From Oscillospiraceae bacterium (GTDB lineage Bacteria > Bacillota > Clostridia > Saccharofermentanales > Saccharofermentanaceae): a stretch of 64,000 nucleotides of DNA. This document shows, one piece after another, positions 1 through 64,000 of the stretch. The DNA lies in contig SVIZ01000002.1 of the NCBI GenBank assembly GCA_015069205.1, positions 186,001 to 250,000 on the forward strand. Direction: 5' to 3'. The notes below the pieces were generated by a model that searched no databases, was not told where the DNA came from, and saw nothing but the letters and a program-made list of their open reading frames with translations. How positions within the stretch are numbered: position 1 is the first letter of the stretch; each line of letters opens with the position of its first letter. The position numbers and the translations under genes were made by a program.

Positions 1-2
1 AC

Positions 3-908
3 GAAAAGGACATTAAGGAGCTTAAGATCATACGCGAAGAAGACATCGCGCCGGCTCTTGCAGAACTCATGGCAGCAAGCCTTATCAACCGCAAAGATAA
101 GACGTATGCATTCGAAGATATAAAGGCCAGAGAGATCGGCGATTATATCTCCAGCGCCATCGCACGCGGCAAAGATCCTGAACTTACGGGGCTCATGAGC
201 AACGAGAAGGACAGAAAGATCCTCGCAGATTCCATCTCATCAACGTTCTATCAGGGCGAGCTTCCTTATATTTTCTACAGACTTATAGATAAGTGTCTCA
301 ACGATTACAAATTCGATTCGAGAGTGTGCTATAAGCTTTTCGAAGAGGGTTACGAGCAGTCCATCCACAGGTCTTTGCAGCAGATGGAGAAGATGGCGCG
401 TGACTGGTATGACAAGGGCTATACGGATATCAAGAGTCTTGAGAAGCAATTGGAGATCAACAAGAGAACCAAGAAGATCATTAAACTCTGCGGCAGTCTT
501 TTGAGAAAGAGACTTAACGGCCTTGATATCGACCGCGTTACAAGCTGGGTTGAAGAACTCGATGTCACGGAAGAGCTTGTAAACCTTGCTTTTAAAGAGA
601 ATGAATACAGAAGCAATCTTGCTTTGGTACATGTAGGAGAGACTCTTAAGAAGTGGCATGACCAGGGAGTAAAGACTGCTGAAGATGCTGCCAGATTCAG
701 CGAGGAAGAGCACAAAGAGAACAAGCGCAATGCCACCAGAAGGAAGGCAAAATCAGGTTCCGTATGGCGCACCGGTGAGGAAGCCGGCATTGCAAGTGCA
801 GCGGCAACAGAAGCTCCGGTAGCCAAAGTTCCCGAAGAGGCAAATAACGACGACGATATTCCTGACGATATCCTTGATATGTTTGGAGATGCAGATGAAG
901 ACAATTAA
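3..908 (+). CDS. DnaD-like replication initiation protein (5' end outside window)
   Basis: The frame is open from base 3 to the TAA at 906-908, so the ATG at 69 is probably internal and the gene is cut by the left edge. The C-terminal half matches the DnaD/DnaB_2 domain pattern: a helical segment ending in the signature around W-x-x-x-G-x-K-T (near 655-675), followed by a low-complexity Ala/Glu-rich linker and an acidic tail rich in Asp. DnaD-family proteins act with DnaA, DnaB and DnaI in Bacillota to remodel origin DNA and load the replicative helicase. The next gene overlaps its end and encodes a DnaI/DnaC-type helicase loader, which supports the assignment. Confident on family; which DnaD-like paralogue it is cannot be told. 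Confidence 0.8.
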   Translation, partial: EKDIKELKIIREEDIAPALAELMAASLINRKDKTYAFEDIKAREIGDYISSAIARGKDPELTGLMSNEKDRKILADSISSTFYQGELPYIFYRLIDKCLNDYKFDSRVCYKLFEEGYEQSIHRSLQQMEKMARDWYDKGYTDIKSLEKQLEINKRTKKIIKLCGSLLRKRLNGLDIDRVTSWVEELDVTEELVNLAFKENEYRSNLALVHVGETLKKWHDQGVKTAEDAARFSEEEHKENKRNATRRKAKSGSVWRTGEEAGIASAAATEAPVAKVPEEANNDDDIPDDILDMFGDADEDN

Positions 909-1791
909 AGAATTGATCAGTGAGAGTCTGACAGAAGTTGCAGCATCCAGAGAGATTAACCGCGAAGAGAATATCAGGCGCGTATATAAGGCATGCCCGG
1001 AACTTAAGGATATAGACGACCAGATCCTTAATGTGCGCAACAACAGATTTATCGCCGTAATCGATAAGGACGAGCGCCTCATAAAGAGATTCGACATAGC
1101 TGAAGAAGAGCTTCAGGCTAAGCGCGATAAGATAATCCTCAGAAATAACATCGATCCCGAGTTCGATGTTATAAAGAACATCTGCGACAAGTGCGGTGAC
1201 ACGGGCTTTACAAAGGGTTCCGACGGCACGCTCAAGGTATGTTCATGCAGGAAAAGAGAGCTCGAGACATGTTATGAGAACAGTGGCATGGCTGATTTCA
1301 CTTCATATAAGATGAAGAATTACAGAGATGATTATCTTGGTGATGCTTTGGGCAGAAAGAAGATTAAGAATGAACTACTTAAGGTCCTTCTTGGACTTTC
1401 AGAGAGCGATGAGAAATCTTCCTTGTGGATCTATTCCGCAGCCCCCCAGTCAGGCAAAACTTTCCTTTCCGTATGCGTATGCAAGACTGCCATAAACCTC
1501 GGCAAGAGCGCATATTACGGCAAGTGTGAAGATCTGGCCGTTATCGGTACGGATACATTAGATGACATCAAGAGGATCGATTTCCTCGTGCTTGATGATT
1601 TTGCCGATTCGGTAACAATGACTAATAACATCGGTTCGATACTGAACAGCATCCTTGAGATCAGGGCTGCATCCAAGCTCCCTACGGTGCTTGTTACGCC
1701 GTTCCCGAAGACAGAACTTGTAAACAAGTGCGACATGAGGATCAGCGGCAAGTTGTCCTCAGCCAGGCTGATATCTAAAGAAGGCAGGTAA
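895..1791 (+). CDS. dnaI: Helicase loader, DnaI/DnaC-type AAA+ ATPase
   Basis: A 298-aa protein. The ATG at 895 is preferred over an upstream in-frame TTG at 874 because GGAG (885-888) lies six bases before it; it overlaps the end of the DnaD-like gene by 14 bases. A zinc-binding cluster (C97, C100, C116, C118) precedes the ATPase core, as in DnaI/DnaC loaders. The P-loop is A-x4-G-K-T at 182-189, lacking the usual first two glycines but keeping GKT. Walker B is L-V-L-D-D with the aspartates near 234-235. The protein would load replicative helicase onto DNA at the origin and at restarted forks. The pairing of DnaD-like with DnaI-like is typical of Bacillota. Confidence 0.85.
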   Translation: MKTIKELISESLTEVAASREINREENIRRVYKACPELKDIDDQILNVRNNRFIAVIDKDERLIKRFDIAEEELQAKRDKIILRNNIDPEFDVIKNICDKCGDTGFTKGSDGTLKVCSCRKRELETCYENSGMADFTSYKMKNYRDDYLGDALGRKKIKNELLKVLLGLSESDEKSSLWIYSAAPQSGKTFLSVCVCKTAINLGKSAYYGKCEDLAVIGTDTLDDIKRIDFLVLDDFADSVTMTNNIGSILNSILEIRAASKLPTVLVTPFPKTELVNKCDMRISGKLSSARLISKEGR

Positions 1792-2198
1792 TGATCCCAA
1801 AGATGGACGTGCGCTGCGGAATCGATATCGTGGATATCTCCAGGATCTTAAAGAAAGTAAATGACGGAAATGCGCCATTTATAAATAAGTGCTTTACCGA
1901 AGACGAGATAAAGTATTGTGAGTCAGCTAATAATGCGGATAAAAAGGCCGAGCGTTACGCCGCAAGGTTTGCCGCCAAAGAAGCTGTCGGCAAGGCTCTT
2001 GGCACCGGTCTTATGAGCGAAGGTGTCGGAATGCACGATATAGAAGTAATTAAAGATGAGAGAGGCACACCCGGCATAAGACTTTCCGGCGGTGCTCTTA
2101 AGCATGCGAATGAACTGGGAATGAGTTCCATTTCGATAAGCCTGTCACATGACGGCGGAGTTGCCGCTGCTTATTGCGTGATGTTATTGGAGAAGTAA
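1791..2198 (+). CDS. acpS: Holo-[acyl-carrier-protein] synthase
   Basis: A 135-aa protein, close to the usual AcpS length. It has the N-terminal G-I-D-I-V-D motif with the metal-binding aspartate and the R-x-A-A-R-F-A-A-K-E-A-V-x-K-A-L-G-T-G signature mid-protein, with the conserved Glu and Lys. AcpS transfers 4'-phosphopantetheine from CoA to a serine of apo-acyl carrier protein, activating fatty acid synthesis in the cytoplasm. The start overlaps the previous stop (TAATG), implying translational coupling with the helicase loader. Pantothenate kinase, which starts CoA synthesis, is encoded separately at 32.5 kb. Confidence 0.95.
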   Translation: MIPKMDVRCGIDIVDISRILKKVNDGNAPFINKCFTEDEIKYCESANNADKKAERYAARFAAKEAVGKALGTGLMSEGVGMHDIEVIKDERGTPGIRLSGGALKHANELGMSSISISLSHDGGVAAAYCVMLLEK

Positions 2199-2200
2199 AT

Positions 2201-3463
2201 ATGAAGAGGCGCGATAAACAGGAAGAAGGCAGCAACAGTATCTTTAAGATCTTCGAGCGCAAGAAGCCCAAGCAGGTAGTAGGCGAGGAGGTTGCGCCCA
2301 AGACGATAAGACACCTCGAGCGGCCCGTTAAGCTGCCTTTTCTTGCAGACATGGATGAGGGCAAGGAACAGTACGGCAGTGCCGAAGACATGCAGGATAA
2401 ATGGGGCCTCTCGGAAAAGCAGGCTACGCTTGGCGGAGCCAGAAAGAGAAAGCTTCTGGGCCTTGCGATCGCATTCTCTGCATTTATTTTGCTCCTTACG
2501 GGCATTTTCTATATTCTCCCGAGAGTATTGCCTGACTTGTTCCGAGGAACGAACATCGAACTTTTCGTTGAGCCTGTTATCAATCTTGAATACGATGAAC
2601 CTGATTACAGGGTCGTTATCGACAGTACCGTTGCCCTAATGAAGACACCGAAGCCTGATTCCACAAGGATCGCCGAAGTGCTTTATAACGAGCCGGTGCG
2701 TTACATCAGCGACAGTGAGAACGGCTACTGCAAGATCCAGACAATGGACGGACTTATAGGATACGTAAAGGCTTCAAGCCTTCTTGAAGACATGGATTCC
2801 GTTGAGCCTGATATCCACCAGTATAAGCTCATCGTATCTGATCCCTCGAAAAACATAATGACTCACGCAAGCAACGGTACCCTGATCAAGAAGGTCATGA
2901 TGAACACCGTGCTTTATGCGGATATTAAGAGAGAAGGCGTTTACCAGGTAGCCCTTCCGGGCGGTGATTCCGGATGGATCGGTTCATCAGGCGTCATCGA
3001 ACTCTCAACAAGAGGCGATACGGAAGAGGTATCAAGCCGATATTTCGTCAGCTCGGTCCTTACATTTGTTAATGCGAGATACATTGAAAACGGCATGTCC
3101 ATAGACGGCGCATCCATAAATGGTGCCGTATACGTCAGTGCCGAGATCAACGGTATTGATATTCCCAGGACCATGGAAGGACAGGCGCAGGCGGGTATAG
3201 AGGTCATCCCTGAACCCGACGCGGTTACTGGCCAGATACGAATAGACCAGATACTTCCGGGCGACATAGTATTCCTGTCGAGCCCCAAGAAACCGGGCGA
3301 TACAGAGATATATGAAATGGCCGTCTGTACCGATACAGGCACGCTTTTCATGCTGTCTCCTGCAAGGACTACGGTACGATTACGCAACTTTAAATCGGGC
3401 GATGAAATATGTGAAAGAATAATAACAATAAGGCGTATTTTCAGCGCTAAAGTTACAAACTGA
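2201..3463 (+). CDS. Membrane-anchored SH3-domain protein with apparently inactive NlpC/P60 domain
   Basis: A 420-aa protein; ATG 2201 has GGAG just upstream, so the longer frame from 2174 is unlikely. A basic cytoplasmic N-terminus (about 85 residues) is followed by one membrane helix (L-L-G-L-A-I-A-F region), then bacterial SH3-like modules (about residues 145-275), then a C-terminal region that follows the layout of NlpC/P60 cell-wall peptidases, including the L-P-R-T-like (I-P-R-T) stretch, the Q-A-Q-A-G-I segment and the P-G-D-I-V-F turn. Where NlpC/P60 has D-C-S-G, this protein has S-I-N-G, and the catalytic His position is also not His. I infer an outward-facing peptidoglycan-binding pseudoenzyme. 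It directly follows acpS (two-base gap). Confidence 0.65.
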   Translation: MKRRDKQEEGSNSIFKIFERKKPKQVVGEEVAPKTIRHLERPVKLPFLADMDEGKEQYGSAEDMQDKWGLSEKQATLGGARKRKLLGLAIAFSAFILLLTGIFYILPRVLPDLFRGTNIELFVEPVINLEYDEPDYRVVIDSTVALMKTPKPDSTRIAEVLYNEPVRYISDSENGYCKIQTMDGLIGYVKASSLLEDMDSVEPDIHQYKLIVSDPSKNIMTHASNGTLIKKVMMNTVLYADIKREGVYQVALPGGDSGWIGSSGVIELSTRGDTEEVSSRYFVSSVLTFVNARYIENGMSIDGASINGAVYVSAEINGIDIPRTMEGQAQAGIEVIPEPDAVTGQIRIDQILPGDIVFLSSPKKPGDTEIYEMAVCTDTGTLFMLSPARTTVRLRNFKSGDEICERIITIRRIFSAKVTN

Positions 3464-3492
3464 AAAGAGCCTAAAAAGTCTTGAAAATAATG

Positions 3493-3521
3493 TTGCATAC
3501 TCAAATAGGTTGTGGTATTAT
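3493..3521 (+). promoter_or_regulatory. Promoter for rpmB
   Basis: TTGCAT (3493-3498), 17-base spacer, TATTAT (3516-3521), about 35 bases before the rpmB start codon. This fits a housekeeping sigma-A promoter. Confidence 0.6.
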
Positions 3522-3556
3522 TCATAGGCATTTGAATTCTAACAGGAGGTGTTTGC

Positions 3557-3754
3557 ATGGCTAAGTGTGAAGTTTGCGAGAAGGACATGTTCTTCGGCAG
3601 AAAGATTAGAATCACGCGTTCACAGATTTCAAGACGCGCGCTTACTACGCAGCAGGCTAACGTACACAGAGTTAAGGTTGTTGTTGACGGCACCCCCAAG
3701 TCAATGAACGTTTGCACACGTTGTCTTCGTTCAGGCAAGGTTGAAAGAGCGTAA
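3557..3754 (+). CDS. rpmB: 50S ribosomal protein L28
   Basis: A 65-aa protein with the L28 start (M-A-K-C-x-x-C) and two CxxC pairs (near the N-terminus and at C-T-R-C), so this is the zinc-binding form, plus the basic R-R-A-L-T-T-Q-Q-A-N-V-H-R core. It sits in the large ribosomal subunit. A strong SD (AGGAGGTG) precedes the ATG. The gene is monocistronic, with its own promoter and a strong terminator directly after it. Confidence 0.95.
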   Translation: MAKCEVCEKDMFFGRKIRITRSQISRRALTTQQANVHRVKVVVDGTPKSMNVCTRCLRSGKVERA

Positions 3755-3777
3755 GACTCAAACTTTAACGGTGATTC

Positions 3778-3811
3778 AAGAGGTTGTCTCATATGAGGCG
3801 ACCTCTTTTTT
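3778..3811 (+). terminator. Terminator after rpmB
   Basis: A hairpin with arms AGAGGT/ACCTCT (extended by TGTC/GGCG pairing) is followed by a run of six T. It ends the rpmB transcript. Confidence 0.85.
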
Positions 3812-3882
3812 GTTGTATATATTTACTTCTGCTGTTTTCGGACACGATATGAGGGTGAAAACGTGTCCTTTTTGCACAGAGC

Positions 3883-3910
3883 AAAAGAGGCTGCCATTGA
3901 AGACAGCCTC
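3883..3910 (-). terminator. Terminator after serS (minus strand)
   Basis: On the minus strand GAGGCTGTC pairs with GGCAGCCTC across a short loop and is followed by TTTT. It lies 24 bases beyond the serS stop. Confidence 0.8.
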
Positions 3911-3933
3911 CTGAATTACAACGTAATTATAGA

Positions 3934-5220
3934 TTATTTTTTAACTTCGATAACGGACTTGCCGCCCATGTAAGTTCTTAATGCCTCAGGGATCCTGATG
4001 GAGCCGTCTTCGTTGAGGTTGTTCTCGAGGAAAGCTATCAGCATTCTCGGAGGAGCAACGCATGTATTGTTAAGAGTGTGGGCAAGATATGTACCCTCAG
4101 GACCTCTGATCCTGATCTTAAGACGTCTAGCCTGAGCATCGCCCAGGTTGGAGCAGGAACCTACTTCGAAATACTTCTTTTGTCTGGGGGACCATGCTTC
4201 AACGTCGCAGGACTTAACCTTGAGGTCAGCGAGGTCGCCGGAGCAGCACTCGAGTGTTCTTACGGGAATGTCGAGTGAACGGAAGTAATCTACAGTGTTC
4301 TGCCAGAGCTTGTTGTACCATGTCATGGAATCTTCAGGCTTGCAGACAACGATCATCTCCTGCTTTTCGAACTGGTGAATTCTGTAAACACCACGCTCTT
4401 CTATGCCGTGAGCACCGACTTCCTTACGGAAGCAGGGAGAGTAGGATGTGAGTGTCTGGGGGAGTTGGTCCTCTTCTGTGATCGTATCGATGAATTTACC
4501 GATCATGGAGTGCTCGGAAGTACCGATGAGGTAGAGGTCCTCGCCCTCGATCTTATACATCATGTTCTCCATTTCAGCAAAGCTCATAACACCGGTAACA
4601 ACGGAAGATCTGATCATGTAAGGCGGAATGTAGTATGTGAATCCGCGGTCGATCATGAAGTCACGTGCATAGGAAAGGCATGCGGAATGAAGTCTTGCGA
4701 TGTCACCCTTGAGGTAATAGAAGCCGTTTCCTGATGTTTCTCTTGCCTGGTCGAGCTCGATGCCGTCAAGCTTTTCCATGATGTCTACATGGTAGGGAAC
4801 TTCAAAGTCAGGAACGAAAGGCTCACCGAAACGCTCGATCTCAACATTCTCTGAATCGTCTTTGCCGATCGGAACAGAAGGATCGATGATGTTAGGGATA
4901 ACGAGCATGATCTTTCTGATCTCTTCTTCGAGTTCAGTCTCTTTGACTGTAAGAGCCTCAAGCTCTTCGGCCATGTCTGTGACCTGCTTCTTGATCTCTT
5001 CAGCTTCTTCCTTCTTGCCCTGGCCCATGAGAGCGCCGATCTGCTTACTTACCTTGTTGCGGTTAGCTCTCAAAGCTTCCGCACGGGTCTTGCTCTCGCG
5101 GAATTCCTTATCAAGTTCAATAACCTTGTCTACCAGGGGGAGTTTCTCATCCTGGAACTTGTTCTTGATGTTTTGTTTTACGATGTCCGGATTGGCGCGT
5201 AAGAATTTAATGTCAAGCAT
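3934..5220 (-). CDS. serS: Serine--tRNA ligase
   Basis: A 428-aa protein, normal length for SerRS. The N-terminal ~110 residues form the long antiparallel coiled-coil arm (Lys/Glu-rich) that contacts tRNA-Ser. The class II core follows, with motif 2 (F-R-K-E-V-G-A-H-G-x-E-x-R-G-x-x-R-x-H-Q-F) and motif 3 near the C-terminus (G-T-Y-L-A-H-T-L-N-N-T region). It charges tRNA-Ser with serine. SD AGAGGTG precedes the ATG at 5220. Only 55 bases separate it from the upstream gene, too short for a T-box leader, so it is probably transcribed from the promoter upstream of that gene. Confidence 0.97.
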   Translation of the reverse strand: MLDIKFLRANPDIVKQNIKNKFQDEKLPLVDKVIELDKEFRESKTRAEALRANRNKVSKQIGALMGQGKKEEAEEIKKQVTDMAEELEALTVKETELEEEIRKIMLVIPNIIDPSVPIGKDDSENVEIERFGEPFVPDFEVPYHVDIMEKLDGIELDQARETSGNGFYYLKGDIARLHSACLSYARDFMIDRGFTYYIPPYMIRSSVVTGVMSFAEMENMMYKIEGEDLYLIGTSEHSMIGKFIDTITEEDQLPQTLTSYSPCFRKEVGAHGIEERGVYRIHQFEKQEMIVVCKPEDSMTWYNKLWQNTVDYFRSLDIPVRTLECCSGDLADLKVKSCDVEAWSPRQKKYFEVGSCSNLGDAQARRLKIRIRGPEGTYLAHTLNNTCVAPPRMLIAFLENNLNEDGSIRIPEALRTYMGGKSVIEVKK

Positions 5221-5275
5221 ATTGTCACCTCTTAATAAATTAACCTCAATATTTTATTCTTTGAAACCGCAGGTT

Positions 5276-6616
5276 TCAATCTGTCTCGACTGACATATCG
5301 CCGTCGTATGAACCTGAAGGATATCTGCACGAAGGATCCCAGAGGATATATTCCTGAATTCCGAGATCGTGGATAGCCTTGATCTGGGAATTGATCTCCC
5401 TGTAGCCGTATTCCATATAGTTGCCCTTACCGATGTAAGAGGCCGTAAATGCCTGAAGATAAGGTCTCACAGCCGTAAATCCGGGCTGCTTGTAGATAGC
5501 CTGGCATTCATGAAGCACGCTGTATACCATAAGGTAAGGCTGCTTGTCAGGATATTCGAAAACATGTCCCCCCAGCATCGTTCCCAATGCATAGTGGGAA
5601 GGGTAGACCATCGGGCAGCAGGAGTCGATGCCTGTCATGCCGAGTGTCTCAAAGTCCTGTCCGATTATCTTGGCGTCATTGGGAGATGTTAATACGATAC
5701 CGAAAATATCTGCAGATACTGCAACACCATAAGTATCCTGGATCCTGATCCTTGCTTCCTGAAGGAATCTGTTTACTGCTTCTGACTTCTCGGGATACTG
5801 GCCTTCTTCACCGAAGTAAGGCTTAACCTTATTCTTGGTGGGACCTGCCGGGAAACGCACATAGTCGAACTGAATCTCGTCAACGCCGTGCTCAGCGGCT
5901 TCGATGCCGATCTCAATGAGGTAGTCCCAGTTTTCGACACAATAAGGACTTAAGAAGGGCTTGTTGCCTTCGTTACTGAACTGTACAACGTTGCCGTCAA
6001 CGTCCTGGATTGCTCTTTCGGGGAAGTGCTGGGCAGCGACCTGGTCATTGAAGGATACGATTCTTCCGATGACTCGGATGTTGTTGGCGTGGCACTTCTC
6101 GATGACTGCATCAAGATCGTATGCATCCCATACATAGCCGATCTCGTTGGCTGTGGGGACCTTGGACATGTAGGGAAGACCGTATTCGTTCTTAAGATCG
6201 ATTACTATCGTGTTAAGCTCGCTGTTGTTGCAGAGTTCAATTGCCTTGTCGAGTGCCGAACCGGAACCGATATATAAGCCCTTAACTTCGAAATGATCGG
6301 GAACCTTGACCTGATCTTCGGGAAGCTCAGGGAGCGGACGCCAGTAAGAATCTGCAAGAGGAGTAGCCTCAAGCAGTTCAGAGTGATAAACGGTAGGTTC
6401 GGTAAAAGTAGCTTCAGTTGAGACGAGAGTCGCAAAGACGGGAGTGCTGTCTGAAGTCTCTGCCGTTCTTGCATAGTTAATGATCTTGGTTATGCCCAAA
6501 GTGATAAGGATAACTGCAAGAAGTGCGGAAACGGATAAAAGGATCGTTATGATCATTTTGAGTTTCTGGATCTCAGCATCATTAGTATTAGTATTTAAAT
6601 TACTATTATTAAGCAT
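5276..6616 (-). CDS. Membrane-anchored putative glycoside hydrolase (DUF4015-type TIM barrel)
   Basis: A 446-aa protein from ATG 6616. An upstream in-frame TTG (6643) is unlikely because it precedes the -10 box. One N-terminal membrane helix (I-I-T-I-L-L-S-V-S-A) is followed by a Thr/Glu-rich linker and a barrel domain resembling the putative glycosyl hydrolase family PF13200: V-K-G-L-Y-I near its start, repeated strands with the motifs N-x-I-V-I-D-L-K and V-D-E-I-Q-F-D-Y-V-R-F-P, and a final E-Y-I-L-W-D-P. The active-site acids are not proven. It probably acts on a surface glycan outside the membrane. It shares a transcription unit with serS. No SD precedes the start (see promoter entry). 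Confidence 0.75.
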   Translation of the reverse strand: MLNNSNLNTNTNDAEIQKLKMIITILLSVSALLAVILITLGITKIINYARTAETSDSTPVFATLVSTEATFTEPTVYHSELLEATPLADSYWRPLPELPEDQVKVPDHFEVKGLYIGSGSALDKAIELCNNSELNTIVIDLKNEYGLPYMSKVPTANEIGYVWDAYDLDAVIEKCHANNIRVIGRIVSFNDQVAAQHFPERAIQDVDGNVVQFSNEGNKPFLSPYCVENWDYLIEIGIEAAEHGVDEIQFDYVRFPAGPTKNKVKPYFGEEGQYPEKSEAVNRFLQEARIRIQDTYGVAVSADIFGIVLTSPNDAKIIGQDFETLGMTGIDSCCPMVYPSHYALGTMLGGHVFEYPDKQPYLMVYSVLHECQAIYKQPGFTAVRPYLQAFTASYIGKGNYMEYGYREINSQIKAIHDLGIQEYILWDPSCRYPSGSYDGDMSVETD

Positions 6617-6651
6617 AGAACAATTATACAGACCTGTCTTCAAAAGAACAA
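6616..6651 (-). promoter_or_regulatory. Promoter giving a probably leaderless transcript
   Basis: On the minus strand TTGTTC (6651-6646), 17-base spacer, TATAAT (6628-6623). Exactly six bases separate the -10 from the ATG at 6616, so transcription would begin at or next to the start codon. No SD sequence precedes that ATG. Confidence 0.6.
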
Positions 6652-6733
6652 TTGGAAAAGGGACACGTGCGCAAAGAGTATCAACCTGTGATAAAATCTG
6701 ATTATAAATAATTGACTTTTTAGCAGGTTGGAA

Positions 6734-7159
6734 ATGATAGTTCGTAATTGTGCCGGCGGAATAGTATTTACAGGGGATAAGGTGCTTCTTGTCGCTAACG
6801 ATAAGGAGGAATGGGGTTTCCCCAAAGGCTCCGTTAAGACGGACAGCGATCTGAGTTTGTCTGAATTTGCCAAAACGCGTGTAAAGATAGAGACATCTGT
6901 CGATGCCAAGGTCATTGCACCCTGCGGCAAGACAAATTACGAGTACTATTCGATATCAAGAAGAAAGCCTGTACATAACAATATCTCCTGGTTTGTAATG
7001 AAGGCCGACAGCGAGGAATGCAAAGCCGATCCCGAATCCGGAACGGTAACCTGCAAGTTCGTCGGCGTTGCCGTTGCACTTAATGAGATTACATACAGCC
7101 AGGATAAATCTCTCCTCATGATGGCTTATCAGAAGTACAGGGAGAGCATGAAGGATTGA
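6734..7159 (+). CDS. NUDIX-fold protein with degenerate catalytic box
   Basis: A 141-aa protein. ATG 6734 is chosen over TTG 6728 because AGCAGG lies a suitable distance upstream. The fold signature is clear: A-G-G-I-V-F, then W-G-F-P-K-G-S-V-K. The Nudix box (G-x5-E-x7-R-E-U-x-E-E-x-G-U), however, reads T-R-V-K-I-E in place of R-E-x-x-E-E, so most metal-binding glutamates are missing. Active members hydrolyse nucleoside diphosphates linked to another group; this one may be a sensor or binding protein. It is coupled to YigZ by a 4-nt overlap. Confidence 0.7.
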   Translation: MIVRNCAGGIVFTGDKVLLVANDKEEWGFPKGSVKTDSDLSLSEFAKTRVKIETSVDAKVIAPCGKTNYEYYSISRRKPVHNNISWFVMKADSEECKADPESGTVTCKFVGVAVALNEITYSQDKSLLMMAYQKYRESMKD

Positions 7160-7797
7160 GCCCAAGCGTAACTCTCAGCAAAACCGGCGATTCAAAGATC
7201 GAAGTCAAGAAGTCGGTCTTTATCGGAAAGAGCTTTCATATAACATCACCCGAAGAAGCCGCTAATTATCTTGCCGAAGAACGCAAGAAGTATCCTGATG
7301 CAAGGCATCTTTGCTATGCGTGGGTACTGGGCGGTGAAGTGTCCCGGCAGAAATCAAGTGACGACGGTGAGCCGCAGGGTACGGCAGGCCAGCCTTTATT
7401 AGAGCTTTTGACTTCAAATGGTTTTACGGATTCGCTCATCTGTGTCACCAGATATTTCGGAGGAACTCTTCTCGGCAAGGGAGGACTTAAGAGAGCTTAC
7501 ACCGACAGCGGCAGAGCGGCTCTTGAAGCAGGGGAACCGGTTACGTTGATCCAGGCTCTAAAGTGGAGACAGAACTGTTCTTATCCGGTTTTCGAGATGC
7601 TCTCGCGCAAGGCTTCCCAGTCCGGCTGGACTCTCGAAAATGTAGAGTACGGTCAGGATGTTGCTTTTGATATCATAGTTCCGGAAAAGAGCGGGGACGA
7701 GCTAAAGAGGGTGTGCCTTGATCTTTCGGGAGGCGCGCTCGTGCTTGGGAATTCAGAGAGCCTTCTCATGATGGGAGAGAAAGCTTCCGTTTCCTGA
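7156..7797 (+). CDS. yigZ: YigZ/IMPACT family protein (UPF0029)
   Basis: A 213-aa protein with the usual two-domain YigZ length. It starts with TTG overlapping the previous TGA (TTGA). The N-terminal domain carries the IMPACT signature: R-H-L-C-Y-A-W, then S-S-D-D-G-E-P-Q-G-T-A-G-Q-P, then R-Y-F-G-G-T-L-L-G-K-G-G-L-x-R-A-Y. The C-terminal part is an EF-G-V-like alpha/beta domain. The family is widespread and conserved but its bacterial role is unsettled; a link to translation is inferred from the eukaryotic IMPACT/YIH1 proteins. Confidence 0.9.
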   Translation: MSPSVTLSKTGDSKIEVKKSVFIGKSFHITSPEEAANYLAEERKKYPDARHLCYAWVLGGEVSRQKSSDDGEPQGTAGQPLLELLTSNGFTDSLICVTRYFGGTLLGKGGLKRAYTDSGRAALEAGEPVTLIQALKWRQNCSYPVFEMLSRKASQSGWTLENVEYGQDVAFDIIVPEKSGDELKRVCLDLSGGALVLGNSESLLMMGEKASVS

Positions 7798-7800
7798 CTT

Positions 7801-7861
7801 GCGATTTGGACCAAAATCGCCCAAAATATGTGAGACGTCAGGGGTAGAATATCACCTGACG
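7801..7861. repeat. Two inverted repeats upstream of htrA
   Basis: GCGATTT/AAATCGC (7801-7807 and 7814-7820, six-base loop) and CGTCAGG/CCTGACG (7836-7842 and 7855-7861). Neither is followed by a T-run, so they look more like an operator or mRNA leader structures than a terminator. The htrA SD (GGGAGA) follows directly. Confidence 0.4.
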
Positions 7862-7883
7862 GACAAGGGAGACGTGATCACGC

Positions 7884-9140
7884 ATGGAAAACGACAATAA
7901 GGAAATGAACGAAAGACAGGAGCGCATTCCTCAGAACTCAAAGGAAAAAAGCTACCGTCTGACGATATTCGTCTTATCAGTGATCCTTTTGGCATGCGTA
8001 ATGTTCTCCGGTTTCCAGTCCGTATATATCTTCAAGCTCAACAGCGGCCGCGAAGGGATACTCTCATATACAAGAACAGGTTCGACTACCACGGAGACCA
8101 CAAGTGAGATCCCTGAAGAAACAGAAGATAAGCCTGCCGAAGCACGTCCCGAACCATGGTTCTCACTGGAAGATGCAGCTTATGTCCCTTCAGCTGACAA
8201 GACCAGGATGACCACCGTGGAGATCGCAAAGCAGGTAAGTCCTGCTACCGTGTCCCTGAAGGTAATAGGTGTTGATAACGATACCGAGACGGTCATAGGA
8301 TCAGGTACAGGATTCATTATCACTGATGACGGATATATCGTTACGAATAAGCATGTTGTCGTTCTCGCTGAAGAGGCGGTAAGCACATATTATGTAACCG
8401 TTGTACTGCCGGGCGACGATCTTCCGGTCAGGGCAGAGGTCGTCGGAAGTGATACGCAGACAGACATTGCGGTCCTTAAGGTGGATACTGACAAAAAGCT
8501 GCCCTGTGTCAAAATGGGCGACTCCGATCTTCTTCAGGCAGGTGAGCTTGCGGTGGTAATCGGAAATGCTCTGGGATCTTTGGACGATTCCGTTACGGTC
8601 GGAGTAATCTCGGCGCCTTCAAGAGAGATCAACCGCAACGGATACCGTGTTGAGGTAATCCAGACAGATGCTTCGGTCAATCCGGGAAGCAGCGGCGGAC
8701 CGCTCATCAATTCATATGGCGAAGTAGTCGGCATCACTAATTCCAAGATAATTACTTCCACATCCGAGAATGTCGGATTTGCAATTCCCGTCAATGCCGT
8801 TAAAAAGGTAATCGAAGACATCATCAATTACGGCAAGGTGGTAGACCGCCCTTATCTCGGTGTTTCCGTAAGATATGTTCCTGAAGGTTCTTATTATGGC
8901 GCTGAGGGCGGAATCTTCGTTGAAGAGATAGTAATGAACGGACCTGCTTACAATGCCGGGTTCAAACTCGGAGACAAACTCATATCGATGGACGGTGTTG
9001 AAATAAAAGAGACCGGTGATATTATTAAGGTGCGCGATTCACATAAGGTCGGAGATACAATAGAAGTCGTAGTCGAGCGTGACGGCAAAGAAATGACACT
9101 GTCACTTACGATAGCAGACAGTGCCGATTTCCCTGATTAA
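7884..9140 (+). CDS. htrA: HtrA/DegP-type trypsin-like serine protease with PDZ domain
   Basis: A 418-aa protein with one membrane helix near the N-terminus (L-T-I-F-V-L-S-V-I-L region), a Thr/Glu-rich linker, a trypsin-like domain and one C-terminal PDZ domain (from about residue 330, starting G-V-S-V-R-Y). The catalytic triad is visible: H157 in N-K-H-V-V, D194 in T-D-I-A-V-L and S270 in G-S-S-G-G-P. Single-PDZ anchored HtrA proteases of Bacillota degrade or refold misfolded exported proteins at the outer face of the membrane. A tiny membrane protein follows, and a SurA/PrsA-like foldase gene converges on it, giving a local envelope quality-control set. Confidence 0.95.
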   Translation: MENDNKEMNERQERIPQNSKEKSYRLTIFVLSVILLACVMFSGFQSVYIFKLNSGREGILSYTRTGSTTTETTSEIPEETEDKPAEARPEPWFSLEDAAYVPSADKTRMTTVEIAKQVSPATVSLKVIGVDNDTETVIGSGTGFIITDDGYIVTNKHVVVLAEEAVSTYYVTVVLPGDDLPVRAEVVGSDTQTDIAVLKVDTDKKLPCVKMGDSDLLQAGELAVVIGNALGSLDDSVTVGVISAPSREINRNGYRVEVIQTDASVNPGSSGGPLINSYGEVVGITNSKIITSTSENVGFAIPVNAVKKVIEDIINYGKVVDRPYLGVSVRYVPEGSYYGAEGGIFVEEIVMNGPAYNAGFKLGDKLISMDGVEIKETGDIIKVRDSHKVGDTIEVVVERDGKEMTLSLTIADSADFPD

Positions 9141-9170
9141 GCGCAAACTATATTTAAGGATGTTGATTAT

Positions 9171-9299
9171 ATGAGCAGCGGAAACAATAAGAAAATCGGA
9201 ACCAAGGTTATGGCTTGGATATTGATCGGAGCTATGCTCCTTACTTTTGTTTTCGCGATCGTTGTCGTATTGGTCCAGCAGTTTTCGATGGGCGCATAA
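9171..9299 (+). CDS. 42-aa single-helix membrane peptide (DUF4044-like)
   Basis: ATG 9171 to TAA 9297-9299, with AAGGA ten bases upstream. The peptide has a basic N-terminus (N-N-K-K-I-G-T-K) followed by one hydrophobic helix of about 24 residues and a short tail. Length and layout resemble DUF4044-type small membrane proteins of Bacillota. It lies 30 bases after htrA and is probably co-transcribed. The function is unknown; being a regulator or stabiliser of the adjacent membrane protease is a guess from position only. Confidence 0.6.
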   Translation: MSSGNNKKIGTKVMAWILIGAMLLTFVFAIVVVLVQQFSMGA

Positions 9300-9323
9300 G
9301 ATAAAGGGGATGAACCCTTTACC

Positions 9324-11075
9324 TTACGGTACGTCCTTTATCTGAGCCAATCCGTCTTCATGGAATTCCCAAACGTATTCTGAAGCTTTTCCGCTGATGA
9401 ACTGCTGATAGTTGTTCATTCTGAGGAAACTGTTTACCCTGTCATACCATTCGGGGTTGGGCGATTCTGATATGAAGTAGATTATGTAGAATGTTCCGTT
9501 AACCTCGATCATGGTCTTATCACCGAGTTTACGGTCAGGCGAGAATATCCATTCAGCCATGGCCCCTGTATATTTAGCCTGATATATCTGGCTGTCGTGA
9601 ACTATCGAGAGTTCTCCGGCGAGAATATAGTCGTTATAAAGATTTTCTACCTCATTGCAGCTGTCGGCATCTTCGATGTAGTCGAAGATCTCCTGGCCCA
9701 ATGCCTGTGTAGCGGCGATGTCGGGCTGCATGTTCTCGTTCAGCTGCTGGTTAGCAGTGATGATGTAGCAGTTGCGGAGATGCTCTGACATACGGTCTCT
9801 TGATACGAATACAAGAATGATGGGGAAGCCGTCTTCGTCAGGGATTATGGTCGCATCGCCGACTTGTCTTGTCTCGTCAAAGAGCCATCTTCTGAAATCG
9901 ACGTGTGTTACGTCCTCGAAACGGCAGTTTGCGATAAGCGTGGAGTCAGGCTGTGAAAGCGTGTTTGCGGCAACACCTGAGAAGTACTTGGCAGCGCATG
10001 ACTCGAACTTTGAAGGATCGCCGTTCATTGCGTCAATGATCTTCTCGGCATGGAGGTTCGCCGTATCGATAAATGCCTGGTCTCTCTGTTCGTAGGTGAT
10101 CCTTAAGATCTTGTAACTTACGAGGTCATAGATCGTTCTAGACTGGTTATATGCATGCTCGGCCTGCTCGTCTGAAGCTGAGAGCTGGATGAGCTTCTCA
10201 CCCTCTGCGTAGTCTTCCGTGAAGTATTTTTTCGCGAGCGTGTTGATGATTATCTGCTCATCGACCTGGCTTCCGAATACACCCTTGATGTATGTGTCTA
10301 GAGGCACGCCGAGTTCATCAGCCTTACCCTTGAGCCAGTTGATGTATGCATTGGCTCTGTCATAGTGAGCCTTCTCAATTACAAATCCCTGGGCGGTGGC
10401 ATCGTCGTAGAGGATCTCGATCTTCTGAAGATCCTGTGCAGTTACATATCTGAAGTAATCTCTGTAAGTCTGGAAGTTCTCATCGTCAAGATAAGGAGAT
10501 GAGAGCATTTTTTCCGTGTCCGCAGCGAAAAGGTCGACACCTTCATTCAGGAGTTCATAGTGGTACATGAAGCTGAATTCGCCGCTTGAGATGTCTCTTC
10601 CGTTAATTGTAAGAGGGCTCTTGAATGATTCATCCATGCCCGTATCAAGTGCAAAAGAAAGGATCGCGATTCCGGCTACCATTAAGATTCCCAAAAGGAC
10701 AAAGAGGATACCGGCATTTTTTCTGTGCTTGCCCTGCTCAAGTGCATCTTCGTTCCTGTCGAGGTTGATCTCAGTAGGGATCTCCTCTTCCTTGGGTTCA
10801 TCCTTGACCTTGCTGTTCTTGCTCTCGGGCAGGGAAGGCAGGTCGGGAACTATTGCTGTATCAGCGGGCTTACCGGTGAGAAGTTCCGGATCGATCTCCG
10901 CAAGATCGTTTAATGTGACACTCTTCTTGGGCTCTTCAACCGGGGAGTCCATGAAATCATTGGTCGGATTGCTCTCTGAAGAAGCAAGTACCTCTGTCGT
11001 TAAAGCATTCTCGTCAACCACCGGCTTACGGGCTTTTTTATCGTCATTTCTATTCTGTCTGTTTTTACCCTTCAT
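9324..11075 (-). CDS. SurA/PrsA-like membrane-anchored foldase
   Basis: A 583-aa protein; ATG 11075 has GGGG seven bases upstream and is preferred to the adjacent TTG. A ~125-residue acidic cytoplasmic N-terminus precedes one membrane helix (A-G-I-L-F-V-L-L-G-I-L). The extracytoplasmic part begins with the SurA_N-like pattern I-N-G-R-D-I-S-S-G-E-F-S-F-M-Y and continues as helical chaperone segments. Two stretches ending in W-L-F-D-E-T-R-Q-V-G-D and W-I-F-S-P-D-R-K-L-G-D resemble parvulin-type repeats, where similar text precedes the isomerase strands. It probably assists folding of exported proteins. Prolyl isomerase activity is not shown by the sequence. Confidence 0.65.
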   Translation of the reverse strand: MKGKNRQNRNDDKKARKPVVDENALTTEVLASSESNPTNDFMDSPVEEPKKSVTLNDLAEIDPELLTGKPADTAIVPDLPSLPESKNSKVKDEPKEEEIPTEINLDRNEDALEQGKHRKNAGILFVLLGILMVAGIAILSFALDTGMDESFKSPLTINGRDISSGEFSFMYHYELLNEGVDLFAADTEKMLSSPYLDDENFQTYRDYFRYVTAQDLQKIEILYDDATAQGFVIEKAHYDRANAYINWLKGKADELGVPLDTYIKGVFGSQVDEQIIINTLAKKYFTEDYAEGEKLIQLSASDEQAEHAYNQSRTIYDLVSYKILRITYEQRDQAFIDTANLHAEKIIDAMNGDPSKFESCAAKYFSGVAANTLSQPDSTLIANCRFEDVTHVDFRRWLFDETRQVGDATIIPDEDGFPIILVFVSRDRMSEHLRNCYIITANQQLNENMQPDIAATQALGQEIFDYIEDADSCNEVENLYNDYILAGELSIVHDSQIYQAKYTGAMAEWIFSPDRKLGDKTMIEVNGTFYIIYFISESPNPEWYDRVNSFLRMNNYQQFISGKASEYVWEFHEDGLAQIKDVP

Positions 11076-11108
11076 CAAATTTCCCCTTCGATTAGTTACA
11101 GGTTAAAG

Positions 11109-11156
11109 ACACTTTACCATAAAAGAAGAAACATATAAGGTAAAGTGTGCTATTAT
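11109..11156. promoter_or_regulatory. Divergent promoter region with 10-bp inverted repeat
   Basis: ACACTTTACC (11109-11118) is repeated inverted as GGTAAAGTGT (11139-11148), a perfect 10-bp pair 20 bases apart. It sits between the divergent foldase and YfhO genes. The right arm directly abuts an extended -10 element (TG-C-TATTAT, -10 at 11151-11156) reading towards the YfhO gene. The arrangement suggests a dimeric repressor operator. Confidence 0.45.
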
Positions 11157-11200
11157 TAACACGTTTGTAATCTAAGAATAATAAATACCAGGGGTATTAT

Positions 11201-14092
11201 GTGGGAAAAAATAGTCCAATACTGAGAGAAAAGAGTGGCACTTTGGGTGTGCTTAAGGAATATTGGCCCCAATTTCTTCTGGCATTTTTATTCCCTACGC
11301 TTACAGTGCTAGCCGCTTTTGCGGTAACAGGTTGTTACCCGTTCGGTGACAGGACGATGCTGACGGTCGACCTTTATCACCAATATTGTCCTTTCCTTGT
11401 GGCGTTCAGGAACAAAGTCCTGTCCGGAGAGTCGCTTTTCTATACCTGGAATGACGGTCTGGGCCAGGAATACTATGCCGCTTATGCCAATTACGCGGCA
11501 AGCCCCCTAAATATCTTTGCAGTTTTCTTTAACGCAAAGACCATGCCCATATTCATTCAGTTTATAACATGTCTCCGTGCAGGTCTTTCTTCGGTCTTCA
11601 TGGTGCTTTTCCTCTCTGCCAATGACAACAAGAGGATAGACAACATCACTGTTGTATTCAGCTCATCCTACGCTCTTTGCGGATGGTTCATATCATTTTT
11701 CTGGAACATAATGTGGTGTGACGCCGTCGTACTTCTCCCGTTGATAATGCTTGGCCTTCGAAAACTCCTTCTCGAGAAAAAGTGTGGTCTTTATGCCGTA
11801 ACTCTTGCCATAGCCATTATCAGCAACTACTATTCCGGCTACTTCCTCTGTCTATTCCTCGTGCTTTTCGCGCCGGCCTACTACGTCTGCCTTTATTCGC
11901 GCGAGAAAGCCAAGGGCGATCCCGGAAGGCTCTGTTTCAAGACATTTATCGGAAGCGCGCTGCGTTTTGCCGCATCCAGCTTTATAGCTGCGGGCACTTC
12001 AGCGGTTTTATCGATTCCCACATATCTGATCCTCAAGAACTGCTCAGCCACGGGCGACGAACTGAAGATGGATTATGTTCTTCAGAATAATCTGTTTGAT
12101 TTCTTCGGAAGACTGATGGTATCCGCAAACCCCAATATCAGAGACGGTATGGCCAATGTATACAGCGGGCTCGTAATTGCTCTTCTGCTTCCTTTATTTT
12201 TCCTGCTTCCTTCAAGAACAGGCATCAAGCTAAAGCACAAGATCGTATTCGGTTCGCTTCTTGGCATAATGTATTTAAGCTTTACCAACCGTACGCTTAA
12301 CTTCATATGGCACGGATTCCATTTCCCGAACCAGATCCCTTTCAGAGAATCGTTCCTTATGAGTTTCCTGCTCGTTTTTATCGGATTCTTAACGATCAGA
12401 CGCATCAGGAGTCTTGGTTCGAAATATATCACCGGTGCCATACTTAGCTCGGCTGCATTCCTTATCCTTTTCGAGAAATTCGGCACAGGCAATGAAGGTT
12501 ACATCCAGATCGGATCGACCCTTGTTTTCCTTATTGTCCAGGGTGCCGCCCTTCACACCGTAAGCAATATCAGAGCCGGCAAGAGTGAATTCTTCTGTGA
12601 GACGCTTCTGACGGTTACGATGATGGTGGAAATGTTTGCAGCTTCGCTGACAACGATAGGCCTTGTCTGCTATCACGAAGGCTTTACGGGTTATACGGCT
12701 TACGGCAAGAACTGGCAGGAAGTCTCAGCTTATGCAAAGGAAGTGGAAGGAACCGAAGGACACATGAACTTCGAGCGTTCTGAAATCTATCCGAACAACG
12801 TATGTGATCTCCAGTCACTTTATAATGTTAAGGGCCTGTCCATTTTCTCTTCCACGACCAGGGAGAGCTTCGTTAAATACATGAGAAACTACGGTTTCCA
12901 CAACAACGGCATCAACGGACTGCGCAATGCCGGTCTCACACGTGTTACCGCCACCGTTCTCGGTGTCAGGAATCTGGTCGAGACTGAAAAGGGACAGAGT
13001 GTTCCGGCTCTGTTTGAGCAGGAGTACAAGGACGGAATAATTACTTCCTGGGCAAATCCTGATGCTTTGAGCGTAGGATTCATGACCGATACGGCGGTAA
13101 TCGACTATGCTCCTGATTACGATAAGAACCTTGATGTTTTCGATAAGACAAACGGATGGCTCAACAGCATGGGCGCACCGGACGTTTATAAACCCGTAAC
13201 GCTTACTACTGTTGCTTCAAGCAGCCTTTCCACAACGGATAAGCATGACGATGTTTTGGTCTACAGTTCAGCGGGTTCCGCTAATAAGGACGGATACTCA
13301 TTCAGTATCACAGTTGATGAAGCAGACATCGGTTCTGATGTTTATGTTTATGTCAATTCCAAAAAGGGCGGCAATGCCACGGTAATCAATAATGGCAAAA
13401 CATTAAAGTTTGAGCTCAGAAGCTATCAGATAATCTGTCTCGGTGTTTATGAGGGTTCACCGATCGAACTTACCGTTAAATACAGCGATAATCCGGGTTC
13501 TTCGATCTTCGTATACGGATATCAGCTTGACCAGGCAGGGTATGCCCAAATGGTACAGACATTCGCTGATGAACAGCTGGAAGTATCGTCTTACGATTCC
13601 ACATCACTCTCCGGACATATCGAAGTCAAGGAAGACGGCCTTATGTTCATGTCGATACCTTATGCTGAAGGCTGGACTGCAACCGTAGATGGCAAGCCCG
13701 CTGAGATTGTTTCCGTCCAGGATGCCCTGATGGGAATAAAACTCGTGAAGGGCAGCCACGACGTAACTATCAAATATACTCCTGCTGGTTTCAAAGAAGG
13801 TATACTGATCAGTGCGGTCTCCGTATTCTTCATTGCCTTGCTCTTCATCGTTCCTGCTGTTTCAGAAAAGCTCAAAAAGAATAAAACGGTTTTGGAAGCT
13901 GCCGTTACGGCAGAAGATTCTGTGACACCGGGATCAGCAATCGAAGAAGTGCCTGTCTCGGAAGTTATAGGGCATGACGCTCCCACTGAAGATTCTTCTG
14001 AAGAAATAGAACAGGACAATGTTTCTGAAGCGCCTTCTGAAGTTATAGAACAGAAAGACGATGCCGAAAAGCCGGAGGCCGGTAATGACTAA
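11201..14092 (+). CDS. YfhO family polytopic membrane protein
   Basis: A 963-aa protein starting at GTG 11201 after an AGGGG-like SD. The first ~500 residues hold a dozen or so membrane helices. The first loop carries the YfhO hallmark D-L-Y-H-Q-Y-x-P-F plus G-E-S-L-F-Y-T-W-N-D-G-L-G. A large extracytoplasmic beta-rich domain follows, then a last membrane helix near residue 865 and an acidic Glu/Ser-rich tail. YfhO proteins have the GT-C glycosyltransferase layout and in Bacillus/Listeria help decorate lipoteichoic acid with sugars, probably from lipid-linked donors. Here it is coupled to a second YfhO-like gene by an 8-nt overlap. Confidence 0.85.
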   Translation: MGKNSPILREKSGTLGVLKEYWPQFLLAFLFPTLTVLAAFAVTGCYPFGDRTMLTVDLYHQYCPFLVAFRNKVLSGESLFYTWNDGLGQEYYAAYANYAASPLNIFAVFFNAKTMPIFIQFITCLRAGLSSVFMVLFLSANDNKRIDNITVVFSSSYALCGWFISFFWNIMWCDAVVLLPLIMLGLRKLLLEKKCGLYAVTLAIAIISNYYSGYFLCLFLVLFAPAYYVCLYSREKAKGDPGRLCFKTFIGSALRFAASSFIAAGTSAVLSIPTYLILKNCSATGDELKMDYVLQNNLFDFFGRLMVSANPNIRDGMANVYSGLVIALLLPLFFLLPSRTGIKLKHKIVFGSLLGIMYLSFTNRTLNFIWHGFHFPNQIPFRESFLMSFLLVFIGFLTIRRIRSLGSKYITGAILSSAAFLILFEKFGTGNEGYIQIGSTLVFLIVQGAALHTVSNIRAGKSEFFCETLLTVTMMVEMFAASLTTIGLVCYHEGFTGYTAYGKNWQEVSAYAKEVEGTEGHMNFERSEIYPNNVCDLQSLYNVKGLSIFSSTTRESFVKYMRNYGFHNNGINGLRNAGLTRVTATVLGVRNLVETEKGQSVPALFEQEYKDGIITSWANPDALSVGFMTDTAVIDYAPDYDKNLDVFDKTNGWLNSMGAPDVYKPVTLTTVASSSLSTTDKHDDVLVYSSAGSANKDGYSFSITVDEADIGSDVYVYVNSKKGGNATVINNGKTLKFELRSYQIICLGVYEGSPIELTVKYSDNPGSSIFVYGYQLDQAGYAQMVQTFADEQLEVSSYDSTSLSGHIEVKEDGLMFMSIPYAEGWTATVDGKPAEIVSVQDALMGIKLVKGSHDVTIKYTPAGFKEGILISAVSVFFIALLFIVPAVSEKLKKNKTVLEAAVTAEDSVTPGSAIEEVPVSEVIGHDAPTEDSSEEIEQDNVSEAPSEVIEQKDDAEKPEAGND

Positions 14093-16370
14093 GGCTGCGG
14101 CAGGAAAGCTCAAAACATATGACGGCGTAGTATTCTGCTTTATTGCATCGGTAATCATTGCAGTTGTTTCATATAACATCGGACTTCTGACAGAACCCGG
14201 AAAGATCCTGCCTACGGGTCTTTCCATGCGCAACGGCGAAATGAGCGCCAATATTCTCCGCGGAATCGATCTTGCAGTTGAAGATGTTGAGCTCATCACA
14301 TCCGGAAAGGCTTCGTCTGATCTGTGGAGACTTCTGACATTCGTTCATCTGGATCTGTTTTTTTACCTTGCCCTGCTTATTCCCAAAGCTGCCAGGACGA
14401 TCCTTCTGGTCGGTTATTATTTGAGATTCGGCCTTTGCTGCTCTGCCATGTATTACTTCATGACCGCGCACATCAGGCTCTCCAGACTTCCCGCTGCTCT
14501 CCTCGGCGTAATGTATACATTCTCATCACAGATCGTACTGACCGCCCAGCATGCTTCTCTTATGAACATGGCACTCTTGATACCCATGACAATGTCGGCC
14601 TTTGATTCATATCTTCAAAAGAGAACATGGAAATCTTTTGTTCTCGTATGTCTTATGTCATTTGGCGTTGCAGCATCCGGCGGATACGGACTCATTACTG
14701 GCATTCCTTTTTTAATCATTTTGGCTCTTCTTATGAGCATAAGCCTTTACAGTACATTCAAGATGGCTATTACTTCCTGGCTCAAGCTTTTGGGAGGAAT
14801 AGTTACTGGTCTCATCATGTCTGCGGCTTTTGCGGTTCCGGGCCTTATGTCGATGAAATTAAGCGTTGATATAGAACAAAGCTTCAATAATGCTAAGGTA
14901 AACTACACTGTTTTCGAGGTGATCAGAGGCACGTTCCTTCTCCGTTCAGGCAGCGTTTATGTTAATAATTCTCCTCTGTTCTATGTCGGTATATTTACGC
15001 TTGTTGCCGTAATGGCATTCGCACTTAATGAGATGATCCCTGTAAGGCTTAAGGTCGCTTCAGCACTTATTGCTGCCGTGATCCACATTATCTGCAGTTC
15101 ATCATTTGTGAATGAGACGGTAAGCATTTTCGGAACCTCAGCACTCCTCAATTCTTCAAGGTTTATCTGTCTTGAGATAGTACTTTTCTTTATTGCGGCA
15201 ATCGGACTTAAGAATGTTAAGAGCCTTGGACGCGGCGAATTCATCGCCTCATGCCTCGTTCCTCTGTTCTTTCTTGTCATGTCCGGCAGTTCCGCATCAG
15301 GCACTTCTTTTGCAAGCCCGATCGTTATTAGCACATTCATTGGAATAATCGTTGAAGGATGCATTTTATATGCACTTGCCAAAGATAAGATCACGGATAA
15401 GGGCAAATATGCCGTTCTTTTCATAATCTTCACTTTTGTGGGTATTAATACGGCATTTATGTACTTCAACAATACGATTCAGAAAAACGCTGTTGATGAG
15501 TATTTCAAATTGAGCTACGGAGACAGTTCTTCTGAAAAACTGATCTATGACAGCGATTTTGACCTTCCTGCCGTAAACGGCGGAGACAAATACCAGATCA
15601 TCCCCGGTGACCTCAGCGATTTTGTTGCCGGAGATACGGTTTTAGATGATATTAACTACTCATCGTTAAGGATTTCCGGAACCATGCTCTTTGATGAGAT
15701 ATTCCTCAAGCCTTCCGATAAGAAGGAATTAAGACAGGAAGGACCTAATACATATTTGCTGAGAGAGGGCGGCAACACCCTGACTTTCAGTCCCTTCGAG
15801 ATAGAAGACGGAGAGAGAATGTTCATATACTGTAACGCAGTTAACGGTGCATCTGTAAGTTTCTCTTCTGACAGCGGTGATTCGGTAATGGCGTTTACCG
15901 GTCCTTTCTTTACTGAGATTGCCCAAACATCCGATGAAGTATCACTTGAGTTCATGATCGATTCAGAAGGCGACGATGCCTGCAGGATCTCGATCTTCAA
16001 GTTAAACCAGGAAGCTCTTGAATCCATGAAAGCGCTGTCCGGTACCGCAAGCGGTTCCAGATTCATGATCGATGTCTCTGAAGTTGACGGCATGTGCACC
16101 ATTGTCCTGCCTTATGCATACGATGACACCACAGTCAGAGTCGACGGCATTACCTGTGACACGTTCGAATACTGCGGCAAGCTTGCAGCTGTTTTCGTTT
16201 GTAACAATAACGGTCTCATGGAAGTTTCCGTAGAGCGGAAAGATACAGGCATCATCCCGGGAATACTGGTAAGTGTCTTTGCGGCTGCCTGCCTTATCGC
16301 AATTCCGCTTACCCATATGTATAATGAAAAGAAGAAAGTAACCGGTGAAGGGACCGACAGCAATGCTTAG
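14085..16370 (+). CDS. Second, divergent YfhO-like membrane protein
   Basis: A 761-aa protein. ATG 14085 is chosen because GGAGG lies eight bases upstream; the ATG at 14061 has no SD. It overlaps the preceding gene by eight bases (ATGACTAA). The layout repeats that of its neighbour: many membrane helices over the first ~460 residues, then an extracytoplasmic beta-rich domain of ~270 residues and a terminal helix. The first loop is shorter and lacks the Y-H-Q-Y motif, so the glycosyltransferase role is less certain. The pair may form a heteromeric surface glycosylation unit. Confidence 0.6.
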   Translation: MTKAAAGKLKTYDGVVFCFIASVIIAVVSYNIGLLTEPGKILPTGLSMRNGEMSANILRGIDLAVEDVELITSGKASSDLWRLLTFVHLDLFFYLALLIPKAARTILLVGYYLRFGLCCSAMYYFMTAHIRLSRLPAALLGVMYTFSSQIVLTAQHASLMNMALLIPMTMSAFDSYLQKRTWKSFVLVCLMSFGVAASGGYGLITGIPFLIILALLMSISLYSTFKMAITSWLKLLGGIVTGLIMSAAFAVPGLMSMKLSVDIEQSFNNAKVNYTVFEVIRGTFLLRSGSVYVNNSPLFYVGIFTLVAVMAFALNEMIPVRLKVASALIAAVIHIICSSSFVNETVSIFGTSALLNSSRFICLEIVLFFIAAIGLKNVKSLGRGEFIASCLVPLFFLVMSGSSASGTSFASPIVISTFIGIIVEGCILYALAKDKITDKGKYAVLFIIFTFVGINTAFMYFNNTIQKNAVDEYFKLSYGDSSSEKLIYDSDFDLPAVNGGDKYQIIPGDLSDFVAGDTVLDDINYSSLRISGTMLFDEIFLKPSDKKELRQEGPNTYLLREGGNTLTFSPFEIEDGERMFIYCNAVNGASVSFSSDSGDSVMAFTGPFFTEIAQTSDEVSLEFMIDSEGDDACRISIFKLNQEALESMKALSGTASGSRFMIDVSEVDGMCTIVLPYAYDDTTVRVDGITCDTFEYCGKLAAVFVCNNNGLMEVSVERKDTGIIPGILVSVFAAACLIAIPLTHMYNEKKKVTGEGTDSNA

Positions 16371-17352
16371 CAGGAAAATAACAGACGGCACGGAATTTGT
16401 AGTTTTTGACATGGAATGGAACCAGCCGATGCCGGGCAAAGAGTATCCGTTTGATGTCAGCAAGCTTACCGGCGAGATCATAGAGATAGGCGCTTTAAAG
16501 TACGTTTATGACAATGGTGAGTTGATCTACAAGGATTCATTCTCCACCGATATCGTTCCGGTAAAGTACACCAAGCTGCACTATCATGTAAAAAAGGTCA
16601 CTCATAAGAAAAATGCAGATCTTTTAAACGGCATCCCATTCCGGGAGGCTTATTCACAATTCAGAGAATTCTGCGGTGACGCTATCCTGGTAGGGTGGGG
16701 CAGTTCCGACCCTTCCATGCTCAAGATGAATCTTGAATTCTTCGAAATGGATTCAAAGCTCAACATGTTCTTTCTTGATCTCCAGCCGATATTCTCGCTC
16801 TTTGCGGGCCTTCAGGGAACTCAGCGCAGCGTAGAAGCAGCTGTTGATTTCTATAATATTGATAAGAATGAGATATTTCATAGCGCTACGGCAGATGCAC
16901 ATTATACCGGTGCCGTATTTGAAGAGATTTTCAAACATAATAAGCCCTCAGCTGTAATATCAGCCATATCCAGTTCTTCCATTGACCCGGATGTTCCGTC
17001 TGATTTCAGCTTTGTAGGTCCTGAGTGTCTTGATGGCACGAGCGCTTTTGCAACATCTGTGAATTTTATGAAGAATTGTCCCCTTTGCGGAAAGAAGCTA
17101 TCCGTAAAGATCCCGTCATTTCGGATCCGCAAATCCCAGTATGCTCTTCTGGAGTGCAGGGAGCACGGCGAGCTGTTCTCACGGACAAGAGTGAAAAAAA
17201 ACAAGGCGGGGAATTATTATGCGGCATCTGTAATGCGCTTTGCAACTCAAAACGATTACTGGCTCGTGGCCTCTAAAAAAGAGGAGTTTGACAAGTACGG
17301 TGAGAAGGGTAAGCCCGTCGAAAAAACTGAAACTGAAGAAAATGTAACGTAA
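16363..17352 (+). CDS. DEDDh-type 3'-5' exonuclease with C-terminal zinc ribbon
   Basis: A 329-aa protein from ATG 16363 (GAAGGGA upstream), overlapping the previous stop by eight bases. The first ExoI motif is F-D-M-E-W with the Asp/Glu metal ligands. A mid-domain V-G-W-G-S-S-D supplies the second Asp, and H-S-A-T-A-D-A-H-Y-T gives the His and last Asp. This matches the RNase T/DnaQ-like superfamily. The C-terminal third has C-P-L-C and L-L-E-C-R-E-H-G-E, a likely zinc ribbon. Substrate unknown. It ends the YfhO transcription unit, with no obvious functional link. Confidence 0.8.
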   Translation: MLSRKITDGTEFVVFDMEWNQPMPGKEYPFDVSKLTGEIIEIGALKYVYDNGELIYKDSFSTDIVPVKYTKLHYHVKKVTHKKNADLLNGIPFREAYSQFREFCGDAILVGWGSSDPSMLKMNLEFFEMDSKLNMFFLDLQPIFSLFAGLQGTQRSVEAAVDFYNIDKNEIFHSATADAHYTGAVFEEIFKHNKPSAVISAISSSSIDPDVPSDFSFVGPECLDGTSAFATSVNFMKNCPLCGKKLSVKIPSFRIRKSQYALLECREHGELFSRTRVKKNKAGNYYAASVMRFATQNDYWLVASKKEEFDKYGEKGKPVEKTETEENVT

Positions 17353-17364
17353 TTTGTAAACGAA

Positions 17365-17440
17365 ATGTTAACAAACTATGTAAAAAAAGTTAGCAAAATT
17401 CGAATTTTCTGTTGAAATTTGAATTCGTATGACTTAAAAT
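17365..17440 (+). promoter_or_regulatory. Promoter of the PilX-like gene with upstream GTTAAC element
   Basis: TTGAAA (17412-17417), 17-base spacer, TAAAAT (17435-17440). Upstream at 17365-17375 is ATGTTAACAAA, a motif also found before the second pilin operon (30769 and 30787). The leader (about 17447-17536) contains a short GCGGG/CCCGC hairpin at 17466-17481. Confidence 0.5.
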
Positions 17441-17536
17441 ATGCTTAACATATTGGGAAAAGTGTGCGGGTTCAGTCCCGCCGTACTATAATAAAAGAAA
17501 TATCTTTAGACACTAAACGCAAGGCAGGTGCTTCTT

Positions 17537-19717
17537 ATGATTAAAAGATTAAGCAAGTCGAAGAGAAACAAGCAGGGTGCAATTCTTGTTTTGGTTGTAC
17601 TCATTTTGGCTCTTGCAATGATCTTCATTGCTTCAGCTATGATGCTTACTCAGGCTACAAGATCACGTTTGTATGAGAATACAATGTCCAGTCAGGCTAG
17701 ACTTACTGTTTCGGCTGCTGCAGAGACATTCCTGGAAGCACTTCAGACACAGGAAATCACAGATAAACAGATGGATGCTATGCTTACTGAGTGCTCCACC
17801 CGTCAGACTGATAATTCAAAGAAGATAAAGATGGTTGTAAACGGTGTTCCGGGTATGTCCACTGCACCTGATAACTGCACATATTTGGACCTTTATTATC
17901 CCGATACTACTGATACGACAACAGTATATGCTGACTTTACGACTATTATCGGTGATCAGACTGAGAATGTCAGAGTCATTCTTGTTGTTGAGGATCCTCA
18001 TTCCACCAATAACGGACGTTTCAAGAATCAGATCGATATTGCCGGAGACGTAGGAGCAGAGCAGCTCCGTTTTACAGAAGGTGTCGGCATGACTTCTGCT
18101 GCTAAGAGAGCTGAAGGAATTACAGATAATACTATCCTCTTGAGAGGTTCCGGCTACGAGCAGGCATCTTCAAATGTAGTATATTCAACTATGGTTTTTG
18201 CAGAGGGTGCTGTAGCTACATTCGGTGGTGGAAATGTATTTAATGGTGATATGGTGCTCCTTGATGGTGCATACATGAGTACATACAGCAGCGCCTCACA
18301 GTACAATGGTGACATCTATTTTGTCGGCACATCAGGTGATCCTGGTTTCAAATTTAAGAATGATGCTGGTTGGGATGGTTTCGCATCAGGTACTAACTTC
18401 TATTTTAAAGGCAGAACAGTTCAGGCCTATGATAAAGATTTATCTAACGACCAAAATGCAAAAATTAAGGGCATGATTACAAGCACAACCGTTCCTCATA
18501 GCTGCTACTTTGTAGGTGTTACCGGAAATGTATCTGCTTCTTGGGGAAATGGTTCAGGTGTTGAACAACCATACACGGTTACAAATGCTGGAAGCACGCT
18601 TCCGACTGATGCTGCAAATTATATGGCTGTATATTCACAGTATAATTATTCTACTGACAATCTGTTCCCTACAGATACGAGAACACAGGTTCTTAATGAG
18701 ATCAATGTTGATGGTCAGAAGATAAAGCTTACATCGGCTCAGACATTTGATTATGACAACTATGATACTGATGGTAATATTTATGCTGCTGGAACAGAGA
18801 TACCCGCAGAAACGGAAATTATTGCTCACCCTATAACAGCTGAGTACCCTGCATATCGTAAGATTATGAGTGGCACTAATAAGGTTATCGATCCTGATAG
18901 AACCTTTGATATCGGCAGTTTGGATACATATGATACTGATGGAGACAGGATCATTGATTTGGCAAATGGTGGTGCATATTACTTTACAGCCGGAACAACT
19001 ATGAGCAACAATAATAACGTCGAACCCTATGTATTTGCCATTAATGGTTCAAAGCAGAATGTGCTTTATTTTGGTTCTGGTGAATTTAATTTTAACTGCT
19101 GCTGCTTCGCACTTTATAATGTTAGTGACACAATGTATCCTGTCATCATTATTATGGAAGATGGTGCTGAGTTTGTTCTTGCCGGAGATTCAAGTTATCA
19201 GGTTGGAGATAAAGCACTTTGTTCAGCTGGTTTCCTTTCACTTGACAGAGGATTTACTACTGCAGCCGGAATAGGTGGTTATATTCATGACCACGGCACT
19301 ACTTATGAGGACATCGAATGGGAACAGGAAAATGGTGATAAGTGCACATATTCAAGTAAATATGATGGTAACGTAAGACCGAATATGTATATTTATGGTG
19401 TAAAGAATAATAAGATTACATTCGGCAATGACAACATCGTTGAAGCTTATGTAGGTCTTTATGATGGCAGTAGTTCGACATCCGGTTTCTATTCAGCTTC
19501 CAATGGTGCTCACTGCAGACTTTACGGAAGACTTGAAGGCAGAAGAATTACAAATGGTACGGCAGATACTTATAGTATGCCTTATTGTCCTGCTCCTGCT
19601 AATACAGACACTCAGCCCGATGAGAGAGTTGCTGTAACCAAGTATAAGGTTTCTAATATCATCTACTATTACGGAACACTTGATTCAGAACCTGTACCTG
19701 AAGGAGAAGGTGCATAA
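17537..19717 (+). CDS. Large PilX/TadG-like pilus-associated exported protein
   Basis: A 726-aa protein. ATG 17537 is favoured over GTG 17528 by spacing from the SD (AAGGCAGG). The N-terminus resembles a PilX_N minor pilin: a basic stretch ending K-Q-G, then A-I-L-V-L-V-V and a ~22-residue hydrophobic helix running into an amphipathic segment. There is no Glu at position +5 of the presumed mature form. The remaining ~650 residues are beta-rich, Gly/Asn/Asp/Tyr-rich, and low in Lys and Arg, as in secreted adhesins, with many Y-D-T-D-G-type turns. I infer a tip adhesin or minor pilin of the nearby T4P system. Base composition is visibly more A+T-rich than the upstream genes. Confidence 0.55.
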   Translation: MIKRLSKSKRNKQGAILVLVVLILALAMIFIASAMMLTQATRSRLYENTMSSQARLTVSAAAETFLEALQTQEITDKQMDAMLTECSTRQTDNSKKIKMVVNGVPGMSTAPDNCTYLDLYYPDTTDTTTVYADFTTIIGDQTENVRVILVVEDPHSTNNGRFKNQIDIAGDVGAEQLRFTEGVGMTSAAKRAEGITDNTILLRGSGYEQASSNVVYSTMVFAEGAVATFGGGNVFNGDMVLLDGAYMSTYSSASQYNGDIYFVGTSGDPGFKFKNDAGWDGFASGTNFYFKGRTVQAYDKDLSNDQNAKIKGMITSTTVPHSCYFVGVTGNVSASWGNGSGVEQPYTVTNAGSTLPTDAANYMAVYSQYNYSTDNLFPTDTRTQVLNEINVDGQKIKLTSAQTFDYDNYDTDGNIYAAGTEIPAETEIIAHPITAEYPAYRKIMSGTNKVIDPDRTFDIGSLDTYDTDGDRIIDLANGGAYYFTAGTTMSNNNNVEPYVFAINGSKQNVLYFGSGEFNFNCCCFALYNVSDTMYPVIIIMEDGAEFVLAGDSSYQVGDKALCSAGFLSLDRGFTTAAGIGGYIHDHGTTYEDIEWEQENGDKCTYSSKYDGNVRPNMYIYGVKNNKITFGNDNIVEAYVGLYDGSSSTSGFYSASNGAHCRLYGRLEGRRITNGTADTYSMPYCPAPANTDTQPDERVAVTKYKVSNIIYYYGTLDSEPVPEGEGA

Positions 19718-19731
19718 AATCAAATCAATAC

Positions 19732-19765
19732 AGGCCGGCTCACGATGAGCCGGCCTTTTGTTTTC
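19732..19765 (+). terminator. Terminator after the PilX-like gene
   Basis: A perfect 11-bp hairpin, AGGCCGGCTCA/TGAGCCGGCCT with a three-base loop, is followed by TTTTGTTTT. Confidence 0.9.
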
Positions 19766-19802
19766 AGAGAATCATTTGAATAAACAAGCAAGGAATGGAA
19801 AA

Positions 19803-19839
19803 TCAAATTTTTAAATGCCACCTTAAGCTGGTGACATTT
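19803..19839 (-). terminator. Terminator of the yebC operon (minus strand)
   Basis: On the minus strand AAATGTCACC pairs with GGTGGCATTT (one G-T pair) and is followed by an A/T-rich, T-containing tail, immediately beyond the last gene's stop. Confidence 0.65.
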
Positions 19840-19840
19840 A

Positions 19841-20287
19841 TTATTCAAGTGTTAATACGTTTTGCAGGAAAACAATATCTTCAGCTATAGAACTGAAAGC
19901 CTGGATTGAAATCTTAGAATCCAGATCACAACTGATCTGATACTTAGTTATGCTTTCATCATCTGCAATAACAATTTCGGATTTGGATATTAACATCTGA
20001 AAGATGTCGAATAAGGGATTGTTATTGTCCAAAAGTAAAGTGCCTTTGTCGACCAAATAGATGATGAGACTCTTGAACTCAGAATGAGCAAGAGCATTAA
20101 AAATAGACTTAAGCATTTCTCTTCCGTGATCTGAATCAGATGAATAGTAGTCGTGCTTAATCAGAACATATTTAGAAGATGTTTCGTCGTCATTTTTCTG
20201 AGGCATTACTTCTAAAACAACATTATCAGAATACTGCTCAATTACAGGTTCAGAATACTCAATACTGTTTTTTTGTTTGTTGTACAT
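19841..20287 (-). CDS. DsrE/YedF-like small protein, catalytic Cys apparently absent
   Basis: A 148-aa protein from the ATG at 20287, preceded by GGAGGG. The longer frame back to 20404 runs inside the neighbouring gene and lacks an SD. The C-terminal ~100 residues follow the DsrE-like/YedF pattern: a helix near the start (M-L-K-S-I-F-N-A-L-A), a strand plus loop (L-I-I-Y-L-V-D-K-G-T), then a strand and a C-terminal helix. In YedF-type proteins a Cys pair (S-C-G-T-C) follows the second strand; here that stretch reads A-D-D-E-S with no Cys. Probably a binding rather than sulfurtransferase protein. Last gene of the yebC operon, overlapping DUF6062 by 29 bases. Confidence 0.45.
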   Translation of the reverse strand: MYNKQKNSIEYSEPVIEQYSDNVVLEVMPQKNDDETSSKYVLIKHDYYSSDSDHGREMLKSIFNALAHSEFKSLIIYLVDKGTLLLDNNNPLFDIFQMLISKSEIVIADDESITKYQISCDLDSKISIQAFSSIAEDIVFLQNVLTLE

Positions 20288-21020
20288 CAAAATCCCTCCC
20301 ATCAGAAGAAAGGAAGCGCATCGAACGCTGGATCGAGTCTTTGCTGGTACCCCAGGGTTTGTCTGTGTTCCTGTAATCAAATTTAAGAGTAAAATACTCC
20401 ACATCTGATATCAGTGCCTCAAAAGTTTTGGAATTGTTATTGTATAGAGCATCAACAAAGTCGGATGCTTCGTTTTGCGAGAGTTTTGTTGCCTGTCTGA
20501 GAAGCATAGCCGTATGCGGAAGACAATGGAACTCTGCATTCATGAATTTATCCTTAAACTCATGATCATGGGAAAACATCCAGCAGATGACCTCGATATA
20601 ATGCCCCATTGCCTCATTGAGATTGTCACATATAGGACAGCTGCCTATCCTTTTTTCTATGAGGTCAGCTACAGCGTTGAACTTCTGCTTATAATCTGAA
20701 TTTCTTCCTTTGAGTAAGCCTGCTTTAGCAGGAATAGAAGCTTTGAGCTTTGGATCAAGCTCTTCATGAAAATCTTTAAGATGAGTATGCATGACAAGAC
20801 CAAGTCCCAAGCGGTTAGTAACAGCCTGGTTCAGTTTTCCCATATGAACAGGGCAGAAGCCGGTCTTATTGGTGATCTTTCTTGTGTCCGGCTCCATTAA
20901 TGAAGGTCCGAGATAGTATTCAAGATAATTAGTTTCAGCCTTGTCACGGAGTCTGCATATGGGACATCCGCATGGCTCATTGTAGGCATCGTTAACAGGG
21001 ATCATATATATTTTTTCCAT
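20259..21020 (-). CDS. DUF6062 family putative zinc protein
   Basis: A 253-aa protein, ATG 21020 with GGAGG eight bases upstream. It has two similar half-motifs: C-G-C-P-I-C near residue 18 with F-C-P-V-H near 56, and S-C-P-I-C near 129 with H-C-L-P-H near 167. This gives two likely CxxC...CxxH zinc sites, each followed by long helices. DUF6062 proteins are common in Clostridia but have no known function. The first codon touches the stop of the upstream ATPase gene, so the two are translationally linked. Confidence 0.75.
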   Translation of the reverse strand: MEKIYMIPVNDAYNEPCGCPICRLRDKAETNYLEYYLGPSLMEPDTRKITNKTGFCPVHMGKLNQAVTNRLGLGLVMHTHLKDFHEELDPKLKASIPAKAGLLKGRNSDYKQKFNAVADLIEKRIGSCPICDNLNEAMGHYIEVICWMFSHDHEFKDKFMNAEFHCLPHTAMLLRQATKLSQNEASDFVDALYNNNSKTFEALISDVEYFTLKFDYRNTDKPWGTSKDSIQRSMRFLSSDGRDFDVQQTKKQY

Positions 21021-22099
21021 CAGGAGTCCTCCAAATCTTTATTCCTGGGCATATGTATAAGGCGACTTGCTCTAACATTAACGCTGTTCATTGTAATCGA
21101 TGTAAATTCCTCGACTGCGCTTCCGACACGCTGCTGTGCTTTAACAAGCACCTTCTGGGCATCGTATCCATAGTAGAGAGCCAGATCAAGACTGATCATA
21201 ACGCCAAATGTCTGCTTTTCTGTTTTAAATGAAGTTACTTCGGCAAATCCCGGAACATCTTTAAGAACTATCTTGATGAGATCAAGAATAGCTTCATCAG
21301 ATATTGAATATGAACCCAGGGAAGAGAAGGTAGGCCTTACGACTGTTCTGTCTGAATCCGGTGCAAGCGGAGCAACGCCACGCTCACGATCAAACCTCTG
21401 TCTGAGTTTGCTGAAAGGATCCGAGAAGTAACCTGAGAATTCGTGTTTGATCTCCATGCTCGGAACAGGAATGGTATGCATACCTTCATTCATACGGGTA
21501 TTGCGGGCCATTCGTCTCTCCTCTTCGGTGGAGACATCTTCAATCCTGATGAGCATGGAGGGTTTGTTAAGCCAGAGATTGGTAGTAATCTTTTCCAACA
21601 TCGAATCGGAAGTTCCGAGGATCATCAGTGCGCGCGGCATGGACTCAACCAACGCACGGCGCATAACAGATGACCTTGTCGGATCAACGAAGATTGCCTG
21701 TCTTACGGATTCCATCTTCGTGGGAGCTTTTTTTGCAGAGGTTCCTGCAACGATACGGCTTCCGTTTATGAGCAGTCCGTCATCGATTATGTAATGGATG
21801 TTGTTATCTCTGGCAACTTTTATCGCACGAGTGCTTTTGCCCGTACCGGACGGGCCTACAAATGCGATTACAGCTATATTGGAAAGGACTTCACGTGTTA
21901 ACTGTTCGTTGGAAAGAACGAGCTCAATGCTTCGTTCGATACTCTGAGATAGATAATCAGAATTCGGATTATTCGTTGAAGTCCCCGAACGGTCAAAACG
22001 TTTTAGAGTACCGCGAAATTCAGACAAGAGCGTCTTTCGCGCTACAGGAGCGTTTTTAACTGAATTATGTTCCTGTCTTGATTCTTCGCGGTTGTCCAA
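21020..22099 (-). CDS. P-loop NTPase fused to an Asp23/Gls24-like domain
   Basis: A 359-aa protein starting at TTG 22099 after AAAGGA. Residues 82-90 form a perfect Walker A (G-P-S-G-T-G-K-S-T), followed by an I-I-D-D-G-L-L-I stretch reminiscent of HPr-kinase-type P-loops and a conserved-looking G-T-S-D-x-M segment. The last ~95 residues (from S-I-S-D-E-A-I) match the Asp23/Gls24 pattern, including the central V-x-I-S-L-D-L-x-x-Y-Y-G-Y and the Q-x-x-V-x-x-x-V-E-E-F-T stretch. Asp23-type proteins attach to membrane anchors and relate to envelope stress. The role of the ATPase-Asp23 union is unknown. It sits between yebC and DUF6062. Confidence 0.65.
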   Translation of the reverse strand: MDNREESRQEHNSVKNAPVARKTLLSEFRGTLKRFDRSGTSTNNPNSDYLSQSIERSIELVLSNEQLTREVLSNIAVIAFVGPSGTGKSTRAIKVARDNNIHYIIDDGLLINGSRIVAGTSAKKAPTKMESVRQAIFVDPTRSSVMRRALVESMPRALMILGTSDSMLEKITTNLWLNKPSMLIRIEDVSTEEERRMARNTRMNEGMHTIPVPSMEIKHEFSGYFSDPFSKLRQRFDRERGVAPLAPDSDRTVVRPTFSSLGSYSISDEAILDLIKIVLKDVPGFAEVTSFKTEKQTFGVMISLDLALYYGYDAQKVLVKAQQRVGSAVEEFTSITMNSVNVRASRLIHMPRNKDLEDS

Positions 22100-22112
22100 A
22101 ACTTAATGTCCT

Positions 22113-22838
22113 TTAGCCGTTCCAGTTATGGAACACTTCCTGGATATCTTCGTTCTCATCCATCATGTCGAGCATCTTCTCGAGCTGTGCGATGGCATCT
22201 GGATCGGTTACTTCAGCTGTTGTCATTGCAACAGGACCGAGAGTTGAATCAGCGATAACGTAGTTCTTGGCCTCGAGAGCATCTCTGACATCATAGTAGT
22301 CAGTAGTGGAAGTGGAGATGATGTAGAATTCGTCGTCACTGTCAAAATCAGAAGCACCGCAATCAAGTGCATCACCCATGACCTGATCTTCATCCTCGTA
22401 GTCTTCTTTGGAGATGAGAATCGTGCCCTTCTCGTTGAAAAGGAAAGAGACGGAACCGTCTACACCGAGATTTCCGCCGTTTTTATCAAAAATGTGTCTG
22501 AGATCAGCTGCTGTACGGTTGCGGTTATTAGTCAGGGTCTTGACCATGATGGCGACACCTGCGGGGCCATAACCCTCGTATGTGATCTCCTCGTAATCAT
22601 CGCCTTCGCCTGCCTCTGCAGCTTTCTTGATAGCACGGTTGATGTTGTCGTTAGGCATATTTGCAGCCTTAGCCTTGGCAACAACTACTTTCAGCCTGGA
22701 ATTACTGTTGGGATCAGGACCGCCTGCCTTGACTGCTACTGCTATTTCTTTGGCAAATTTCGTGAAAACAGCGCCCTTTGCTGCATCAGACGCTTCCTTC
22801 TTTCTGCGGATATTACTCCATTTTGAATGTCCTGACAT
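22113..22838 (-). CDS. yebC: YebC/PmpR-family regulator or translation factor
   Basis: A 241-aa protein, standard length, starting M-S-G-H-S-K-W-S-N-I-R-R-K-K, the family signature, and containing the G-Y-G-P-x-G-V-A-I-M-V and T-D-N-R/T-N-N-R-N-R-T-A-A-D-L-R motifs. Family members were described as DNA-binding regulators, and more recent work implicates some in translation of difficult peptide stretches. SD GGAGGAAC precedes ATG 22838. First gene of a four-gene minus-strand operon with unusual partners. An A/T-rich region with TATAAT-like boxes (around 22866-22890, minus strand) probably holds its promoter. Confidence 0.93.
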   Translation of the reverse strand: MSGHSKWSNIRRKKEASDAAKGAVFTKFAKEIAVAVKAGGPDPNSNSRLKVVVAKAKAANMPNDNINRAIKKAAEAGEGDDYEEITYEGYGPAGVAIMVKTLTNNRNRTAADLRHIFDKNGGNLGVDGSVSFLFNEKGTILISKEDYEDEDQVMGDALDCGASDFDSDDEFYIISTSTTDYYDVRDALEAKNYVIADSTLGPVAMTTAEVTDPDAIAQLEKMLDMMDENEDIQEVFHNWNG

Positions 22839-22993
22839 TGGTGTTCCTCCAAGTTGAATTTCGTATTATAATAAAACCATAATATTATACAGTTTTTAAA
22901 CTGATATAGAAATATAGCGAAGCGGTTTAAATCGTGTAATATCGCCGACATATGATTGTCAAAAATATTTTTTGTGCAGATTGTCTTTTTAAC

Positions 22994-23022
22994 TTGTTAT
23001 TTACCTCATTCTGTTGTATAGT
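22994..23022 (+). promoter_or_regulatory. Promoter of the pilBTCMNO operon
   Basis: TTGTTA (22994-22999), 17-base spacer, TATAGT (23017-23022). An ~80-base leader follows, carrying a small GGGCG/CGCC hairpin (near 23040) and ending in the pilB SD (GGGAGGG). This fills most of the 272-base gap. Confidence 0.5.
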
Positions 23023-23110
23023 TCTAACATCTATGCTTGGGCGAATTGCGCCTGTTTGTTTGTGTGCAAAACTTGAGTGTGAATTTTTATAGGATTGTCG
23101 GGAGGGTTCG

Positions 23111-24775
23111 ATGAAGAGATTAGGTGATATTCTGGTCGAAAGTGGCTTCCTAAATGCTACCGAACTTGCAGAAGTACTCAGTGTTCAGAAAGAGACCGGT
23201 AAGCGTCTTGGTGAGGTTATCGTTGAAAGTGGTTTGATGTCAGAGTTTGACATTCTGAGAGCGGTATCCAGCCAGTATAACTATCCGATTATTGATCTTG
23301 CAGGTATTGATGTAGACCCCAAAGCTACAGCACTGCTTACGCAAAAGTTCTGCGAAGAAAATGTTGTATTCCCGATAGGTTTTGATAATGATAATCTGGT
23401 TGTCGCTATTGATGACCCGATGAATATCACAATTGAAGATGAGTTGCAGTTCCAGACCGGATACCAGGTATCCCTCATGCTTGCAACGCATTCTTCAATC
23501 GTCGATGCCATTAAAGTAAATTATGGTAAAGAAAGTGCAAACAAGGCAGCTGAGGAACTTGGTGCAAGTTTTGAAGAGAACAGCCTTGATGATAATTCCG
23601 AGCTCTCCGAAGCAGTCAACAGTGCACCTGTTGTTAAGCTCGTTAACTCCATGATCGAATACGCGATCCGTTCTGGCTCATCCGATATCCATATCGAGCC
23701 TCTTGAAGACCGAGTAAGAGTCCGTATCCGTATCGATGGTGTCATGCAGGAAGTTATGAGCAACCCTATTTCCGCAAAAGACGCCATTACAACAAGAATT
23801 AAGATCCTTGGTGGTATGAACATTGCAGAGAAGCGCATCCCGCAGGACGGCCGTATCACAACGGTAATCAACGGTGAGCCGGTCGACATGCGTGTATCCA
23901 TTCTTCCTTGCGTTACCGGTGAAAAGACGGTTATCCGTATCCTTGCCAAGAACGATGCAAATCTTAACAGATCATATCTTGGTATCAGCGCTCGTAACAA
24001 TGAAATGATTGACAGGATGATCAAGATTCCTCAGGGAATCATCCTTATTTCTGGTCCTACCGGTTCAGGTAAGACAACTACTCTTTACACTCTTCTTTCA
24101 GAAAAGAACACAGATGAAGTTAATATCATCACAATTGAAGACCCTGTAGAAATTAGGATCCCCGGATTGAACCAGGTACAGGTTAATGTAAAGGCTGGTA
24201 TGACATTCGCCAGCGGTCTTAGATCCGTTTTGCGTCAGGACCCTGATATCTGTCTCGTCGGTGAGATCCGTGACGGTGAGACTGCTGAGATTGCTATGAG
24301 AGCTGCAATCACCGGACACTTGGTTTTCAGTACTATCCATACAAACGACGCTGTTTCTTCAATTAACCGTCTTATCGATATGGGCCTCGAACCTTACATG
24401 GTTTCATCAGCCTTGGTCGGCGTTATCTCTCAGCGTCTTGTCCGCCGTATCTGCACCAACTGCAGAGAGTCCTACGATCCGGATGAGAATGACAAGGAGT
24501 ATTTGAGACTTGATGCCGGTCAGAAGTTATATCGTGGTAAGGGATGCATTGAATGCAACGAAAAGGGATATAAGGGACGTATTGCTATTCACGAGATTGT
24601 AACTATCACAAGAAAGATGAAGACTTTACTTGAGAAGAGAGCAAGTGAAGATGAAATGCGCGTACTTGCAGTCGAAGAAGGAACACAGATGCTCCAGGAT
24701 TCGGCAAGAGACCTCGTACTCGAAGGAATTACGACGGTTTCAGAACTTAACAGAGTTGCTTACACGATTGACTGA
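23111..24775 (+). CDS. pilB: Type IV pilus extension ATPase PilB with MshEN c-di-GMP motif
   Basis: A 554-aa protein. Residues 3-55 are two 24-residue MshEN motifs, R3-Q26 and R32-Q55, five residues apart; both begin R-L-G and keep the conserved Gly and final Gln. In MshE this motif binds cyclic di-GMP. The GspE-type ATPase core has Walker A at 315-323 (G-P-T-G-S-G-K-T-T), a G-E-I-R-D-G-E-T Walker B region, the T-G-H-L-V-F-S-T-I-H-T-N-D box and a tetracysteine zinc site (C448, C451, C479, C482). It powers pilin polymerisation on the cytoplasmic side of the platform protein PilC. First gene of the operon, SD GGGAGGG. Confidence 0.95.
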   Translation: MKRLGDILVESGFLNATELAEVLSVQKETGKRLGEVIVESGLMSEFDILRAVSSQYNYPIIDLAGIDVDPKATALLTQKFCEENVVFPIGFDNDNLVVAIDDPMNITIEDELQFQTGYQVSLMLATHSSIVDAIKVNYGKESANKAAEELGASFEENSLDDNSELSEAVNSAPVVKLVNSMIEYAIRSGSSDIHIEPLEDRVRVRIRIDGVMQEVMSNPISAKDAITTRIKILGGMNIAEKRIPQDGRITTVINGEPVDMRVSILPCVTGEKTVIRILAKNDANLNRSYLGISARNNEMIDRMIKIPQGIILISGPTGSGKTTTLYTLLSEKNTDEVNIITIEDPVEIRIPGLNQVQVNVKAGMTFASGLRSVLRQDPDICLVGEIRDGETAEIAMRAAITGHLVFSTIHTNDAVSSINRLIDMGLEPYMVSSALVGVISQRLVRRICTNCRESYDPDENDKEYLRLDAGQKLYRGKGCIECNEKGYKGRIAIHEIVTITRKMKTLLEKRASEDEMRVLAVEEGTQMLQDSARDLVLEGITTVSELNRVAYTID

Positions 24776-24792
24776 TAAGGAGGTTTTTTAAC

Positions 24793-25905
24793 GTGGAAGG
24801 ATTTAGTTTATCGATTGAATCGATCTTGGCTGAATCGGTAAAGATGGGGGCATCCGATACCCATATTACTGTAGGATTGCCGCCGATGATTCGTGTAGAC
24901 GGTATGTTGATGCCGTTGGGAAATCAGCCGCTTACAGCTGCAGATACCGAGTATCTTTGTAAGTCAATGATTGACAAGTCAAGACAGCAGTATCTGAATG
25001 AGAGAGGTGAGATCGACTTCTCTTACATTGTTGAGAACTACAGCCGTTTCAGATGTAATGTCTTCAAGCAGCGTGGTACTTATGCACTTGCTGCAAGAAC
25101 TATTACAAATGAGATTCCTACATGCGAGCAGTTGGGTCTGCCTAACGTATTTAAGGAATTGGTTATGAGACCTCGTGGACTCATCCTTGTAACAGGACCT
25201 ACGGGTTCCGGTAAGTCAACTACACTTGCTGCAATGATCGGTCACGTTAATATGAGCAAAAAGTGCCATATCCTTACATTGGAGGAACCTATCGAGTATC
25301 TCCATATGCATGGTGAAGCAATGATCAACCAGAGAGAGATTCATGAGGATACACTCTCATTCGCTAACGCACTCAGAGCTGCTCTTCGTGAGGACCCTGA
25401 TATTATCCTCGTCGGAGAGATGCGTGACCTCGATACAATCAGTACTGCTATTACAGCAGCCGAGACGGGACACCTCGTTCTTTCTACACTCCATACGTCA
25501 TCAGCAGCAGATACAGTCAACCGTATCATCGACGTATACCCTCCGCACCAGCAGGATCAGATCAGAGTTCAGCTCGCTACTGTTCTTGTTGCAGTTATCT
25601 GCCAGACACTCGTTCAGAGAGTCGGCGGTGGTAGATGTGCTGCATTTGAAATCATGATTACCAATGACGCTATCAGGAATAACATTCGTGAAGGTAAGAC
25701 GTATCAGATAGACAGTGCTATCGCTACCAGCCTTCAGACTGGAATGTGCCCTCTTGATTTCTATCTCGCAGAACTTGTTAAGCGAAATATGATCACAAGA
25801 GATACTGCTCTGCAGAGATGCAGATTCCCTGATGATCTTAAGCGCTTCATCAACAATTCCGGACAGACCCAGAGTCCGTTGTTTGGTGATTTGGAGTTTG
25901 CCTGA
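24793..25905 (+). CDS. pilT: Type IV pilus retraction ATPase PilT
   Basis: A 370-aa protein starting at GTG 24793 after GGAGG. Walker A is at 135-143 (G-P-T-G-S-G-K-S-T), with the G-E-M-R-D Walker B region and the T-G-H-L-V-L-S-T-L-H-T-S-S-A-A-D-T box. It lacks both the MshEN domain and the tetracysteine motif of PilB. The C-terminal A-I-R-N-N-I-R-E-G-K-T-Y-Q-I is typical of PilT. PilT drives depolymerisation and so predicts retractile pili (twitching, adhesion or DNA uptake) rather than a type II secretion system. Confidence 0.95.
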   Translation: MEGFSLSIESILAESVKMGASDTHITVGLPPMIRVDGMLMPLGNQPLTAADTEYLCKSMIDKSRQQYLNERGEIDFSYIVENYSRFRCNVFKQRGTYALAARTITNEIPTCEQLGLPNVFKELVMRPRGLILVTGPTGSGKSTTLAAMIGHVNMSKKCHILTLEEPIEYLHMHGEAMINQREIHEDTLSFANALRAALREDPDIILVGEMRDLDTISTAITAAETGHLVLSTLHTSSAADTVNRIIDVYPPHQQDQIRVQLATVLVAVICQTLVQRVGGGRCAAFEIMITNDAIRNNIREGKTYQIDSAIATSLQTGMCPLDFYLAELVKRNMITRDTALQRCRFPDDLKRFINNSGQTQSPLFGDLEFA

Positions 25906-25951
25906 GTCTTTGGGTAATTAATGAGATTTTTAATAAGGAGGGAAATATCAG

Positions 25952-27160
25952 ATGGCTAATTTCAGATATCAGATTATCGATTCCAAAGGTAAAATGTCTG
26001 AAGGCATCATAGAAGCTGCAACCATCGGAGAAGCATCGAGAAAACTTAAGCAAGATGGCAAGTATATTGCATCCCTATCTTTGGATAAGGGAAAAGGCCT
26101 TGCCAACATGGAGATCGGAAGTCCCAAACTCAAAACAAAGGACCTCGTTATTATTTCCAGACAGCTTGCTTCACTTTTATCGGCAGGTATTACTGTTGTA
26201 AGATCTCTCGATATGTTGTATCAGCAGCTTGAATCAAAGAAAGCAAAGAAGTGCATAGGTGATATCTATGAGTCCGTGCAGAGCGGTCGTTCACTTTCCG
26301 AGGCTTTCGCGGAACAGAGAGGCATCATACCGAACATCATGATCAGTATGATTGCTGCAGGTGAGGAGTCAGGTCGTCTTGACGAAGTTATGGAAAGACT
26401 TGCTGACCACTTCGCTAAGGATGCAAAGCTCAAGAACAAGATTTCTTCTGCGATGGTCTACCCGAAGATTCTTGCAGCTCTTACTTTAGCAATCAGCGTC
26501 GGTCTCTTGACATTCCTCGTTCCTAAAATCGGTGACACGATCAAAGAACTCGGCGGTGAATTACCGGGTCTTACTAAATTCCTTTTGAATTTTTCTGATT
26601 CTATCGTTCACTATTGGTACATTTATATTGCCGTAATCGGTCTTGCTGTATATGGATTTAAGTTGTGGAGAAGTTCTGATAAGGGTGCTGTTCAGTGGGC
26701 AACATTAATGCTCAAGATGCCTGTTGTCGGAAAGTCCACAAGAATGAATGCATCAGCTAGATTTACAAGAACCGTAGCTACGCTCCTTAAGTCAGGTATT
26801 TCTGTACTTCAGGCTGTAGAGATTACCGAGAAGTCTCTGGACAACGTAGTTTTACAGAAAAAACTTGCTGATGCCCGTGTTGAGATTAGAAAAGGTACTT
26901 CTTTATCGAGATCTATCAGAGATATTACGGAATTTCCGCCTATGATCTACGCAATGGTTTCTATTGGTGAGGAATCCGGTACATTGGATACGATCCTTGA
27001 AAAAGCGGCAGACTATTTTGAGGATGAGGCAGATGCTGCAACACAGAAGATGGTATCAGCGCTTGAGCCTGTAATGATCATCATCATGGCTATCATCGTT
27101 GGTACAGTTGTAGGCGGTATCGGTATGCCTATCTTCACAATGGCTCAGTGGCTTTTGTAA
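25952..27160 (+). CDS. pilC: Type IV pilus inner-membrane platform protein PilC
   Basis: A 402-aa protein with the family's usual length and design. A ~60-residue N-terminal region is followed by two GspF domains (about 68-190 and 270-395), each starting with a R-x-L-A-x-L-L-x-x-G-I-x-V-type segment and ending in long membrane helices. Conserved text such as A-G-E-E-S-G-R-L-D and I-G-E-E-S-G-T-L-D marks the two repeats. It couples PilB and PilT to the growing or retracting fibre. SD AAGGAGGG. Confidence 0.95.
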   Translation: MANFRYQIIDSKGKMSEGIIEAATIGEASRKLKQDGKYIASLSLDKGKGLANMEIGSPKLKTKDLVIISRQLASLLSAGITVVRSLDMLYQQLESKKAKKCIGDIYESVQSGRSLSEAFAEQRGIIPNIMISMIAAGEESGRLDEVMERLADHFAKDAKLKNKISSAMVYPKILAALTLAISVGLLTFLVPKIGDTIKELGGELPGLTKFLLNFSDSIVHYWYIYIAVIGLAVYGFKLWRSSDKGAVQWATLMLKMPVVGKSTRMNASARFTRTVATLLKSGISVLQAVEITEKSLDNVVLQKKLADARVEIRKGTSLSRSIRDITEFPPMIYAMVSIGEESGTLDTILEKAADYFEDEADAATQKMVSALEPVMIIIMAIIVGTVVGGIGMPIFTMAQWLL

Positions 27161-27190
27161 TCCCCGTAAAGATTGAAAGGAGAATAATAA

Positions 27191-28303
27191 ATGGATTTTT
27201 CATTAGGTAAGAGCGGAAACGAACTGGTAATCGATTGCTCCAGTTCAGATCTCAAATTAGTTGTCGGGAATTACAATTCCAAGACAGGTAATATTTCTAT
27301 AGACAAAATGGGTATTGTCCCTCTTGAAGGCGATGCTGTTAATGATGGTGCTATCTCTGATTCATTCGGAATCGTAATGGCACTTAAGCATGCTATCGCG
27401 AGACTTGATATCAGAATGAAGAGCTGCATCATCACAACAGAGGGTGCGTTCGTTCATACAAGAGACCTTGAGCTTCCTGTAGTTAAGGAAGATCAGCTTA
27501 AGGACATGGTTAAGTACGAGATCTTAGGTCAGGGTTCCAACAGAGATATGTCAATCGATTATCTTGTTTACGGAACAACAAAGGATGCTGAGACAAACGC
27601 TGATAAGATCCAGGTAAGAGCTACAGCAATCCCTACAGACGTTATCAAGGATTATCGTGAATTTCTTAAGAACATGGATCTCACTCCTGTTACATTGGAT
27701 GTAAACCCTAATGCAGTAAGAAAGCTCTTCGAGCAGGGTATCATCAATGGTAACGTAAACATCAAGCAGTCAACGATCCTCTTGATTGAGCTCTCTAGCA
27801 AGACAACTACAGTTACAGTTCTTGACAAGGGTTTTCCGGTTCTTTCAAGAAGACTTCAGTTTGGTCACTCCAATATCAGACAGGTCGCTGATTCTGTTAA
27901 GAAGCTTCAGAGCGGCAACCAACAGTCTTCATTGGCAAGACGTCTTAACATTACAACTTCAGAAGCTGAATCAGGCGTGCCTGTAGAAGATATCGATGTA
28001 TGGAACGAGACTGTTGCAGAGACACCTGCTCTTCAGAGTGCTGTAAATGCATATTTTAAGAGCCTGGTTGATGCGGTATCCCGTACTGCACAGTTCTCAA
28101 TCGCTAAGTATCACATTGATGCTATAAGCACCTGCTTCCTTTATGGTTCCGGTGCAGGCTACAAGAAAATTGACAAAGAACTTGCACGTCAGCTCGGAAC
28201 ACAGGTAGAGATCCTTAAGAATCTCAGCACTGTAAGTGGTCCTAAGGATTTTGAGCTTGGTAAGTTCGTAAATTGTTGCGGCGCTTTGATCCGCCACGAT
28301 TAA
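27191..28303 (+). CDS. pilM: Type IV pilus assembly protein PilM (actin-like)
   Basis: A 370-aa cytoplasmic protein in the actin/FtsA-like fold. It has a D-C-S-S-S-D-L-K phosphate-like loop near the start, strands L-L-I-E-L-S-S-K-T-T-T-V-T-V for the second phosphate loop, and an F-L-Y-G-S-G-A-G loop near the C-terminus. PilM binds the cytoplasmic tail of PilN and joins the PilMNO alignment complex to the ATPase platform. Gene order pilC-pilM-pilN-pilO supports the call. Confidence 0.85.
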   Translation: MDFSLGKSGNELVIDCSSSDLKLVVGNYNSKTGNISIDKMGIVPLEGDAVNDGAISDSFGIVMALKHAIARLDIRMKSCIITTEGAFVHTRDLELPVVKEDQLKDMVKYEILGQGSNRDMSIDYLVYGTTKDAETNADKIQVRATAIPTDVIKDYREFLKNMDLTPVTLDVNPNAVRKLFEQGIINGNVNIKQSTILLIELSSKTTTVTVLDKGFPVLSRRLQFGHSNIRQVADSVKKLQSGNQQSSLARRLNITTSEAESGVPVEDIDVWNETVAETPALQSAVNAYFKSLVDAVSRTAQFSIAKYHIDAISTCFLYGSGAGYKKIDKELARQLGTQVEILKNLSTVSGPKDFELGKFVNCCGALIRHD

Positions 28304-28318
28304 GGAGGGGTAAACTTT

Positions 28319-29260
28319 ATGGCTAAGGCTAATGGAATCAGCAAAAAATTATTGGCAAAGAAAGACGTAAACTTCTTTGCTGAATTTACAGCCAATGCAG
28401 CAAAAGCAGCAAGAATGTTAGGCTACGGTGTTGCAGTCGGCTTTTTGGTAGTATTTGTTGTCCTCACATTTATCGTAGCTTTCTTTATCAGAAACACGAT
28501 TATTAAGGGACAGATCAGAGATCTTGAGAATACTCTTGCAGGTCCTGAGTATGCTTCGCTCGAGCAGGATGCAGCAATTTTGACAGAACAGCTCAATGAT
28601 ATGACGAATTACTACTATGCACTTACTCAGATGCGTAAGACTGTTGACCGCATTGATCCCGCTCCGACAGATCTTCCCGATGTAATTGCAAAGTGCATTC
28701 CCAGTGATTCTTATATTGCAAGTTACCAGATTACAAATTCCCAGCTTACAATGAATGGCTATTCGTTTACTTATTACAGCATGGTAGATATGGTAAATAT
28801 GTTGCAGAAAACATCAGTTTTCGCATCAAGACCTACACTTTCTGTTTCAAGAGTAGATTTGGTTTCTGAAGTTGGAATTGATGAGATTATTTCCGGCAAT
28901 ACGGTTGAAGCTATAAACAATTATTATGGTTTCACTATTTCCGGCGTCTTGGTTGGAACGCTTCATATGTCTGTAACCCGTTTCGTAGACGGTGCTGAAT
29001 CTGCTACTGCTTTGGGCGGTGTTGAGACAATCGATGTCAGAGCAGGTAATTCTTTCTCAATTGATGGAGTTGCTGAATATAATTACGCAGGTATAACATA
29101 CAAGCTTTCCAGAATCTTTGTTGACGGAGTTCAGGTTGATGAAGAAAGCTTCAATGCAATAGTAGCAGCAAATCAGTATGTTGACACAGCACGCGGTAAT
29201 AACGATATTAAGTTGTATTACTCACCCGTAGTTGCTACCGACGCACCGGTTGAAGGCTAA
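28319..29260 (+). CDS. pilN: PilN-like bitopic assembly protein
   Basis: A 313-aa protein. A ~40-residue cytoplasmic N-terminus containing the short N-F-F-A-E-F segment (PilM-binding PilN tails carry a similar I-N-L-L-P-type motif) is followed by one membrane helix (about 41-63), a coiled-coil-like stretch and a ferredoxin-like periplasmic-type domain. It is longer than proteobacterial PilN (about 180-200 aa), with an additional C-terminal ~100 residues. Assignment rests on position and topology more than sequence. Confidence 0.7.
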   Translation: MAKANGISKKLLAKKDVNFFAEFTANAAKAARMLGYGVAVGFLVVFVVLTFIVAFFIRNTIIKGQIRDLENTLAGPEYASLEQDAAILTEQLNDMTNYYYALTQMRKTVDRIDPAPTDLPDVIAKCIPSDSYIASYQITNSQLTMNGYSFTYYSMVDMVNMLQKTSVFASRPTLSVSRVDLVSEVGIDEIISGNTVEAINNYYGFTISGVLVGTLHMSVTRFVDGAESATALGGVETIDVRAGNSFSIDGVAEYNYAGITYKLSRIFVDGVQVDEESFNAIVAANQYVDTARGNNDIKLYYSPVVATDAPVEG

Positions 29261-29281
29261 TCTAAAGGGAGGTAATAAAAA

Positions 29282-30283
29282 ATGAATAATCTTACAGCTA
29301 GAGAAAAAGGCTTTTTGTATGTAGTCACCTTGTTGATTATTGTCGTACTGGCTTATTTCTTCGGAATCAGAACATTAAATAAAAAATATGATGAATACAA
29401 AGCTGAATTACAGACTCTTCAGGAAAGAAAAGCATATCTCGACCAGTTGAGAGAAAACAATGCCAGCATGGCTAATGAAATTGAAATGCTTAAGGCTTCA
29501 TGTTCAGAGATCGAGTTGTCATTTATTGATAAGCTCGAAACAGAGTGCATTGGTCAGTATGTCCTTAAGACATTTGAAGATGCCGGCTGTCCCTTCCTTA
29601 TTAGTTTATCAACTGCTGATGTAGGTATGGCTGCAGTAACATATCCTGATGGAACTACATCTCCTGATGGACTTGTTTGCACATCTGTTTCTGTTACATA
29701 TTCATCTACAGACGGATATACTGTCACACAGTACAACCTTAATCCCGACTTTACCAGCAAGGCTACTGTGCCCGTAGAGGAAACAATTTCACAGTTGAGT
29801 GAACAGATGGGACAGGGTGAATACGCTAAGAGAAAGGGATATGATGAATTCCTTAAAGCTCTTAAGAAGATCAATTCAGAAAACCCTGACTGCATCAAGG
29901 TAAGCAATATTACTGTTACAGAAAGCAATGGTGTTTTAGTGCTTTCTGCAACGATTAACTTCTATGGTACAAGCCTCAAGAACAGAATCTCTGTTGATGA
30001 GAGCCACGCAGCTTATACATACTGGAATGGACATACAAACGTTGATACTAAGGGTGGCTTCATTGGATTCCCTTATGTATGCGACAATAAGGACAGCCTC
30101 TGGTATGGTGTACAGAATCGTGAACTTGATGCTACAAAGGCTAAGCCGTTTGCTGCATATTGGGCTAATGCTCTGTTTGCACAGCAGTTGGAAGCTGCAG
30201 GTGACAGCTATGTAAGGCTTATCGGTTTTGAAGCAGAAGCTGAGCCGACACCTTCTGTTTCACCTGCACCGGCCGCTCAATAA
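29282..30283 (+). CDS. pilO: PilO-like bitopic assembly protein
   Basis: A 333-aa protein with one membrane helix close to the N-terminus (residues 11-28), a heptad-rich coiled coil (to about 85) and an extracellular mixed domain ending in a Pro/Ala/Glu-rich tail. This matches PilO topology. Proteobacterial PilO is shorter (about 200 aa); here an extra segment of ~120 residues follows the coiled coil. It would pair with PilN. Last gene of the pilB operon; the pilin gene after it has its own promoter. Confidence 0.7.
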   Translation: MNNLTAREKGFLYVVTLLIIVVLAYFFGIRTLNKKYDEYKAELQTLQERKAYLDQLRENNASMANEIEMLKASCSEIELSFIDKLETECIGQYVLKTFEDAGCPFLISLSTADVGMAAVTYPDGTTSPDGLVCTSVSVTYSSTDGYTVTQYNLNPDFTSKATVPVEETISQLSEQMGQGEYAKRKGYDEFLKALKKINSENPDCIKVSNITVTESNGVLVLSATINFYGTSLKNRISVDESHAAYTYWNGHTNVDTKGGFIGFPYVCDNKDSLWYGVQNRELDATKAKPFAAYWANALFAQQLEAAGDSYVRLIGFEAEAEPTPSVSPAPAAQ

Positions 30284-30321
30284 CAATTGTGGCAAAAAAA
30301 TGAAAAAATTTGAAAAAAGTG

Positions 30322-30349
30322 TTGCAATTAAAATCTGAGTGTGTATAAT
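30322..30349 (+). promoter_or_regulatory. Promoter of the major mini-pilin gene
   Basis: TTGCAA (30322-30327), 16-base spacer, perfect TATAAT (30344-30349), with A-rich DNA upstream resembling an UP element. It lets the pilin be made in excess of the assembly machinery. Confidence 0.7.
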
Positions 30350-30387
30350 AAGGCTACAAACTCAAAAACTTACAGGAGGAATCTAAA

Positions 30388-30603
30388 ATGAAGAAGATTC
30401 AGAAGTCAAAGAAGGGTTTCACCCTCGTAGAAATGGTACTCGTTATTGCTATCATCGTTATCCTCGCAGCAGTACTCATCATCGGTATCACAAAGTACCT
30501 CAATGGTGCAAATGCAGCTAAGAAGTCTATTTCTGAGCATCAGTCAGCTGTTGAGAAGGTTGTTGACGACGTTAACGGTCAGGTACCTGGTGTATTCGTC
30601 TAA
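30388..30603 (+). CDS. pilA: Mini type IV pilin, probable major subunit
   Basis: A 71-aa prepilin. A 10-residue basic leader ends in Gly, and cleavage before F11 gives a 61-residue mature protein starting F-T-L-V-E-M with Glu at +5. The whole mature protein is essentially the N-terminal alpha-1 helix plus a short tail; there is no globular head or disulfide loop. Only three aromatic residues remain (F1, Y27, F60 of the mature form). Perfect SD (AGGAGG), its own strong promoter and an immediate strong terminator suggest high expression and point to this as the main fibre subunit. Requires a prepilin peptidase encoded elsewhere. Confidence 0.85.
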   Translation: MKKIQKSKKGFTLVEMVLVIAIIVILAAVLIIGITKYLNGANAAKKSISEHQSAVEKVVDDVNGQVPGVFV

Positions 30604-30630
30604 TCAATCTTAAGTTTAAGACTAATACTA

Positions 30631-30661
30631 AAGCGGAGAACTTAGTTCTCCGCTTTTTTTG
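30631..30661 (+). terminator. Terminator after the mini-pilin gene
   Basis: A perfect 11-bp hairpin, AAGCGGAGAAC/GTTCTCCGCTT with a TTA loop, is followed by a run of T. Confidence 0.92.
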
Positions 30662-30727
30662 TTTCCGGTTAAACTGTGAATGATCAAACTGGTAAGATAC
30701 AAAAAAGAACTCACAATGAGGAATGAC

Positions 30728-30840
30728 TTGTTGCCTTAAAGGAAATAGTTTATAATATCGACGAATTTGTTAACAAAATGTTACAGTTTTTAACAAAATA
30801 TTAACTAAGTAGTTGAATTTTAAATATAAGAACGTATAAT
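30728..30840 (+). promoter_or_regulatory. Tandem promoters before the second pilin operon
   Basis: Upstream promoter TTGTTG (30728-30733), 17 bases, TATAAT (30751-30756). Downstream promoter TTGAAT (30813-30818), 16 bases, TATAAT (30835-30840). Between them lie GTTAAC (30769-30774) and TTTTTAACAAAATATTAAC (30787-30805), similar to the element before the PilX-like gene at 17365. This explains most of the 280-base gap. Confidence 0.5.
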
Positions 30841-30883
30841 ATCAATAAGTAATAATATAAATATTCGTGGCCCGGAGGTTGTT

Positions 30884-31108
30884 ATGATCAGGATATACAA
30901 GAAATCCAATATCAGAATCGGTTTCACGCTCGTGGAGATGGTTATAGTCATAGGAATTATTGTTATTCTTGCAGCAGCCCTTCTCACAAATGTCAACGAG
31001 ATCTTGGACACTGGTAATAGAGCAAATAAAGCTGTTGCCGATGCATCGGATAAAATGGGTGCAAATATAAATGACAGTGAGAGAAAGCTGTCTGAATATA
31101 ATTTCTGA
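30884..31108 (+). CDS. Second mini-pilin
   Basis: A 74-aa prepilin with a 13-residue basic leader ending in Gly, then mature F-T-L-V-E-M with Glu at +5. The mature form is again exactly 61 residues. The first ~18 residues nearly match the neighbouring mini-pilin, while the rest is diverged and more acidic and polar. Like the first it has no globular domain. Preceded by CGGAGG and followed closely (11 bases) by two larger pilin-like genes, so it may be a minor or initiating subunit, or an alternative fibre. Confidence 0.8.
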   Translation: MIRIYKKSNIRIGFTLVEMVIVIGIIVILAAALLTNVNEILDTGNRANKAVADASDKMGANINDSERKLSEYNF

Positions 31109-31119
31109 GGTGAAACGGT

Positions 31120-31731
31120 ATGAAAAAAATTTCGAAATCTAATAGCCGTAAGGGTTTTACTCTTGTCGAGACTTTGCTTGCTGTATTCATTCTTATTGTA
31201 GTTTCGACCATGTTGATAAATGGTTTTATTACAACAATGGCATATTCATACCAGACTTCTGTATATAGCAAGTCGGGCGCAAGCAACTACAAAGCCTGCA
31301 TGAATACGCTTTCCAGATGGAATCACTATGAGAACCTTGGTGATGATGGCAGAGAAGCAGCAGGCCAGAATTATATCAATAAAGTTAACAAGCATATACT
31401 TTCGTTTGATACGGGTGATAGATCAGCATCATTTGAATCACTCTATGTAGCCGTTGAAGCTAAAAACAATTTATCTTTGACTGTTCCTAATGAGGTTAGA
31501 TACGGTACTACTGATTACACACCTACTAATGATTCATATGCAGATAACCACAAGGTATTTGTTTATTATCCCGAATACTGTTCAGATACACATGGTGGTA
31601 ATACCGGTAAGATCGTCGTAATGTATGATAAAAATGCGGATGAATACTATTGGGTTATTAAGACAGGTAATTCTGATAACCTTGCCGGTGCTGATAAGGT
31701 TGTTCCGGATGCAATTCACTCCGGAAGCTAA
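31120..31731 (+). CDS. Minor pilin / pseudopilin-like protein
   Basis: A 203-aa protein. A 12-residue basic leader ends in K-G, the mature protein starts F-T-L-V-E-T with Glu +5, and the hydrophobic helix continues to about residue 33. The ~165-residue head is Tyr/Asn/Asp-rich and unlike any head I recognise. It probably forms part of an initiation or tip complex with the following gene. SD GAGGTG. Confidence 0.75.
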   Translation: MKKISKSNSRKGFTLVETLLAVFILIVVSTMLINGFITTMAYSYQTSVYSKSGASNYKACMNTLSRWNHYENLGDDGREAAGQNYINKVNKHILSFDTGDRSASFESLYVAVEAKNNLSLTVPNEVRYGTTDYTPTNDSYADNHKVFVYYPEYCSDTHGGNTGKIVVMYDKNADEYYWVIKTGNSDNLAGADKVVPDAIHSGS

Positions 31732-31773
31732 TAGGCAGTATCTATAAGAGGAGTATTTTGAAGGAGAATTAAT

Positions 31774-32451
31774 ATGCGTAGACACAATAAGAATAAATTT
31801 GGTTTCTCACTTCTTGAAATGGTATTGGCTATAGCAATCATAGTTCTTATTGGTGGAGTTATAGCTGGTATTTGTGCTTCGATTTCCAATTCGTTTGTTA
31901 CAACATATAATATCGATGAGTCTGCCGATTATGCTATGTTGTATGCCCGTGGCTTTGAGAATTCATTCCTGGCAACAACTCAGCTTGATGCAGCTACAGG
32001 CAATTCATGGGAGTGGACAATTGCTAATCCTAAGGGTTTGAATGGAACTACTCCTTTACTTACAGTAAAGAAGCCTGATAATAGTACTGAACCAGTTTTT
32101 AATCCCCACTTTATGACTTCAGATGATTCCAGTGATGATAATAAATGGGGCATTAGCATGTTCTTTAAGTATGATGCTACAAATGAGGTTGTTTATTATC
32201 GAGTATTTATAAAGGATAATTATCAATCTGATTTTGTTAGCAGATACGATGGTTCTTTCTGGGTTCCCCGTCTTATGGAACGAGCAGAGAGAGCAGGTGC
32301 AGGTGGAAGAAGTGTAACCGTATCCGGAAATGAGTTAAGCGAAGGAACATTGACAAATGTATATGGTTTTTCTACTAATGAAGTTGCCCAGCTTGGTAGC
32401 AATGCTTTGGATAATGATTATAAGGATGTAATCAAGTTCGTTTGGGGTTAA
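31774..32451 (+). CDS. Minor pilin / pseudopilin-like protein
   Basis: A 225-aa protein. A 10-residue basic leader ends in F-G, the mature start is F-S-L-L-E-M with Glu +5, and the helix runs to about residue 35. The head region is Asp/Asn/Ser-rich. Last gene of the second pilin operon, followed by a terminator. Together with the 203-aa neighbour it could prime fibre assembly. Confidence 0.75.
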   Translation: MRRHNKNKFGFSLLEMVLAIAIIVLIGGVIAGICASISNSFVTTYNIDESADYAMLYARGFENSFLATTQLDAATGNSWEWTIANPKGLNGTTPLLTVKKPDNSTEPVFNPHFMTSDDSSDDNKWGISMFFKYDATNEVVYYRVFIKDNYQSDFVSRYDGSFWVPRLMERAERAGAGGRSVTVSGNELSEGTLTNVYGFSTNEVAQLGSNALDNDYKDVIKFVWG

Positions 32452-32483
32452 TTTCGGTACAAGATTCAAATAATGTGTTTTAT

Positions 32484-32514
32484 AATGGGTGTTGTGATAA
32501 GCAACACCCATTTT
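32484..32514 (+). terminator. Terminator of the second pilin operon
   Basis: A perfect 11-bp hairpin, AATGGGTGTTG/CAACACCCATT with a seven-base loop, is followed by TTTTCG. Confidence 0.85.
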
Positions 32515-32545
32515 CGTTAAGTAAGAATAGAGGATAAGTTTCGAA

Positions 32546-33373
32546 ATGAAGATAAAAGTAGGCTTGGATATTGGCGGAAGTACGACTAAGATCGTAGGCA
32601 TGCAGGACGGCAAGATCATTGCCAGAGAAATCGTAAGAGCTGCAGATCCTGTTACATCTGCATTTGGTGCAGTAGGAAAACTCATTAATGATCATTCCAT
32701 TTCGGTTAATGATATCGAGCAGATCAATATAACTGGTGTAGGCTCGGGATATCCGCAGGCACCTATTTTCGGAATAAAGACGGTTGTTGTTGAAGAGTTC
32801 AAGGCCACTGGTCTTGGTGGTCTTTATCTTTCAGGATTAGAGCATGCCGTTGTAGTAAGCATGGGAACAGGTACGGCTTATCTTGAAGCAACCAAGAACA
32901 ATGTAAGACACATTATCGGTTCCGGAGTCGGCGGCGGAACTCTTGTCGGTCTTGGAATGGCTCTGACAGGAACATCAGATGCGGTTAAGCTCTCGGATAT
33001 GGCAACTTCAGGCGATATCTTAAAATGCGATCTTACCATTGGCGATATTACAAAGAATGGCGTAACAGGACTTCCGATGAATGTTACGGCATCGAATTTC
33101 GGTAAGGCTGCCGATGATCTTTCCAGAGAAGATAAGATGGCGGGAGTATTCAATCTCGTATATCAGGCTGTCGGTACGGTAGCCGTCATGGCATCAAGAC
33201 AGTGCAATCTGAAAGACATTGTTTTCACCGGCCAGCTGACAGATCTTAAGGAATGCCAGCAGTATCTGCTGCCATTTGAAGACCTCTACGGAGTTAACAT
33301 GATCATTCCTGAAGATGCCGTATTTGCAACGGCTCTCGGAAGCTGTCTTGCAGAAGGGCAGGCCGATAAGTGA
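32546..33373 (+). CDS. coaW: Type II pantothenate kinase
   Basis: A 275-aa protein of the ASKHA (acetate/sugar kinase-Hsp70-actin) fold. The N-terminal phosphate loop is G-L-D-I-G-G-S-T-T-K, with E-F-K-A-T-G-L-G-G in the middle, V-S-M-G-T-G-T-A for the second phosphate loop and G-S-G-V-G-G-G-T after it, all matching staphylococcal-type CoaW. It phosphorylates pantothenate in the first step of CoA synthesis and is usually not feedback-inhibited by CoA. SD AGAGGATAAG. The end overlaps the next start (GTGA). Confidence 0.9.
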   Translation: MKIKVGLDIGGSTTKIVGMQDGKIIAREIVRAADPVTSAFGAVGKLINDHSISVNDIEQINITGVGSGYPQAPIFGIKTVVVEEFKATGLGGLYLSGLEHAVVVSMGTGTAYLEATKNNVRHIIGSGVGGGTLVGLGMALTGTSDAVKLSDMATSGDILKCDLTIGDITKNGVTGLPMNVTASNFGKAADDLSREDKMAGVFNLVYQAVGTVAVMASRQCNLKDIVFTGQLTDLKECQQYLLPFEDLYGVNMIIPEDAVFATALGSCLAEGQADK

Positions 33374-34158
33374 GCGCTAAGAAAACAATGGCAAAGGACC
33401 GTGCCTGGGAGCTCGATTTCTTAAGAGGTATCGCTCTTATCATGATGCTCTTCATGCATATGTCATGGGACGTCAGATATGAATTCGGGGCAGATATATT
33501 TTCGTATCTCGAAAAAGACTGGTTCTGGTCTTTTGTTCATCCGATAATAGTTGTTTTGTTTGTCAGTGTATCAGGAATCTGCTGCACGTTGTCACGCAAT
33601 AATGTTAGGAGAGGCTTGAAGCTTCTCGGAGCGTCTCTTGTACTGTCTCTCGTTACATTCCTCATAACGAAGTTTGCCGGCATCGAGTGTCTCATTATCT
33701 TTAATGTACTTGCTGTACTTACATGCGGCGTATTTCTTTACGCCCTCATTTCTTTCATTGAAAAGAAGACGAAGGCAAAAGCTAATGCAGTTAATCTGAT
33801 AATGGGCCTTGTTGGTTTATATATCGTTATCTGTGGATGTAATATCAGTTATATGGATTATTGTACTGATAATCTTTTGTTCCTTCCCATAGGATTTGAG
33901 ATATCAGGAGCTCCCTGGATGGCAGATTACATGCCGCTTTTCCCTTGGCTTGGAGTATTCCTTATCGGATGCGTCATAGGAAGGATCTGCTATAAGGATA
34001 AAAAGACCTTGTTTGCCGGAAGAGGAAAGGTCATGAAGGCTATAGCAAGACCTGTAGAATTCATCGGAAGACATTCACTCATAATCTATCTTGTTCATCA
34101 GCCGCTCGTATATGCGATCTTATTCCTGATCTTCATGTTGATCAACGGCGTGCGATGA
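33370..34158 (+). CDS. DUF1624/heparan-alpha-glucosaminide N-acetyltransferase-like membrane protein
   Basis: A 262-aa protein starting at GTG in a GTGA overlap with coaW. It has seven or so membrane helices. The start carries the family pattern W-E-L-D-F-L-R-G-I-A-L-I-M-M-L-x-M-H, with the Asp-Arg pair and the His in the first helix that acyl-transferring membrane proteins of this type share. Near the end is G-R-H-S-L-I-I-Y-L-V-H-Q-P. It probably moves an acyl group across the membrane; the acceptor is unknown. Coupled on both sides by 4-nt overlaps. Confidence 0.75.
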   Translation: MSAKKTMAKDRAWELDFLRGIALIMMLFMHMSWDVRYEFGADIFSYLEKDWFWSFVHPIIVVLFVSVSGICCTLSRNNVRRGLKLLGASLVLSLVTFLITKFAGIECLIIFNVLAVLTCGVFLYALISFIEKKTKAKANAVNLIMGLVGLYIVICGCNISYMDYCTDNLLFLPIGFEISGAPWMADYMPLFPWLGVFLIGCVIGRICYKDKKTLFAGRGKVMKAIARPVEFIGRHSLIIYLVHQPLVYAILFLIFMLINGVR

Positions 34159-35339
34159 AGATACAGAACAAGGGAAAAAAAAGAACGGCGCTCAGGATAA
34201 CGGCGATCGTTATATTACCTGTACTTTGTGTAGCAGCAGTTTTTTGCAACGCGTTTATTCCGCGAAATGTTGCTGATTACTATTGCACGAATATCTTTCC
34301 TTATCTTTCCAAACCGATGCAGAGCATCAATATGTTTTTCCATTATTCGCTCACGGAGAATTTTGTTGTTGTCTTAGCACCTCTGTTTGTTATCGGACTT
34401 GTGGTATGGTGCGTATTCCTTGTAAAGAGATTCATGAGTCACGGTGCCCTCTCATATCTTTATAAATCATTCAGGAACCTTTTCGTACTGATACTTATCG
34501 GTGCCATAATCTTTCAGGCAATGCACGGGTTCAACTACAAGAGAACGCATGTGACAAAGGCAATGATACTTACGGAAGAAGAACTGACTTTCGAAGATTA
34601 CTGCGCTGCACTTAAATGGGCTTATATGGGCATGATCGAAGCCAGGAGCCACTTGGGTGAAGACTATAACGGCGTCGCCCACATGGACGAGAGTTTTGAG
34701 AATTCGGCTTTGTATGCATGCTCGCTTCTTGATGCTTTCAGTGAGGAATATAATGTTCCGCTCAGTGAGAATTATGTGCGTGCAAAGCCCGTGTCGATGA
34801 GCCACTATTGGAGCTATACGCATATTGTCGGGATGTACGATCCTTTCCTTGCTGAAGTTAACGTTAATACCGATTACATGAGCATTAATGAATTCCCGAT
34901 CACATTATGTCACGAGCTCTGCCATGCAAAAGGCTATGCGAGCGAGACGGATTGTAATACACTGGCGACCCTTGCATGCTGTTCGGCTTCAAGAGCAGAT
35001 TTCAGATATGCGGGATATTATGAGATATTCTGGAATCTTTATTACGTTGCCGACGATATAGCTGAAGCAACAGGCGAAGTTGTTCCTGAGTTTCCCGTTA
35101 CTTCCGAGATGACTCCTGTATACAGGGACATGAGAGCTTCACATATCTATTGGAGACAGATCGATAATGAAGTAGACAGGATCAAGGAAATCCTCGGTAT
35201 CGATATCACTGAAGCAAGTGATGTGGTAAACGATACATTCCTAAAAACTAACGGAGAGTCAGGTGTGGAATCTTACCATGTACCTGACAGTGTCTATGTA
35301 AGATTCTATCTGACTTATGCAGGAGCAGAAGATGCTTGA
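34155..35339 (+). CDS. DUF3810 family membrane protein with HExxH-like site
   Basis: A 394-aa protein with three N-terminal membrane helices (about 13-32, 68-90, 105-122), then an extracytoplasmic part containing L-C-H-E-L-C-H-A-K-G-Y-A-S-E, a zincin-type H-E-x-x-H followed by Glu. That motif is characteristic of DUF3810, a family of predicted metallopeptidases. Substrate unknown. The start overlaps the previous gene by ATGA. Confidence 0.75.
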   Translation: MKIQNKGKKRTALRITAIVILPVLCVAAVFCNAFIPRNVADYYCTNIFPYLSKPMQSINMFFHYSLTENFVVVLAPLFVIGLVVWCVFLVKRFMSHGALSYLYKSFRNLFVLILIGAIIFQAMHGFNYKRTHVTKAMILTEEELTFEDYCAALKWAYMGMIEARSHLGEDYNGVAHMDESFENSALYACSLLDAFSEEYNVPLSENYVRAKPVSMSHYWSYTHIVGMYDPFLAEVNVNTDYMSINEFPITLCHELCHAKGYASETDCNTLATLACCSASRADFRYAGYYEIFWNLYYVADDIAEATGEVVPEFPVTSEMTPVYRDMRASHIYWRQIDNEVDRIKEILGIDITEASDVVNDTFLKTNGESGVESYHVPDSVYVRFYLTYAGAEDA

Positions 35340-36747
35340 AGTAATACTCAAAGGTCACGATAAGTTTTATCTTGTATCTGACGTGGTCAGAATGTTTTGC
35401 GGTGTCCCGGAAGAACTCAAGGAAGAGAGCAAAGTCGTAGCTCCCGAAGGTCCGGACATAACGCTTGTTAACGAGCTTTTTCCTGACGGCCGCTCGGTTA
35501 CTCATTTTAATGGCAGAGATTATGAATTTGAAGGTGAATTGCTTGAGCCCGGCCGCGAGATAAGAAGATCTCTTTACATGGCTCTTTCAGATATAACTTC
35601 GAAAAACATGCCGTGGGGTTGTCTTACCGGAATAAGACCTACACTTGTAGCATGGGAAGAAGACAGTGCCGAAGATCTCATGACAAAGTATTTTGTAAGA
35701 TCCGATAAGGCAAAGCTTGCATATGAGACTTCAAGAGAAGAGCAGCGGTTATTATCCAAAGTGCCTGAGAACAGTCTGGGCGTTTATGTCGGAGTGCCTT
35801 TCTGTCCTTCAAGATGCGAATACTGCTCATTCATTTCATCTGATATATCATGTCACATGGACAGGCTCGTAAATTACGAAGCTGCTCTTGAGCGCGAGAT
35901 AAAGCTGATGGCACCTTCGATAGGCAGAACGCTTTCTTCATTATATGTCGGAGGAGGTACGCCTACGGTTTTCGAAGAGCGGGAATTTGCCGCGCTGCTT
36001 GATGCGATCTATTCAAATCTCAAGATCACTCCTGATTGCGAAGTGACTGTTGAAGCAGGAAGACCTGATACGATAACTAAGGGAAAACTTGAAGCCATGA
36101 GAGATCACGGCATAACCAGGATATGCATCAATCCTCAAACGATGAAGTCAGAGACGCTTTTAAGACTCGGAAGAAAACATACTGCAGAAGATACTGTCAG
36201 GGTATATAGACAGGCATGTGATATGGGATTTGATCTGATCAACATGGATCTTATTGCAGGGCTTCCGTATGAGAATGCCGAAGAACATGTTAATTCGACA
36301 AAGAGACTGATCGAACTTGCTCCTGCAAACATTACTGTCCACACTCTTTATAAGAAGAGAAGAGCTGCCATGAGCCGCGAGAAAGTAATGGACTATGATA
36401 AGAGCAGGGGAGAATTAGATGCGTGTGTAGCAGAGAGTTATAGGCTGCTGCAGGAAGCAGGATACAGACCTTATTATATGTACCGCCAGAAAGACACAGG
36501 TCACGGACTTGAGAATACAGGTTTTGCAAAAGGCGATACGGGAAGCATCTATAATGTTGCCATGATGAGCGACTGCAGGGACGTGCTGTCTTTTGGTGCA
36601 GGCGGAATGAGCAAGAGATGCTTTAAGCAGGAAGGTGAACTCTATAAGCACAGGGTGGAGAGATGTCCCACCATTAAGGATGCTTTAACATATATCGAAA
36701 GAGTAGATGAGATGGCTCAGAAGAAGATCGAGTTTTTCGAGATGTAA
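35332..36747 (+). CDS. hemZ: HemZ-type radical SAM coproporphyrinogen oxidase-like protein
   Basis: A 471-aa protein from ATG 35332 (GGAG seven bases upstream), overlapping the previous stop by eight bases. An N-terminal ~150-residue region unique to HemZ precedes the radical SAM domain, with the cluster motif C-P-S-R-C-E-Y-C in V-P-F-C-P-S-R-C, then Y-V-G-G-G-T-P-T and a C-terminal HemN-like region. HemZ was named as an oxygen-independent coproporphyrinogen dehydrogenase in Bacillus, but its true reaction is doubtful. No other haem genes are visible nearby. Confidence 0.85.
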   Translation: MLEVILKGHDKFYLVSDVVRMFCGVPEELKEESKVVAPEGPDITLVNELFPDGRSVTHFNGRDYEFEGELLEPGREIRRSLYMALSDITSKNMPWGCLTGIRPTLVAWEEDSAEDLMTKYFVRSDKAKLAYETSREEQRLLSKVPENSLGVYVGVPFCPSRCEYCSFISSDISCHMDRLVNYEAALEREIKLMAPSIGRTLSSLYVGGGTPTVFEEREFAALLDAIYSNLKITPDCEVTVEAGRPDTITKGKLEAMRDHGITRICINPQTMKSETLLRLGRKHTAEDTVRVYRQACDMGFDLINMDLIAGLPYENAEEHVNSTKRLIELAPANITVHTLYKKRRAAMSREKVMDYDKSRGELDACVAESYRLLQEAGYRPYYMYRQKDTGHGLENTGFAKGDTGSIYNVAMMSDCRDVLSFGAGGMSKRCFKQEGELYKHRVERCPTIKDALTYIERVDEMAQKKIEFFEM

Positions 36748-36815
36748 ACAACGTAGTATAATTACGGCATCGGAATAATCGACAGTAATTTGTTTCCCTT
36801 TATTGGTGGTAGTTA

Positions 36816-39371
36816 ATGGTTCCTAAGAATGTTGAGAAAAAAGATAAAACACTCTTAAAGTATGCGGCACTTTGTTTGCTTTTTGCGTTTATCTGCACAT
36901 GTGGGATCCTGATATCGGGAAGGGCCTTTGAATACAAAACCAATAAGCTCGATATTGGCGAAGCGCTGGTTTTAAGACCTGGCGAGACTGTAACGCAAAA
37001 GATTGAGACACCTGCAGAAGAGATCCGTGGACTTTCTATAGTGTTCATGACGTTCGGGAGAGTAAATACAGGCACGATCAATATTGTTCTTTGTGATGAC
37101 GGAGTTCCTGTTTGTGAGAAATCGATTGAAGCTTCTTATATTGTAGAGAATTCTTATAATGATTTCAGATTCGGTCGTTCTTTTCATGTAAAGAGTGGTC
37201 ATCAATACAGCTTTCAGATTACTTATGATTCTGATAACCCTGATGATAAAATCGCCCTGATCACTTCCAGTTCAGGTGACGGTCTGAATCAGGCGGGAAC
37301 AGTTATTCATGACCGCACACTGTGTTATCAGCTTATTCTTGTTAACAACGGTATGAGGATTGCAGCAGTCATGGTTTTCCTTTTAGCTGCTCTCTCGGGA
37401 TCTGTTCTCGTTGTTAAGAAAAACGGCATTGCGGAGATTAAGATCTCTAAAGCGGTAATAGGATCTTTGCTCATCGTTCTGATATTGGAATTTGTATCTG
37501 TTGATCTTCTCTCGAAAACAAGACTTGATGTTTTAACCGATATTAGTGAGGAGACAGGGACCAGCGTGACAGCCGGACCGGGTGAGAGCATAGAGTATCC
37601 ATTTGAAATAACTTTTTCACCTGCAGGAAAATTGAACTTTGCATTAGTTCAAGGCGATTACGACAATATCAATGTAGAGCTGGTTAATTCAGATTCCGGA
37701 TATATTTATCTTGAGCGCAATTTAGCTCCGGATGAGTTCATTCAGGAATATTCATCAGGAAAGAATGCCATGATGATCACTGCTGCAGGCTGCGGTATTA
37801 GGGAATTCCCTCTCGGCCATTATTCCATAAAGGTTACCAACACTTCGTCAGATACGCCACTCGTACTTGAAACAACTCAGAACGCCGAAGGTGAGACAGA
37901 GTTATTTGTTATTCAGTCTAAGTTCACATGGATGAGCAGGATAATGGCTTGTGTAATGCTGTTGACTGTTTCTGTTTATTTGTATCTCGTGTTCATTTTC
38001 ACACACAAGAAACCTGTTAAAGCAGAGTTTATGTTCCTGTTAACCGCCATCCCTCTTGGTGCGATCTATTTTGCGTTGTTCCAGCCTTGGAGCGTATCGG
38101 ATACTACCGCTCATTTCGAAGCGATATATCGTATCTCCAATAATTTTTTAGGGTGCAATGAAAATAACGGATGGATGATGCGTTCTGCAGATAATGTCTT
38201 TTATAAAAACGTTTGGCACTTTGCCCCCAGTTATCCCTGTATGCGTTCCATGCTTGGAGTTTATGATAATTTCTTTGCTTCAACCGGTTCAGGTACGAAT
38301 ATGGTTCCTATTTCCGATCCGCTGGAACAAATGGAATACTACACGATTATAAGTTATTTTCCCATGGTTTTGGGTTTGGTTATAGGAAGACTTCTTAATC
38401 TTGGAATTGTTCCTGCGTTGTATCTTGCCCGTTTATTTATGTGGGCATTCTATATTGTGGTTTGTTACCGTGCTGTCAGGATAACACCAGTAGGTAAAAT
38501 GGTCTTCGCCGCAGTTTGTCTGCTACCCATGTCATTGGTGATGAGCAATTCAATATCCTATGATGCACTGGTCATTGTTTCGACAATGTATTTCACCGCG
38601 TCAGTATTACGTTTGCGTAAAGACGCAAGTTTAAGAAATATGATAGAGACCTGTATACCGGGATTCCTTATCGGAGGAGTAAAAGGAGGCGGATATCTCC
38701 TTCTTCTCATTTTGGTATTTATTCTTTGGGATAAGAAAGAAAAAGAAAAATCTGTTAAGAAGATCCTGGCTTTAGCAGCAACGGCATTGTTTGCTTTTGT
38801 TTTGTTTAATATGTTGATTCCGAGAGTAAAGCTATATCAGTTCGGTTCAGAAGGATCAGATAAACTCTCGACAATGTGGGGAATAACCCACCCTCTGGAA
38901 TATATCAATATGTCTATTGCTTCATATCTTGATTATGCGGACAAACTCATTGTTAATATTGGCGGAACGTTCCTCTCGTGGGAAGAATTCACTATCGATA
39001 ATATAGTGATCATAGCGCTCATGATAACGGCACTTATCGCTGCTGTTTTCGAGAAGGATGAAATTGTTCTCAATAAGCGGGATAAGATCATTTTTATCTG
39101 TACGATCTTGACATCTGTTGTGTTAACGCCTCTCATGCTTTTATCCTGGACAGATCCCGGAAGCCCGAGGGTTGAAGGTTTGCAGGGCAGATATTATCTG
39201 CCGGTTCTGCCGTTGATTATTTTGCTTATGTCAAAGTACGGATTTAAAAAGGCAACATTGGAAGCAGATAACGAGAACAGCCTTGCAGTTCTTAAGACCT
39301 GTCAGAAAGTATTTGCGGTGATTTCGGTGTTATGCGTTTACTTTATGATGAGACGTTATCTGATCAGATAA
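36816..39371 (+). CDS. DUF2142 family large membrane protein, GT-C-like
   Basis: An 851-aa protein. A first helix at about 12-32 is followed by two beta-rich extracytoplasmic domains (each ~120 residues, separated by helices near 185-225), then from about residue 375 a polytopic part with a dozen or so helices. That part includes the DUF2142-type P-W-S-V-S-D-T-x-A-H-F and the C-terminal G-L-Q-G-R-Y-Y-L-P pattern. Such proteins resemble lipid-linked-sugar glycosyltransferases and occur in surface polysaccharide loci. Only a weak GGTGG-like SD is seen. Confidence 0.7.
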   Translation: MVPKNVEKKDKTLLKYAALCLLFAFICTCGILISGRAFEYKTNKLDIGEALVLRPGETVTQKIETPAEEIRGLSIVFMTFGRVNTGTINIVLCDDGVPVCEKSIEASYIVENSYNDFRFGRSFHVKSGHQYSFQITYDSDNPDDKIALITSSSGDGLNQAGTVIHDRTLCYQLILVNNGMRIAAVMVFLLAALSGSVLVVKKNGIAEIKISKAVIGSLLIVLILEFVSVDLLSKTRLDVLTDISEETGTSVTAGPGESIEYPFEITFSPAGKLNFALVQGDYDNINVELVNSDSGYIYLERNLAPDEFIQEYSSGKNAMMITAAGCGIREFPLGHYSIKVTNTSSDTPLVLETTQNAEGETELFVIQSKFTWMSRIMACVMLLTVSVYLYLVFIFTHKKPVKAEFMFLLTAIPLGAIYFALFQPWSVSDTTAHFEAIYRISNNFLGCNENNGWMMRSADNVFYKNVWHFAPSYPCMRSMLGVYDNFFASTGSGTNMVPISDPLEQMEYYTIISYFPMVLGLVIGRLLNLGIVPALYLARLFMWAFYIVVCYRAVRITPVGKMVFAAVCLLPMSLVMSNSISYDALVIVSTMYFTASVLRLRKDASLRNMIETCIPGFLIGGVKGGGYLLLLILVFILWDKKEKEKSVKKILALAATALFAFVLFNMLIPRVKLYQFGSEGSDKLSTMWGITHPLEYINMSIASYLDYADKLIVNIGGTFLSWEEFTIDNIVIIALMITALIAAVFEKDEIVLNKRDKIIFICTILTSVVLTPLMLLSWTDPGSPRVEGLQGRYYLPVLPLIILLMSKYGFKKATLEADNENSLAVLKTCQKVFAVISVLCVYFMMRRYLIR

Positions 39372-39407
39372 TATATTAAAGGGATAATAGTAAAGAGGAA
39401 AAGTAAC

Positions 39408-40280
39408 ATGGAAAAAACAGTCAAATTGAAAGTCATGGGACTTTTGTATCTGGTTATTGTATTATTCGGCGCTGCCATTGCATTGTTCTTCCACAGGTTA
39501 TTCGGATACAACCTTCTTATCGCGTTTGCTGTCGTTCTGGTGGCAGCGCTTCCGGTAACTTATGTAGTGTTCAAGATCATGATAAGCAAAGAAAAGAACA
39601 AGCCTTACGGCAAGGTCTATTCTGAGTTTAGAAAAGAACTATTTACGAATGGTTATACGGAGAAGTTTTTCGAGCTTTCCAATCAGGCGATAAATGCATA
39701 TAAAAACGGAGAGAAGATAGATCAGGTATATCTCAGGGAATTTATTCTACTTACGGTTGATTACTATAACGCATTGAGAAAGTATGATAAGTCACTTGAG
39801 CTAATTAAGCTGCTCGACGAAAACAGCTTTACCGGTAAGAGCACCATTTATATCGATCATGGGTTGTCTGCTTTGACTTACTATGGCAGCCTTATGGAAA
39901 TCTGCCGCGGCTTAAATGATAAAGGCAGCGCCATAAATCTTTTAGAGCGCGCCAAGCCCATAATGGAAATGAATCACAAGTATGAAGTGTTTAATATGTA
40001 CGTAGATAACATCTACTATACTTATTACATGCTCATCGAAAACTACGAACGTGCAGGAGAGTATGCTGATAAGCTTGCATCGTATACTTCACCTGACTCT
40101 GCCAGATTCATTACCAGATATATTGTCGAAGCCGAGTATAAACTTCATCAGGGCAAAAGACAGGAAGCAATCGAGGCATATAAAAAGATGGAATCCATCA
40201 TTGAAGGCGAACAAAAGAATTTATACGAATTCTATTATTCGGTGTATGCAGATCGATTAGGGATCAAGTCGGAGCTGTAA
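39408..40280 (+). CDS. Membrane-anchored TPR-like protein
   Basis: A 290-aa protein with two membrane helices at the N-terminus (about 9-30 and 33-53) and a cytoplasmic helical remainder with degenerate tetratricopeptide-like hairpins (Y-D-K-S-L-E-L-I, Y-E-R-A-G-E-Y-A-D-K-L, K-R-Q-E-A-I-E-A-Y-K-K-M). No specific function recognised; a scaffold role beside the DUF2142 protein is possible. SD GAGGAAAAG. Confidence 0.6.
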   Translation: MEKTVKLKVMGLLYLVIVLFGAAIALFFHRLFGYNLLIAFAVVLVAALPVTYVVFKIMISKEKNKPYGKVYSEFRKELFTNGYTEKFFELSNQAINAYKNGEKIDQVYLREFILLTVDYYNALRKYDKSLELIKLLDENSFTGKSTIYIDHGLSALTYYGSLMEICRGLNDKGSAINLLERAKPIMEMNHKYEVFNMYVDNIYYTYYMLIENYERAGEYADKLASYTSPDSARFITRYIVEAEYKLHQGKRQEAIEAYKKMESIIEGEQKNLYEFYYSVYADRLGIKSEL

Positions 40281-40290
40281 CATAGAATAA

Positions 40291-40320
40291 AAAACGATCG
40301 GTCATAAAGCCGATCGTTTT
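40291..40320. terminator. Bidirectional terminator
   Basis: AAAACGATCGG and CCGATCGTTTT form an 11-bp hairpin with an eight-base loop. It carries A-runs and T-runs on both sides, so it can serve both the plus-strand TPR-like gene and the minus-strand tRNA. Confidence 0.85.
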
Positions 40321-40326
40321 TCGTTC

Positions 40327-40402
40327 TGGTCGAGGTGACAGGATTCGAACCTGCGACCCCATGCTCCCAAAGCACGTACGCTACCAACTGCGCTACACCT
40401 CG
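40327..40402 (-). tRNA. tRNA-Pro (anticodon TGG)
   Basis: 76 bases including an encoded 3' CCA. The acceptor stem CGAGGTG/CACCTCG is perfect, the D-arm contains AGTTGGTAG, the anticodon loop is TTTGGGA (anticodon TGG, reads CCA/CCG-type proline codons), and the T-arm contains GGTTCGAATCC. It lies alone between convergent genes. Confidence 0.97.
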
Positions 40403-40445
40403 ATGCCGACGACGGTAATTATATATGTTTTGATTATTATCTGCA

Positions 40446-40476
40446 AATAAAAGACCTGCACCATATGATGCAGGCC
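40446..40476 (-). terminator. Terminator after the DUF4870 gene (minus strand)
   Basis: On the minus strand a CCTGCA/TGCAGG hairpin with flanking pairing is followed by TTTTATTT, 26 bases beyond the stop. Confidence 0.7.
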
Positions 40477-40501
40477 TTAAACTTTGTCTTAACCGAAGCT
40501 A

Positions 40502-40795
40502 TTACTTAACGATCTTGATCTTGTCGCCAATAACAGGAATCGTGAAGTACTGAGTCTTAGCTGCAGCGATGATGCCCATAATAGCGCAGATAATGCCGCA
40601 AACCCAACCGACGAAGGGAATGCACTCCATGATGGAGATGATGATTCCGTTATTAACGTGACTTCTTACGAAAGGTGATGTCTTTTCAGGTGAGATCAAA
40701 AGACCCAAGAGCCAAAGGATACCTACATAAGAGAGGATAGAGAACAACTTAGCGTTAGAGGGAAGCTGCTCAGAGACGTTCTGATTTTCTGACAT
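40502..40795 (-). CDS. DUF4870 domain small membrane protein
   Basis: A 97-aa protein. The ATG at 40795 follows AAAGGAG; the longer frame back to 40984 runs across the divergent gene's start and lacks support. It shows the DUF4870 (Tic20-like fold) pattern: S-I-L-S-Y-V-G-I-L-W-L-L-G, then F-V-R-S-H-V-N-N-G and a final double helix with I-P-F-V-G-W-V. Function unknown. Confidence 0.8.
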   Translation of the reverse strand: MSENQNVSEQLPSNAKLFSILSYVGILWLLGLLISPEKTSPFVRSHVNNGIIISIMECIPFVGWVCGIICAIMGIIAAAKTQYFTIPVIGDKIKIVK

Positions 40796-40867
40796 ACAGA
40801 TTGCTCCTTTACTTATTTGAGATAAAATTATATTAACATAGTTGAATTGATATAGGGAGAATGCAAA

Positions 40868-41584
40868 TTGATTAAAGTTACAAGCTATAAAAGCGACAAT
40901 ATACATACATACGGGCTTGGCGCGACGGTTGCTATGGAGTATCTTCTCAAAAACCGTGATGCCGTAAAAGGAATGATCCTTCATCCGGGATTCAGATCTG
41001 AAGAGACTATTGAGAAGATAAAGGACATCTGTGGAAACGATATTCCCGTATCCATAGAAGAAAAGCCGTTTAACATCCTCTCAAAAAAGGATAACTGCTT
41101 CGTTATCTGCGTTATCGAAAAAAAGAAGGCCAGGCTTAACGACGGCAACCACATGGTCCTGGTTAATCCTTCCAACTGCGGTAACCTCGGCACGATCGTA
41201 AGGAGCTGCCTGGGTTTTGGCGTAAAGGATATTGCGATAGTGGGAAAGACTGCAGCAGATCCTTTTGATCCGAAGACGATCAGGGCGTCCATGGGGGCAT
41301 GCGCAAGCGTGAGGATCGAAGTTTTCGACGAGTTTTCCTGTTATGTTCAGAGATTTCCTTCGAATAACCTTTATCCGTTTATGCTCGACGGCAGCACAAA
41401 ACTTCAGGAAACCACGATAAATAAGCCGTTTTCGCTGATCATGGGCAATGAGGCGACAGGACTTGATCCGTCATTTCAGAAGATAGGACAGCCCATAAGA
41501 ATTGAGCATACTTCGAATATCGACAGCTTAAATATTACAATTGCCGCAAGTATCGGGCTTTATGAAGCAACAAAGACTTGCTAA
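40868..41584 (+). CDS. TrmH/SpoU family RNA 2'-O-methyltransferase
   Basis: A 238-aa protein from TTG 40868, with GGGAG eight bases upstream. The C-terminal ~150 residues are a SPOUT domain with motif 1 (N-P-S-N-C-G-N-L-G-T-I-V-R-S), motif 2 (L-I-M-G-N-E-A-T-G-L) and motif 3 (I-D-S-L-N-I-T-I-A-A-S-I), the knot that binds S-adenosylmethionine. In motif 1 the usual N-P-x-N-x-G-x-x-x-R is intact. The ~85-residue N-terminal domain is not a typical L30e-like substrate domain. The target RNA is unknown. Confidence 0.85.
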   Translation: MIKVTSYKSDNIHTYGLGATVAMEYLLKNRDAVKGMILHPGFRSEETIEKIKDICGNDIPVSIEEKPFNILSKKDNCFVICVIEKKKARLNDGNHMVLVNPSNCGNLGTIVRSCLGFGVKDIAIVGKTAADPFDPKTIRASMGACASVRIEVFDEFSCYVQRFPSNNLYPFMLDGSTKLQETTINKPFSLIMGNEATGLDPSFQKIGQPIRIEHTSNIDSLNITIAASIGLYEATKTC

Positions 41585-41606
41585 TAAAAATATATCGTGA
41601 TACAAT
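41578..41606 (+). promoter_or_regulatory. Promoter of rpsT
   Basis: TTGCTA (41578-41583) overlapping the previous stop, 17-base spacer, TACAAT (41601-41606), 43 bases before the rpsT start. Confidence 0.6.
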
Positions 41607-41649
41607 TCTTCGGTAATTTGAAGATATAACTCTAAAAAGGAGAAAAAAG

Positions 41650-41910
41650 ATGCCTAATATTAAATCAGCTATCAAGCGTGTAAGCGTTTCCGAGAAGAAG
41701 GCTGCTGCCAATAAGAGCAAGAAGAGTGCTATCCGCACAACTGTTAAGAAGGCAAAGGCTGATATCGCTAACGGCGAGAATCTTGATGCTACAATCAAGT
41801 CTACACAGAAGGCATTGGACCAGGCTGCTGCTAAGGGCCACATGAGCAAGAATGCAGCTTCCAGAACAAAGTCCAGACTTGCTAAGGCTGCTAACGCTGC
41901 CAAGGCTTAA
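41650..41910 (+). CDS. rpsT: 30S ribosomal protein S20
   Basis: An 86-aa protein rich in Lys and Ala with the S20 start M-P-N-I-K-S-A-I-K-R-V and the later K-G-H-M-S-K-N-A-A-S-R-x-K-S-R-L-A-K motif. It binds 16S rRNA early in small-subunit assembly. SD AAGGAG. Monocistronic, with its own promoter and terminator. Confidence 0.96.
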   Translation: MPNIKSAIKRVSVSEKKAAANKSKKSAIRTTVKKAKADIANGENLDATIKSTQKALDQAAAKGHMSKNAASRTKSRLAKAANAAKA

Positions 41911-41934
41911 TTGACCTAACTAAGAGAATAATTG

Positions 41935-41970
41935 AGCCGTCTGTCGGAATTTCCGGCGGACGGCTTTGTT
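41935..41970 (+). terminator. Terminator after rpsT
   Basis: A 14-bp hairpin, AGCCGTCTGTCGGA/TCCGGCGGACGGCT (two G-T pairs) with a short loop, is followed by TTGTT. It may also serve the convergent tmcAL gene. Confidence 0.8.
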
Positions 41971-41976
41971 CTGCGT

Positions 41977-43263
41977 CTATTTAACTATTACGGGGATCGA
42001 TTCCCATTCTGAAGCGGTGTTTTTACCGTAAAGCTTCCAGCCGAGAGAAGCCGCTCTCATATCAAGCTCAAAGATCTTTTTTAGTTCCTCATTCTCCGAC
42101 TGGAGTTCCAGGCAGTCGGAAGGTCTGTTGATAACAGGGGTCTTCGCGCATTTACCCATTATCTTAAGACAATACTTACCTTCGGAATTAAAACCCAGTA
42201 CTCTGATATAGGGAGGACGCTTTATCTCAAGATAAGATCCGTCCTGGCCTGTCATCAGGCTTGCCAGAGCTCGCTGGATCCTGGAAACCGTATATCTCTT
42301 TGTTGATATCTTTTTCTCGAAAACCTTAAGGTTGTGATCGTCATCAGGTATGGTGTCCGGCCTGATATCGGATGCAAAGTTTTTGATATAGCCTGACAAG
42401 TCGTCGCTCATGTAAGCGATACTGTTAAGCCCGGAAGCATTTGCCGTAAGCATCGCATTCCTGATGTAGCCAACGTAATCAGGATATCTGAACACTCCTG
42501 AAGATGCAGATGACAGCATTACGCCGAGCGAACGGTCAGGCATGTGTCCGTTAAGTTTGCCTGCGATGGCTGACTGGCTGAAATGAGGTGCCTCTGATGA
42601 GATCGCATTGCGGATAGATGTCGCACTCGCAAAGTCCGCACTGATGTCAGAAGAGTGGTAGCCTTCGCCCTCGCGCCTTATCATGATCACGTTGATCCTG
42701 TGTTTCTTATCGATTTTTTTAAGTGCCATCAGATAGTCTAAAGCGAGTATGGAATTGGGACTTGAGAGTACCGGATCCAGATTGCCTCCGATACCTTTTT
42801 GGGATGCCAGATCCTTTATGGCGGCAGCTCTTGCCTGGGGGAAACTGATCCCAGTGGAAATATATTCATTCAGCTTAGTGTTGAAAACTTCATCATTTGC
42901 GAAATCCATATCCGCGAGAGCTTTAAGGATATCTGTATTATCCGTATCAACGCCGAATGCGATGTCGGTTACGACACCCGTGGAGATCAGTTCGGAAACG
43001 GCGCCTTCCGCAAATCTCGAAGAAGGTGCACATGAAAAACTGAAGGGGAGTTCGAGAACAACATCTGCGCCGCAAAGAAGAGCCTGTCTGGCACGTACTG
43101 CAGGAGGACAGATTGCAGGAAGACCGCGCTGTGTGAAAAAGCCGGACATGACGGGCATAACGATAGCCCTCGGATCATTTACGATCTCACGGGCCTTTCT
43201 GATCAGGTATTCGTGACCGTTATGGAATGGATTAAATTCCGCAATTATTCCTATGACCCGCAA
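41977..43263 (-). CDS. tmcAL: tRNA(Met) cytidine acetate ligase
   Basis: A 428-aa protein, normal for the family (formerly YlbM/DUF795). The N-terminus is G-I-I-A-E-F-N-P-F-H-N-G-H, the nucleotidyltransferase HxGH-type site, followed by M-S-G-x-F-x-Q-R-G and C-G-A-D-V-V-L-E-L-P. TmcAL activates acetate with ATP and acetylates the wobble cytidine of elongator tRNA-Met. Its acetate use fits with the acetate-forming pta-ackA operon nearby. No clear SD; it shares the short divergent gap with the next gene. Confidence 0.93.
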   Translation of the reverse strand: MRVIGIIAEFNPFHNGHEYLIRKAREIVNDPRAIVMPVMSGFFTQRGLPAICPPAVRARQALLCGADVVLELPFSFSCAPSSRFAEGAVSELISTGVVTDIAFGVDTDNTDILKALADMDFANDEVFNTKLNEYISTGISFPQARAAAIKDLASQKGIGGNLDPVLSSPNSILALDYLMALKKIDKKHRINVIMIRREGEGYHSSDISADFASATSIRNAISSEAPHFSQSAIAGKLNGHMPDRSLGVMLSSASSGVFRYPDYVGYIRNAMLTANASGLNSIAYMSDDLSGYIKNFASDIRPDTIPDDDHNLKVFEKKISTKRYTVSRIQRALASLMTGQDGSYLEIKRPPYIRVLGFNSEGKYCLKIMGKCAKTPVINRPSDCLELQSENEELKKIFELDMRAASLGWKLYGKNTASEWESIPVIVK

Positions 43264-43284
43264 TTTATGTATATCCTCTGCTTT

Positions 43285-43293
43285 TGGTATAAT
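43285..43293 (+). promoter_or_regulatory. Extended -10 promoter for the 43332 gene
   Basis: TG-G-TATAAT (TG at 43285-43286, TATAAT at 43288-43293), without a good -35. It lies in the short gap divergent from tmcAL. Confidence 0.45.
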
Positions 43294-43331
43294 CTGTGAT
43301 TGTAAAGATTATATTTCATAAGGCGGAGTTT

Positions 43332-44681
43332 ATGCAACGCAAGGAGATAGCCGGTGTCGGCATAGGAAAGATCGTAACTGGAGCAATAATAATTGCACTT
43401 GCTCTTGGCGTGACAATATTCTATCTGTTTTACACCGGCCGGTTCGGAGGAGGAACAAAGCTCAAGCTCACTTCTCCTACTCATGTCGGTTACGAATACA
43501 GCCACCTTGCTGCCGATAACAATATCGTAAGCGATTATCTTTTCGGAAGAACCAAAAAGCTGATTGTTGCAAAGGGCGGTGACGGAATCCTTGCAGCTAC
43601 TTCATATACGATCGAAGGACGTCTCGTTACCCAGGAAGCTGAAAACTCCGGAATCTACGGTCTGTCAGATCAGGCGCTGCTCCTCAAGTGTTACATAAGG
43701 GCGGGAGACAGGGCAAATGCCGTAGCCCTCAAGGAAGAGGTCGTGAAGCGTTTCAGACTTCCTGACGGAACTTACCGGGCATTTGTTTATTCCGATCCTG
43801 CAAGACTGGAAGATGTCGTCTCCGTATCAGCATCAATGGACTGGCTTGATGCCATGATGGAATACTACGTCTCATACGGAAGCGAAGGCGATTACAAAGA
43901 GATCAGGACCATGGTCGGCAATCTTTTCGACAGCGAGGGAAAAGTGGTTACGGAGAAGATTTCCGTTGCTAAATACGTTGAATCACTTTATGTCAGCCTT
44001 GAAGATACGAGCATCTATGATGAAGATGACGAAGGATCGATGGAGCAGCTCTACGGAACCCTCACAGGAGACTCCGACAGCCTTGAGGTCGAGAACAATG
44101 AGATATCCGAAGAGGTCGAAGGCGTGCTGCTTTCAAACATCAATCTCAGATTGATACGTGACCTCGAAAACAACGGCCTTATCGCTGCAGGCGCCTACGA
44201 AAAGGCACTCGAAGCGGTAAAGAACGGTTTTACCGGCGCGGGATATTCATTCTATGCATATGCTACGGCAGGAGCCATGGACTGCGGTGCTTATCTTTAC
44301 AGCGGTCAGAGCACTGGAACCATAGACATCGCGCAGAACGTTAAGACGATGAGGAACCTTGCAGAAGTCGGCGAGCTCGACAGCAGCTCATATGCCGAGT
44401 TCAAGGGACAGGTCATGAATACCGGAAGGATCTACACGGAGTTCGTCCTCATGACAGGCAATTACTCCGGAAGAGAAGCGGTGAGCGCTTATTCCGACGG
44501 CCTCATGATCGCTTACTATCAGGGCGATACGGACCTTTATAACAAGCTCTCGGATACACTCGGCAAAAGGGTTGCGACCAAATCGTCGAGCCCTGCCATT
44601 TACATGATATTCAGGGAAGAAAACGACAGATATGTCTTCTATGCAAGGGAGAATCTGAGCGCACGTCTCGCTACCTCGTAA
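43332..44681 (+). CDS. Membrane-anchored protein of unknown function, all-helical
   Basis: A 449-aa protein from ATG 43332 (GGCGGAG upstream); the GTG at 43296 has no SD. One membrane helix lies at about residues 15-33. The outer part is mostly helical, with repeated segments such as L-S-D-Q-A-L-L-L-K-C-Y, W-L-D-A-M-M-E-Y-Y and A-Y-S-D-G-L-M-I-A-Y-Y that resemble the helical hairpins of alpha/alpha-barrel glycosidases (GH8/GH88-like). An acidic stretch (D-E-D-D-E-G) lies near the middle. I cannot identify catalytic residues, so a glycosidase role is a suggestion only. Confidence 0.5.
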   Translation: MQRKEIAGVGIGKIVTGAIIIALALGVTIFYLFYTGRFGGGTKLKLTSPTHVGYEYSHLAADNNIVSDYLFGRTKKLIVAKGGDGILAATSYTIEGRLVTQEAENSGIYGLSDQALLLKCYIRAGDRANAVALKEEVVKRFRLPDGTYRAFVYSDPARLEDVVSVSASMDWLDAMMEYYVSYGSEGDYKEIRTMVGNLFDSEGKVVTEKISVAKYVESLYVSLEDTSIYDEDDEGSMEQLYGTLTGDSDSLEVENNEISEEVEGVLLSNINLRLIRDLENNGLIAAGAYEKALEAVKNGFTGAGYSFYAYATAGAMDCGAYLYSGQSTGTIDIAQNVKTMRNLAEVGELDSSSYAEFKGQVMNTGRIYTEFVLMTGNYSGREAVSAYSDGLMIAYYQGDTDLYNKLSDTLGKRVATKSSSPAIYMIFREENDRYVFYARENLSARLATS

Positions 44682-44697
44682 ATACCATATTTCTTAT

Positions 44698-44726
44698 TTG
44701 AAATAGTATAGGTTTACGAGTATACT
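44698..44726 (+). promoter_or_regulatory. Promoter of pta-ackA
   Basis: TTGAAA (44698-44703), 17-base spacer, TATACT (44721-44726), 37 bases before the pta start. Confidence 0.65.
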
Positions 44727-44763
44727 TTTGACGACTAAAAATTCCAAAAGGAGATTAATATAT

Positions 44764-45852
44764 ATGGCATTTATTGATGACATCATGGCCAGAGCAAAAG
44801 CTGACAAGAAGACCATCGTTCTTCCTGAGTCCATGGACAAGAGAACATTCGAGGCTGCCGAGAAGATCCTTAAGGCAGACATGGCTAACCTCATCATCAT
44901 CGGTACACCCGACGAGATCGCTAAGAATTCTGAAGGTTTTGACATTACAGGCGCAACACTTGTTGATCCTTTCAACGATCCCAACAAGCAGAAATATATC
45001 GATAAGTTTGTTGAGCTCCGCGGTGTAGACACCATGGTAGCTGCAGCTAAGAAGAAGGCAGAGAAGAAGGGCCTTTCCGAGGAGGAGACAAACGCTCTTA
45101 TCGCTGACGCTCAGAAGAAGGGCATCACACCTGAGAAGGCTGAGGAGAAGATGAACTCCGACTATATGTACTATGCATGCCTCATGTGCAAGTGCGGCGA
45201 TGCTGATGGTGCTGTTTCCGGTGCATGCCACTCAACAGGTAATACTATTCTTCCTGCACTCCAGCTCCTTAAGACAAAGCCCGGCATCTCTTCAGTATCC
45301 GGCTTCTTCCTTATGGACGTTCCCAGCTGCGACCTCGGCGAGCATGGTCTCTTCATTTTCGCTGACTGCGCAGTTAACACAGACGTAGATTCTGCAAAGC
45401 TTGCTGAGATCGCTAAGCTCTCCGCTGAGTCTTTCGAGCAGTTCATCGGCGCACCTGCTAAGGTTGCCATGCTCTCATATTCTTCATACGGTTCAGCAAA
45501 GCACGCTGACGTTGATAAGGTTTCCAACGCCGTTAAGATCGCTAAGGAAAAGTATCCTGATCTCGTAGTTGACGGTGAGCTCCAGCTCGACGCAGCTCTC
45601 GTTGAAGAGGTTGGTCAGCTCAAGGCACCCGGATCACCGGTTGCAGGTCACGCTAACACATTGGTATTCCCTTCACTCGAAGCAGGCAACATCGGTTACA
45701 AGCTCGTTCAGAGACTTGCAAAGGCACCTGCATACGGACCGGTTCTCCAGGGTCTTGCACTCCCTGTAAACGACCTCTCCAGAGGATGCAACGCTGATGA
45801 TATCGTCGGAACAGTTGCTATCACAGCAGTTCAGGCTCAGGCACAGGGCTGA
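44764..45852 (+). CDS. pta: Phosphate acetyltransferase
   Basis: A 362-aa protein from ATG 44764 (SD AAGGAG), starting at the standard position M-A-F-I-D-D-I; a longer frame from 44728 lacks support. Landmarks are I-V-L-P-E-S near the start, the A-D-G-A-V-S-G-A-C-H-S-T-G stretch, P-S-C-D, and the C-terminal D-L-S-R-G-C-N-A-D-D-I. It interconverts acetyl-CoA and acetyl phosphate. A Lys/Glu-rich insert at about 100-130 makes it a little longer than usual. Codon use is strongly biased (AAG, GCT, CTC), as expected for a highly expressed gene. Confidence 0.96.
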   Translation: MAFIDDIMARAKADKKTIVLPESMDKRTFEAAEKILKADMANLIIIGTPDEIAKNSEGFDITGATLVDPFNDPNKQKYIDKFVELRGVDTMVAAAKKKAEKKGLSEEETNALIADAQKKGITPEKAEEKMNSDYMYYACLMCKCGDADGAVSGACHSTGNTILPALQLLKTKPGISSVSGFFLMDVPSCDLGEHGLFIFADCAVNTDVDSAKLAEIAKLSAESFEQFIGAPAKVAMLSYSSYGSAKHADVDKVSNAVKIAKEKYPDLVVDGELQLDAALVEEVGQLKAPGSPVAGHANTLVFPSLEAGNIGYKLVQRLAKAPAYGPVLQGLALPVNDLSRGCNADDIVGTVAITAVQAQAQG

Positions 45853-45890
45853 TATAATTCGTAAACTTTAAAGACAGGAGTAACAGTCTA

Positions 45891-47087
45891 ATGAAGATTT
45901 TAGTTATTAACTGCGGAAGCTCTTCCGCTAAGTTCCAGCTTTTCGACATCGATACAGGTGATGTCCTCGCTAAGGGTAATGCCGAGAGAATCGGAATCGA
46001 CGGCAAGCTCACATACAAGCCCACAGGCAAGGATGAGTTCGTTTCAACAGAACCCATGCCTGACCACAAGGTTGCTGTAAGAATGATCCTCGACGCTCTC
46101 GTTGACAAGGATCACGGCGTTATCGCTGACGTTTCTGAGATCGCAGCAGTAGGTCACAGAGTCCTTCACGGCGGTAAGTACTACAGCGAATCAGTTATCG
46201 TTAATGACGACGTTAAGAAAGTTATCAGAGATTGCTTCCCCTTGGGACCTCTCCACAATCCTGCAAACCTCATCGGTATTGAGGCATGCGAAGATGTTCT
46301 TCCTGCAGGCACACCCCAGGTTGCAGTATTCGATACAGCATTCCATCAGACAATGCCCGCAAAGGCTTACACATATGCTCTCCCTTATGAGATCTCTGAG
46401 AAGTATGACATCCGCCGTTACGGTTTCCATGGTACATCTCACCGTTATGTAAGCCACAGAGTTGCTGATTTCCTCGGCAAGAAGTATGAGGATCTTAAAA
46501 TCATCACATGCCACCTCGGAAACGGATCTTCTTTTGCAGCTGTTAAGGACGGCAAGTGCCAGGATACATCAATGGGTCTTACACCTCTTGCAGGTATCTG
46601 CATGGGTACGAGAACAGGTGACATCGATCCTGCTATCGTTCCTTTCCTCATGAAGAATGAGAACCTCACACCTGACGAGATGGATACACTCCTCAACAAG
46701 AAGAGCGGTGTTCAGGGCGTTTCAGGCGTTTCTTCCGACTTCAGAGATCTTGAGAAGGCAGCTAAGGAAGGCAACGACAGAGCTCAGCTCGCTCTCGACA
46801 TGTTCGCTTACCAGGGCAAGAAGATCATCGGTTCTTATGCAGCAGCTATGGAAGGCGTTGACGTTATCGTATTCACAGCAGGTATCGGCGAGAACACAGA
46901 CCACATGAGAAAGGCTATGTGTGAAGGCCTCGAGTTCATGGGCGTTGAGTTCGACGACGAAGCTAACAACGGTCTCCGCGGCAAGGAAGCAATCATTTCC
47001 AAGCCCACATCAAAGGTAACAGTTTGCGTTATTCCTACAAATGAGGAACTTGCAATCGCTCAGGAAACAGAGCGTCTCGTAAGATAA
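45891..47087 (+). CDS. ackA: Acetate kinase
   Basis: A 398-aa protein with N-C-G-S-S-S-A-K-F near the start, G-H-R-V-L-H-G-G, the F-H-Q-T-M-P substrate segment, [10 protein letters not shown] and the C-terminal F-T-A-G-I-G-E-N nucleotide loop. It turns acetyl phosphate and ADP into acetate and ATP, the main energy step of acetate fermentation. It lies 38 bases after pta, with SD AGGAG. Confidence 0.97.
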
Positions 47088-47115
47088 TTCGGGTGATATA
47101 ACAAATATCAGATAG

Positions 47116-47143
47116 GAGGGTACCAATGGGTACCCTCTTATTA
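47116..47143 (+). terminator. Terminator after ackA
   Basis: A 9-bp hairpin, GAGGGTACC/GGTACCCTC with a four-base loop, is followed by TTATTATTT. Confidence 0.75.
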
Positions 47144-47204
47144 TTTGCAGCCGTAATTCGCTTTGTGTTTTCACGGATAGCGTTGCTGAACAGCTATGGA
47201 GAGG

Positions 47205-47239
47205 CAATAAAATGGGGTGCCTCATTTCTGAGACACCCC
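47205..47239 (-). terminator. Terminator of the ktr operon (minus strand)
   Basis: On the minus strand GGGGTGTCTCA and TGAGGCACCCC (one G-T pair) form a hairpin followed by ATTTTATT, 25 bases beyond the ktrA stop. Confidence 0.75.
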
Positions 47240-47263
47240 GGTGATTTCTGCTTTTGCAAAGGA

Positions 47264-47917
47264 TCAATAATTAATATTGAGACCTTTTCTGATATCCTTG
47301 TCGGCACCGAAGATCGTTACAGTGTCACCTTCTTCGAAAAGGAAGTCGGCAGGGAATTCCAGTACAACTTCGCCGTTTCTCTTGATCGATAAAACGTTGA
47401 GGTGGAGTTTTTTTCTGATTGCAAGTTCAGCGAGGCTCTTGCCAATCCATTCCTTGGGCACCTTGATCTCAAAAATTGAGAAGTCACCGGGATAATCAAG
47501 ATAGTCGACGACTTTTCCGGAACACCAGCGGATCGCCGCCCATTCTGCAAGCTGTTTTTCAGGGAAGACAACTGAATCCGCACCGTTTGCAAGAAGAAAT
47601 TTCTTCTGGACTGAACGTGCTGCTCTTGCTACGACATACTTTGCACCGCACTCCTTGAGCATTGAAGTGGTCTCAAGTGAAGCTTGGAAATCGTCACCGA
47701 TGGCAACGAAGCAGACGTCAAAGTTTTCGACGCCTAATGATCTTACGAAAGTCTCGTTTGTAGCGTCGCCGATAAGTGAACTTGTGACCATTCCCAGTAC
47801 GGGTTCCAGACGCTCTTCGGAAGCATCAACAGCGAGGATCTGGTCGCCGGCTTTGTTTAGCTGGTCGATGAGATGATAGCCGAAACGTCCGATTCCGATT
47901 ACGAGTATGTTCTTCAT
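47264..47917 (-). CDS. ktrA: Potassium uptake regulatory subunit KtrA/TrkA
   Basis: A 217-aa protein from ATG 47917 (SD AAGGAAAC). It has an N-terminal RCK_N Rossmann domain with G-I-G-R-F-G and G-D-A-T-N (ligand-binding Gly loop and Asp), then an RCK_C domain (about 135-217). It is a cytoplasmic ring protein that gates KtrB in response to nucleotides, and in many Bacillota cyclic di-AMP binds the RCK_C part. Encoded right after the channel subunit. Confidence 0.9.
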   Translation of the reverse strand: MKNILVIGIGRFGYHLIDQLNKAGDQILAVDASEERLEPVLGMVTSSLIGDATNETFVRSLGVENFDVCFVAIGDDFQASLETTSMLKECGAKYVVARAARSVQKKFLLANGADSVVFPEKQLAEWAAIRWCSGKVVDYLDYPGDFSIFEIKVPKEWIGKSLAELAIRKKLHLNVLSIKRNGEVVLEFPADFLFEEGDTVTIFGADKDIRKGLNINY

Positions 47918-47937
47918 GTTGTTTCCTTTCTGCCGGA

Positions 47938-49275
47938 TCAACCGACCGCTATGTTATCAGCCGGGTACTGCCTGTTGCCTGTCGATTTTCTGGTTATTGC
48001 AGCAAAGACAAGCGTGAGGCCCCCCACACGTCCCATATACATAGAGAATATTAGAATGAACTTGGATATTGTTGAAAGACCGGGAGTTATTCCCATGGTC
48101 AAACCGACGGTAGCGACGGCAGATGCACTCTCGAATAATGTTTTCATGAACGAAATGTGTTCGATCTTTGAGATGAGCATGGCGCTGATGAGAGTGATCA
48201 TGATATCGAGCATGAATACCGCAATGGCGCCATAGATTGCTTCGGACTTGATCCTGCGTTTGAAGACAGCAGGTGATTTCTCATGCTTGAATACCGAGAC
48301 CATGGTAAAGAAAAGTACGGCGATCGTCGTGATCTTCATTCCGCCTGCAGTGGATCCCGGAGCACCGCCTATGAGCATCAGGATGTCTGTAAGGAGTATG
48401 CCTGTGCCGGAGAAGGAGTTGTAGTCTGTTGTATTGAACCCTGCAGTTCTCGGAGTGATTGCCTGGAAGAGAGATGCCAGGAATCTGTCACCTAAAGGAA
48501 GTCTGCCGTATTCACCGAAGAACAAATAGATCATGGGTACACCGATCAGGAATATCTCCATAACGATGATTATCTTGCTCTGTGTACTGTATCTTGAGAA
48601 CTTTAATCCGTGTCTTCTGATGTCGAGCCATGTAAGGAATCCCAAACCACCCGTTAAGATCAGGAAGAAAAGCGTGATTACGATAACCGGATTATTTGCA
48701 TAGGGCATCATTGAAGAGAATTCACCATGAGAACCATTAAGATCAAAGCCGGCATTACAGAATGCCGAAATTGAAGAAAAAACGGAAACCCAGATTCCCT
48801 TGAGAATACCATATTCGCTGATGAATACCGGTGACATGGCGACGGCTCCCGCAGCTTCGAAAATAACCGTTCCGATGCAGATGAATCTTGTGTATTTGAG
48901 GATCTCGCCGAGGTTAGGTGCGGAGACCGCTTCCTGAAGTGTAGTCCTTGCCTGAAGGCTGATCTTCTTGCCAATGAGCCTTGATAAGATGGTTGTCATG
49001 GTAACGACGCCCATACCGCCGATCTGAATCATGGTAAGTATTACGACCTGCCCGAAAATGGACCAGTGTGAAGCTGTATCATAGAGTACAAGTCCTGTAA
49101 CGCAGCTTGCCGATGTTGCCGTAAAGAATGCGTTGGTAAAGCTTGTCCATTCCCCTGTCCTGGTGGAGATGGGGAGCATGAGAAGAAGTGTGCCTGCGAG
49201 GATCATCGCAAGGAATCCCAGGAGGATGCTTTGCGAGCCACTCAGTCTGAATTGTCTGTTACCTTTTCCGTTCAT
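47938..49275 (-). CDS. ktrB: Potassium channel-like transporter KtrB/TrkH
   Basis: A 445-aa polytopic protein of the Trk/Ktr family, with four membrane-pore-membrane repeats. Pore-loop glycine signatures are visible, such as T-A-S-C-V-T-G-L, I-S-A-F-C-N-A-G-F-D-L and T-P-R-T-A-G-F-N-T, and the last loop is S-A-S-A-V-A-T-V-G-L. It is the sodium-coupled potassium uptake pore and pairs with KtrA. No SD precedes ATG 49275; instead TATAAT ends six bases upstream, suggesting a leaderless mRNA. Confidence 0.92.
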   Translation of the reverse strand: MNGKGNRQFRLSGSQSILLGFLAMILAGTLLLMLPISTRTGEWTSFTNAFFTATSASCVTGLVLYDTASHWSIFGQVVILTMIQIGGMGVVTMTTILSRLIGKKISLQARTTLQEAVSAPNLGEILKYTRFICIGTVIFEAAGAVAMSPVFISEYGILKGIWVSVFSSISAFCNAGFDLNGSHGEFSSMMPYANNPVIVITLFFLILTGGLGFLTWLDIRRHGLKFSRYSTQSKIIIVMEIFLIGVPMIYLFFGEYGRLPLGDRFLASLFQAITPRTAGFNTTDYNSFSGTGILLTDILMLIGGAPGSTAGGMKITTIAVLFFTMVSVFKHEKSPAVFKRRIKSEAIYGAIAVFMLDIMITLISAMLISKIEHISFMKTLFESASAVATVGLTMGITPGLSTISKFILIFSMYMGRVGGLTLVFAAITRKSTGNRQYPADNIAVG

Positions 49276-49287
49276 GCTGATATTATA
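49275..49287 (-). promoter_or_regulatory. -10 box directly before ktrB ATG (leaderless start)
   Basis: TATAAT on the minus strand (49287-49282), then six bases, then the ktrB ATG (49275). No SD. The flanking TTAGATATAATAT is shared with the acyltransferase gene upstream. No convincing -35 was found. Confidence 0.45.
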
Positions 49288-49325
49288 TCTAATTATTTTT
49301 TTTACAAAAGAAAAATGAGATATGC

Positions 49326-50417
49326 TTATGTGACCTTTTCGTTCTTTTTTCTGTTTTTAATTAACCCTGGTAATTCCTGTAAAAAGAATTTAGTAAGTTT
49401 GCTGCACACCCATGCAGTAGCAATTGAAATCAGGATTACCGAAAAGTTTATTACGATATCAGGAAAACCAAAGTATTGAAGGTAAGGTATTGATTTTTCA
49501 AACCAATCCTGAAAGCAATACAGTTCCAATGATATAGCACCAAAGAAACTCAATGTCACATTGAGTATTCTTTCCAAAGTCAAAACACGGTTTTCCAGGA
49601 TATCCAGAAGCTTAGCAAGAAGAAAAGGAAGACTTATTGCGATAAGAAACGGAGGTAAAAAAGTATTGCCCTGGTTAACAAATATCTTGAAAGAAGTGTA
49701 ATTGTAAATATATGCGAGATAGAGTCCAATTGAAAGAACAGCCAGAAGCAGCAGATAAGTCCATTTCCTGAAAACTATTTCCTTATGATTTTGAGAAACA
49801 TATCCGACGTATATGCCCACAACAAATATGGGGATCCTGTTGGTGAATCCAAATAGATGGTAAGGCATTATGTTACGCACCAAAAATGTTAAAAGCATCC
49901 AAATAAGAATAACGCAGCCTGTAAAAAGGAGCTTGTTCTTTGCTTTGGAAAACAGCTTGAAATAAAGTGGGAAAAAGAGGTAGAAAGTGATAATGGCAGG
50001 TACAAACCATAAAAACGAAAAGATATGTACTGTATAAAAATTATATCCGCTTACATTACGGATAAAATCAAGAATGCTCCATTTCTCAAAGATGGCTCTT
50101 ATTACAGCCAACAAGAGATAAGGCGGCAAGACTCTGCGCATACGTTTTGCATAGAAAACCGGAACAGATTCTTTTTTTATAGCATATGTAAGACCGGCGC
50201 CTGATAGCAAAAGAAAAATATCTACACCTGCAAATCCGAATCTCTTGTTGAAGTGCTCTAAATAAACAAAAATATTGAGAACAGGATTGGAAGTGTAGGG
50301 GATCAGTGGCTCCCAAACATGGAAAATCAATATCCACAAGGCAGCAAAACCCATAATTGCTGTTCTGTATTTTGAGAGCAAAAGGAAGCCGTTCTTACTG
50401 ATGGTGTGTTCATTCAT
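49326..50417 (-). CDS. Acyltransferase 3 family membrane protein (OafA/WecH-like)
   Basis: A 363-aa protein with about ten membrane helices. The first helices carry the family motif A-A-L-W-I-L-I-F-H with the His, and G-F-A-G-V-D-I-F-L-L-L-S-G-A-G-L follows, both typical of acyltransferase 3. A later loop has the W-F-V-P-A-I-I-T-F-Y pattern. It would O-acetylate a surface sugar or polymer, fitting the divergent surface-polymer genes. No SD; the start is preceded by TATAAT at six bases. Confidence 0.85.
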   Translation of the reverse strand: MNEHTISKNGFLLLSKYRTAIMGFAALWILIFHVWEPLIPYTSNPVLNIFVYLEHFNKRFGFAGVDIFLLLSGAGLTYAIKKESVPVFYAKRMRRVLPPYLLLAVIRAIFEKWSILDFIRNVSGYNFYTVHIFSFLWFVPAIITFYLFFPLYFKLFSKAKNKLLFTGCVILIWMLLTFLVRNIMPYHLFGFTNRIPIFVVGIYVGYVSQNHKEIVFRKWTYLLLLAVLSIGLYLAYIYNYTSFKIFVNQGNTFLPPFLIAISLPFLLAKLLDILENRVLTLERILNVTLSFFGAISLELYCFQDWFEKSIPYLQYFGFPDIVINFSVILISIATAWVCSKLTKFFLQELPGLIKNRKKNEKVT

Positions 50418-50429
50418 GATAATATTATA
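50417..50429 (-). promoter_or_regulatory. -10 box directly before acyltransferase ATG (leaderless start)
   Basis: TATAAT on the minus strand (50429-50424), then six bases, then ATG at 50417. No SD. It shares the TTAGATATAATAT context with ktrB. The -35 is poor. Confidence 0.45.
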
Positions 50430-50563
50430 TCTAATCTTATTTAAAAAATATTATAGAAATTTCTTTAGTTATTGAAGTCTTAATGTTTTAATATTAGAAT
50501 ATTTCTTCAAGGTCGATGGCTGCAAGCCAAATAGTGCTCACGATTGGATAGTTATCGCTTCTG

Positions 50564-51880
50564 ATGCTTTATATTAAAGATTTATATATTGATCCCGGTA
50601 CGGGAGGAATGCTGTTTACCATACTATTCGGTCTTTTCGGAGTAGTTGTATTTGCGTTCCGCTCACTGGCCATGAAAATGAAATTCCGTACCAGCACCAG
50701 CAAAGCTTCTGCCGTAAATAAGAATAAGATCCCTATCGCCATTTTTACTGATCACAAAAGATATTGGAATGTTTTTGAGCCTTTTCTGAACGAGTTTGAA
50801 AAAAGAAAACAAAAGGTCGTTTATCTTACCTGTTCACCGGACGATCCGGCCATGGAGAAGACGTATGAATATGTCAAATGCGAATTTATAGGTGAAGGCA
50901 ACAAAGCTTTCTCAAAACTCAATCTTCTTAATGCATCAGTTGTGATATCAACGACTCCGAGCCTTGATGTTTTCCAGTGGAAACGTTCAAGAAATGTCGA
51001 CTGCTATATTCACATTCCGCATATGGCCAATGACATTACTTTGTACCGCATGTTCGGACTCGATCATTATGATGCGATCATCGTATCGGGAGAATATCAG
51101 GAAAGACAGATAAGGCAACTTGAAGAAGCACGTGATCTCCCTGCCAAAGAGATTGCTCTCTGCGGCATTCCGTACATGGATGAGATGAAGAAGAGATTCG
51201 ATGATTCCGATGCGGTTCCTGCTCATGAGAGGACTGTCCTCCTGGCGCCCTCATGGGGCGAGAGCGGCCTTCTCTCACGCTTCGGCGAGCAGCTGATAGA
51301 TAAGCTTTTATCTACAGGATATAAGATCATCATCAGGCCTCATCCCCAGTCTTTCTCATCTGAAAAAGAGATGATAGACAGACTCATGTCCAAATATAAT
51401 GATGACACCAAGGTCACATGGAACAGGGATAATGACAATTTCAATGTCCTGATGGAATCAGACATCCTTATATCTGATTTCTCCGGTGTAATCTTCGATT
51501 TCTCACTCGTATTCGATAAACCCGTCATCTACACCAACGCAAAATTCGACATTAATCCTTATGATGCTTCATGGATCGATGAACCTCTCTGGACATTTTC
51601 GATCCTTCCTGAACTCGGCATCGAACTTACAGATGAAAATGTCGGAGACATCAAGAATCTCATCGACAGATGCATTGAGGATTCCTCATTCAAAGAAGGC
51701 CGCGATAAGGCCCGTGAACAGACATGGGCACATATCGGAGAGGGCGCGAAGAGATGCGTTGATTTCGTCATGAAAGAATACAACGAAGTTGTCGCAAAGA
51801 AAGCTAAGGAAGAAGCTTCCCGGCCTTCAAAGAAGAGCGGAAAGAATAACAAAAAGCAGAGAAAGAACGGCAAAAAGTAA
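50564..51880 (+). CDS. CDP-glycerol glycerophosphotransferase-like (TagF-type) enzyme
   Basis: A 438-aa protein. An N-terminal D-P-G-T-G-G-M-L-F segment and one membrane helix (about 13-31) are followed by a GT-B-like glycerophosphotransferase domain with H-I-P-H-M-A-N-D, L-L-A-P-S-W-G-E, I-I-I-R-P-H-P-Q-S and S-D-I-L-I-S-D-F-S-G-V-I-F-D-F, the last being the TagF/TagB nucleotide-binding signature. The C-terminus is a Lys-rich tail. Such enzymes add glycerol phosphate from CDP-glycerol to teichoic acids or capsule. No SD precedes ATG 50564. It directly abuts the first YidC-sulfatase gene (TAATG). Confidence 0.8.
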   Translation: MLYIKDLYIDPGTGGMLFTILFGLFGVVVFAFRSLAMKMKFRTSTSKASAVNKNKIPIAIFTDHKRYWNVFEPFLNEFEKRKQKVVYLTCSPDDPAMEKTYEYVKCEFIGEGNKAFSKLNLLNASVVISTTPSLDVFQWKRSRNVDCYIHIPHMANDITLYRMFGLDHYDAIIVSGEYQERQIRQLEEARDLPAKEIALCGIPYMDEMKKRFDDSDAVPAHERTVLLAPSWGESGLLSRFGEQLIDKLLSTGYKIIIRPHPQSFSSEKEMIDRLMSKYNDDTKVTWNRDNDNFNVLMESDILISDFSGVIFDFSLVFDKPVIYTNAKFDINPYDASWIDEPLWTFSILPELGIELTDENVGDIKNLIDRCIEDSSFKEGRDKAREQTWAHIGEGAKRCVDFVMKEYNEVVAKKAKEEASRPSKKSGKNNKKQRKNGKK

Positions 51881-54645
51881 TGAGCTTTCTGTCTGCACTT
51901 TACACACTTGTAATATCTCCTCTTGAACTGCTGTTTGAGATCATTTTCACCATTGCCAACAAGATCATCGGCAATGAAGGTTTATCGATCATATTCTTAA
52001 GTCTGGCGGTTAACTTCCTAGTCCTTCCGCTTTACAAGCGTGCGGATGAACTTCAGGCTGAGGAGCGTGATATTCAGGCCAAAATGGCTTCAAGGATCAA
52101 GCAGATCAAGCACACCTTCAAAGGCGACGAGCGTTTCTTCATGCTCCAGGAATACTACCGCATAAATCACTATAAACCGATCTATGCACTTAAGAGTTCC
52201 GTATCCCTTCTGCTTCAGGTACCTTTCTTTATCGCGGCATATAACCTCCTGTCAGGAATGCAAAGTCTTCAGGGAATGTCATTCGGCTTCATATCGGATC
52301 TCGGAAAAGAAGATGCCACATTCATGATTGGCTCTTTCCCAGTAAACATCCTTCCTATCCTTATGACGTTGATTAATATAGTATCAGGAATAATCTACAC
52401 AAAAGGACATCCGTTAAAGGCCAAGATCCAGGTTTACGGATTAGCCGCAATATTCCTTGTTCTGCTTTATCATTCTCCGTCAGGTCTGGTTTTCTATTGG
52501 CTTTTAAACAATGTGTTCTCGTTAGGGAAAAATATGTTCTACAAACTGAAAGAGCCTAAAAAAGTTTTCAAAATGCTCCTGGCAGCAGTGGGCGCTGTTA
52601 TGTTTGTAACAACCATGATAAGGCAGAATCTTGATACAAGACAAAAAATTCTTTTGGTTTCAGGCTGTATATTACTGTGTATACCCTATGTATATTCGTT
52701 ATTCAAGGGAAAAAAACAACCCGTCCCTAAAGCTTCAACAAATACTTCTGGTGTATTCTTTGCAGGAGCAATCTTTATGGCTCTTGTCACAGGTTTACTG
52801 ATTCCATCAACCGTTATTGATGCCTCTGCTACTGAGTTTATTGAAGCATCTGATTTGAGACACCCAGTTATTTACTTATTAAATTCCTCACTTTTATCAT
52901 TTGGCAGCTGGGTCTTATGGGGCGGAGTATTCTATTTCTTTATGAGCGAAAAAACCAAAGCGGTATTCTGCAAAGCTATTTGGATTATCTGCGGCGTATC
53001 GGTATTAGATTATATGCTGTTTGGAACGAAGCTTGGAACGATGACATCCACTCTTCAGTACAATATGACTCTGGATTTCAAAATATCCGAATATCTGTTA
53101 AATACTTTGGTGGTAGTAGCAGTTATTATAGTTTTCGGATTGATCTTTTCGAAATTTACCAAGTATGTCAAATTTGTTCTTATTGTTGCAGCATTGTCAG
53201 TGTTCATGATTGGAATATATCATGTGCTTGGCATTTGCGGAACTTATGACGGATTTAGTGAACGCTATGTTTCAACCGATGAGATTCCCAGCATTCCGTT
53301 AAGCAAAAACGGAAAAAACGTAGTTGTTCTGATGCTAGATCGTGCTATGGGAACAGAGATCCCTTATATTTTTAGTGAAAAACCGGAACTCATTGAGCAG
53401 TTTGACGGATTTACATACTATCCTAATACAATCTCATATGGTTCTCACACTCGTTTTGGAACGCCCGCTTTGTATGGCGGCTATGAATATACGCCTGAAA
53501 AAATAAACGAGAGATCCTCTGAGAGTTTGGTTAGCAAGCAGGATGAAGCACTTAAAGTAATGCCGGTAATCTTTGGCGATAATGATTATGAGGTCACAAT
53601 TTTTGATCCACCGTATGCCGGTTACAACTGGATTCCGGATTTGTCAATTTATGACGACTATCCGGATTTCAATTGTTACAATATTAACGGTTTGTTCAGC
53701 ATCTTTGATGATAATATTGAATCTTCTTTAGCCATGACTCAGCGTGTACATGAGATTCGCAATCGTGATTTTTTCTTTTTCTCGCTTATGAAGATTTCTC
53801 CTGTCATTTTACAAGAAACAGTTTACGATGGAGGAAATTATAATGAATCATACTCGGACACGTTAAACGGGAGTGATATTACTGTTTCTGCGCCAGTACA
53901 GCGACTAGATGGTCTTTCCAAAAGTACTGGATATAGAATTGAGTTTATTGAATCCTTTCCTGTACTTATGAACCTTTCAAGAATGACTTCTATTGAAAAC
54001 AGTTCAAATAACACATTCTTAATGATGTCTAATGATACAACACATTCTGAATGCCTATTGCAAGAACCTGATTATGTGCCTGCAAGTGTAGTTGATAATA
54101 CAGCTTATGATGTTGATATGGTTTCCCGTTATACAATTGACGGCATAACAATGCAGATGGAAACCCCGTATCAGGTGATGCATTACCATGTGAATATGGC
54201 GGCTATGCTTCAACTTGGTAAATGGTTTGACTATTTACGGGAAAATGATGTTTATAACAATACTCGCATTATAATTGTTTCTGACCACGGGAGGGCTCTC
54301 GGTCAGTTTGATATAACTTGCAACGGAGAGGATATGGAATATTTGCTTCCACTTCTGATGGTAAAAGACTTTAATTCAACAGGATTTACTGTTAGTGAAG
54401 AATTCATGACTAATGCCGATGTGCCTACAATTGCATTTTCAGGCATAATTGATAATCCGGTAAATCCATTTACTGGTAACCCTATTAATTCTGATGGCAA
54501 GGATGGTCCTCAAACGGCCTTGATATCTGATTATTGGGATACACAATACAATAAAGGAAATACTTTTCTTCCTGGTTCATGGTATACATTCTTGGGCGGA
54601 GATCCGCATGACCAGGACAGTTGGGTGTATTCGGGGGATTATTGA
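51880..54645 (+). CDS. YidC/Oxa1-like insertase module fused to LtaS/sulfatase-type phosphotransferase, copy 1
   Basis: A 921-aa protein. Residues 1-225 match YidC/Oxa1: first helix, L-P-L-Y-K-R near 49-54, a charged hairpin loop, V-P-F-F-I-A-A-Y-N-L-L (114-124) and the last helices up to V-F-Y-W-L-L-N. The groove arginine of YidC proteins is N45 here. About six more helices follow (230-455). The outer domain (465-921) is alkaline-phosphatase-like: D487 in L-M-L-D-R-A, likely nucleophile T524 (five residues before a Pro), H722 in T-T-H-S-E, and D802-H803 in V-S-D-H-G. Likely roles are polymer transfer or decoration at the outer membrane face. Start ATG overlaps the TagF-like stop; the C-terminal half looks A+T-richer than the N-terminal half. 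Confidence 0.8.
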   Translation: MSFLSALYTLVISPLELLFEIIFTIANKIIGNEGLSIIFLSLAVNFLVLPLYKRADELQAEERDIQAKMASRIKQIKHTFKGDERFFMLQEYYRINHYKPIYALKSSVSLLLQVPFFIAAYNLLSGMQSLQGMSFGFISDLGKEDATFMIGSFPVNILPILMTLINIVSGIIYTKGHPLKAKIQVYGLAAIFLVLLYHSPSGLVFYWLLNNVFSLGKNMFYKLKEPKKVFKMLLAAVGAVMFVTTMIRQNLDTRQKILLVSGCILLCIPYVYSLFKGKKQPVPKASTNTSGVFFAGAIFMALVTGLLIPSTVIDASATEFIEASDLRHPVIYLLNSSLLSFGSWVLWGGVFYFFMSEKTKAVFCKAIWIICGVSVLDYMLFGTKLGTMTSTLQYNMTLDFKISEYLLNTLVVVAVIIVFGLIFSKFTKYVKFVLIVAALSVFMIGIYHVLGICGTYDGFSERYVSTDEIPSIPLSKNGKNVVVLMLDRAMGTEIPYIFSEKPELIEQFDGFTYYPNTISYGSHTRFGTPALYGGYEYTPEKINERSSESLVSKQDEALKVMPVIFGDNDYEVTIFDPPYAGYNWIPDLSIYDDYPDFNCYNINGLFSIFDDNIESSLAMTQRVHEIRNRDFFFFSLMKISPVILQETVYDGGNYNESYSDTLNGSDITVSAPVQRLDGLSKSTGYRIEFIESFPVLMNLSRMTSIENSSNNTFLMMSNDTTHSECLLQEPDYVPASVVDNTAYDVDMVSRYTIDGITMQMETPYQVMHYHVNMAAMLQLGKWFDYLRENDVYNNTRIIIVSDHGRALGQFDITCNGEDMEYLLPLLMVKDFNSTGFTVSEEFMTNADVPTIAFSGIIDNPVNPFTGNPINSDGKDGPQTALISDYWDTQYNKGNTFLPGSWYTFLGGDPHDQDSWVYSGDY

Positions 54646-55310
54646 GGTGAAATTATTCGAAAGGTAGTATTAGTTTTTGGCATTTCTGACGTTACTGTAC
54701 ACATTGATAATTTCACCAATAGAACTCTTTTTCGAGTTCGTATTTTCCATTGCCAATAAACTGACCGGAAATATCGGAGTATCAGTAGTTTTCTTAAGTC
54801 TCACGGTTAATCTTCTTTGTTTGCCCCTTTATAACCGCGCTGACAAGCTGCAGGCGGAAGAACGTGATATCCAGGCCAGAATGGCTTCAAGAATCAAGCA
54901 GATCAAGCACACCTTCAAAGGCGATGAACGTTTCTTTATGCTTCAGGAATATTACCGTATAAATCACTACAAACCGATCTATGCGCTCAAGAGCTCATTC
55001 TCTTTGCTGCTTCAGATCCCGTTCTTTATAGCTGCATATAATCTCTTGTCCAACATGAAGAGCTTCCAGGGAATGCCATTCGGATTTATCGCTGATCTTG
55101 GCAAAGAAGATGCAATGTTTATGATCGGAAACTTCCCTGTTAATGTACTGCCGATCCTTATGACGCTGATCAATATCGTATCAGGAATAATCTATACAAA
55201 AGGACATCCGTTAAAGGCCAAGATCCAGGTGTACGGATTAGCCGCAATATTCCTTGTGTTGCTATATCATTCTCCGTCAGGTTTGGTTTTCTATTGGCTC
55301 TTGAATAATG
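52370..55310 (+). repeat. Near-identical DNA blocks shared by the two YidC-sulfatase genes
   Basis: Bases about 52377-52500 and 55174-55297 match almost base for base, with the few differences at synonymous positions. A second conserved block lies around 52940-53040 and 55740-55840. The rest of the two genes is much more diverged. The span given covers both copies of the first block. Confidence 0.7.
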
Positions 55311-57445
55311 TATTCTCGCTGGCCAAGAACATAGTTTATAAGACTAAAAACCCAAAGCTGGTCTTGTATTCGATCTTTGCTGCTGCAGGTGTGATTACTC
55401 TTGTTTTCTCAGTTATACGCAGTGACTTTGATTTAAGACAAAAACTGGTCATTTGCTTATGCGCTGTTCTTCTTTTCGTTCCGCTTGCAACAAGTGTCCT
55501 CAAGGATAAGATCAATTTCAAAACCGCCCCCTGCAAAAAGAATACTGCAAGTTTTTTTGCAGGAACAGTTTTAATGTCTCTTATAACCGGTTTTCTGATT
55601 CCGTCCGCGATTATTAATGACTCAACTATGGAATTCATTGATGCGGTTTTATCAACGAATCCCATTCTCTATATTGTCAATGCTATGTGTTTATCCTTTG
55701 GCAGCTGGGTCTTATGGGGTGGAATATTCTATTTTTTTATGAGTGAAAACACCAAAGCCGTGTTCTGCAAAGCTATTTGGATCATATGCGGAGTATCAGT
55801 ATTGGACTATATGCTGTTTGGAACAAAACTCGGAAACCTTTCCTCTGCATTGCAGTTTGATAACGATCCGACATTTGCCATTAATGAATATGTTTTAAAT
55901 ACTCTGGCGGTTATCGCATTGAGCATTATTCTCGGTTTGATATATACAAAATGGTCTAAGATAACAAAATCCGTGCTTCTTGTTGCCGTCTTATCGGTCT
56001 TCGTACTCGGTGCCGGCAATATTGCAGAGATCATGGGGTATTATGCAGGTTATGATGATTTTTATGTTCCGGGCGGAGAAGAACCCGTTATTCCTCTCAG
56101 TAAGAACGGTCATAATGTTGTAGTACTGATGCTCGACAGGGCCATGGGAACACAGGTCCCTTATATATTCAATGAAAAGCCGGAATTATTAGAAGAGTTT
56201 GACGGCTTTACATACTATCCGAATACTATTTCATACGGAATATGTACGAATGTAGGATCTCCGGCCCTTTACGGCGGTTATGATTACACTCCCGAGAACA
56301 TGAATAAAAGAACCGATGTAAGCCTGGAAAGCAAACACAATGAAGCACTTAAGGTAATGCCGGATCTGTTTTATAAAAACGGTTATAACGTAACCATATG
56401 TAATCCTACTTATGCAGGTTATCAGTGGATACCGGATCTGTCGATCTATGATGAATACCCTGATTTCTACTGTTATAACGTGAATGGCTTATTCAGTATT
56501 TTCGACAGCGATGAAAACCAGTCATCTGTTGATATGTCGCTTCGTATGCAGGAGATCCGCAACCGTAATTTCTTCTGTTATTCTCTGATGAAGATCTCAC
56601 CGGTATTACTGCAGGAAACACTGTATGACGGAGGCCGTTATAACGAATCGTATTCGAGCAATGGAGATTCTGAAGGTTTGGCCGGTGCTGCAGTTATTCA
56701 GACATTAGACGGTCTTTCGCGAAGTACGGGTTATGCTACGGACTTTATTGAATCTTATGCAGTTCTGGATAATCTGCCGGACATTACTGTGATCGATGAC
56801 AGTGCAGATAACAATTTCTTTATGATGAGCAATGACATTACTCATTCAGAATGCCTCCTGCAGGAACCGGATTATATCCCTGCCAGCGTTGTTGATAATA
56901 CTCAATATGATGTCGATATGGTTGCCAGATATACGATCGACGGCAGGACAATGAATATGAATTCTGATATTCAGGTCATGCACTATCATGTTACTATGGC
57001 TGCTTTTCTTAAGCTGGGTGAGTGGTTTGATTATCTGCGTGAAAATGGCGTATATGACAACACCAGGATAATTATCGTAGCCGATCACGGAAGCAATCTC
57101 GGACAGTTTAATGTTTTCTGCAGTGGAGAAGATATGGAACGCTTTATGCCGCTCCTTATGGTCAAGGACTTCAATGCTTCCGGATATTCGATAAGTGATG
57201 AGTACATGACTAACGGTGATACTCCGGCAATAGCCATGAATGGCATAATCGATGATCCTGTTAATCCTTTTACCGGAAATCCCATTAATTCAGATCCTAA
57301 AAACGGGCCCCAGAATGTGTTGTGCACAAAGGATTGGAATGTAAATAACAACAATGGTAATGCTTTTAATCCGGGCTCATGGTATCAGTTTATGGGCGGG
57401 GATCCTTATAATCCGGATAATTGGGTATATTTGGGTGACTATTAA
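54677..57445 (+). CDS. YidC/Oxa1-like insertase module fused to LtaS/sulfatase-type phosphotransferase, copy 2
   Basis: A 922-aa tandem paralogue of the preceding protein, starting at TTG 54677 (AAGG 12 bases upstream). It is nearly identical over residues 1-215 and 340-385 and clearly less similar elsewhere. The same key residues are kept: N45 in place of the groove Arg, D487, T524, H723 and D803-H804. The C-terminus shares the N-P-F-T-G-N-P-I-N-S-D and G-D-P motifs with copy 1. The conserved active sites suggest that both copies work. It could act as a partner or on a different substrate. No terminator is visible after it. Confidence 0.8.
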   Translation: MAFLTLLYTLIISPIELFFEFVFSIANKLTGNIGVSVVFLSLTVNLLCLPLYNRADKLQAEERDIQARMASRIKQIKHTFKGDERFFMLQEYYRINHYKPIYALKSSFSLLLQIPFFIAAYNLLSNMKSFQGMPFGFIADLGKEDAMFMIGNFPVNVLPILMTLINIVSGIIYTKGHPLKAKIQVYGLAAIFLVLLYHSPSGLVFYWLLNNVFSLAKNIVYKTKNPKLVLYSIFAAAGVITLVFSVIRSDFDLRQKLVICLCAVLLFVPLATSVLKDKINFKTAPCKKNTASFFAGTVLMSLITGFLIPSAIINDSTMEFIDAVLSTNPILYIVNAMCLSFGSWVLWGGIFYFFMSENTKAVFCKAIWIICGVSVLDYMLFGTKLGNLSSALQFDNDPTFAINEYVLNTLAVIALSIILGLIYTKWSKITKSVLLVAVLSVFVLGAGNIAEIMGYYAGYDDFYVPGGEEPVIPLSKNGHNVVVLMLDRAMGTQVPYIFNEKPELLEEFDGFTYYPNTISYGICTNVGSPALYGGYDYTPENMNKRTDVSLESKHNEALKVMPDLFYKNGYNVTICNPTYAGYQWIPDLSIYDEYPDFYCYNVNGLFSIFDSDENQSSVDMSLRMQEIRNRNFFCYSLMKISPVLLQETLYDGGRYNESYSSNGDSEGLAGAAVIQTLDGLSRSTGYATDFIESYAVLDNLPDITVIDDSADNNFFMMSNDITHSECLLQEPDYIPASVVDNTQYDVDMVARYTIDGRTMNMNSDIQVMHYHVTMAAFLKLGEWFDYLRENGVYDNTRIIIVADHGSNLGQFNVFCSGEDMERFMPLLMVKDFNASGYSISDEYMTNGDTPAIAMNGIIDDPVNPFTGNPINSDPKNGPQNVLCTKDWNVNNNNGNAFNPGSWYQFMGGDPYNPDNWVYLGDY

Positions 57446-57510
57446 TTGCCTTGTTTGTCCGGGTATGAATAAAATTGTCCCATTATTTGAAGATTATTAT
57501 CCTGCATAAC

Positions 57511-57519
57511 TGATATAAT
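57511..57519 (+). promoter_or_regulatory. Extended -10 promoter for pcrA
   Basis: TG-A-TATAAT (57511-57519), about 35 bases before the pcrA start. A TTGAAG lies 21 bases upstream, too far for an ordinary -35. Confidence 0.45.
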
Positions 57520-57553
57520 CACTTAAATCGATTTATTTAGGGAGAGATTTGCT

Positions 57554-59986
57554 TTGTCAGACGAGAATTTCAGCAATTCAGACGAGTTCTTCAGAGATCT
57601 CGAGAATATATATGGTCAGAGCCCGGATGAGGCCTTTGACCAGGATGCGGACCAGCTCCTTGTAGGGCTTAACAATGAACAGCGCCAGGCGGTAACACAC
57701 CTTGACGGCCCGCTGCTTATTCTTGCGGGTGCCGGCTCGGGTAAGACCAGAGTCATTACTTACCGCATTGCCTACATGATGAGGAAACACAACGTTGCTC
57801 CTTCATCCATTCTTGCGATCACATTTACCAACAAGGCTGCAAATGAAATGCGCCAGAGAATCGAAGGCCTTGTAGGAGAGCGTTCCAAGTATATCTGGTG
57901 CGGCACGTTCCACAGCATTTTCGCGAGGCTCCTGAGAAGACATGCCGAACTTCTTGGCTATACGAAGAACTTTTCGATTATCGATACCGATGACCAACTA
58001 AAGCTCGTCAAGGAAGCGATGAAAGAACTTGATATTGCTGACAGCCAGTTCAAGCCCAAGTCGGTCCAGAATGAGATCTCCAATGCCAAGAACAAGTTCA
58101 TCGATGTTGAAGAATATTCGCTCCTTGCAGGCAAGGAATATTTCCTTGGTGTCGTTGCAAGGATCTATAAGAGATACCAGGAAAAACTCCTGGCCAACAA
58201 TGCCATGGACTTTGACGATATCCTCGTCAACATGGTAAAGCTTTTGGAGAGCAATCCCGACATAAGGGAGCTCTACAGGAATAAGTTCAGATATATCATG
58301 GTCGATGAGTATCAGGATACGAACATGCCGCAGTACCGCGCGGTCATGCAGCTTGCTTCAGGCAACGGCAACATCTGCGTCGTAGGTGACGACGACCAGT
58401 CCATCTATTCTTTCAGAGGCGCAGACGTAAGACTCATCCTTAAATTCGAGAAGGATTTCCCGGGAGCGAGCGTCATCAAGCTCGAAGAGAATTACCGTTC
58501 GACCAAGACCATCCTCGATGCGGCAAACTGCGTCATCGCAAACAACACGAAGCGTAAGAGCAAGCGCTTAAGGACTGAGGGCGATGCGGGTGAGAAGATC
58601 ATCGTAATGAATGCCGATACGAGCAACGGAGAAGCCGATTTTGTCGGAAGGACCATTAAGATGATGGTCGATAAGGGCAAGTTCAAGTATTCAGACTGTG
58701 CAGTGCTTTACAGAATGAACGCCCTTTCACGTAACATAGAAACGACTCTTCATAATCTCGGCATTCCTTTCAGGGTCTACGGCGGAATGAGGTTCTATGA
58801 CCGTAAGGAGATCAAGGACATTCTCGCTTATCTGAAGCTCATTAACGATCCTAAAGATAACATCGCATTCGAGAGAATAATCAACGTTCCCAAAAGAGGA
58901 ATCGGCGATACCACCATCGAGAAGATCAGGCAGTATGCCATTACTGACAATATCAGTATGTTCGAATGTGCGATGCATGCTGTGGATTATCCGGAGCTCG
59001 TCAGGTCAGCATCGAAGATCGGCGCGTTCACGGATCTTATCAATTCGATGAGAGATAGGCTCAAAGAAAACGAGATGGATTTTGCGCAGTTCGTCGATTA
59101 TGTCGAGAACGAATCCGGCATCATCGAAGAGATCACAGAGCAGCGCGAGAAGAAGGGCGACATCATCGACAGAGTCGAGAACCTCAAAGAGCTTTTGTCT
59201 GAAGCCAAGGAATACGACAAGGCGCACCGTGCCGAGCCCGTTGACATGGATAATCTTGAGATAGACGATGGAGACGGCTTCCCGGTTGAAGTCGATGACG
59301 ACTTCTTCTTTGATACAGCTACGGCTGATACCACGGAAGGAATACTCGGCCTTTATCTTGAGAATGCATCACTCTTTACCGAAGGCGATGACTACGATGA
59401 TAATGACGACTACGTAAAGCTCATGTCCATTCACAGCGCCAAGGGTCTTGAGTTCGGTGCCGTATTCATAATAGGTCTTGAAGAAGGCGTTTTTCCGAGC
59501 TACAGATCTGTCCAGAGCGTTGAGGATACGGAAGAAGAGAGAAGACTCATGTACGTTGCGATCACAAGGGCAAAGAAGAATCTTTTCATCGTGCTTGCAA
59601 GACAGAGAATGCTCTTCGGTCAGACCAACTGCAACCAGCCTTCAAGATTCATAAAAGAGATCAATCCCGAACTCCTTTACCTCATGGGTTCCAAGAGAGA
59701 GACTCCCAAGGAAGTTCCGGAAGGAGAGAGCAACAGGGAGAAATCCAAGAAGTCGATCGCTTCCGCGATCAAGTCGCAGTTTACGAAGGAGAAGCCTTCC
59801 GGCGCCCGCGAAGGACAGCTTAAGCCCGATGAGATCGTCGTTGGCATGAATGTCATCCACCCCAGATTCGGCGAAGGAGTCATACTCAAGGCTGAACCTG
59901 TCGGAGGCGATGCCCTCATAACGGTCGATTTCGACGGAATGCGCAAGAATATGCTTGCCAATGCCGCAGGACTAAAGAAAGCGTAG
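57554..59986 (+). CDS. pcrA: ATP-dependent DNA helicase PcrA/UvrD
   Basis: An 810-aa superfamily 1A helicase starting at TTG 57554 after GGGAGAG. Motif I is G-A-G-S-G-K-T, II is V-D-E-Y-Q-D-T, III is G-D-D-D-Q-S-I-Y-S-F-R-G-A, IV is E-N-Y-R-S-T, V is S-I-H-S-A-K-G-L-E-F and VI is Y-V-A-I-T-R-A-K. The C-terminal ~50 residues form the Tudor-like RNA-polymerase-binding domain (H-P-R-F-G-E-G-V-I). A D/E-rich insert of ~50 residues precedes motif V, and a ~40-residue acidic N-terminal extension precedes the Q motif. It unwinds DNA in repair and plasmid replication and helps clear stalled polymerase. Confidence 0.96.
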   Translation: MSDENFSNSDEFFRDLENIYGQSPDEAFDQDADQLLVGLNNEQRQAVTHLDGPLLILAGAGSGKTRVITYRIAYMMRKHNVAPSSILAITFTNKAANEMRQRIEGLVGERSKYIWCGTFHSIFARLLRRHAELLGYTKNFSIIDTDDQLKLVKEAMKELDIADSQFKPKSVQNEISNAKNKFIDVEEYSLLAGKEYFLGVVARIYKRYQEKLLANNAMDFDDILVNMVKLLESNPDIRELYRNKFRYIMVDEYQDTNMPQYRAVMQLASGNGNICVVGDDDQSIYSFRGADVRLILKFEKDFPGASVIKLEENYRSTKTILDAANCVIANNTKRKSKRLRTEGDAGEKIIVMNADTSNGEADFVGRTIKMMVDKGKFKYSDCAVLYRMNALSRNIETTLHNLGIPFRVYGGMRFYDRKEIKDILAYLKLINDPKDNIAFERIINVPKRGIGDTTIEKIRQYAITDNISMFECAMHAVDYPELVRSASKIGAFTDLINSMRDRLKENEMDFAQFVDYVENESGIIEEITEQREKKGDIIDRVENLKELLSEAKEYDKAHRAEPVDMDNLEIDDGDGFPVEVDDDFFFDTATADTTEGILGLYLENASLFTEGDDYDDNDDYVKLMSIHSAKGLEFGAVFIIGLEEGVFPSYRSVQSVEDTEEERRLMYVAITRAKKNLFIVLARQRMLFGQTNCNQPSRFIKEINPELLYLMGSKRETPKEVPEGESNREKSKKSIASAIKSQFTKEKPSGAREGQLKPDEIVVGMNVIHPRFGEGVILKAEPVGGDALITVDFDGMRKNMLANAAGLKKA

Positions 59987-60037
59987 TGTGTAATGTAGTA
60001 TAATTACATAATGTGCTTTAAAAGGAGACTATAACTG

Positions 60038-61267
60038 ATGACAGATAATCTCAGCTTTCAGGATCTTTATGCCGACAGTATAGCCTGTATCGGAAAGTCG
60101 GATAAGATATCAGAGGCTACAAGAGCCAAGATAAAGATGCTGCAGGATCAGAAAGACAAGATCCTCAGTGTCAATGCGACCAAGTGCTGCGAATCAAAAG
60201 GCAGGGTCGAACCTGAAAATGACGGTGACATCAGGAACTGCTTCGAGCGCGACATGGGAAGGATCATATATTCACAGGCCTTCAGACGCTTAAAGCACAA
60301 GACACAGGTCTTCTTCAATCCCGCGAACGATCACATCTGTTCCAGACTTGAGCACGTTATTTACGTAGACTATATCGCTTCTACCATCGGAAACGCATTG
60401 AACCTCAACACCGATCTCATCAGAGCTATCGCATTGGGTCACGATGTCGGACATACTCCATTCGGTCATAGCGGTGAGAGAATACTTAACAAGAAACTTA
60501 AAGAAATCGACAGCAAGCTCTATTTTGAGCATGAATCCAACGGACTCCGTGTGTTGAACATCCTCGAAAAGAGGAACGGCAAAGACGGTCTTAATCTCAC
60601 TTTTGAAGTAAGGGACGGAATCATCTCACACTGCGGTGAATACTATTCCGAGAGAAGACTTGAACCCTGTAGGGATAAGACAGAAGAAGATCTCTCGTAT
60701 CTGATCCCTAAGAAGGACCGTAAGGGTCCGGCAACTTTAGAAGGTTGTGTTGTCAGATTTGCTGATAAGATCGCTTATGTCGGAAGAGATATCGAAGATG
60801 CTTTGAGAACTGGCGTTATCGCGAATGAGTTTGACGTTCCTGCGGTTGCTGACGGCGTAGGCAGTTCTAATTCCGAGATAATCAATTTCCTTGTTCAGGA
60901 CATTATCGAGAACAGCATGGACAAGGGCTGCATCATGATGAGCGATCACGCAGGCGATGCGCTTGAGCACACACTTAATGAGAATGTATCCAAGATCTAC
61001 AGGGCGCAGAAAGTACAGACATATGAGAAGTACTGCGATGTAATGCTCGAAGGACTTTTCGATGCTTTCTATCAGGCTGTCCTGAATCTTGAGAAGGCAA
61101 AAGTATCCAAGTCGTCATCGATCAGGAAGTTTGCCGAATTTGTAACTAATCATCCGGAATATAAAGCTGGCATCGACACACCGCTCCCGATCTATGTATC
61201 GGACTACATTGCGGGAATGACGGATTCCTTTGCGGTAAGCTGCTTTAACGAGATGTATAAGAGTTGA
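60038..61267 (+). CDS. dgt: dGTPase-type deoxynucleoside triphosphate triphosphohydrolase
   Basis: A 409-aa HD-domain protein. Q-A-F-R-R-L-K-H-K-T-Q-V-F near residue 85 and R-L-E-H-V-x-Y-V are followed by the HD site A-L-G-H-D-V-G-H-T-P-F-G-H-S-G-E, all typical of Dgt/SAMHD1-like enzymes. It releases tripolyphosphate from dNTPs, most often dGTP. SD AAAAGGAG. It lies 52 bases after pcrA, with a TATAAT (59999-60004) in between that could give a separate transcript. Confidence 0.92.
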   Translation: MTDNLSFQDLYADSIACIGKSDKISEATRAKIKMLQDQKDKILSVNATKCCESKGRVEPENDGDIRNCFERDMGRIIYSQAFRRLKHKTQVFFNPANDHICSRLEHVIYVDYIASTIGNALNLNTDLIRAIALGHDVGHTPFGHSGERILNKKLKEIDSKLYFEHESNGLRVLNILEKRNGKDGLNLTFEVRDGIISHCGEYYSERRLEPCRDKTEEDLSYLIPKKDRKGPATLEGCVVRFADKIAYVGRDIEDALRTGVIANEFDVPAVADGVGSSNSEIINFLVQDIIENSMDKGCIMMSDHAGDALEHTLNENVSKIYRAQKVQTYEKYCDVMLEGLFDAFYQAVLNLEKAKVSKSSSIRKFAEFVTNHPEYKAGIDTPLPIYVSDYIAGMTDSFAVSCFNEMYKS

Positions 61268-61278
61268 TGGAGATAAAT

Positions 61279-61914
61279 ATGGATAATAAGGAAGAATTCG
61301 GTTTTTTCGCGATGCTTGACCGCATGCAGTACATCGAAAGATGGGCACTGATGCGCAACAGCAGAACAGAGAACATTAAAGAACACAGTTTTGATGTTGC
61401 GGTAATCGCACACTGCTTAACCATCCTTCACAACAAATTCGTGAAGGATAATGAAGACGCTATTTTGCTCGACCCTTATAAGGTCCAGGCATACGCGCTC
61501 TATCACGACTGCACGGAGATCTTAACAGGTGATCTCCCGACGCCTATTAAGTACCGCAACAAAGAGATCACGAAAGCATATAAGGAAGTTGAATCAGAAG
61601 CAGCTGCAAGCCTTGTTGAGCTCCTGCCCGACGATAAGGAAATGAGAGACATCTATCTTGATCTTCTCGCTCCTTCGTTTTCCACTGAGGAAGAGAAGCT
61701 GACACATAAGCTTGTTAAGGCTGCCGATAAGATCGCAGCTTATATCAAATGCTTAAGGGAAGAGAGCAGCGGCAACGCAGAGTTTTCTGCCGCTAAAGTT
61801 TCCACGGGTAAGATCATCAGAGAGATGAACATGCCTGAAGCAACGTTTTTCATGGATCATTTCGTTCCTTCATACGGATATACCTTGGATAAGATAACCG
61901 GGAGGGACGAGTAA
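61279..61914 (+). CDS. YfbR-like HD-domain 5'-deoxynucleotidase
   Basis: A 211-aa protein from ATG 61279 (GGAG six bases upstream). The HD metal site is spread over R-x-E-N-I-K-E-H-S (first His) and A-L-Y-H-D-C-T-E-I-L-T-G-D-L-P-T-P, the signature of YfbR-type 5'-nucleotidases that dephosphorylate dNMPs. It is encoded 11 bases after the dNTPase gene, whose product chemistry is complementary. Confidence 0.85.
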   Translation: MDNKEEFGFFAMLDRMQYIERWALMRNSRTENIKEHSFDVAVIAHCLTILHNKFVKDNEDAILLDPYKVQAYALYHDCTEILTGDLPTPIKYRNKEITKAYKEVESEAAASLVELLPDDKEMRDIYLDLLAPSFSTEEEKLTHKLVKAADKIAAYIKCLREESSGNAEFSAAKVSTGKIIREMNMPEATFFMDHFVPSYGYTLDKITGRDE

Positions 61915-61917
61915 GAG

Positions 61918-64000
61918 ATGTTTAAAAGACGTCCAGAGTATTTTGCGGTTGCCATTGCCGGCGGACTTCTCGCAATAGCAGCTTCCGTTGCAACGGTATT
62001 GAGCATTGATACGGGAATAAACGGTCCCGACAAAAAGACACTGAAAACAGCGGACGATATCGTTGCACGCGCAGGCCTTCTGACATCCAGCTCCGACGAT
62101 GAGATCAGGATTGCCAAAGCCCGTGTTGAAGACGGTCTTGTATCATGCGGTGACTATGTCATTTCGGTAATGACTTCGCCTGAATACCTTCTTACAGGAG
62201 TTTCCGACGAGAGATTTGCGGAAGACTTAAGCTATGTCATATACGGTGAGACACGTCAGGATGAAGTACAGTACATACTCGATGATCTCAAAAGTACCAC
62301 GAGAGCTGCTGCGATCGACAGAGCGCTCTCTTCTGAAAACAGCGATCTTAAAGCTTCATCGGCGCCGTCAAGAAAGGGCTCGGTAATCTCAAACGTCACC
62401 CTTGCATCAACCATCGATTCTCCTGAACAGTACACTGTCGGAATAAGGGAAGCGGCAGGTTCATATTCGGCAACAGGAGATGAAGTCAGAACGGACTTTT
62501 TCGTTGACGGTTCACTCTATTACGGATATCTGAAATTTAACGATAAAAACAGCGGCAATTCCGATTACCGCGAGTTTGTCCTGTCCTGGGATACTGCAGA
62601 CTGCGCACCGGGAAGACATGAAGTTTATGCTCTCATCAGAAGTTCAGACGGACGTGGAACTGTGATCTCGGGAGGCGAGATAATGATCCCCGAGAAGGTT
62701 ACCATCTATCCGAATTCCGTTGCCGAGGGCCTTATCCCCAGCGGAAACAACAACGCCTGGTATATGATCGACTGCGGTGATGATGACTGCTATATCGATT
62801 TTGCGGGACTTTCCGATGACATCAGGGTATCTCTTTATGACCTTAAGGGAAACCTTATCGGAAGCAACGAAAATCCCGGCATCCCTTATGCAATGCTCAG
62901 AGGCAAAAAGCAGGATACTGCGGCCGTTGCTGAAGAGACAGGCATTGCAGGAGTATCCAACTGCTATTATATCTGCGTAAGCAGAACCGGCTCCGGCAGC
63001 GACATCGAGAAAGACATTGACTTCACGATGATACAGTCCAGAGAGTGCGCATATTTTGACGGCAGTTATATGGCTGTTACAGGAGACGATGGCATCGGAA
63101 GGCTCAGACTGACAGACAAGGACATGGTCACTTATGAAGTCGAGAGAAAGAAAGCCGGGATCATTCCGATCAACGGAGCTTTATCCGGATGCTATATCAA
63201 CGATTCCGCACCTGACCAGTTCCTGGATATCTATCCGGATTTCGATTACCTTAACCGTAATTACGCTTATTACATGGACAGCTCAAAGGACATCGCGATC
63301 AGATGTACGCCTCTTGAGGGTTATTCCGCAAGCGTAACCATCAAGGCAAATTCCAATGGAATCGAGACGGTGTTGGACCAGGGCCAGCTCTACACCATTC
63401 CTTCGGGCGAGACTGTCATCACATGTACAGTTACGGGATTTGACGGTACTTCCGACAACTATAATTTCTTCCTGCTCAATGGTGACGATGAAGGTGATTT
63501 CAGAGAAAATACACTTACTAAATTCCCGACAAGTTACTTCAGCGGATTGTGGCTCATTCACTCTCTCAAGCCTAATTATGTACTTACCCCTTACTACACG
63601 AATCTTTCCTTTGATACGGCAGTGGTTGCAGAAGACAGCAAGGCAAGAAGCCTTATCCAGTATTCGTCTTATCCGGCTTTCGTTAAGCCTAACAGCGAAG
63701 TTTACGATAAGCCTGACTGGATGATGTGCAAAACGGATGTAGTAAGTTACTTTATGGATCCGAGAAACTTCCTTACACCTGAGAAGGTATTTGCATTCGA
63801 ACTTTTAGGTTTTGATCCCAATGTTCACACGGTAGACGGTGTAAGAGAGATCATCAGAGGTTCGTTCATGGACGGCGATCCTGATTACGATTATGCACAG
63901 ATCATTTATGAAGCCGGAGAAAGCGCGGGAGTATCGCCTTACTTCCTCGCGAGCAGGATCATACAGGAGATGGGATACTCCGGCGAATCTGCATTGTGCA
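61918..64000 (+). CDS. Endo-beta-N-acetylglucosaminidase-like autolysin (3' end outside window)
   Basis: The frame is open from ATG 61918 to the right edge (694 codons seen). One membrane helix or signal anchor lies at about residues 8-28. A long region of beta-sandwich-type segments, Asp/Ser/Gly-rich, follows to about residue 530. The catalytic domain begins after that, with Y-F-M-D-P-R-N-F-L-T, a hallmark of LytB/LytD-type glucosaminidases, and S-P-Y-F-L-A-S-R-I-I-Q-E-M-G, where E684 is the expected catalytic acid. It cleaves glycan strands of peptidoglycan during growth or separation. It starts four bases after the HD gene stop. Confidence 0.8.
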   Translation, partial: MFKRRPEYFAVAIAGGLLAIAASVATVLSIDTGINGPDKKTLKTADDIVARAGLLTSSSDDEIRIAKARVEDGLVSCGDYVISVMTSPEYLLTGVSDERFAEDLSYVIYGETRQDEVQYILDDLKSTTRAAAIDRALSSENSDLKASSAPSRKGSVISNVTLASTIDSPEQYTVGIREAAGSYSATGDEVRTDFFVDGSLYYGYLKFNDKNSGNSDYREFVLSWDTADCAPGRHEVYALIRSSDGRGTVISGGEIMIPEKVTIYPNSVAEGLIPSGNNNAWYMIDCGDDDCYIDFAGLSDDIRVSLYDLKGNLIGSNENPGIPYAMLRGKKQDTAAVAEETGIAGVSNCYYICVSRTGSGSDIEKDIDFTMIQSRECAYFDGSYMAVTGDDGIGRLRLTDKDMVTYEVERKKAGIIPINGALSGCYINDSAPDQFLDIYPDFDYLNRNYAYYMDSSKDIAIRCTPLEGYSASVTIKANSNGIETVLDQGQLYTIPSGETVITCTVTGFDGTSDNYNFFLLNGDDEGDFRENTLTKFPTSYFSGLWLIHSLKPNYVLTPYYTNLSFDTAVVAEDSKARSLIQYSSYPAFVKPNSEVYDKPDWMMCKTDVVSYFMDPRNFLTPEKVFAFELLGFDPNVHTVDGVREIIRGSFMDGDPDYDYAQIIYEAGESAGVSPYFLASRIIQEMGYSGESALC

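Follow-up and report, generated by a model that had tools for sequence, protein, structure and literature searches.

What does a cell do with a protein that joins a YidC/Oxa1 insertase module to a sulfatase-type domain, encoded in two tandem copies beside a gene for a TagF-like enzyme? We addressed this question in a 64,000-nucleotide stretch of an Oscillospiraceae genome (the window), whose relevant features are listed in table 1. Both fusion proteins (FUS) are present as the original prediction had them, each with a YidC/Oxa1 module, a membrane-helix block and an alkaline-phosphatase-superfamily domain. PF02096 covers residues 34-221 of both copies (77.8 and 79.3 bits, cut-off 35), TIGR03592 is barely above its cut-off of 84.3 (85.1 bits in copy 1, 84.7 in copy 2) and PF00884 matches weakly, copy 1 staying under its cut-off of 25 bits (21.9) and copy 2 passing it (26.0). 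The middle block, described earlier as having about six helices, has seven predicted ones, and some family members, such as the C8 copy, lack two of them by alignment and hydropathy. The two copies are 84.0% identical over the YidC module and 50.2% over the middle block. Zero-gap coupling to the upstream PF04464 gene (PGTG) had been claimed for the pair; it holds for copy 1, which overlaps PGTG by one base (TAATG), while copy 2 begins 31 bp after copy 1. Promoter and terminator scans stayed at chance level.

Table 1. Features of the FUS/PGTG locus, in window coordinates.
Feature	Coordinates	Strand	Description
PGTG gene	50564..51880	+	438 aa; N-terminal YIDPGTG, one TM helix, PF04464 (TagF-like) domain
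YIDPGTG motif, PGTG residues 8-14	50585..50605	+	invariant in 23/23 aligned
FUS copy 1	51880..54645	+	921 aa, ATG start; YidC module, seven-helix block, alkaline-phosphatase-superfamily domain
FUS copy 1 YidC/Oxa1 module	51880..52554	+	residues 1-225; PF02096 E 1.2e-21
Asn45 codon, FUS copy 1	52012..52014	+	aligns with E. coli YidC R366
FUS copy 1 seven-helix membrane block	52555..53307	+	residues 226-476
FUS copy 1 Thr-type alkaline-phosphatase-superfamily domain, predicted extracytoplasmic	53308..54642	+	residues 477-921
Thr524 codon, FUS copy 1, predicted nucleophile	53449..53451	+	Thr in 71/71 homologues
FUS copy 2	54677..57445	+	922 aa, TTG start; 67% identity to copy 1
FUS copy 2 YidC/Oxa1 module	54677..55351	+	PF02096 E 4.2e-22
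Thr524 codon, FUS copy 2, predicted nucleophile	56246..56248	+	from alignment of the copies

An AlphaFold model of FUS from 71 sequences (pLDDT 85.8) bore out the folds expected at both ends. The N-terminal residues are predicted to fold as YidC (Foldseek match to 3wvf_A with E 4.0e-5, 197 columns, rmsd 4.0 and 25% identity), and the 3wvf_A chain also matched FUS by sequence (E 2.9e-12). The modelled C-terminus matches LtaP, MCR-1, PbgA and sulfatases, in line with the proposed LtaS/MCR-type fold; MCR-1 (9nww_B) ranked first for FUS (E 3.8e-7), and PbgA (6xlp_A) aligned across residues 286-921 with an rmsd of 15.5. Modelled alone, the middle block (pLDDT 88.5) gave a best fold match of only E 0.28. 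From residue 361 onward FUS aligns with a free sulfatase-type protein encoded at another locus (L094; E 2.5e-13), and the free homologues of the outer part have five to six hydrophobic segments each (n=3). Setting an insertase module against the five-helix anchor of LtaS may thus be a false choice, since FUS seems to have both.

The five active-site positions expected of the outer domain (D487, T524, H722, D802 and H803) are invariant in 71/71 aligned homologues, and we take them to match LtaS residues one to one. The nucleophile is Cys or Ser in sulfatases, and Thr in LtaS and EptA transferases. Two of the free sulfatase-type proteins have a Thr aligned with Thr524 of FUS. From its helix pattern, the domain is predicted to lie outside the membrane, where it would be a transferase using Thr524. 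We collected 109 FUS proteins, 101 of them of at least 850 aa, and aligned 71 of the 72 representatives of these 101 (all but L047); alignment A4 used 48 of the 71 slices. A chance or frameshift fusion was rejected, since all 71 aligned representatives have the same domain layout and all five catalytic residues.

FUS is a widespread clostridial family. Among 120 listed relatives, 118 cover 98-100% of the protein and two (P0025 and P0094) cover 68%; every one with a source name, among the matches listed, is called YidC. The adjoining PGTG enzyme is a frequent fixed partner. It scores 59.5 bits against PF04464 (cut-off 22.1), stays far below the NCBIfam cut-offs for TarF (23.9 bits against 550) and TarL (17.1 against 1000), and gave no match to PF04991 (LicD) among Pfam matches at E up to 1. 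Its single hydrophobic segment spans residues 14-32, and its alignment holds 23 of the 24 representatives of 63 proteins (all but L042). By tblastn, PGTG relatives are found at 59/75 FUS loci, some of which share a contig and overlap. PGTG lies at most 300 bp upstream of 61/109 FUS genes, a further 16 having less than 1.3 kb of upstream sequence. Among 291 genomes of the class, nine have full FUS, eight have full-length PGTG and eight have both; G221 has FUS and no PGTG match. The domain matches and modelled folds support the predicted surface-polymer context of the FUS and PF04464 genes.

Elsewhere the modules are grouped differently. In an alternative form, YidC and the PF04464 enzyme make up a single fused protein (120/120 relatives listed), and at all three such loci that we read a free sulfatase-type membrane protein is encoded adjacent or one gene off; PF00884 is above cut-off in two of these three. 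The proteins of these loci are homologous to FUS and PGTG, and the match between FUS and the YidC-PF04464 protein over YidC is weak (E 0.0011, probability 20). The free sulfatase-type protein of L093 has a YIDP motif close to its N-terminus, which those of L094 and L095 lack. The two fusion forms fall into separate groups in a 63-row tree with many long branches, and a one-clade origin of both was not rejected (AU test, 33 rows, p 0.063). A phylum-wide search with one YidC-PF04464 query, run at E 1e-40 and scoring no more than two candidates in each genome, hit 3/398 genomes, with the full fusion only in G137, the source of the query. In open-licence papers we found neither YidC-PF04464 nor YidC-sulfatase fusions described. 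The recurrence of these parts in related bacteria, in other groupings with a TagF-like partner, makes it likely that they work as one machine, and the FUS and PGTG modules may form one complex.

We propose that FUS and PGTG together charge a carrier inside the cell, flip it and transfer its load outside, the load being a CMP-activated headgroup, either phosphocholine or a phosphonate. We put the probability of this reading at roughly 0.4. The YIDPGTG-PF04464 enzyme, whose PF04464 domain may use CDP-choline or CMP-phosphonate, would load the headgroup onto a membrane carrier on the inside. The loaded carrier would then pass through the YidC-type groove, and the outer Thr-type domain would transfer the headgroup to a surface glycopolymer; this chemistry is putative throughout. 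Counting against the proposal, the PF04464 family is named for CDP-glycerol, 16/75 loci have no PGTG in the locus DNA examined, and the YidC modules of the two fusion forms resemble each other only weakly. A more ambitious version is doubtful: that this is a new clostridial machine class, in which a YidC/Oxa1 fold, turned into a dedicated flippase for headgroup-charged lipid, links a PF04464 CMP-headgroup transferase on the inside with a Thr-phosphotransferase on the outside, occurs in two alternative fused forms and delivers phosphocholine or phosphonates to a surface polymer without LicD or TagD.

The choice of headgroup rests on neighbouring genes. At 12/75 loci a choline kinase is encoded 0.9-3.6 kb from FUS, against an expectation of about 0.27 loci (distances measured with the kinase part alone as query); it is on the FUS strand at eight and on the opposite strand at four. 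L078 and L071 have same-strand gene runs that include activation genes, and a LicC-like nucleotidyltransferase is among the activation genes near FUS in part of the family. Phosphonate genes adjoin one of the 75 FUS loci and one YidC-PF04464 locus. In L032, a phosphonopyruvate decarboxylase gene is 4 bp from FUS, with PEP mutase at 4.9 kb; in L095, a phosphonate gene run directly follows the YidC-PF04464 gene. Several observations count against the proposed machine here: four of the 12 linked choline kinases are on the opposite strand, the L032 phosphonate genes are convergent with FUS, the DNA examined at 63/75 loci includes no choline kinase, 30/50 FUS genomes have none above the Pfam cut-off, and LicD is present in 5/12 choline-linked genomes.

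Counted by genome, choline kinase occurs in 20/50 FUS genomes and in 56/291 of the class (p 0.003, shared ancestry ignored). Physical linkage is the better evidence, because the 291-genome background itself contains FUS genomes as well as other kinases with this fold. LicD is absent from 7/12 choline-linked genomes compared with 6/38 others (p 0.007, again ignoring shared ancestry). None of those seven has TagD above cut-off, and three have TagD-like matches below it (47-78 bits against 165.4). The TagD, choline kinase and LicD searches took in 50 of 55 assemblies, counted by accession prefix (all but those of L016, L033, L035, L039 and L073), the LicD search also including G000; L038, which has the same assembly prefix as L036, was assigned to G305. 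The genome studied here has four LicD matches, one of them some 6 kb away from the phosphonate operon, so LicD may be where CDP-choline and CMP-phosphonate are used in this organism. Owing to these homologues, its headgroup is ambiguous. Phosphonate loci have been reported to come with LicD-like transferases or glycosyltransferases (PMC6697681).

Glycerol phosphate, in lipid-linked form one of the two substrates suggested by the original prediction, is not favoured. The best match to TagD (TIGR01518) in this genome, which is 98.6% complete, reached 30.7 bits (cut-off 165.4) and is a cytidylyltransferase-PEP mutase fusion. TagD is above cut-off in 10/50 FUS genomes and not in the other 40, and a TagD motif was absent from all 1092 proteins called at the 75 loci; on these grounds CDP-glycerol was rejected as a general donor. 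The activation genes near the pair are those for choline or, at few loci, phosphonate. These same results make it unlikely that the locus encodes a teichoic or lipoteichoic-type system, in which the PF04464 enzyme would prime or extend with CDP-glycerol, FUS would be an LtaS-like polymerase drawing glycerol phosphate from phosphatidylglycerol and the YidC module would help to present the lipid, even though the PF04464 domain, the LtaP/LtaS-type folds and the ten genomes with TagD agree with it, and every Pfam sulfatase match found in this genome is a FUS-type protein (3/3).

The YidC module itself is unusual in its groove. Where E. coli YidC has its groove Arg, 70/71 FUS homologues have Asn and one has Ser, with no positive charge, whereas the same position in 15 ordinary clostridial YidCs holds seven Arg, six Lys, one Tyr and one gap. 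This genome encodes a separate ordinary YidC with the groove Arg. The module is also the best-conserved part of FUS (mean pairwise identity 0.686 vs 0.361 for the middle block), and its stem in the tree is very long. Such conservation would be expected if it bound a fixed partner, and its YidC fold and its PF02096 and TIGR03592 scores likewise agree with a dedicated insertase or chaperone that assembles a partner in the membrane or at the surface, which might be a glycosyltransferase or the PF04464 enzyme, with the outer domain acting on its own. We consider this quite improbable given the lost groove charge, the long stem, the ordinary YidC in the same genome and the fusion of the module to two different phosphopolymer-type enzymes. 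Slightly less probable still is a phosphodiesterase that trims headgroups off finished polymer, with the YidC module as a mere anchor or dock for the PF04464 enzyme, as the nucleophile position is Thr throughout, not the Cys or Ser of sulfatases, and the highest conservation in the protein would be surprising for a simple anchor.

In the inside-charge, flip and outside-transfer machine, by comparison, the YidC-type groove of FUS would move a lipid. Lipid scrambling in vitro has been reported for E. coli YidC (PMC10491306), and by analogy a presenting or flipping role for the groove fits that activity. If the groove does move a lipid, FUS would be a clear example of a flippase made from an insertase fold, and would make the proposed lipid scrambling by insertases testable in a natural system. 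Proteins called YidC look, in this family, like surface-polymer enzymes. If true, the proposal would also name a missing transferase of surface phosphocholine or phosphonate for those gut and rumen Clostridia in which activation genes occur without LicD.

Compared with known systems, FUS shares its outer fold with LtaS/LtaP, at 10% identity in the alignment; LtaS, to our knowledge, has neither a YidC module nor a fused or fixed PF04464 partner, and the FUS substrate is probably not glycerol phosphate. The phosphoethanolamine transferases EptA, MCR-1 and EptC, and PbgA/YejM, have the same outer fold but, as far as we know, serve lipid A systems of Gram-negative bacteria that include neither a YidC nor a PF04464 module. 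Lic and Pnt pathways use the same activation genes (choline kinase, LicC-like nucleotidyltransferase, PEP mutase and phosphonopyruvate decarboxylase) that some family members have near FUS, whereas PGTG is a PF04464 protein, not LicD, and most of the choline-linked genomes have no LicD match. TagF/TarF share PF04464 above cut-off with PGTG, which differs in its far lower TarF/TarL scores, its YIDPGTG-TM start and the scarcity of TagD in its hosts. Finally, FUS has PF02096 and the YidC fold in common with the YidC/Oxa1/Alb3 insertases, but carries a groove Asn in place of Arg or Lys, is fused to an enzyme and is kept alongside an ordinary YidC.

Both tandem proteins of the window, which we call FUS because each fuses a YidC module, a block of helices and a sulfatase-type domain, matched PF02096 at residues 34-221 (E about 1e-21) and, barely above cut-off, TIGR03592. 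The matches of their C-terminal parts to PF00884 were weak (21.9 and 26.0 bits; cut-off 25). The two genes lie 31 bp apart, and the first overlaps by one base the stop of PGTG, which encodes a YIDPGTG-TM segment joined to a PF04464 enzyme (59.5 bits). A relative of the nearby Acyltransferase_3 gene stands between two FUS genes at another locus (L017). The window also carries a pair of YfhO-family membrane proteins (PF09586, 497.6 and 37.6 bits), and relatives of the first are likewise found near FUS (L030, L083).

Coordinates of the genes and loci discussed (C8 and C30, contigs of the window's own genome; L092, a slice of C8; L016, a locus of relatives)
Feature	Position	Strand	Remarks
YfhO-family pair	window 11201-14092 and 14061-16370		overlapping
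Acyltransferase_3 (PF01757) gene	window 49326-50417		divergent from PGTG-FUS
PGTG	window 50564-51880	+	ORF, directly upstream of FUS copy 1
FUS copy 1	window 51880-54645	+	ORF, 921 aa
FUS copy 2	window 54677-57445	+	ORF, 922 aa, TTG start
PGTG remnant	C30:61580-61816		internal stop; beside BCCT/lic genes
Phosphonate operon	C8:34094-38592 (L092:2094-6592)		some 20 kb from the PGTG-FUS pair of C8
FUS array	L016:1-20826		20.8 kb, seven genes

FUS is present in four copies in the window's own genome (2.69 Mb, 37 contigs), beside a single ordinary YidC. Scanning species genomes revealed at least 555 relatives, from which 72 loci were kept, whose record titles include Saccharofermentans, Ruminococcaceae, Lachnospiraceae, Butyrivibrio, Mediterraneibacter, Hominifimenecus and Clostridium punense. 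In a protein search, 3927 of the 7997 scored entries reached E 1e-3 or better, though these need not all be fusions; PF02096 was present in 118 of the 120 matches listed, and wherever a source gives one of these a name, it is YidC. Two members of the seven-gene FUS array are short or cut (796 and 579 aa); the array is a strong tandem amplification of the family.

Adding the window and loci L009 and L010 to the kept loci gave 75 loci with 109 FUS genes. By tblastn, PGTG was found in 59 loci and lay at most 300 bp upstream of 61 FUS genes. Another 16 had less than 1.3 kb of upstream sequence in the slice, and 12 of the other 32 come after another FUS. Across 291 genomes of the class, full FUS occurred in nine and full PGTG in eight, all eight shared, with G221 carrying FUS without PGTG; the Fisher value of 8e-15 exaggerates independence, because seven of the nine FUS genomes belong to the window's own genus.

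The PGTG profile also gave three distant matches (genomes G137, G202 and G235), spanning about 350 or more profile positions, in which PF04464 (36.6-57.3 bits) is fused to a YidC domain (PF02096, 107.6-117.8 bits). This YG family is large, with both domains in 120 of the 120 relatives listed. A free membrane protein, YS, adjoins YG in G137 and G202, where it matches PF00884 above cut-off, and lies one gene off in G235 (locus L095), where the 488-aa protein had no Pfam match and looks sulfatase-type by eye. Over its PF04464 part, PGTG aligned with YG across 352 columns (E 1.2e-32). The alignment of FUS with the YS of locus L094 spans the last membrane helices and the active-site Thr (E 2.5e-13), that with the YS of L093 the catalytic start (E 7.1e-15); a YIDP motif stands near the N-terminus of the L093 protein and in neither of the other two. 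The same modules thus occur in two arrangements, YidC-sulfatase with YIDPGTG-PF04464, and sulfatase (once with YIDP) with YidC-PF04464. The strongest argument that the YidC, PF04464 and sulfatase-type modules would act together is this regrouping. In a tree of YidC modules, FUS and YG formed separate groups on long stems, and a single origin was not rejected (p 0.063).

Of the 75 loci, 12 had a choline kinase homologue 0.9-3.6 kb away from FUS, on the FUS strand in eight and opposite in four, against about 0.27 loci expected (Poisson from genomic density, ignoring shared ancestry); for one of these, L075, the genome's best PF01633 match is slightly below cut-off. L078 carries, in succession on one strand, an HTH-nucleotidyltransferase-choline kinase, a LicC-like gene, a BCCT transporter, PGTG and FUS, and the genes after FUS in L071 (Hominifimenecus microfluidus) are LicC-like, choline kinase and EamA. 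Phosphonate genes appear elsewhere: in L032 FUS converges with a phosphonopyruvate decarboxylase homologue 4 bp away, and a homologue of PEP mutase lies at 4.9 kb. In L095 YG runs into an overlapping phosphonopyruvate decarboxylase gene; next come a nucleotidyltransferase, PEP mutase and an alcohol dehydrogenase (phosphonate model below cut-off). None of these genes was among the ORFs listed for the other two YG loci, of which L093 is a polysaccharide cluster. For the PGTG-FUS pairs of L065, L076 and other loci, neither choline kinase nor LicC-like nor phosphonate genes were found within the slices. LicD was absent from 7 of the 12 choline-linked genomes vs 6 of 38 others (p 0.007), and TagD exceeded its cut-off in none of those seven, three having weaker matches. 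Judged on LicD and TagD, with some assemblies incomplete, the obvious candidate left there for using CDP-choline is PGTG.

In the window's own genome, choline-kinase fusion, LicC-like and BCCT genes lie some 10 kb away from the FUS copy on C30. The relative L055 has an intact PGTG-FUS pair at the place matching the C30 PGTG remnant. The C8 operon comprises genes for an HTH-nucleotidyltransferase, a 2-aminoethylphosphonate aminotransferase, a cytidylyltransferase-PEP mutase fusion and a phosphonopyruvate decarboxylase, the last three above NCBIfam cut-offs. One of the genome's four LicD matches lies about 6 kb from this operon. With choline genes, phosphonate operon and four LicD matches all present, the headgroup of the window's pair is therefore ambiguous.

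All 71 aligned FUS keep D487, T524 (the predicted nucleophile), H722, D802 and H803. Mean pairwise identity was 0.686 in the YidC module, 0.361 in the middle block and 0.660, 0.389 and 0.523 in three parts of the outer domain. By alignment, the position of groove residue R366 of E. coli YidC is Asn in 70 FUS and Ser in one; it is Arg in seven, Lys in six, Tyr in one and a gap in one of 15 ordinary clostridial YidCs (one from the own genome), and Lys in 122 of 122 YG proteins. The YidC module, the most conserved part of FUS despite the groove change, is not decaying.

Taken generally, we read these modules as one surface-polymer machine (probability about 0.7). More tentatively, and with somewhat less than even odds, PGTG would load a lipid carrier on the inner side of the membrane, the carrier would cross via the YidC-type groove, and the outer Thr-type domain would transfer the headgroup. 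LCP ligases, found in 9 of the 75 loci, might then anchor the polymer. Of this mechanism, the observed part is anatomy and linkage only. Groove passage of the charged carrier fits the in vitro scrambling of lipids by YidC itself (PMC10491306).
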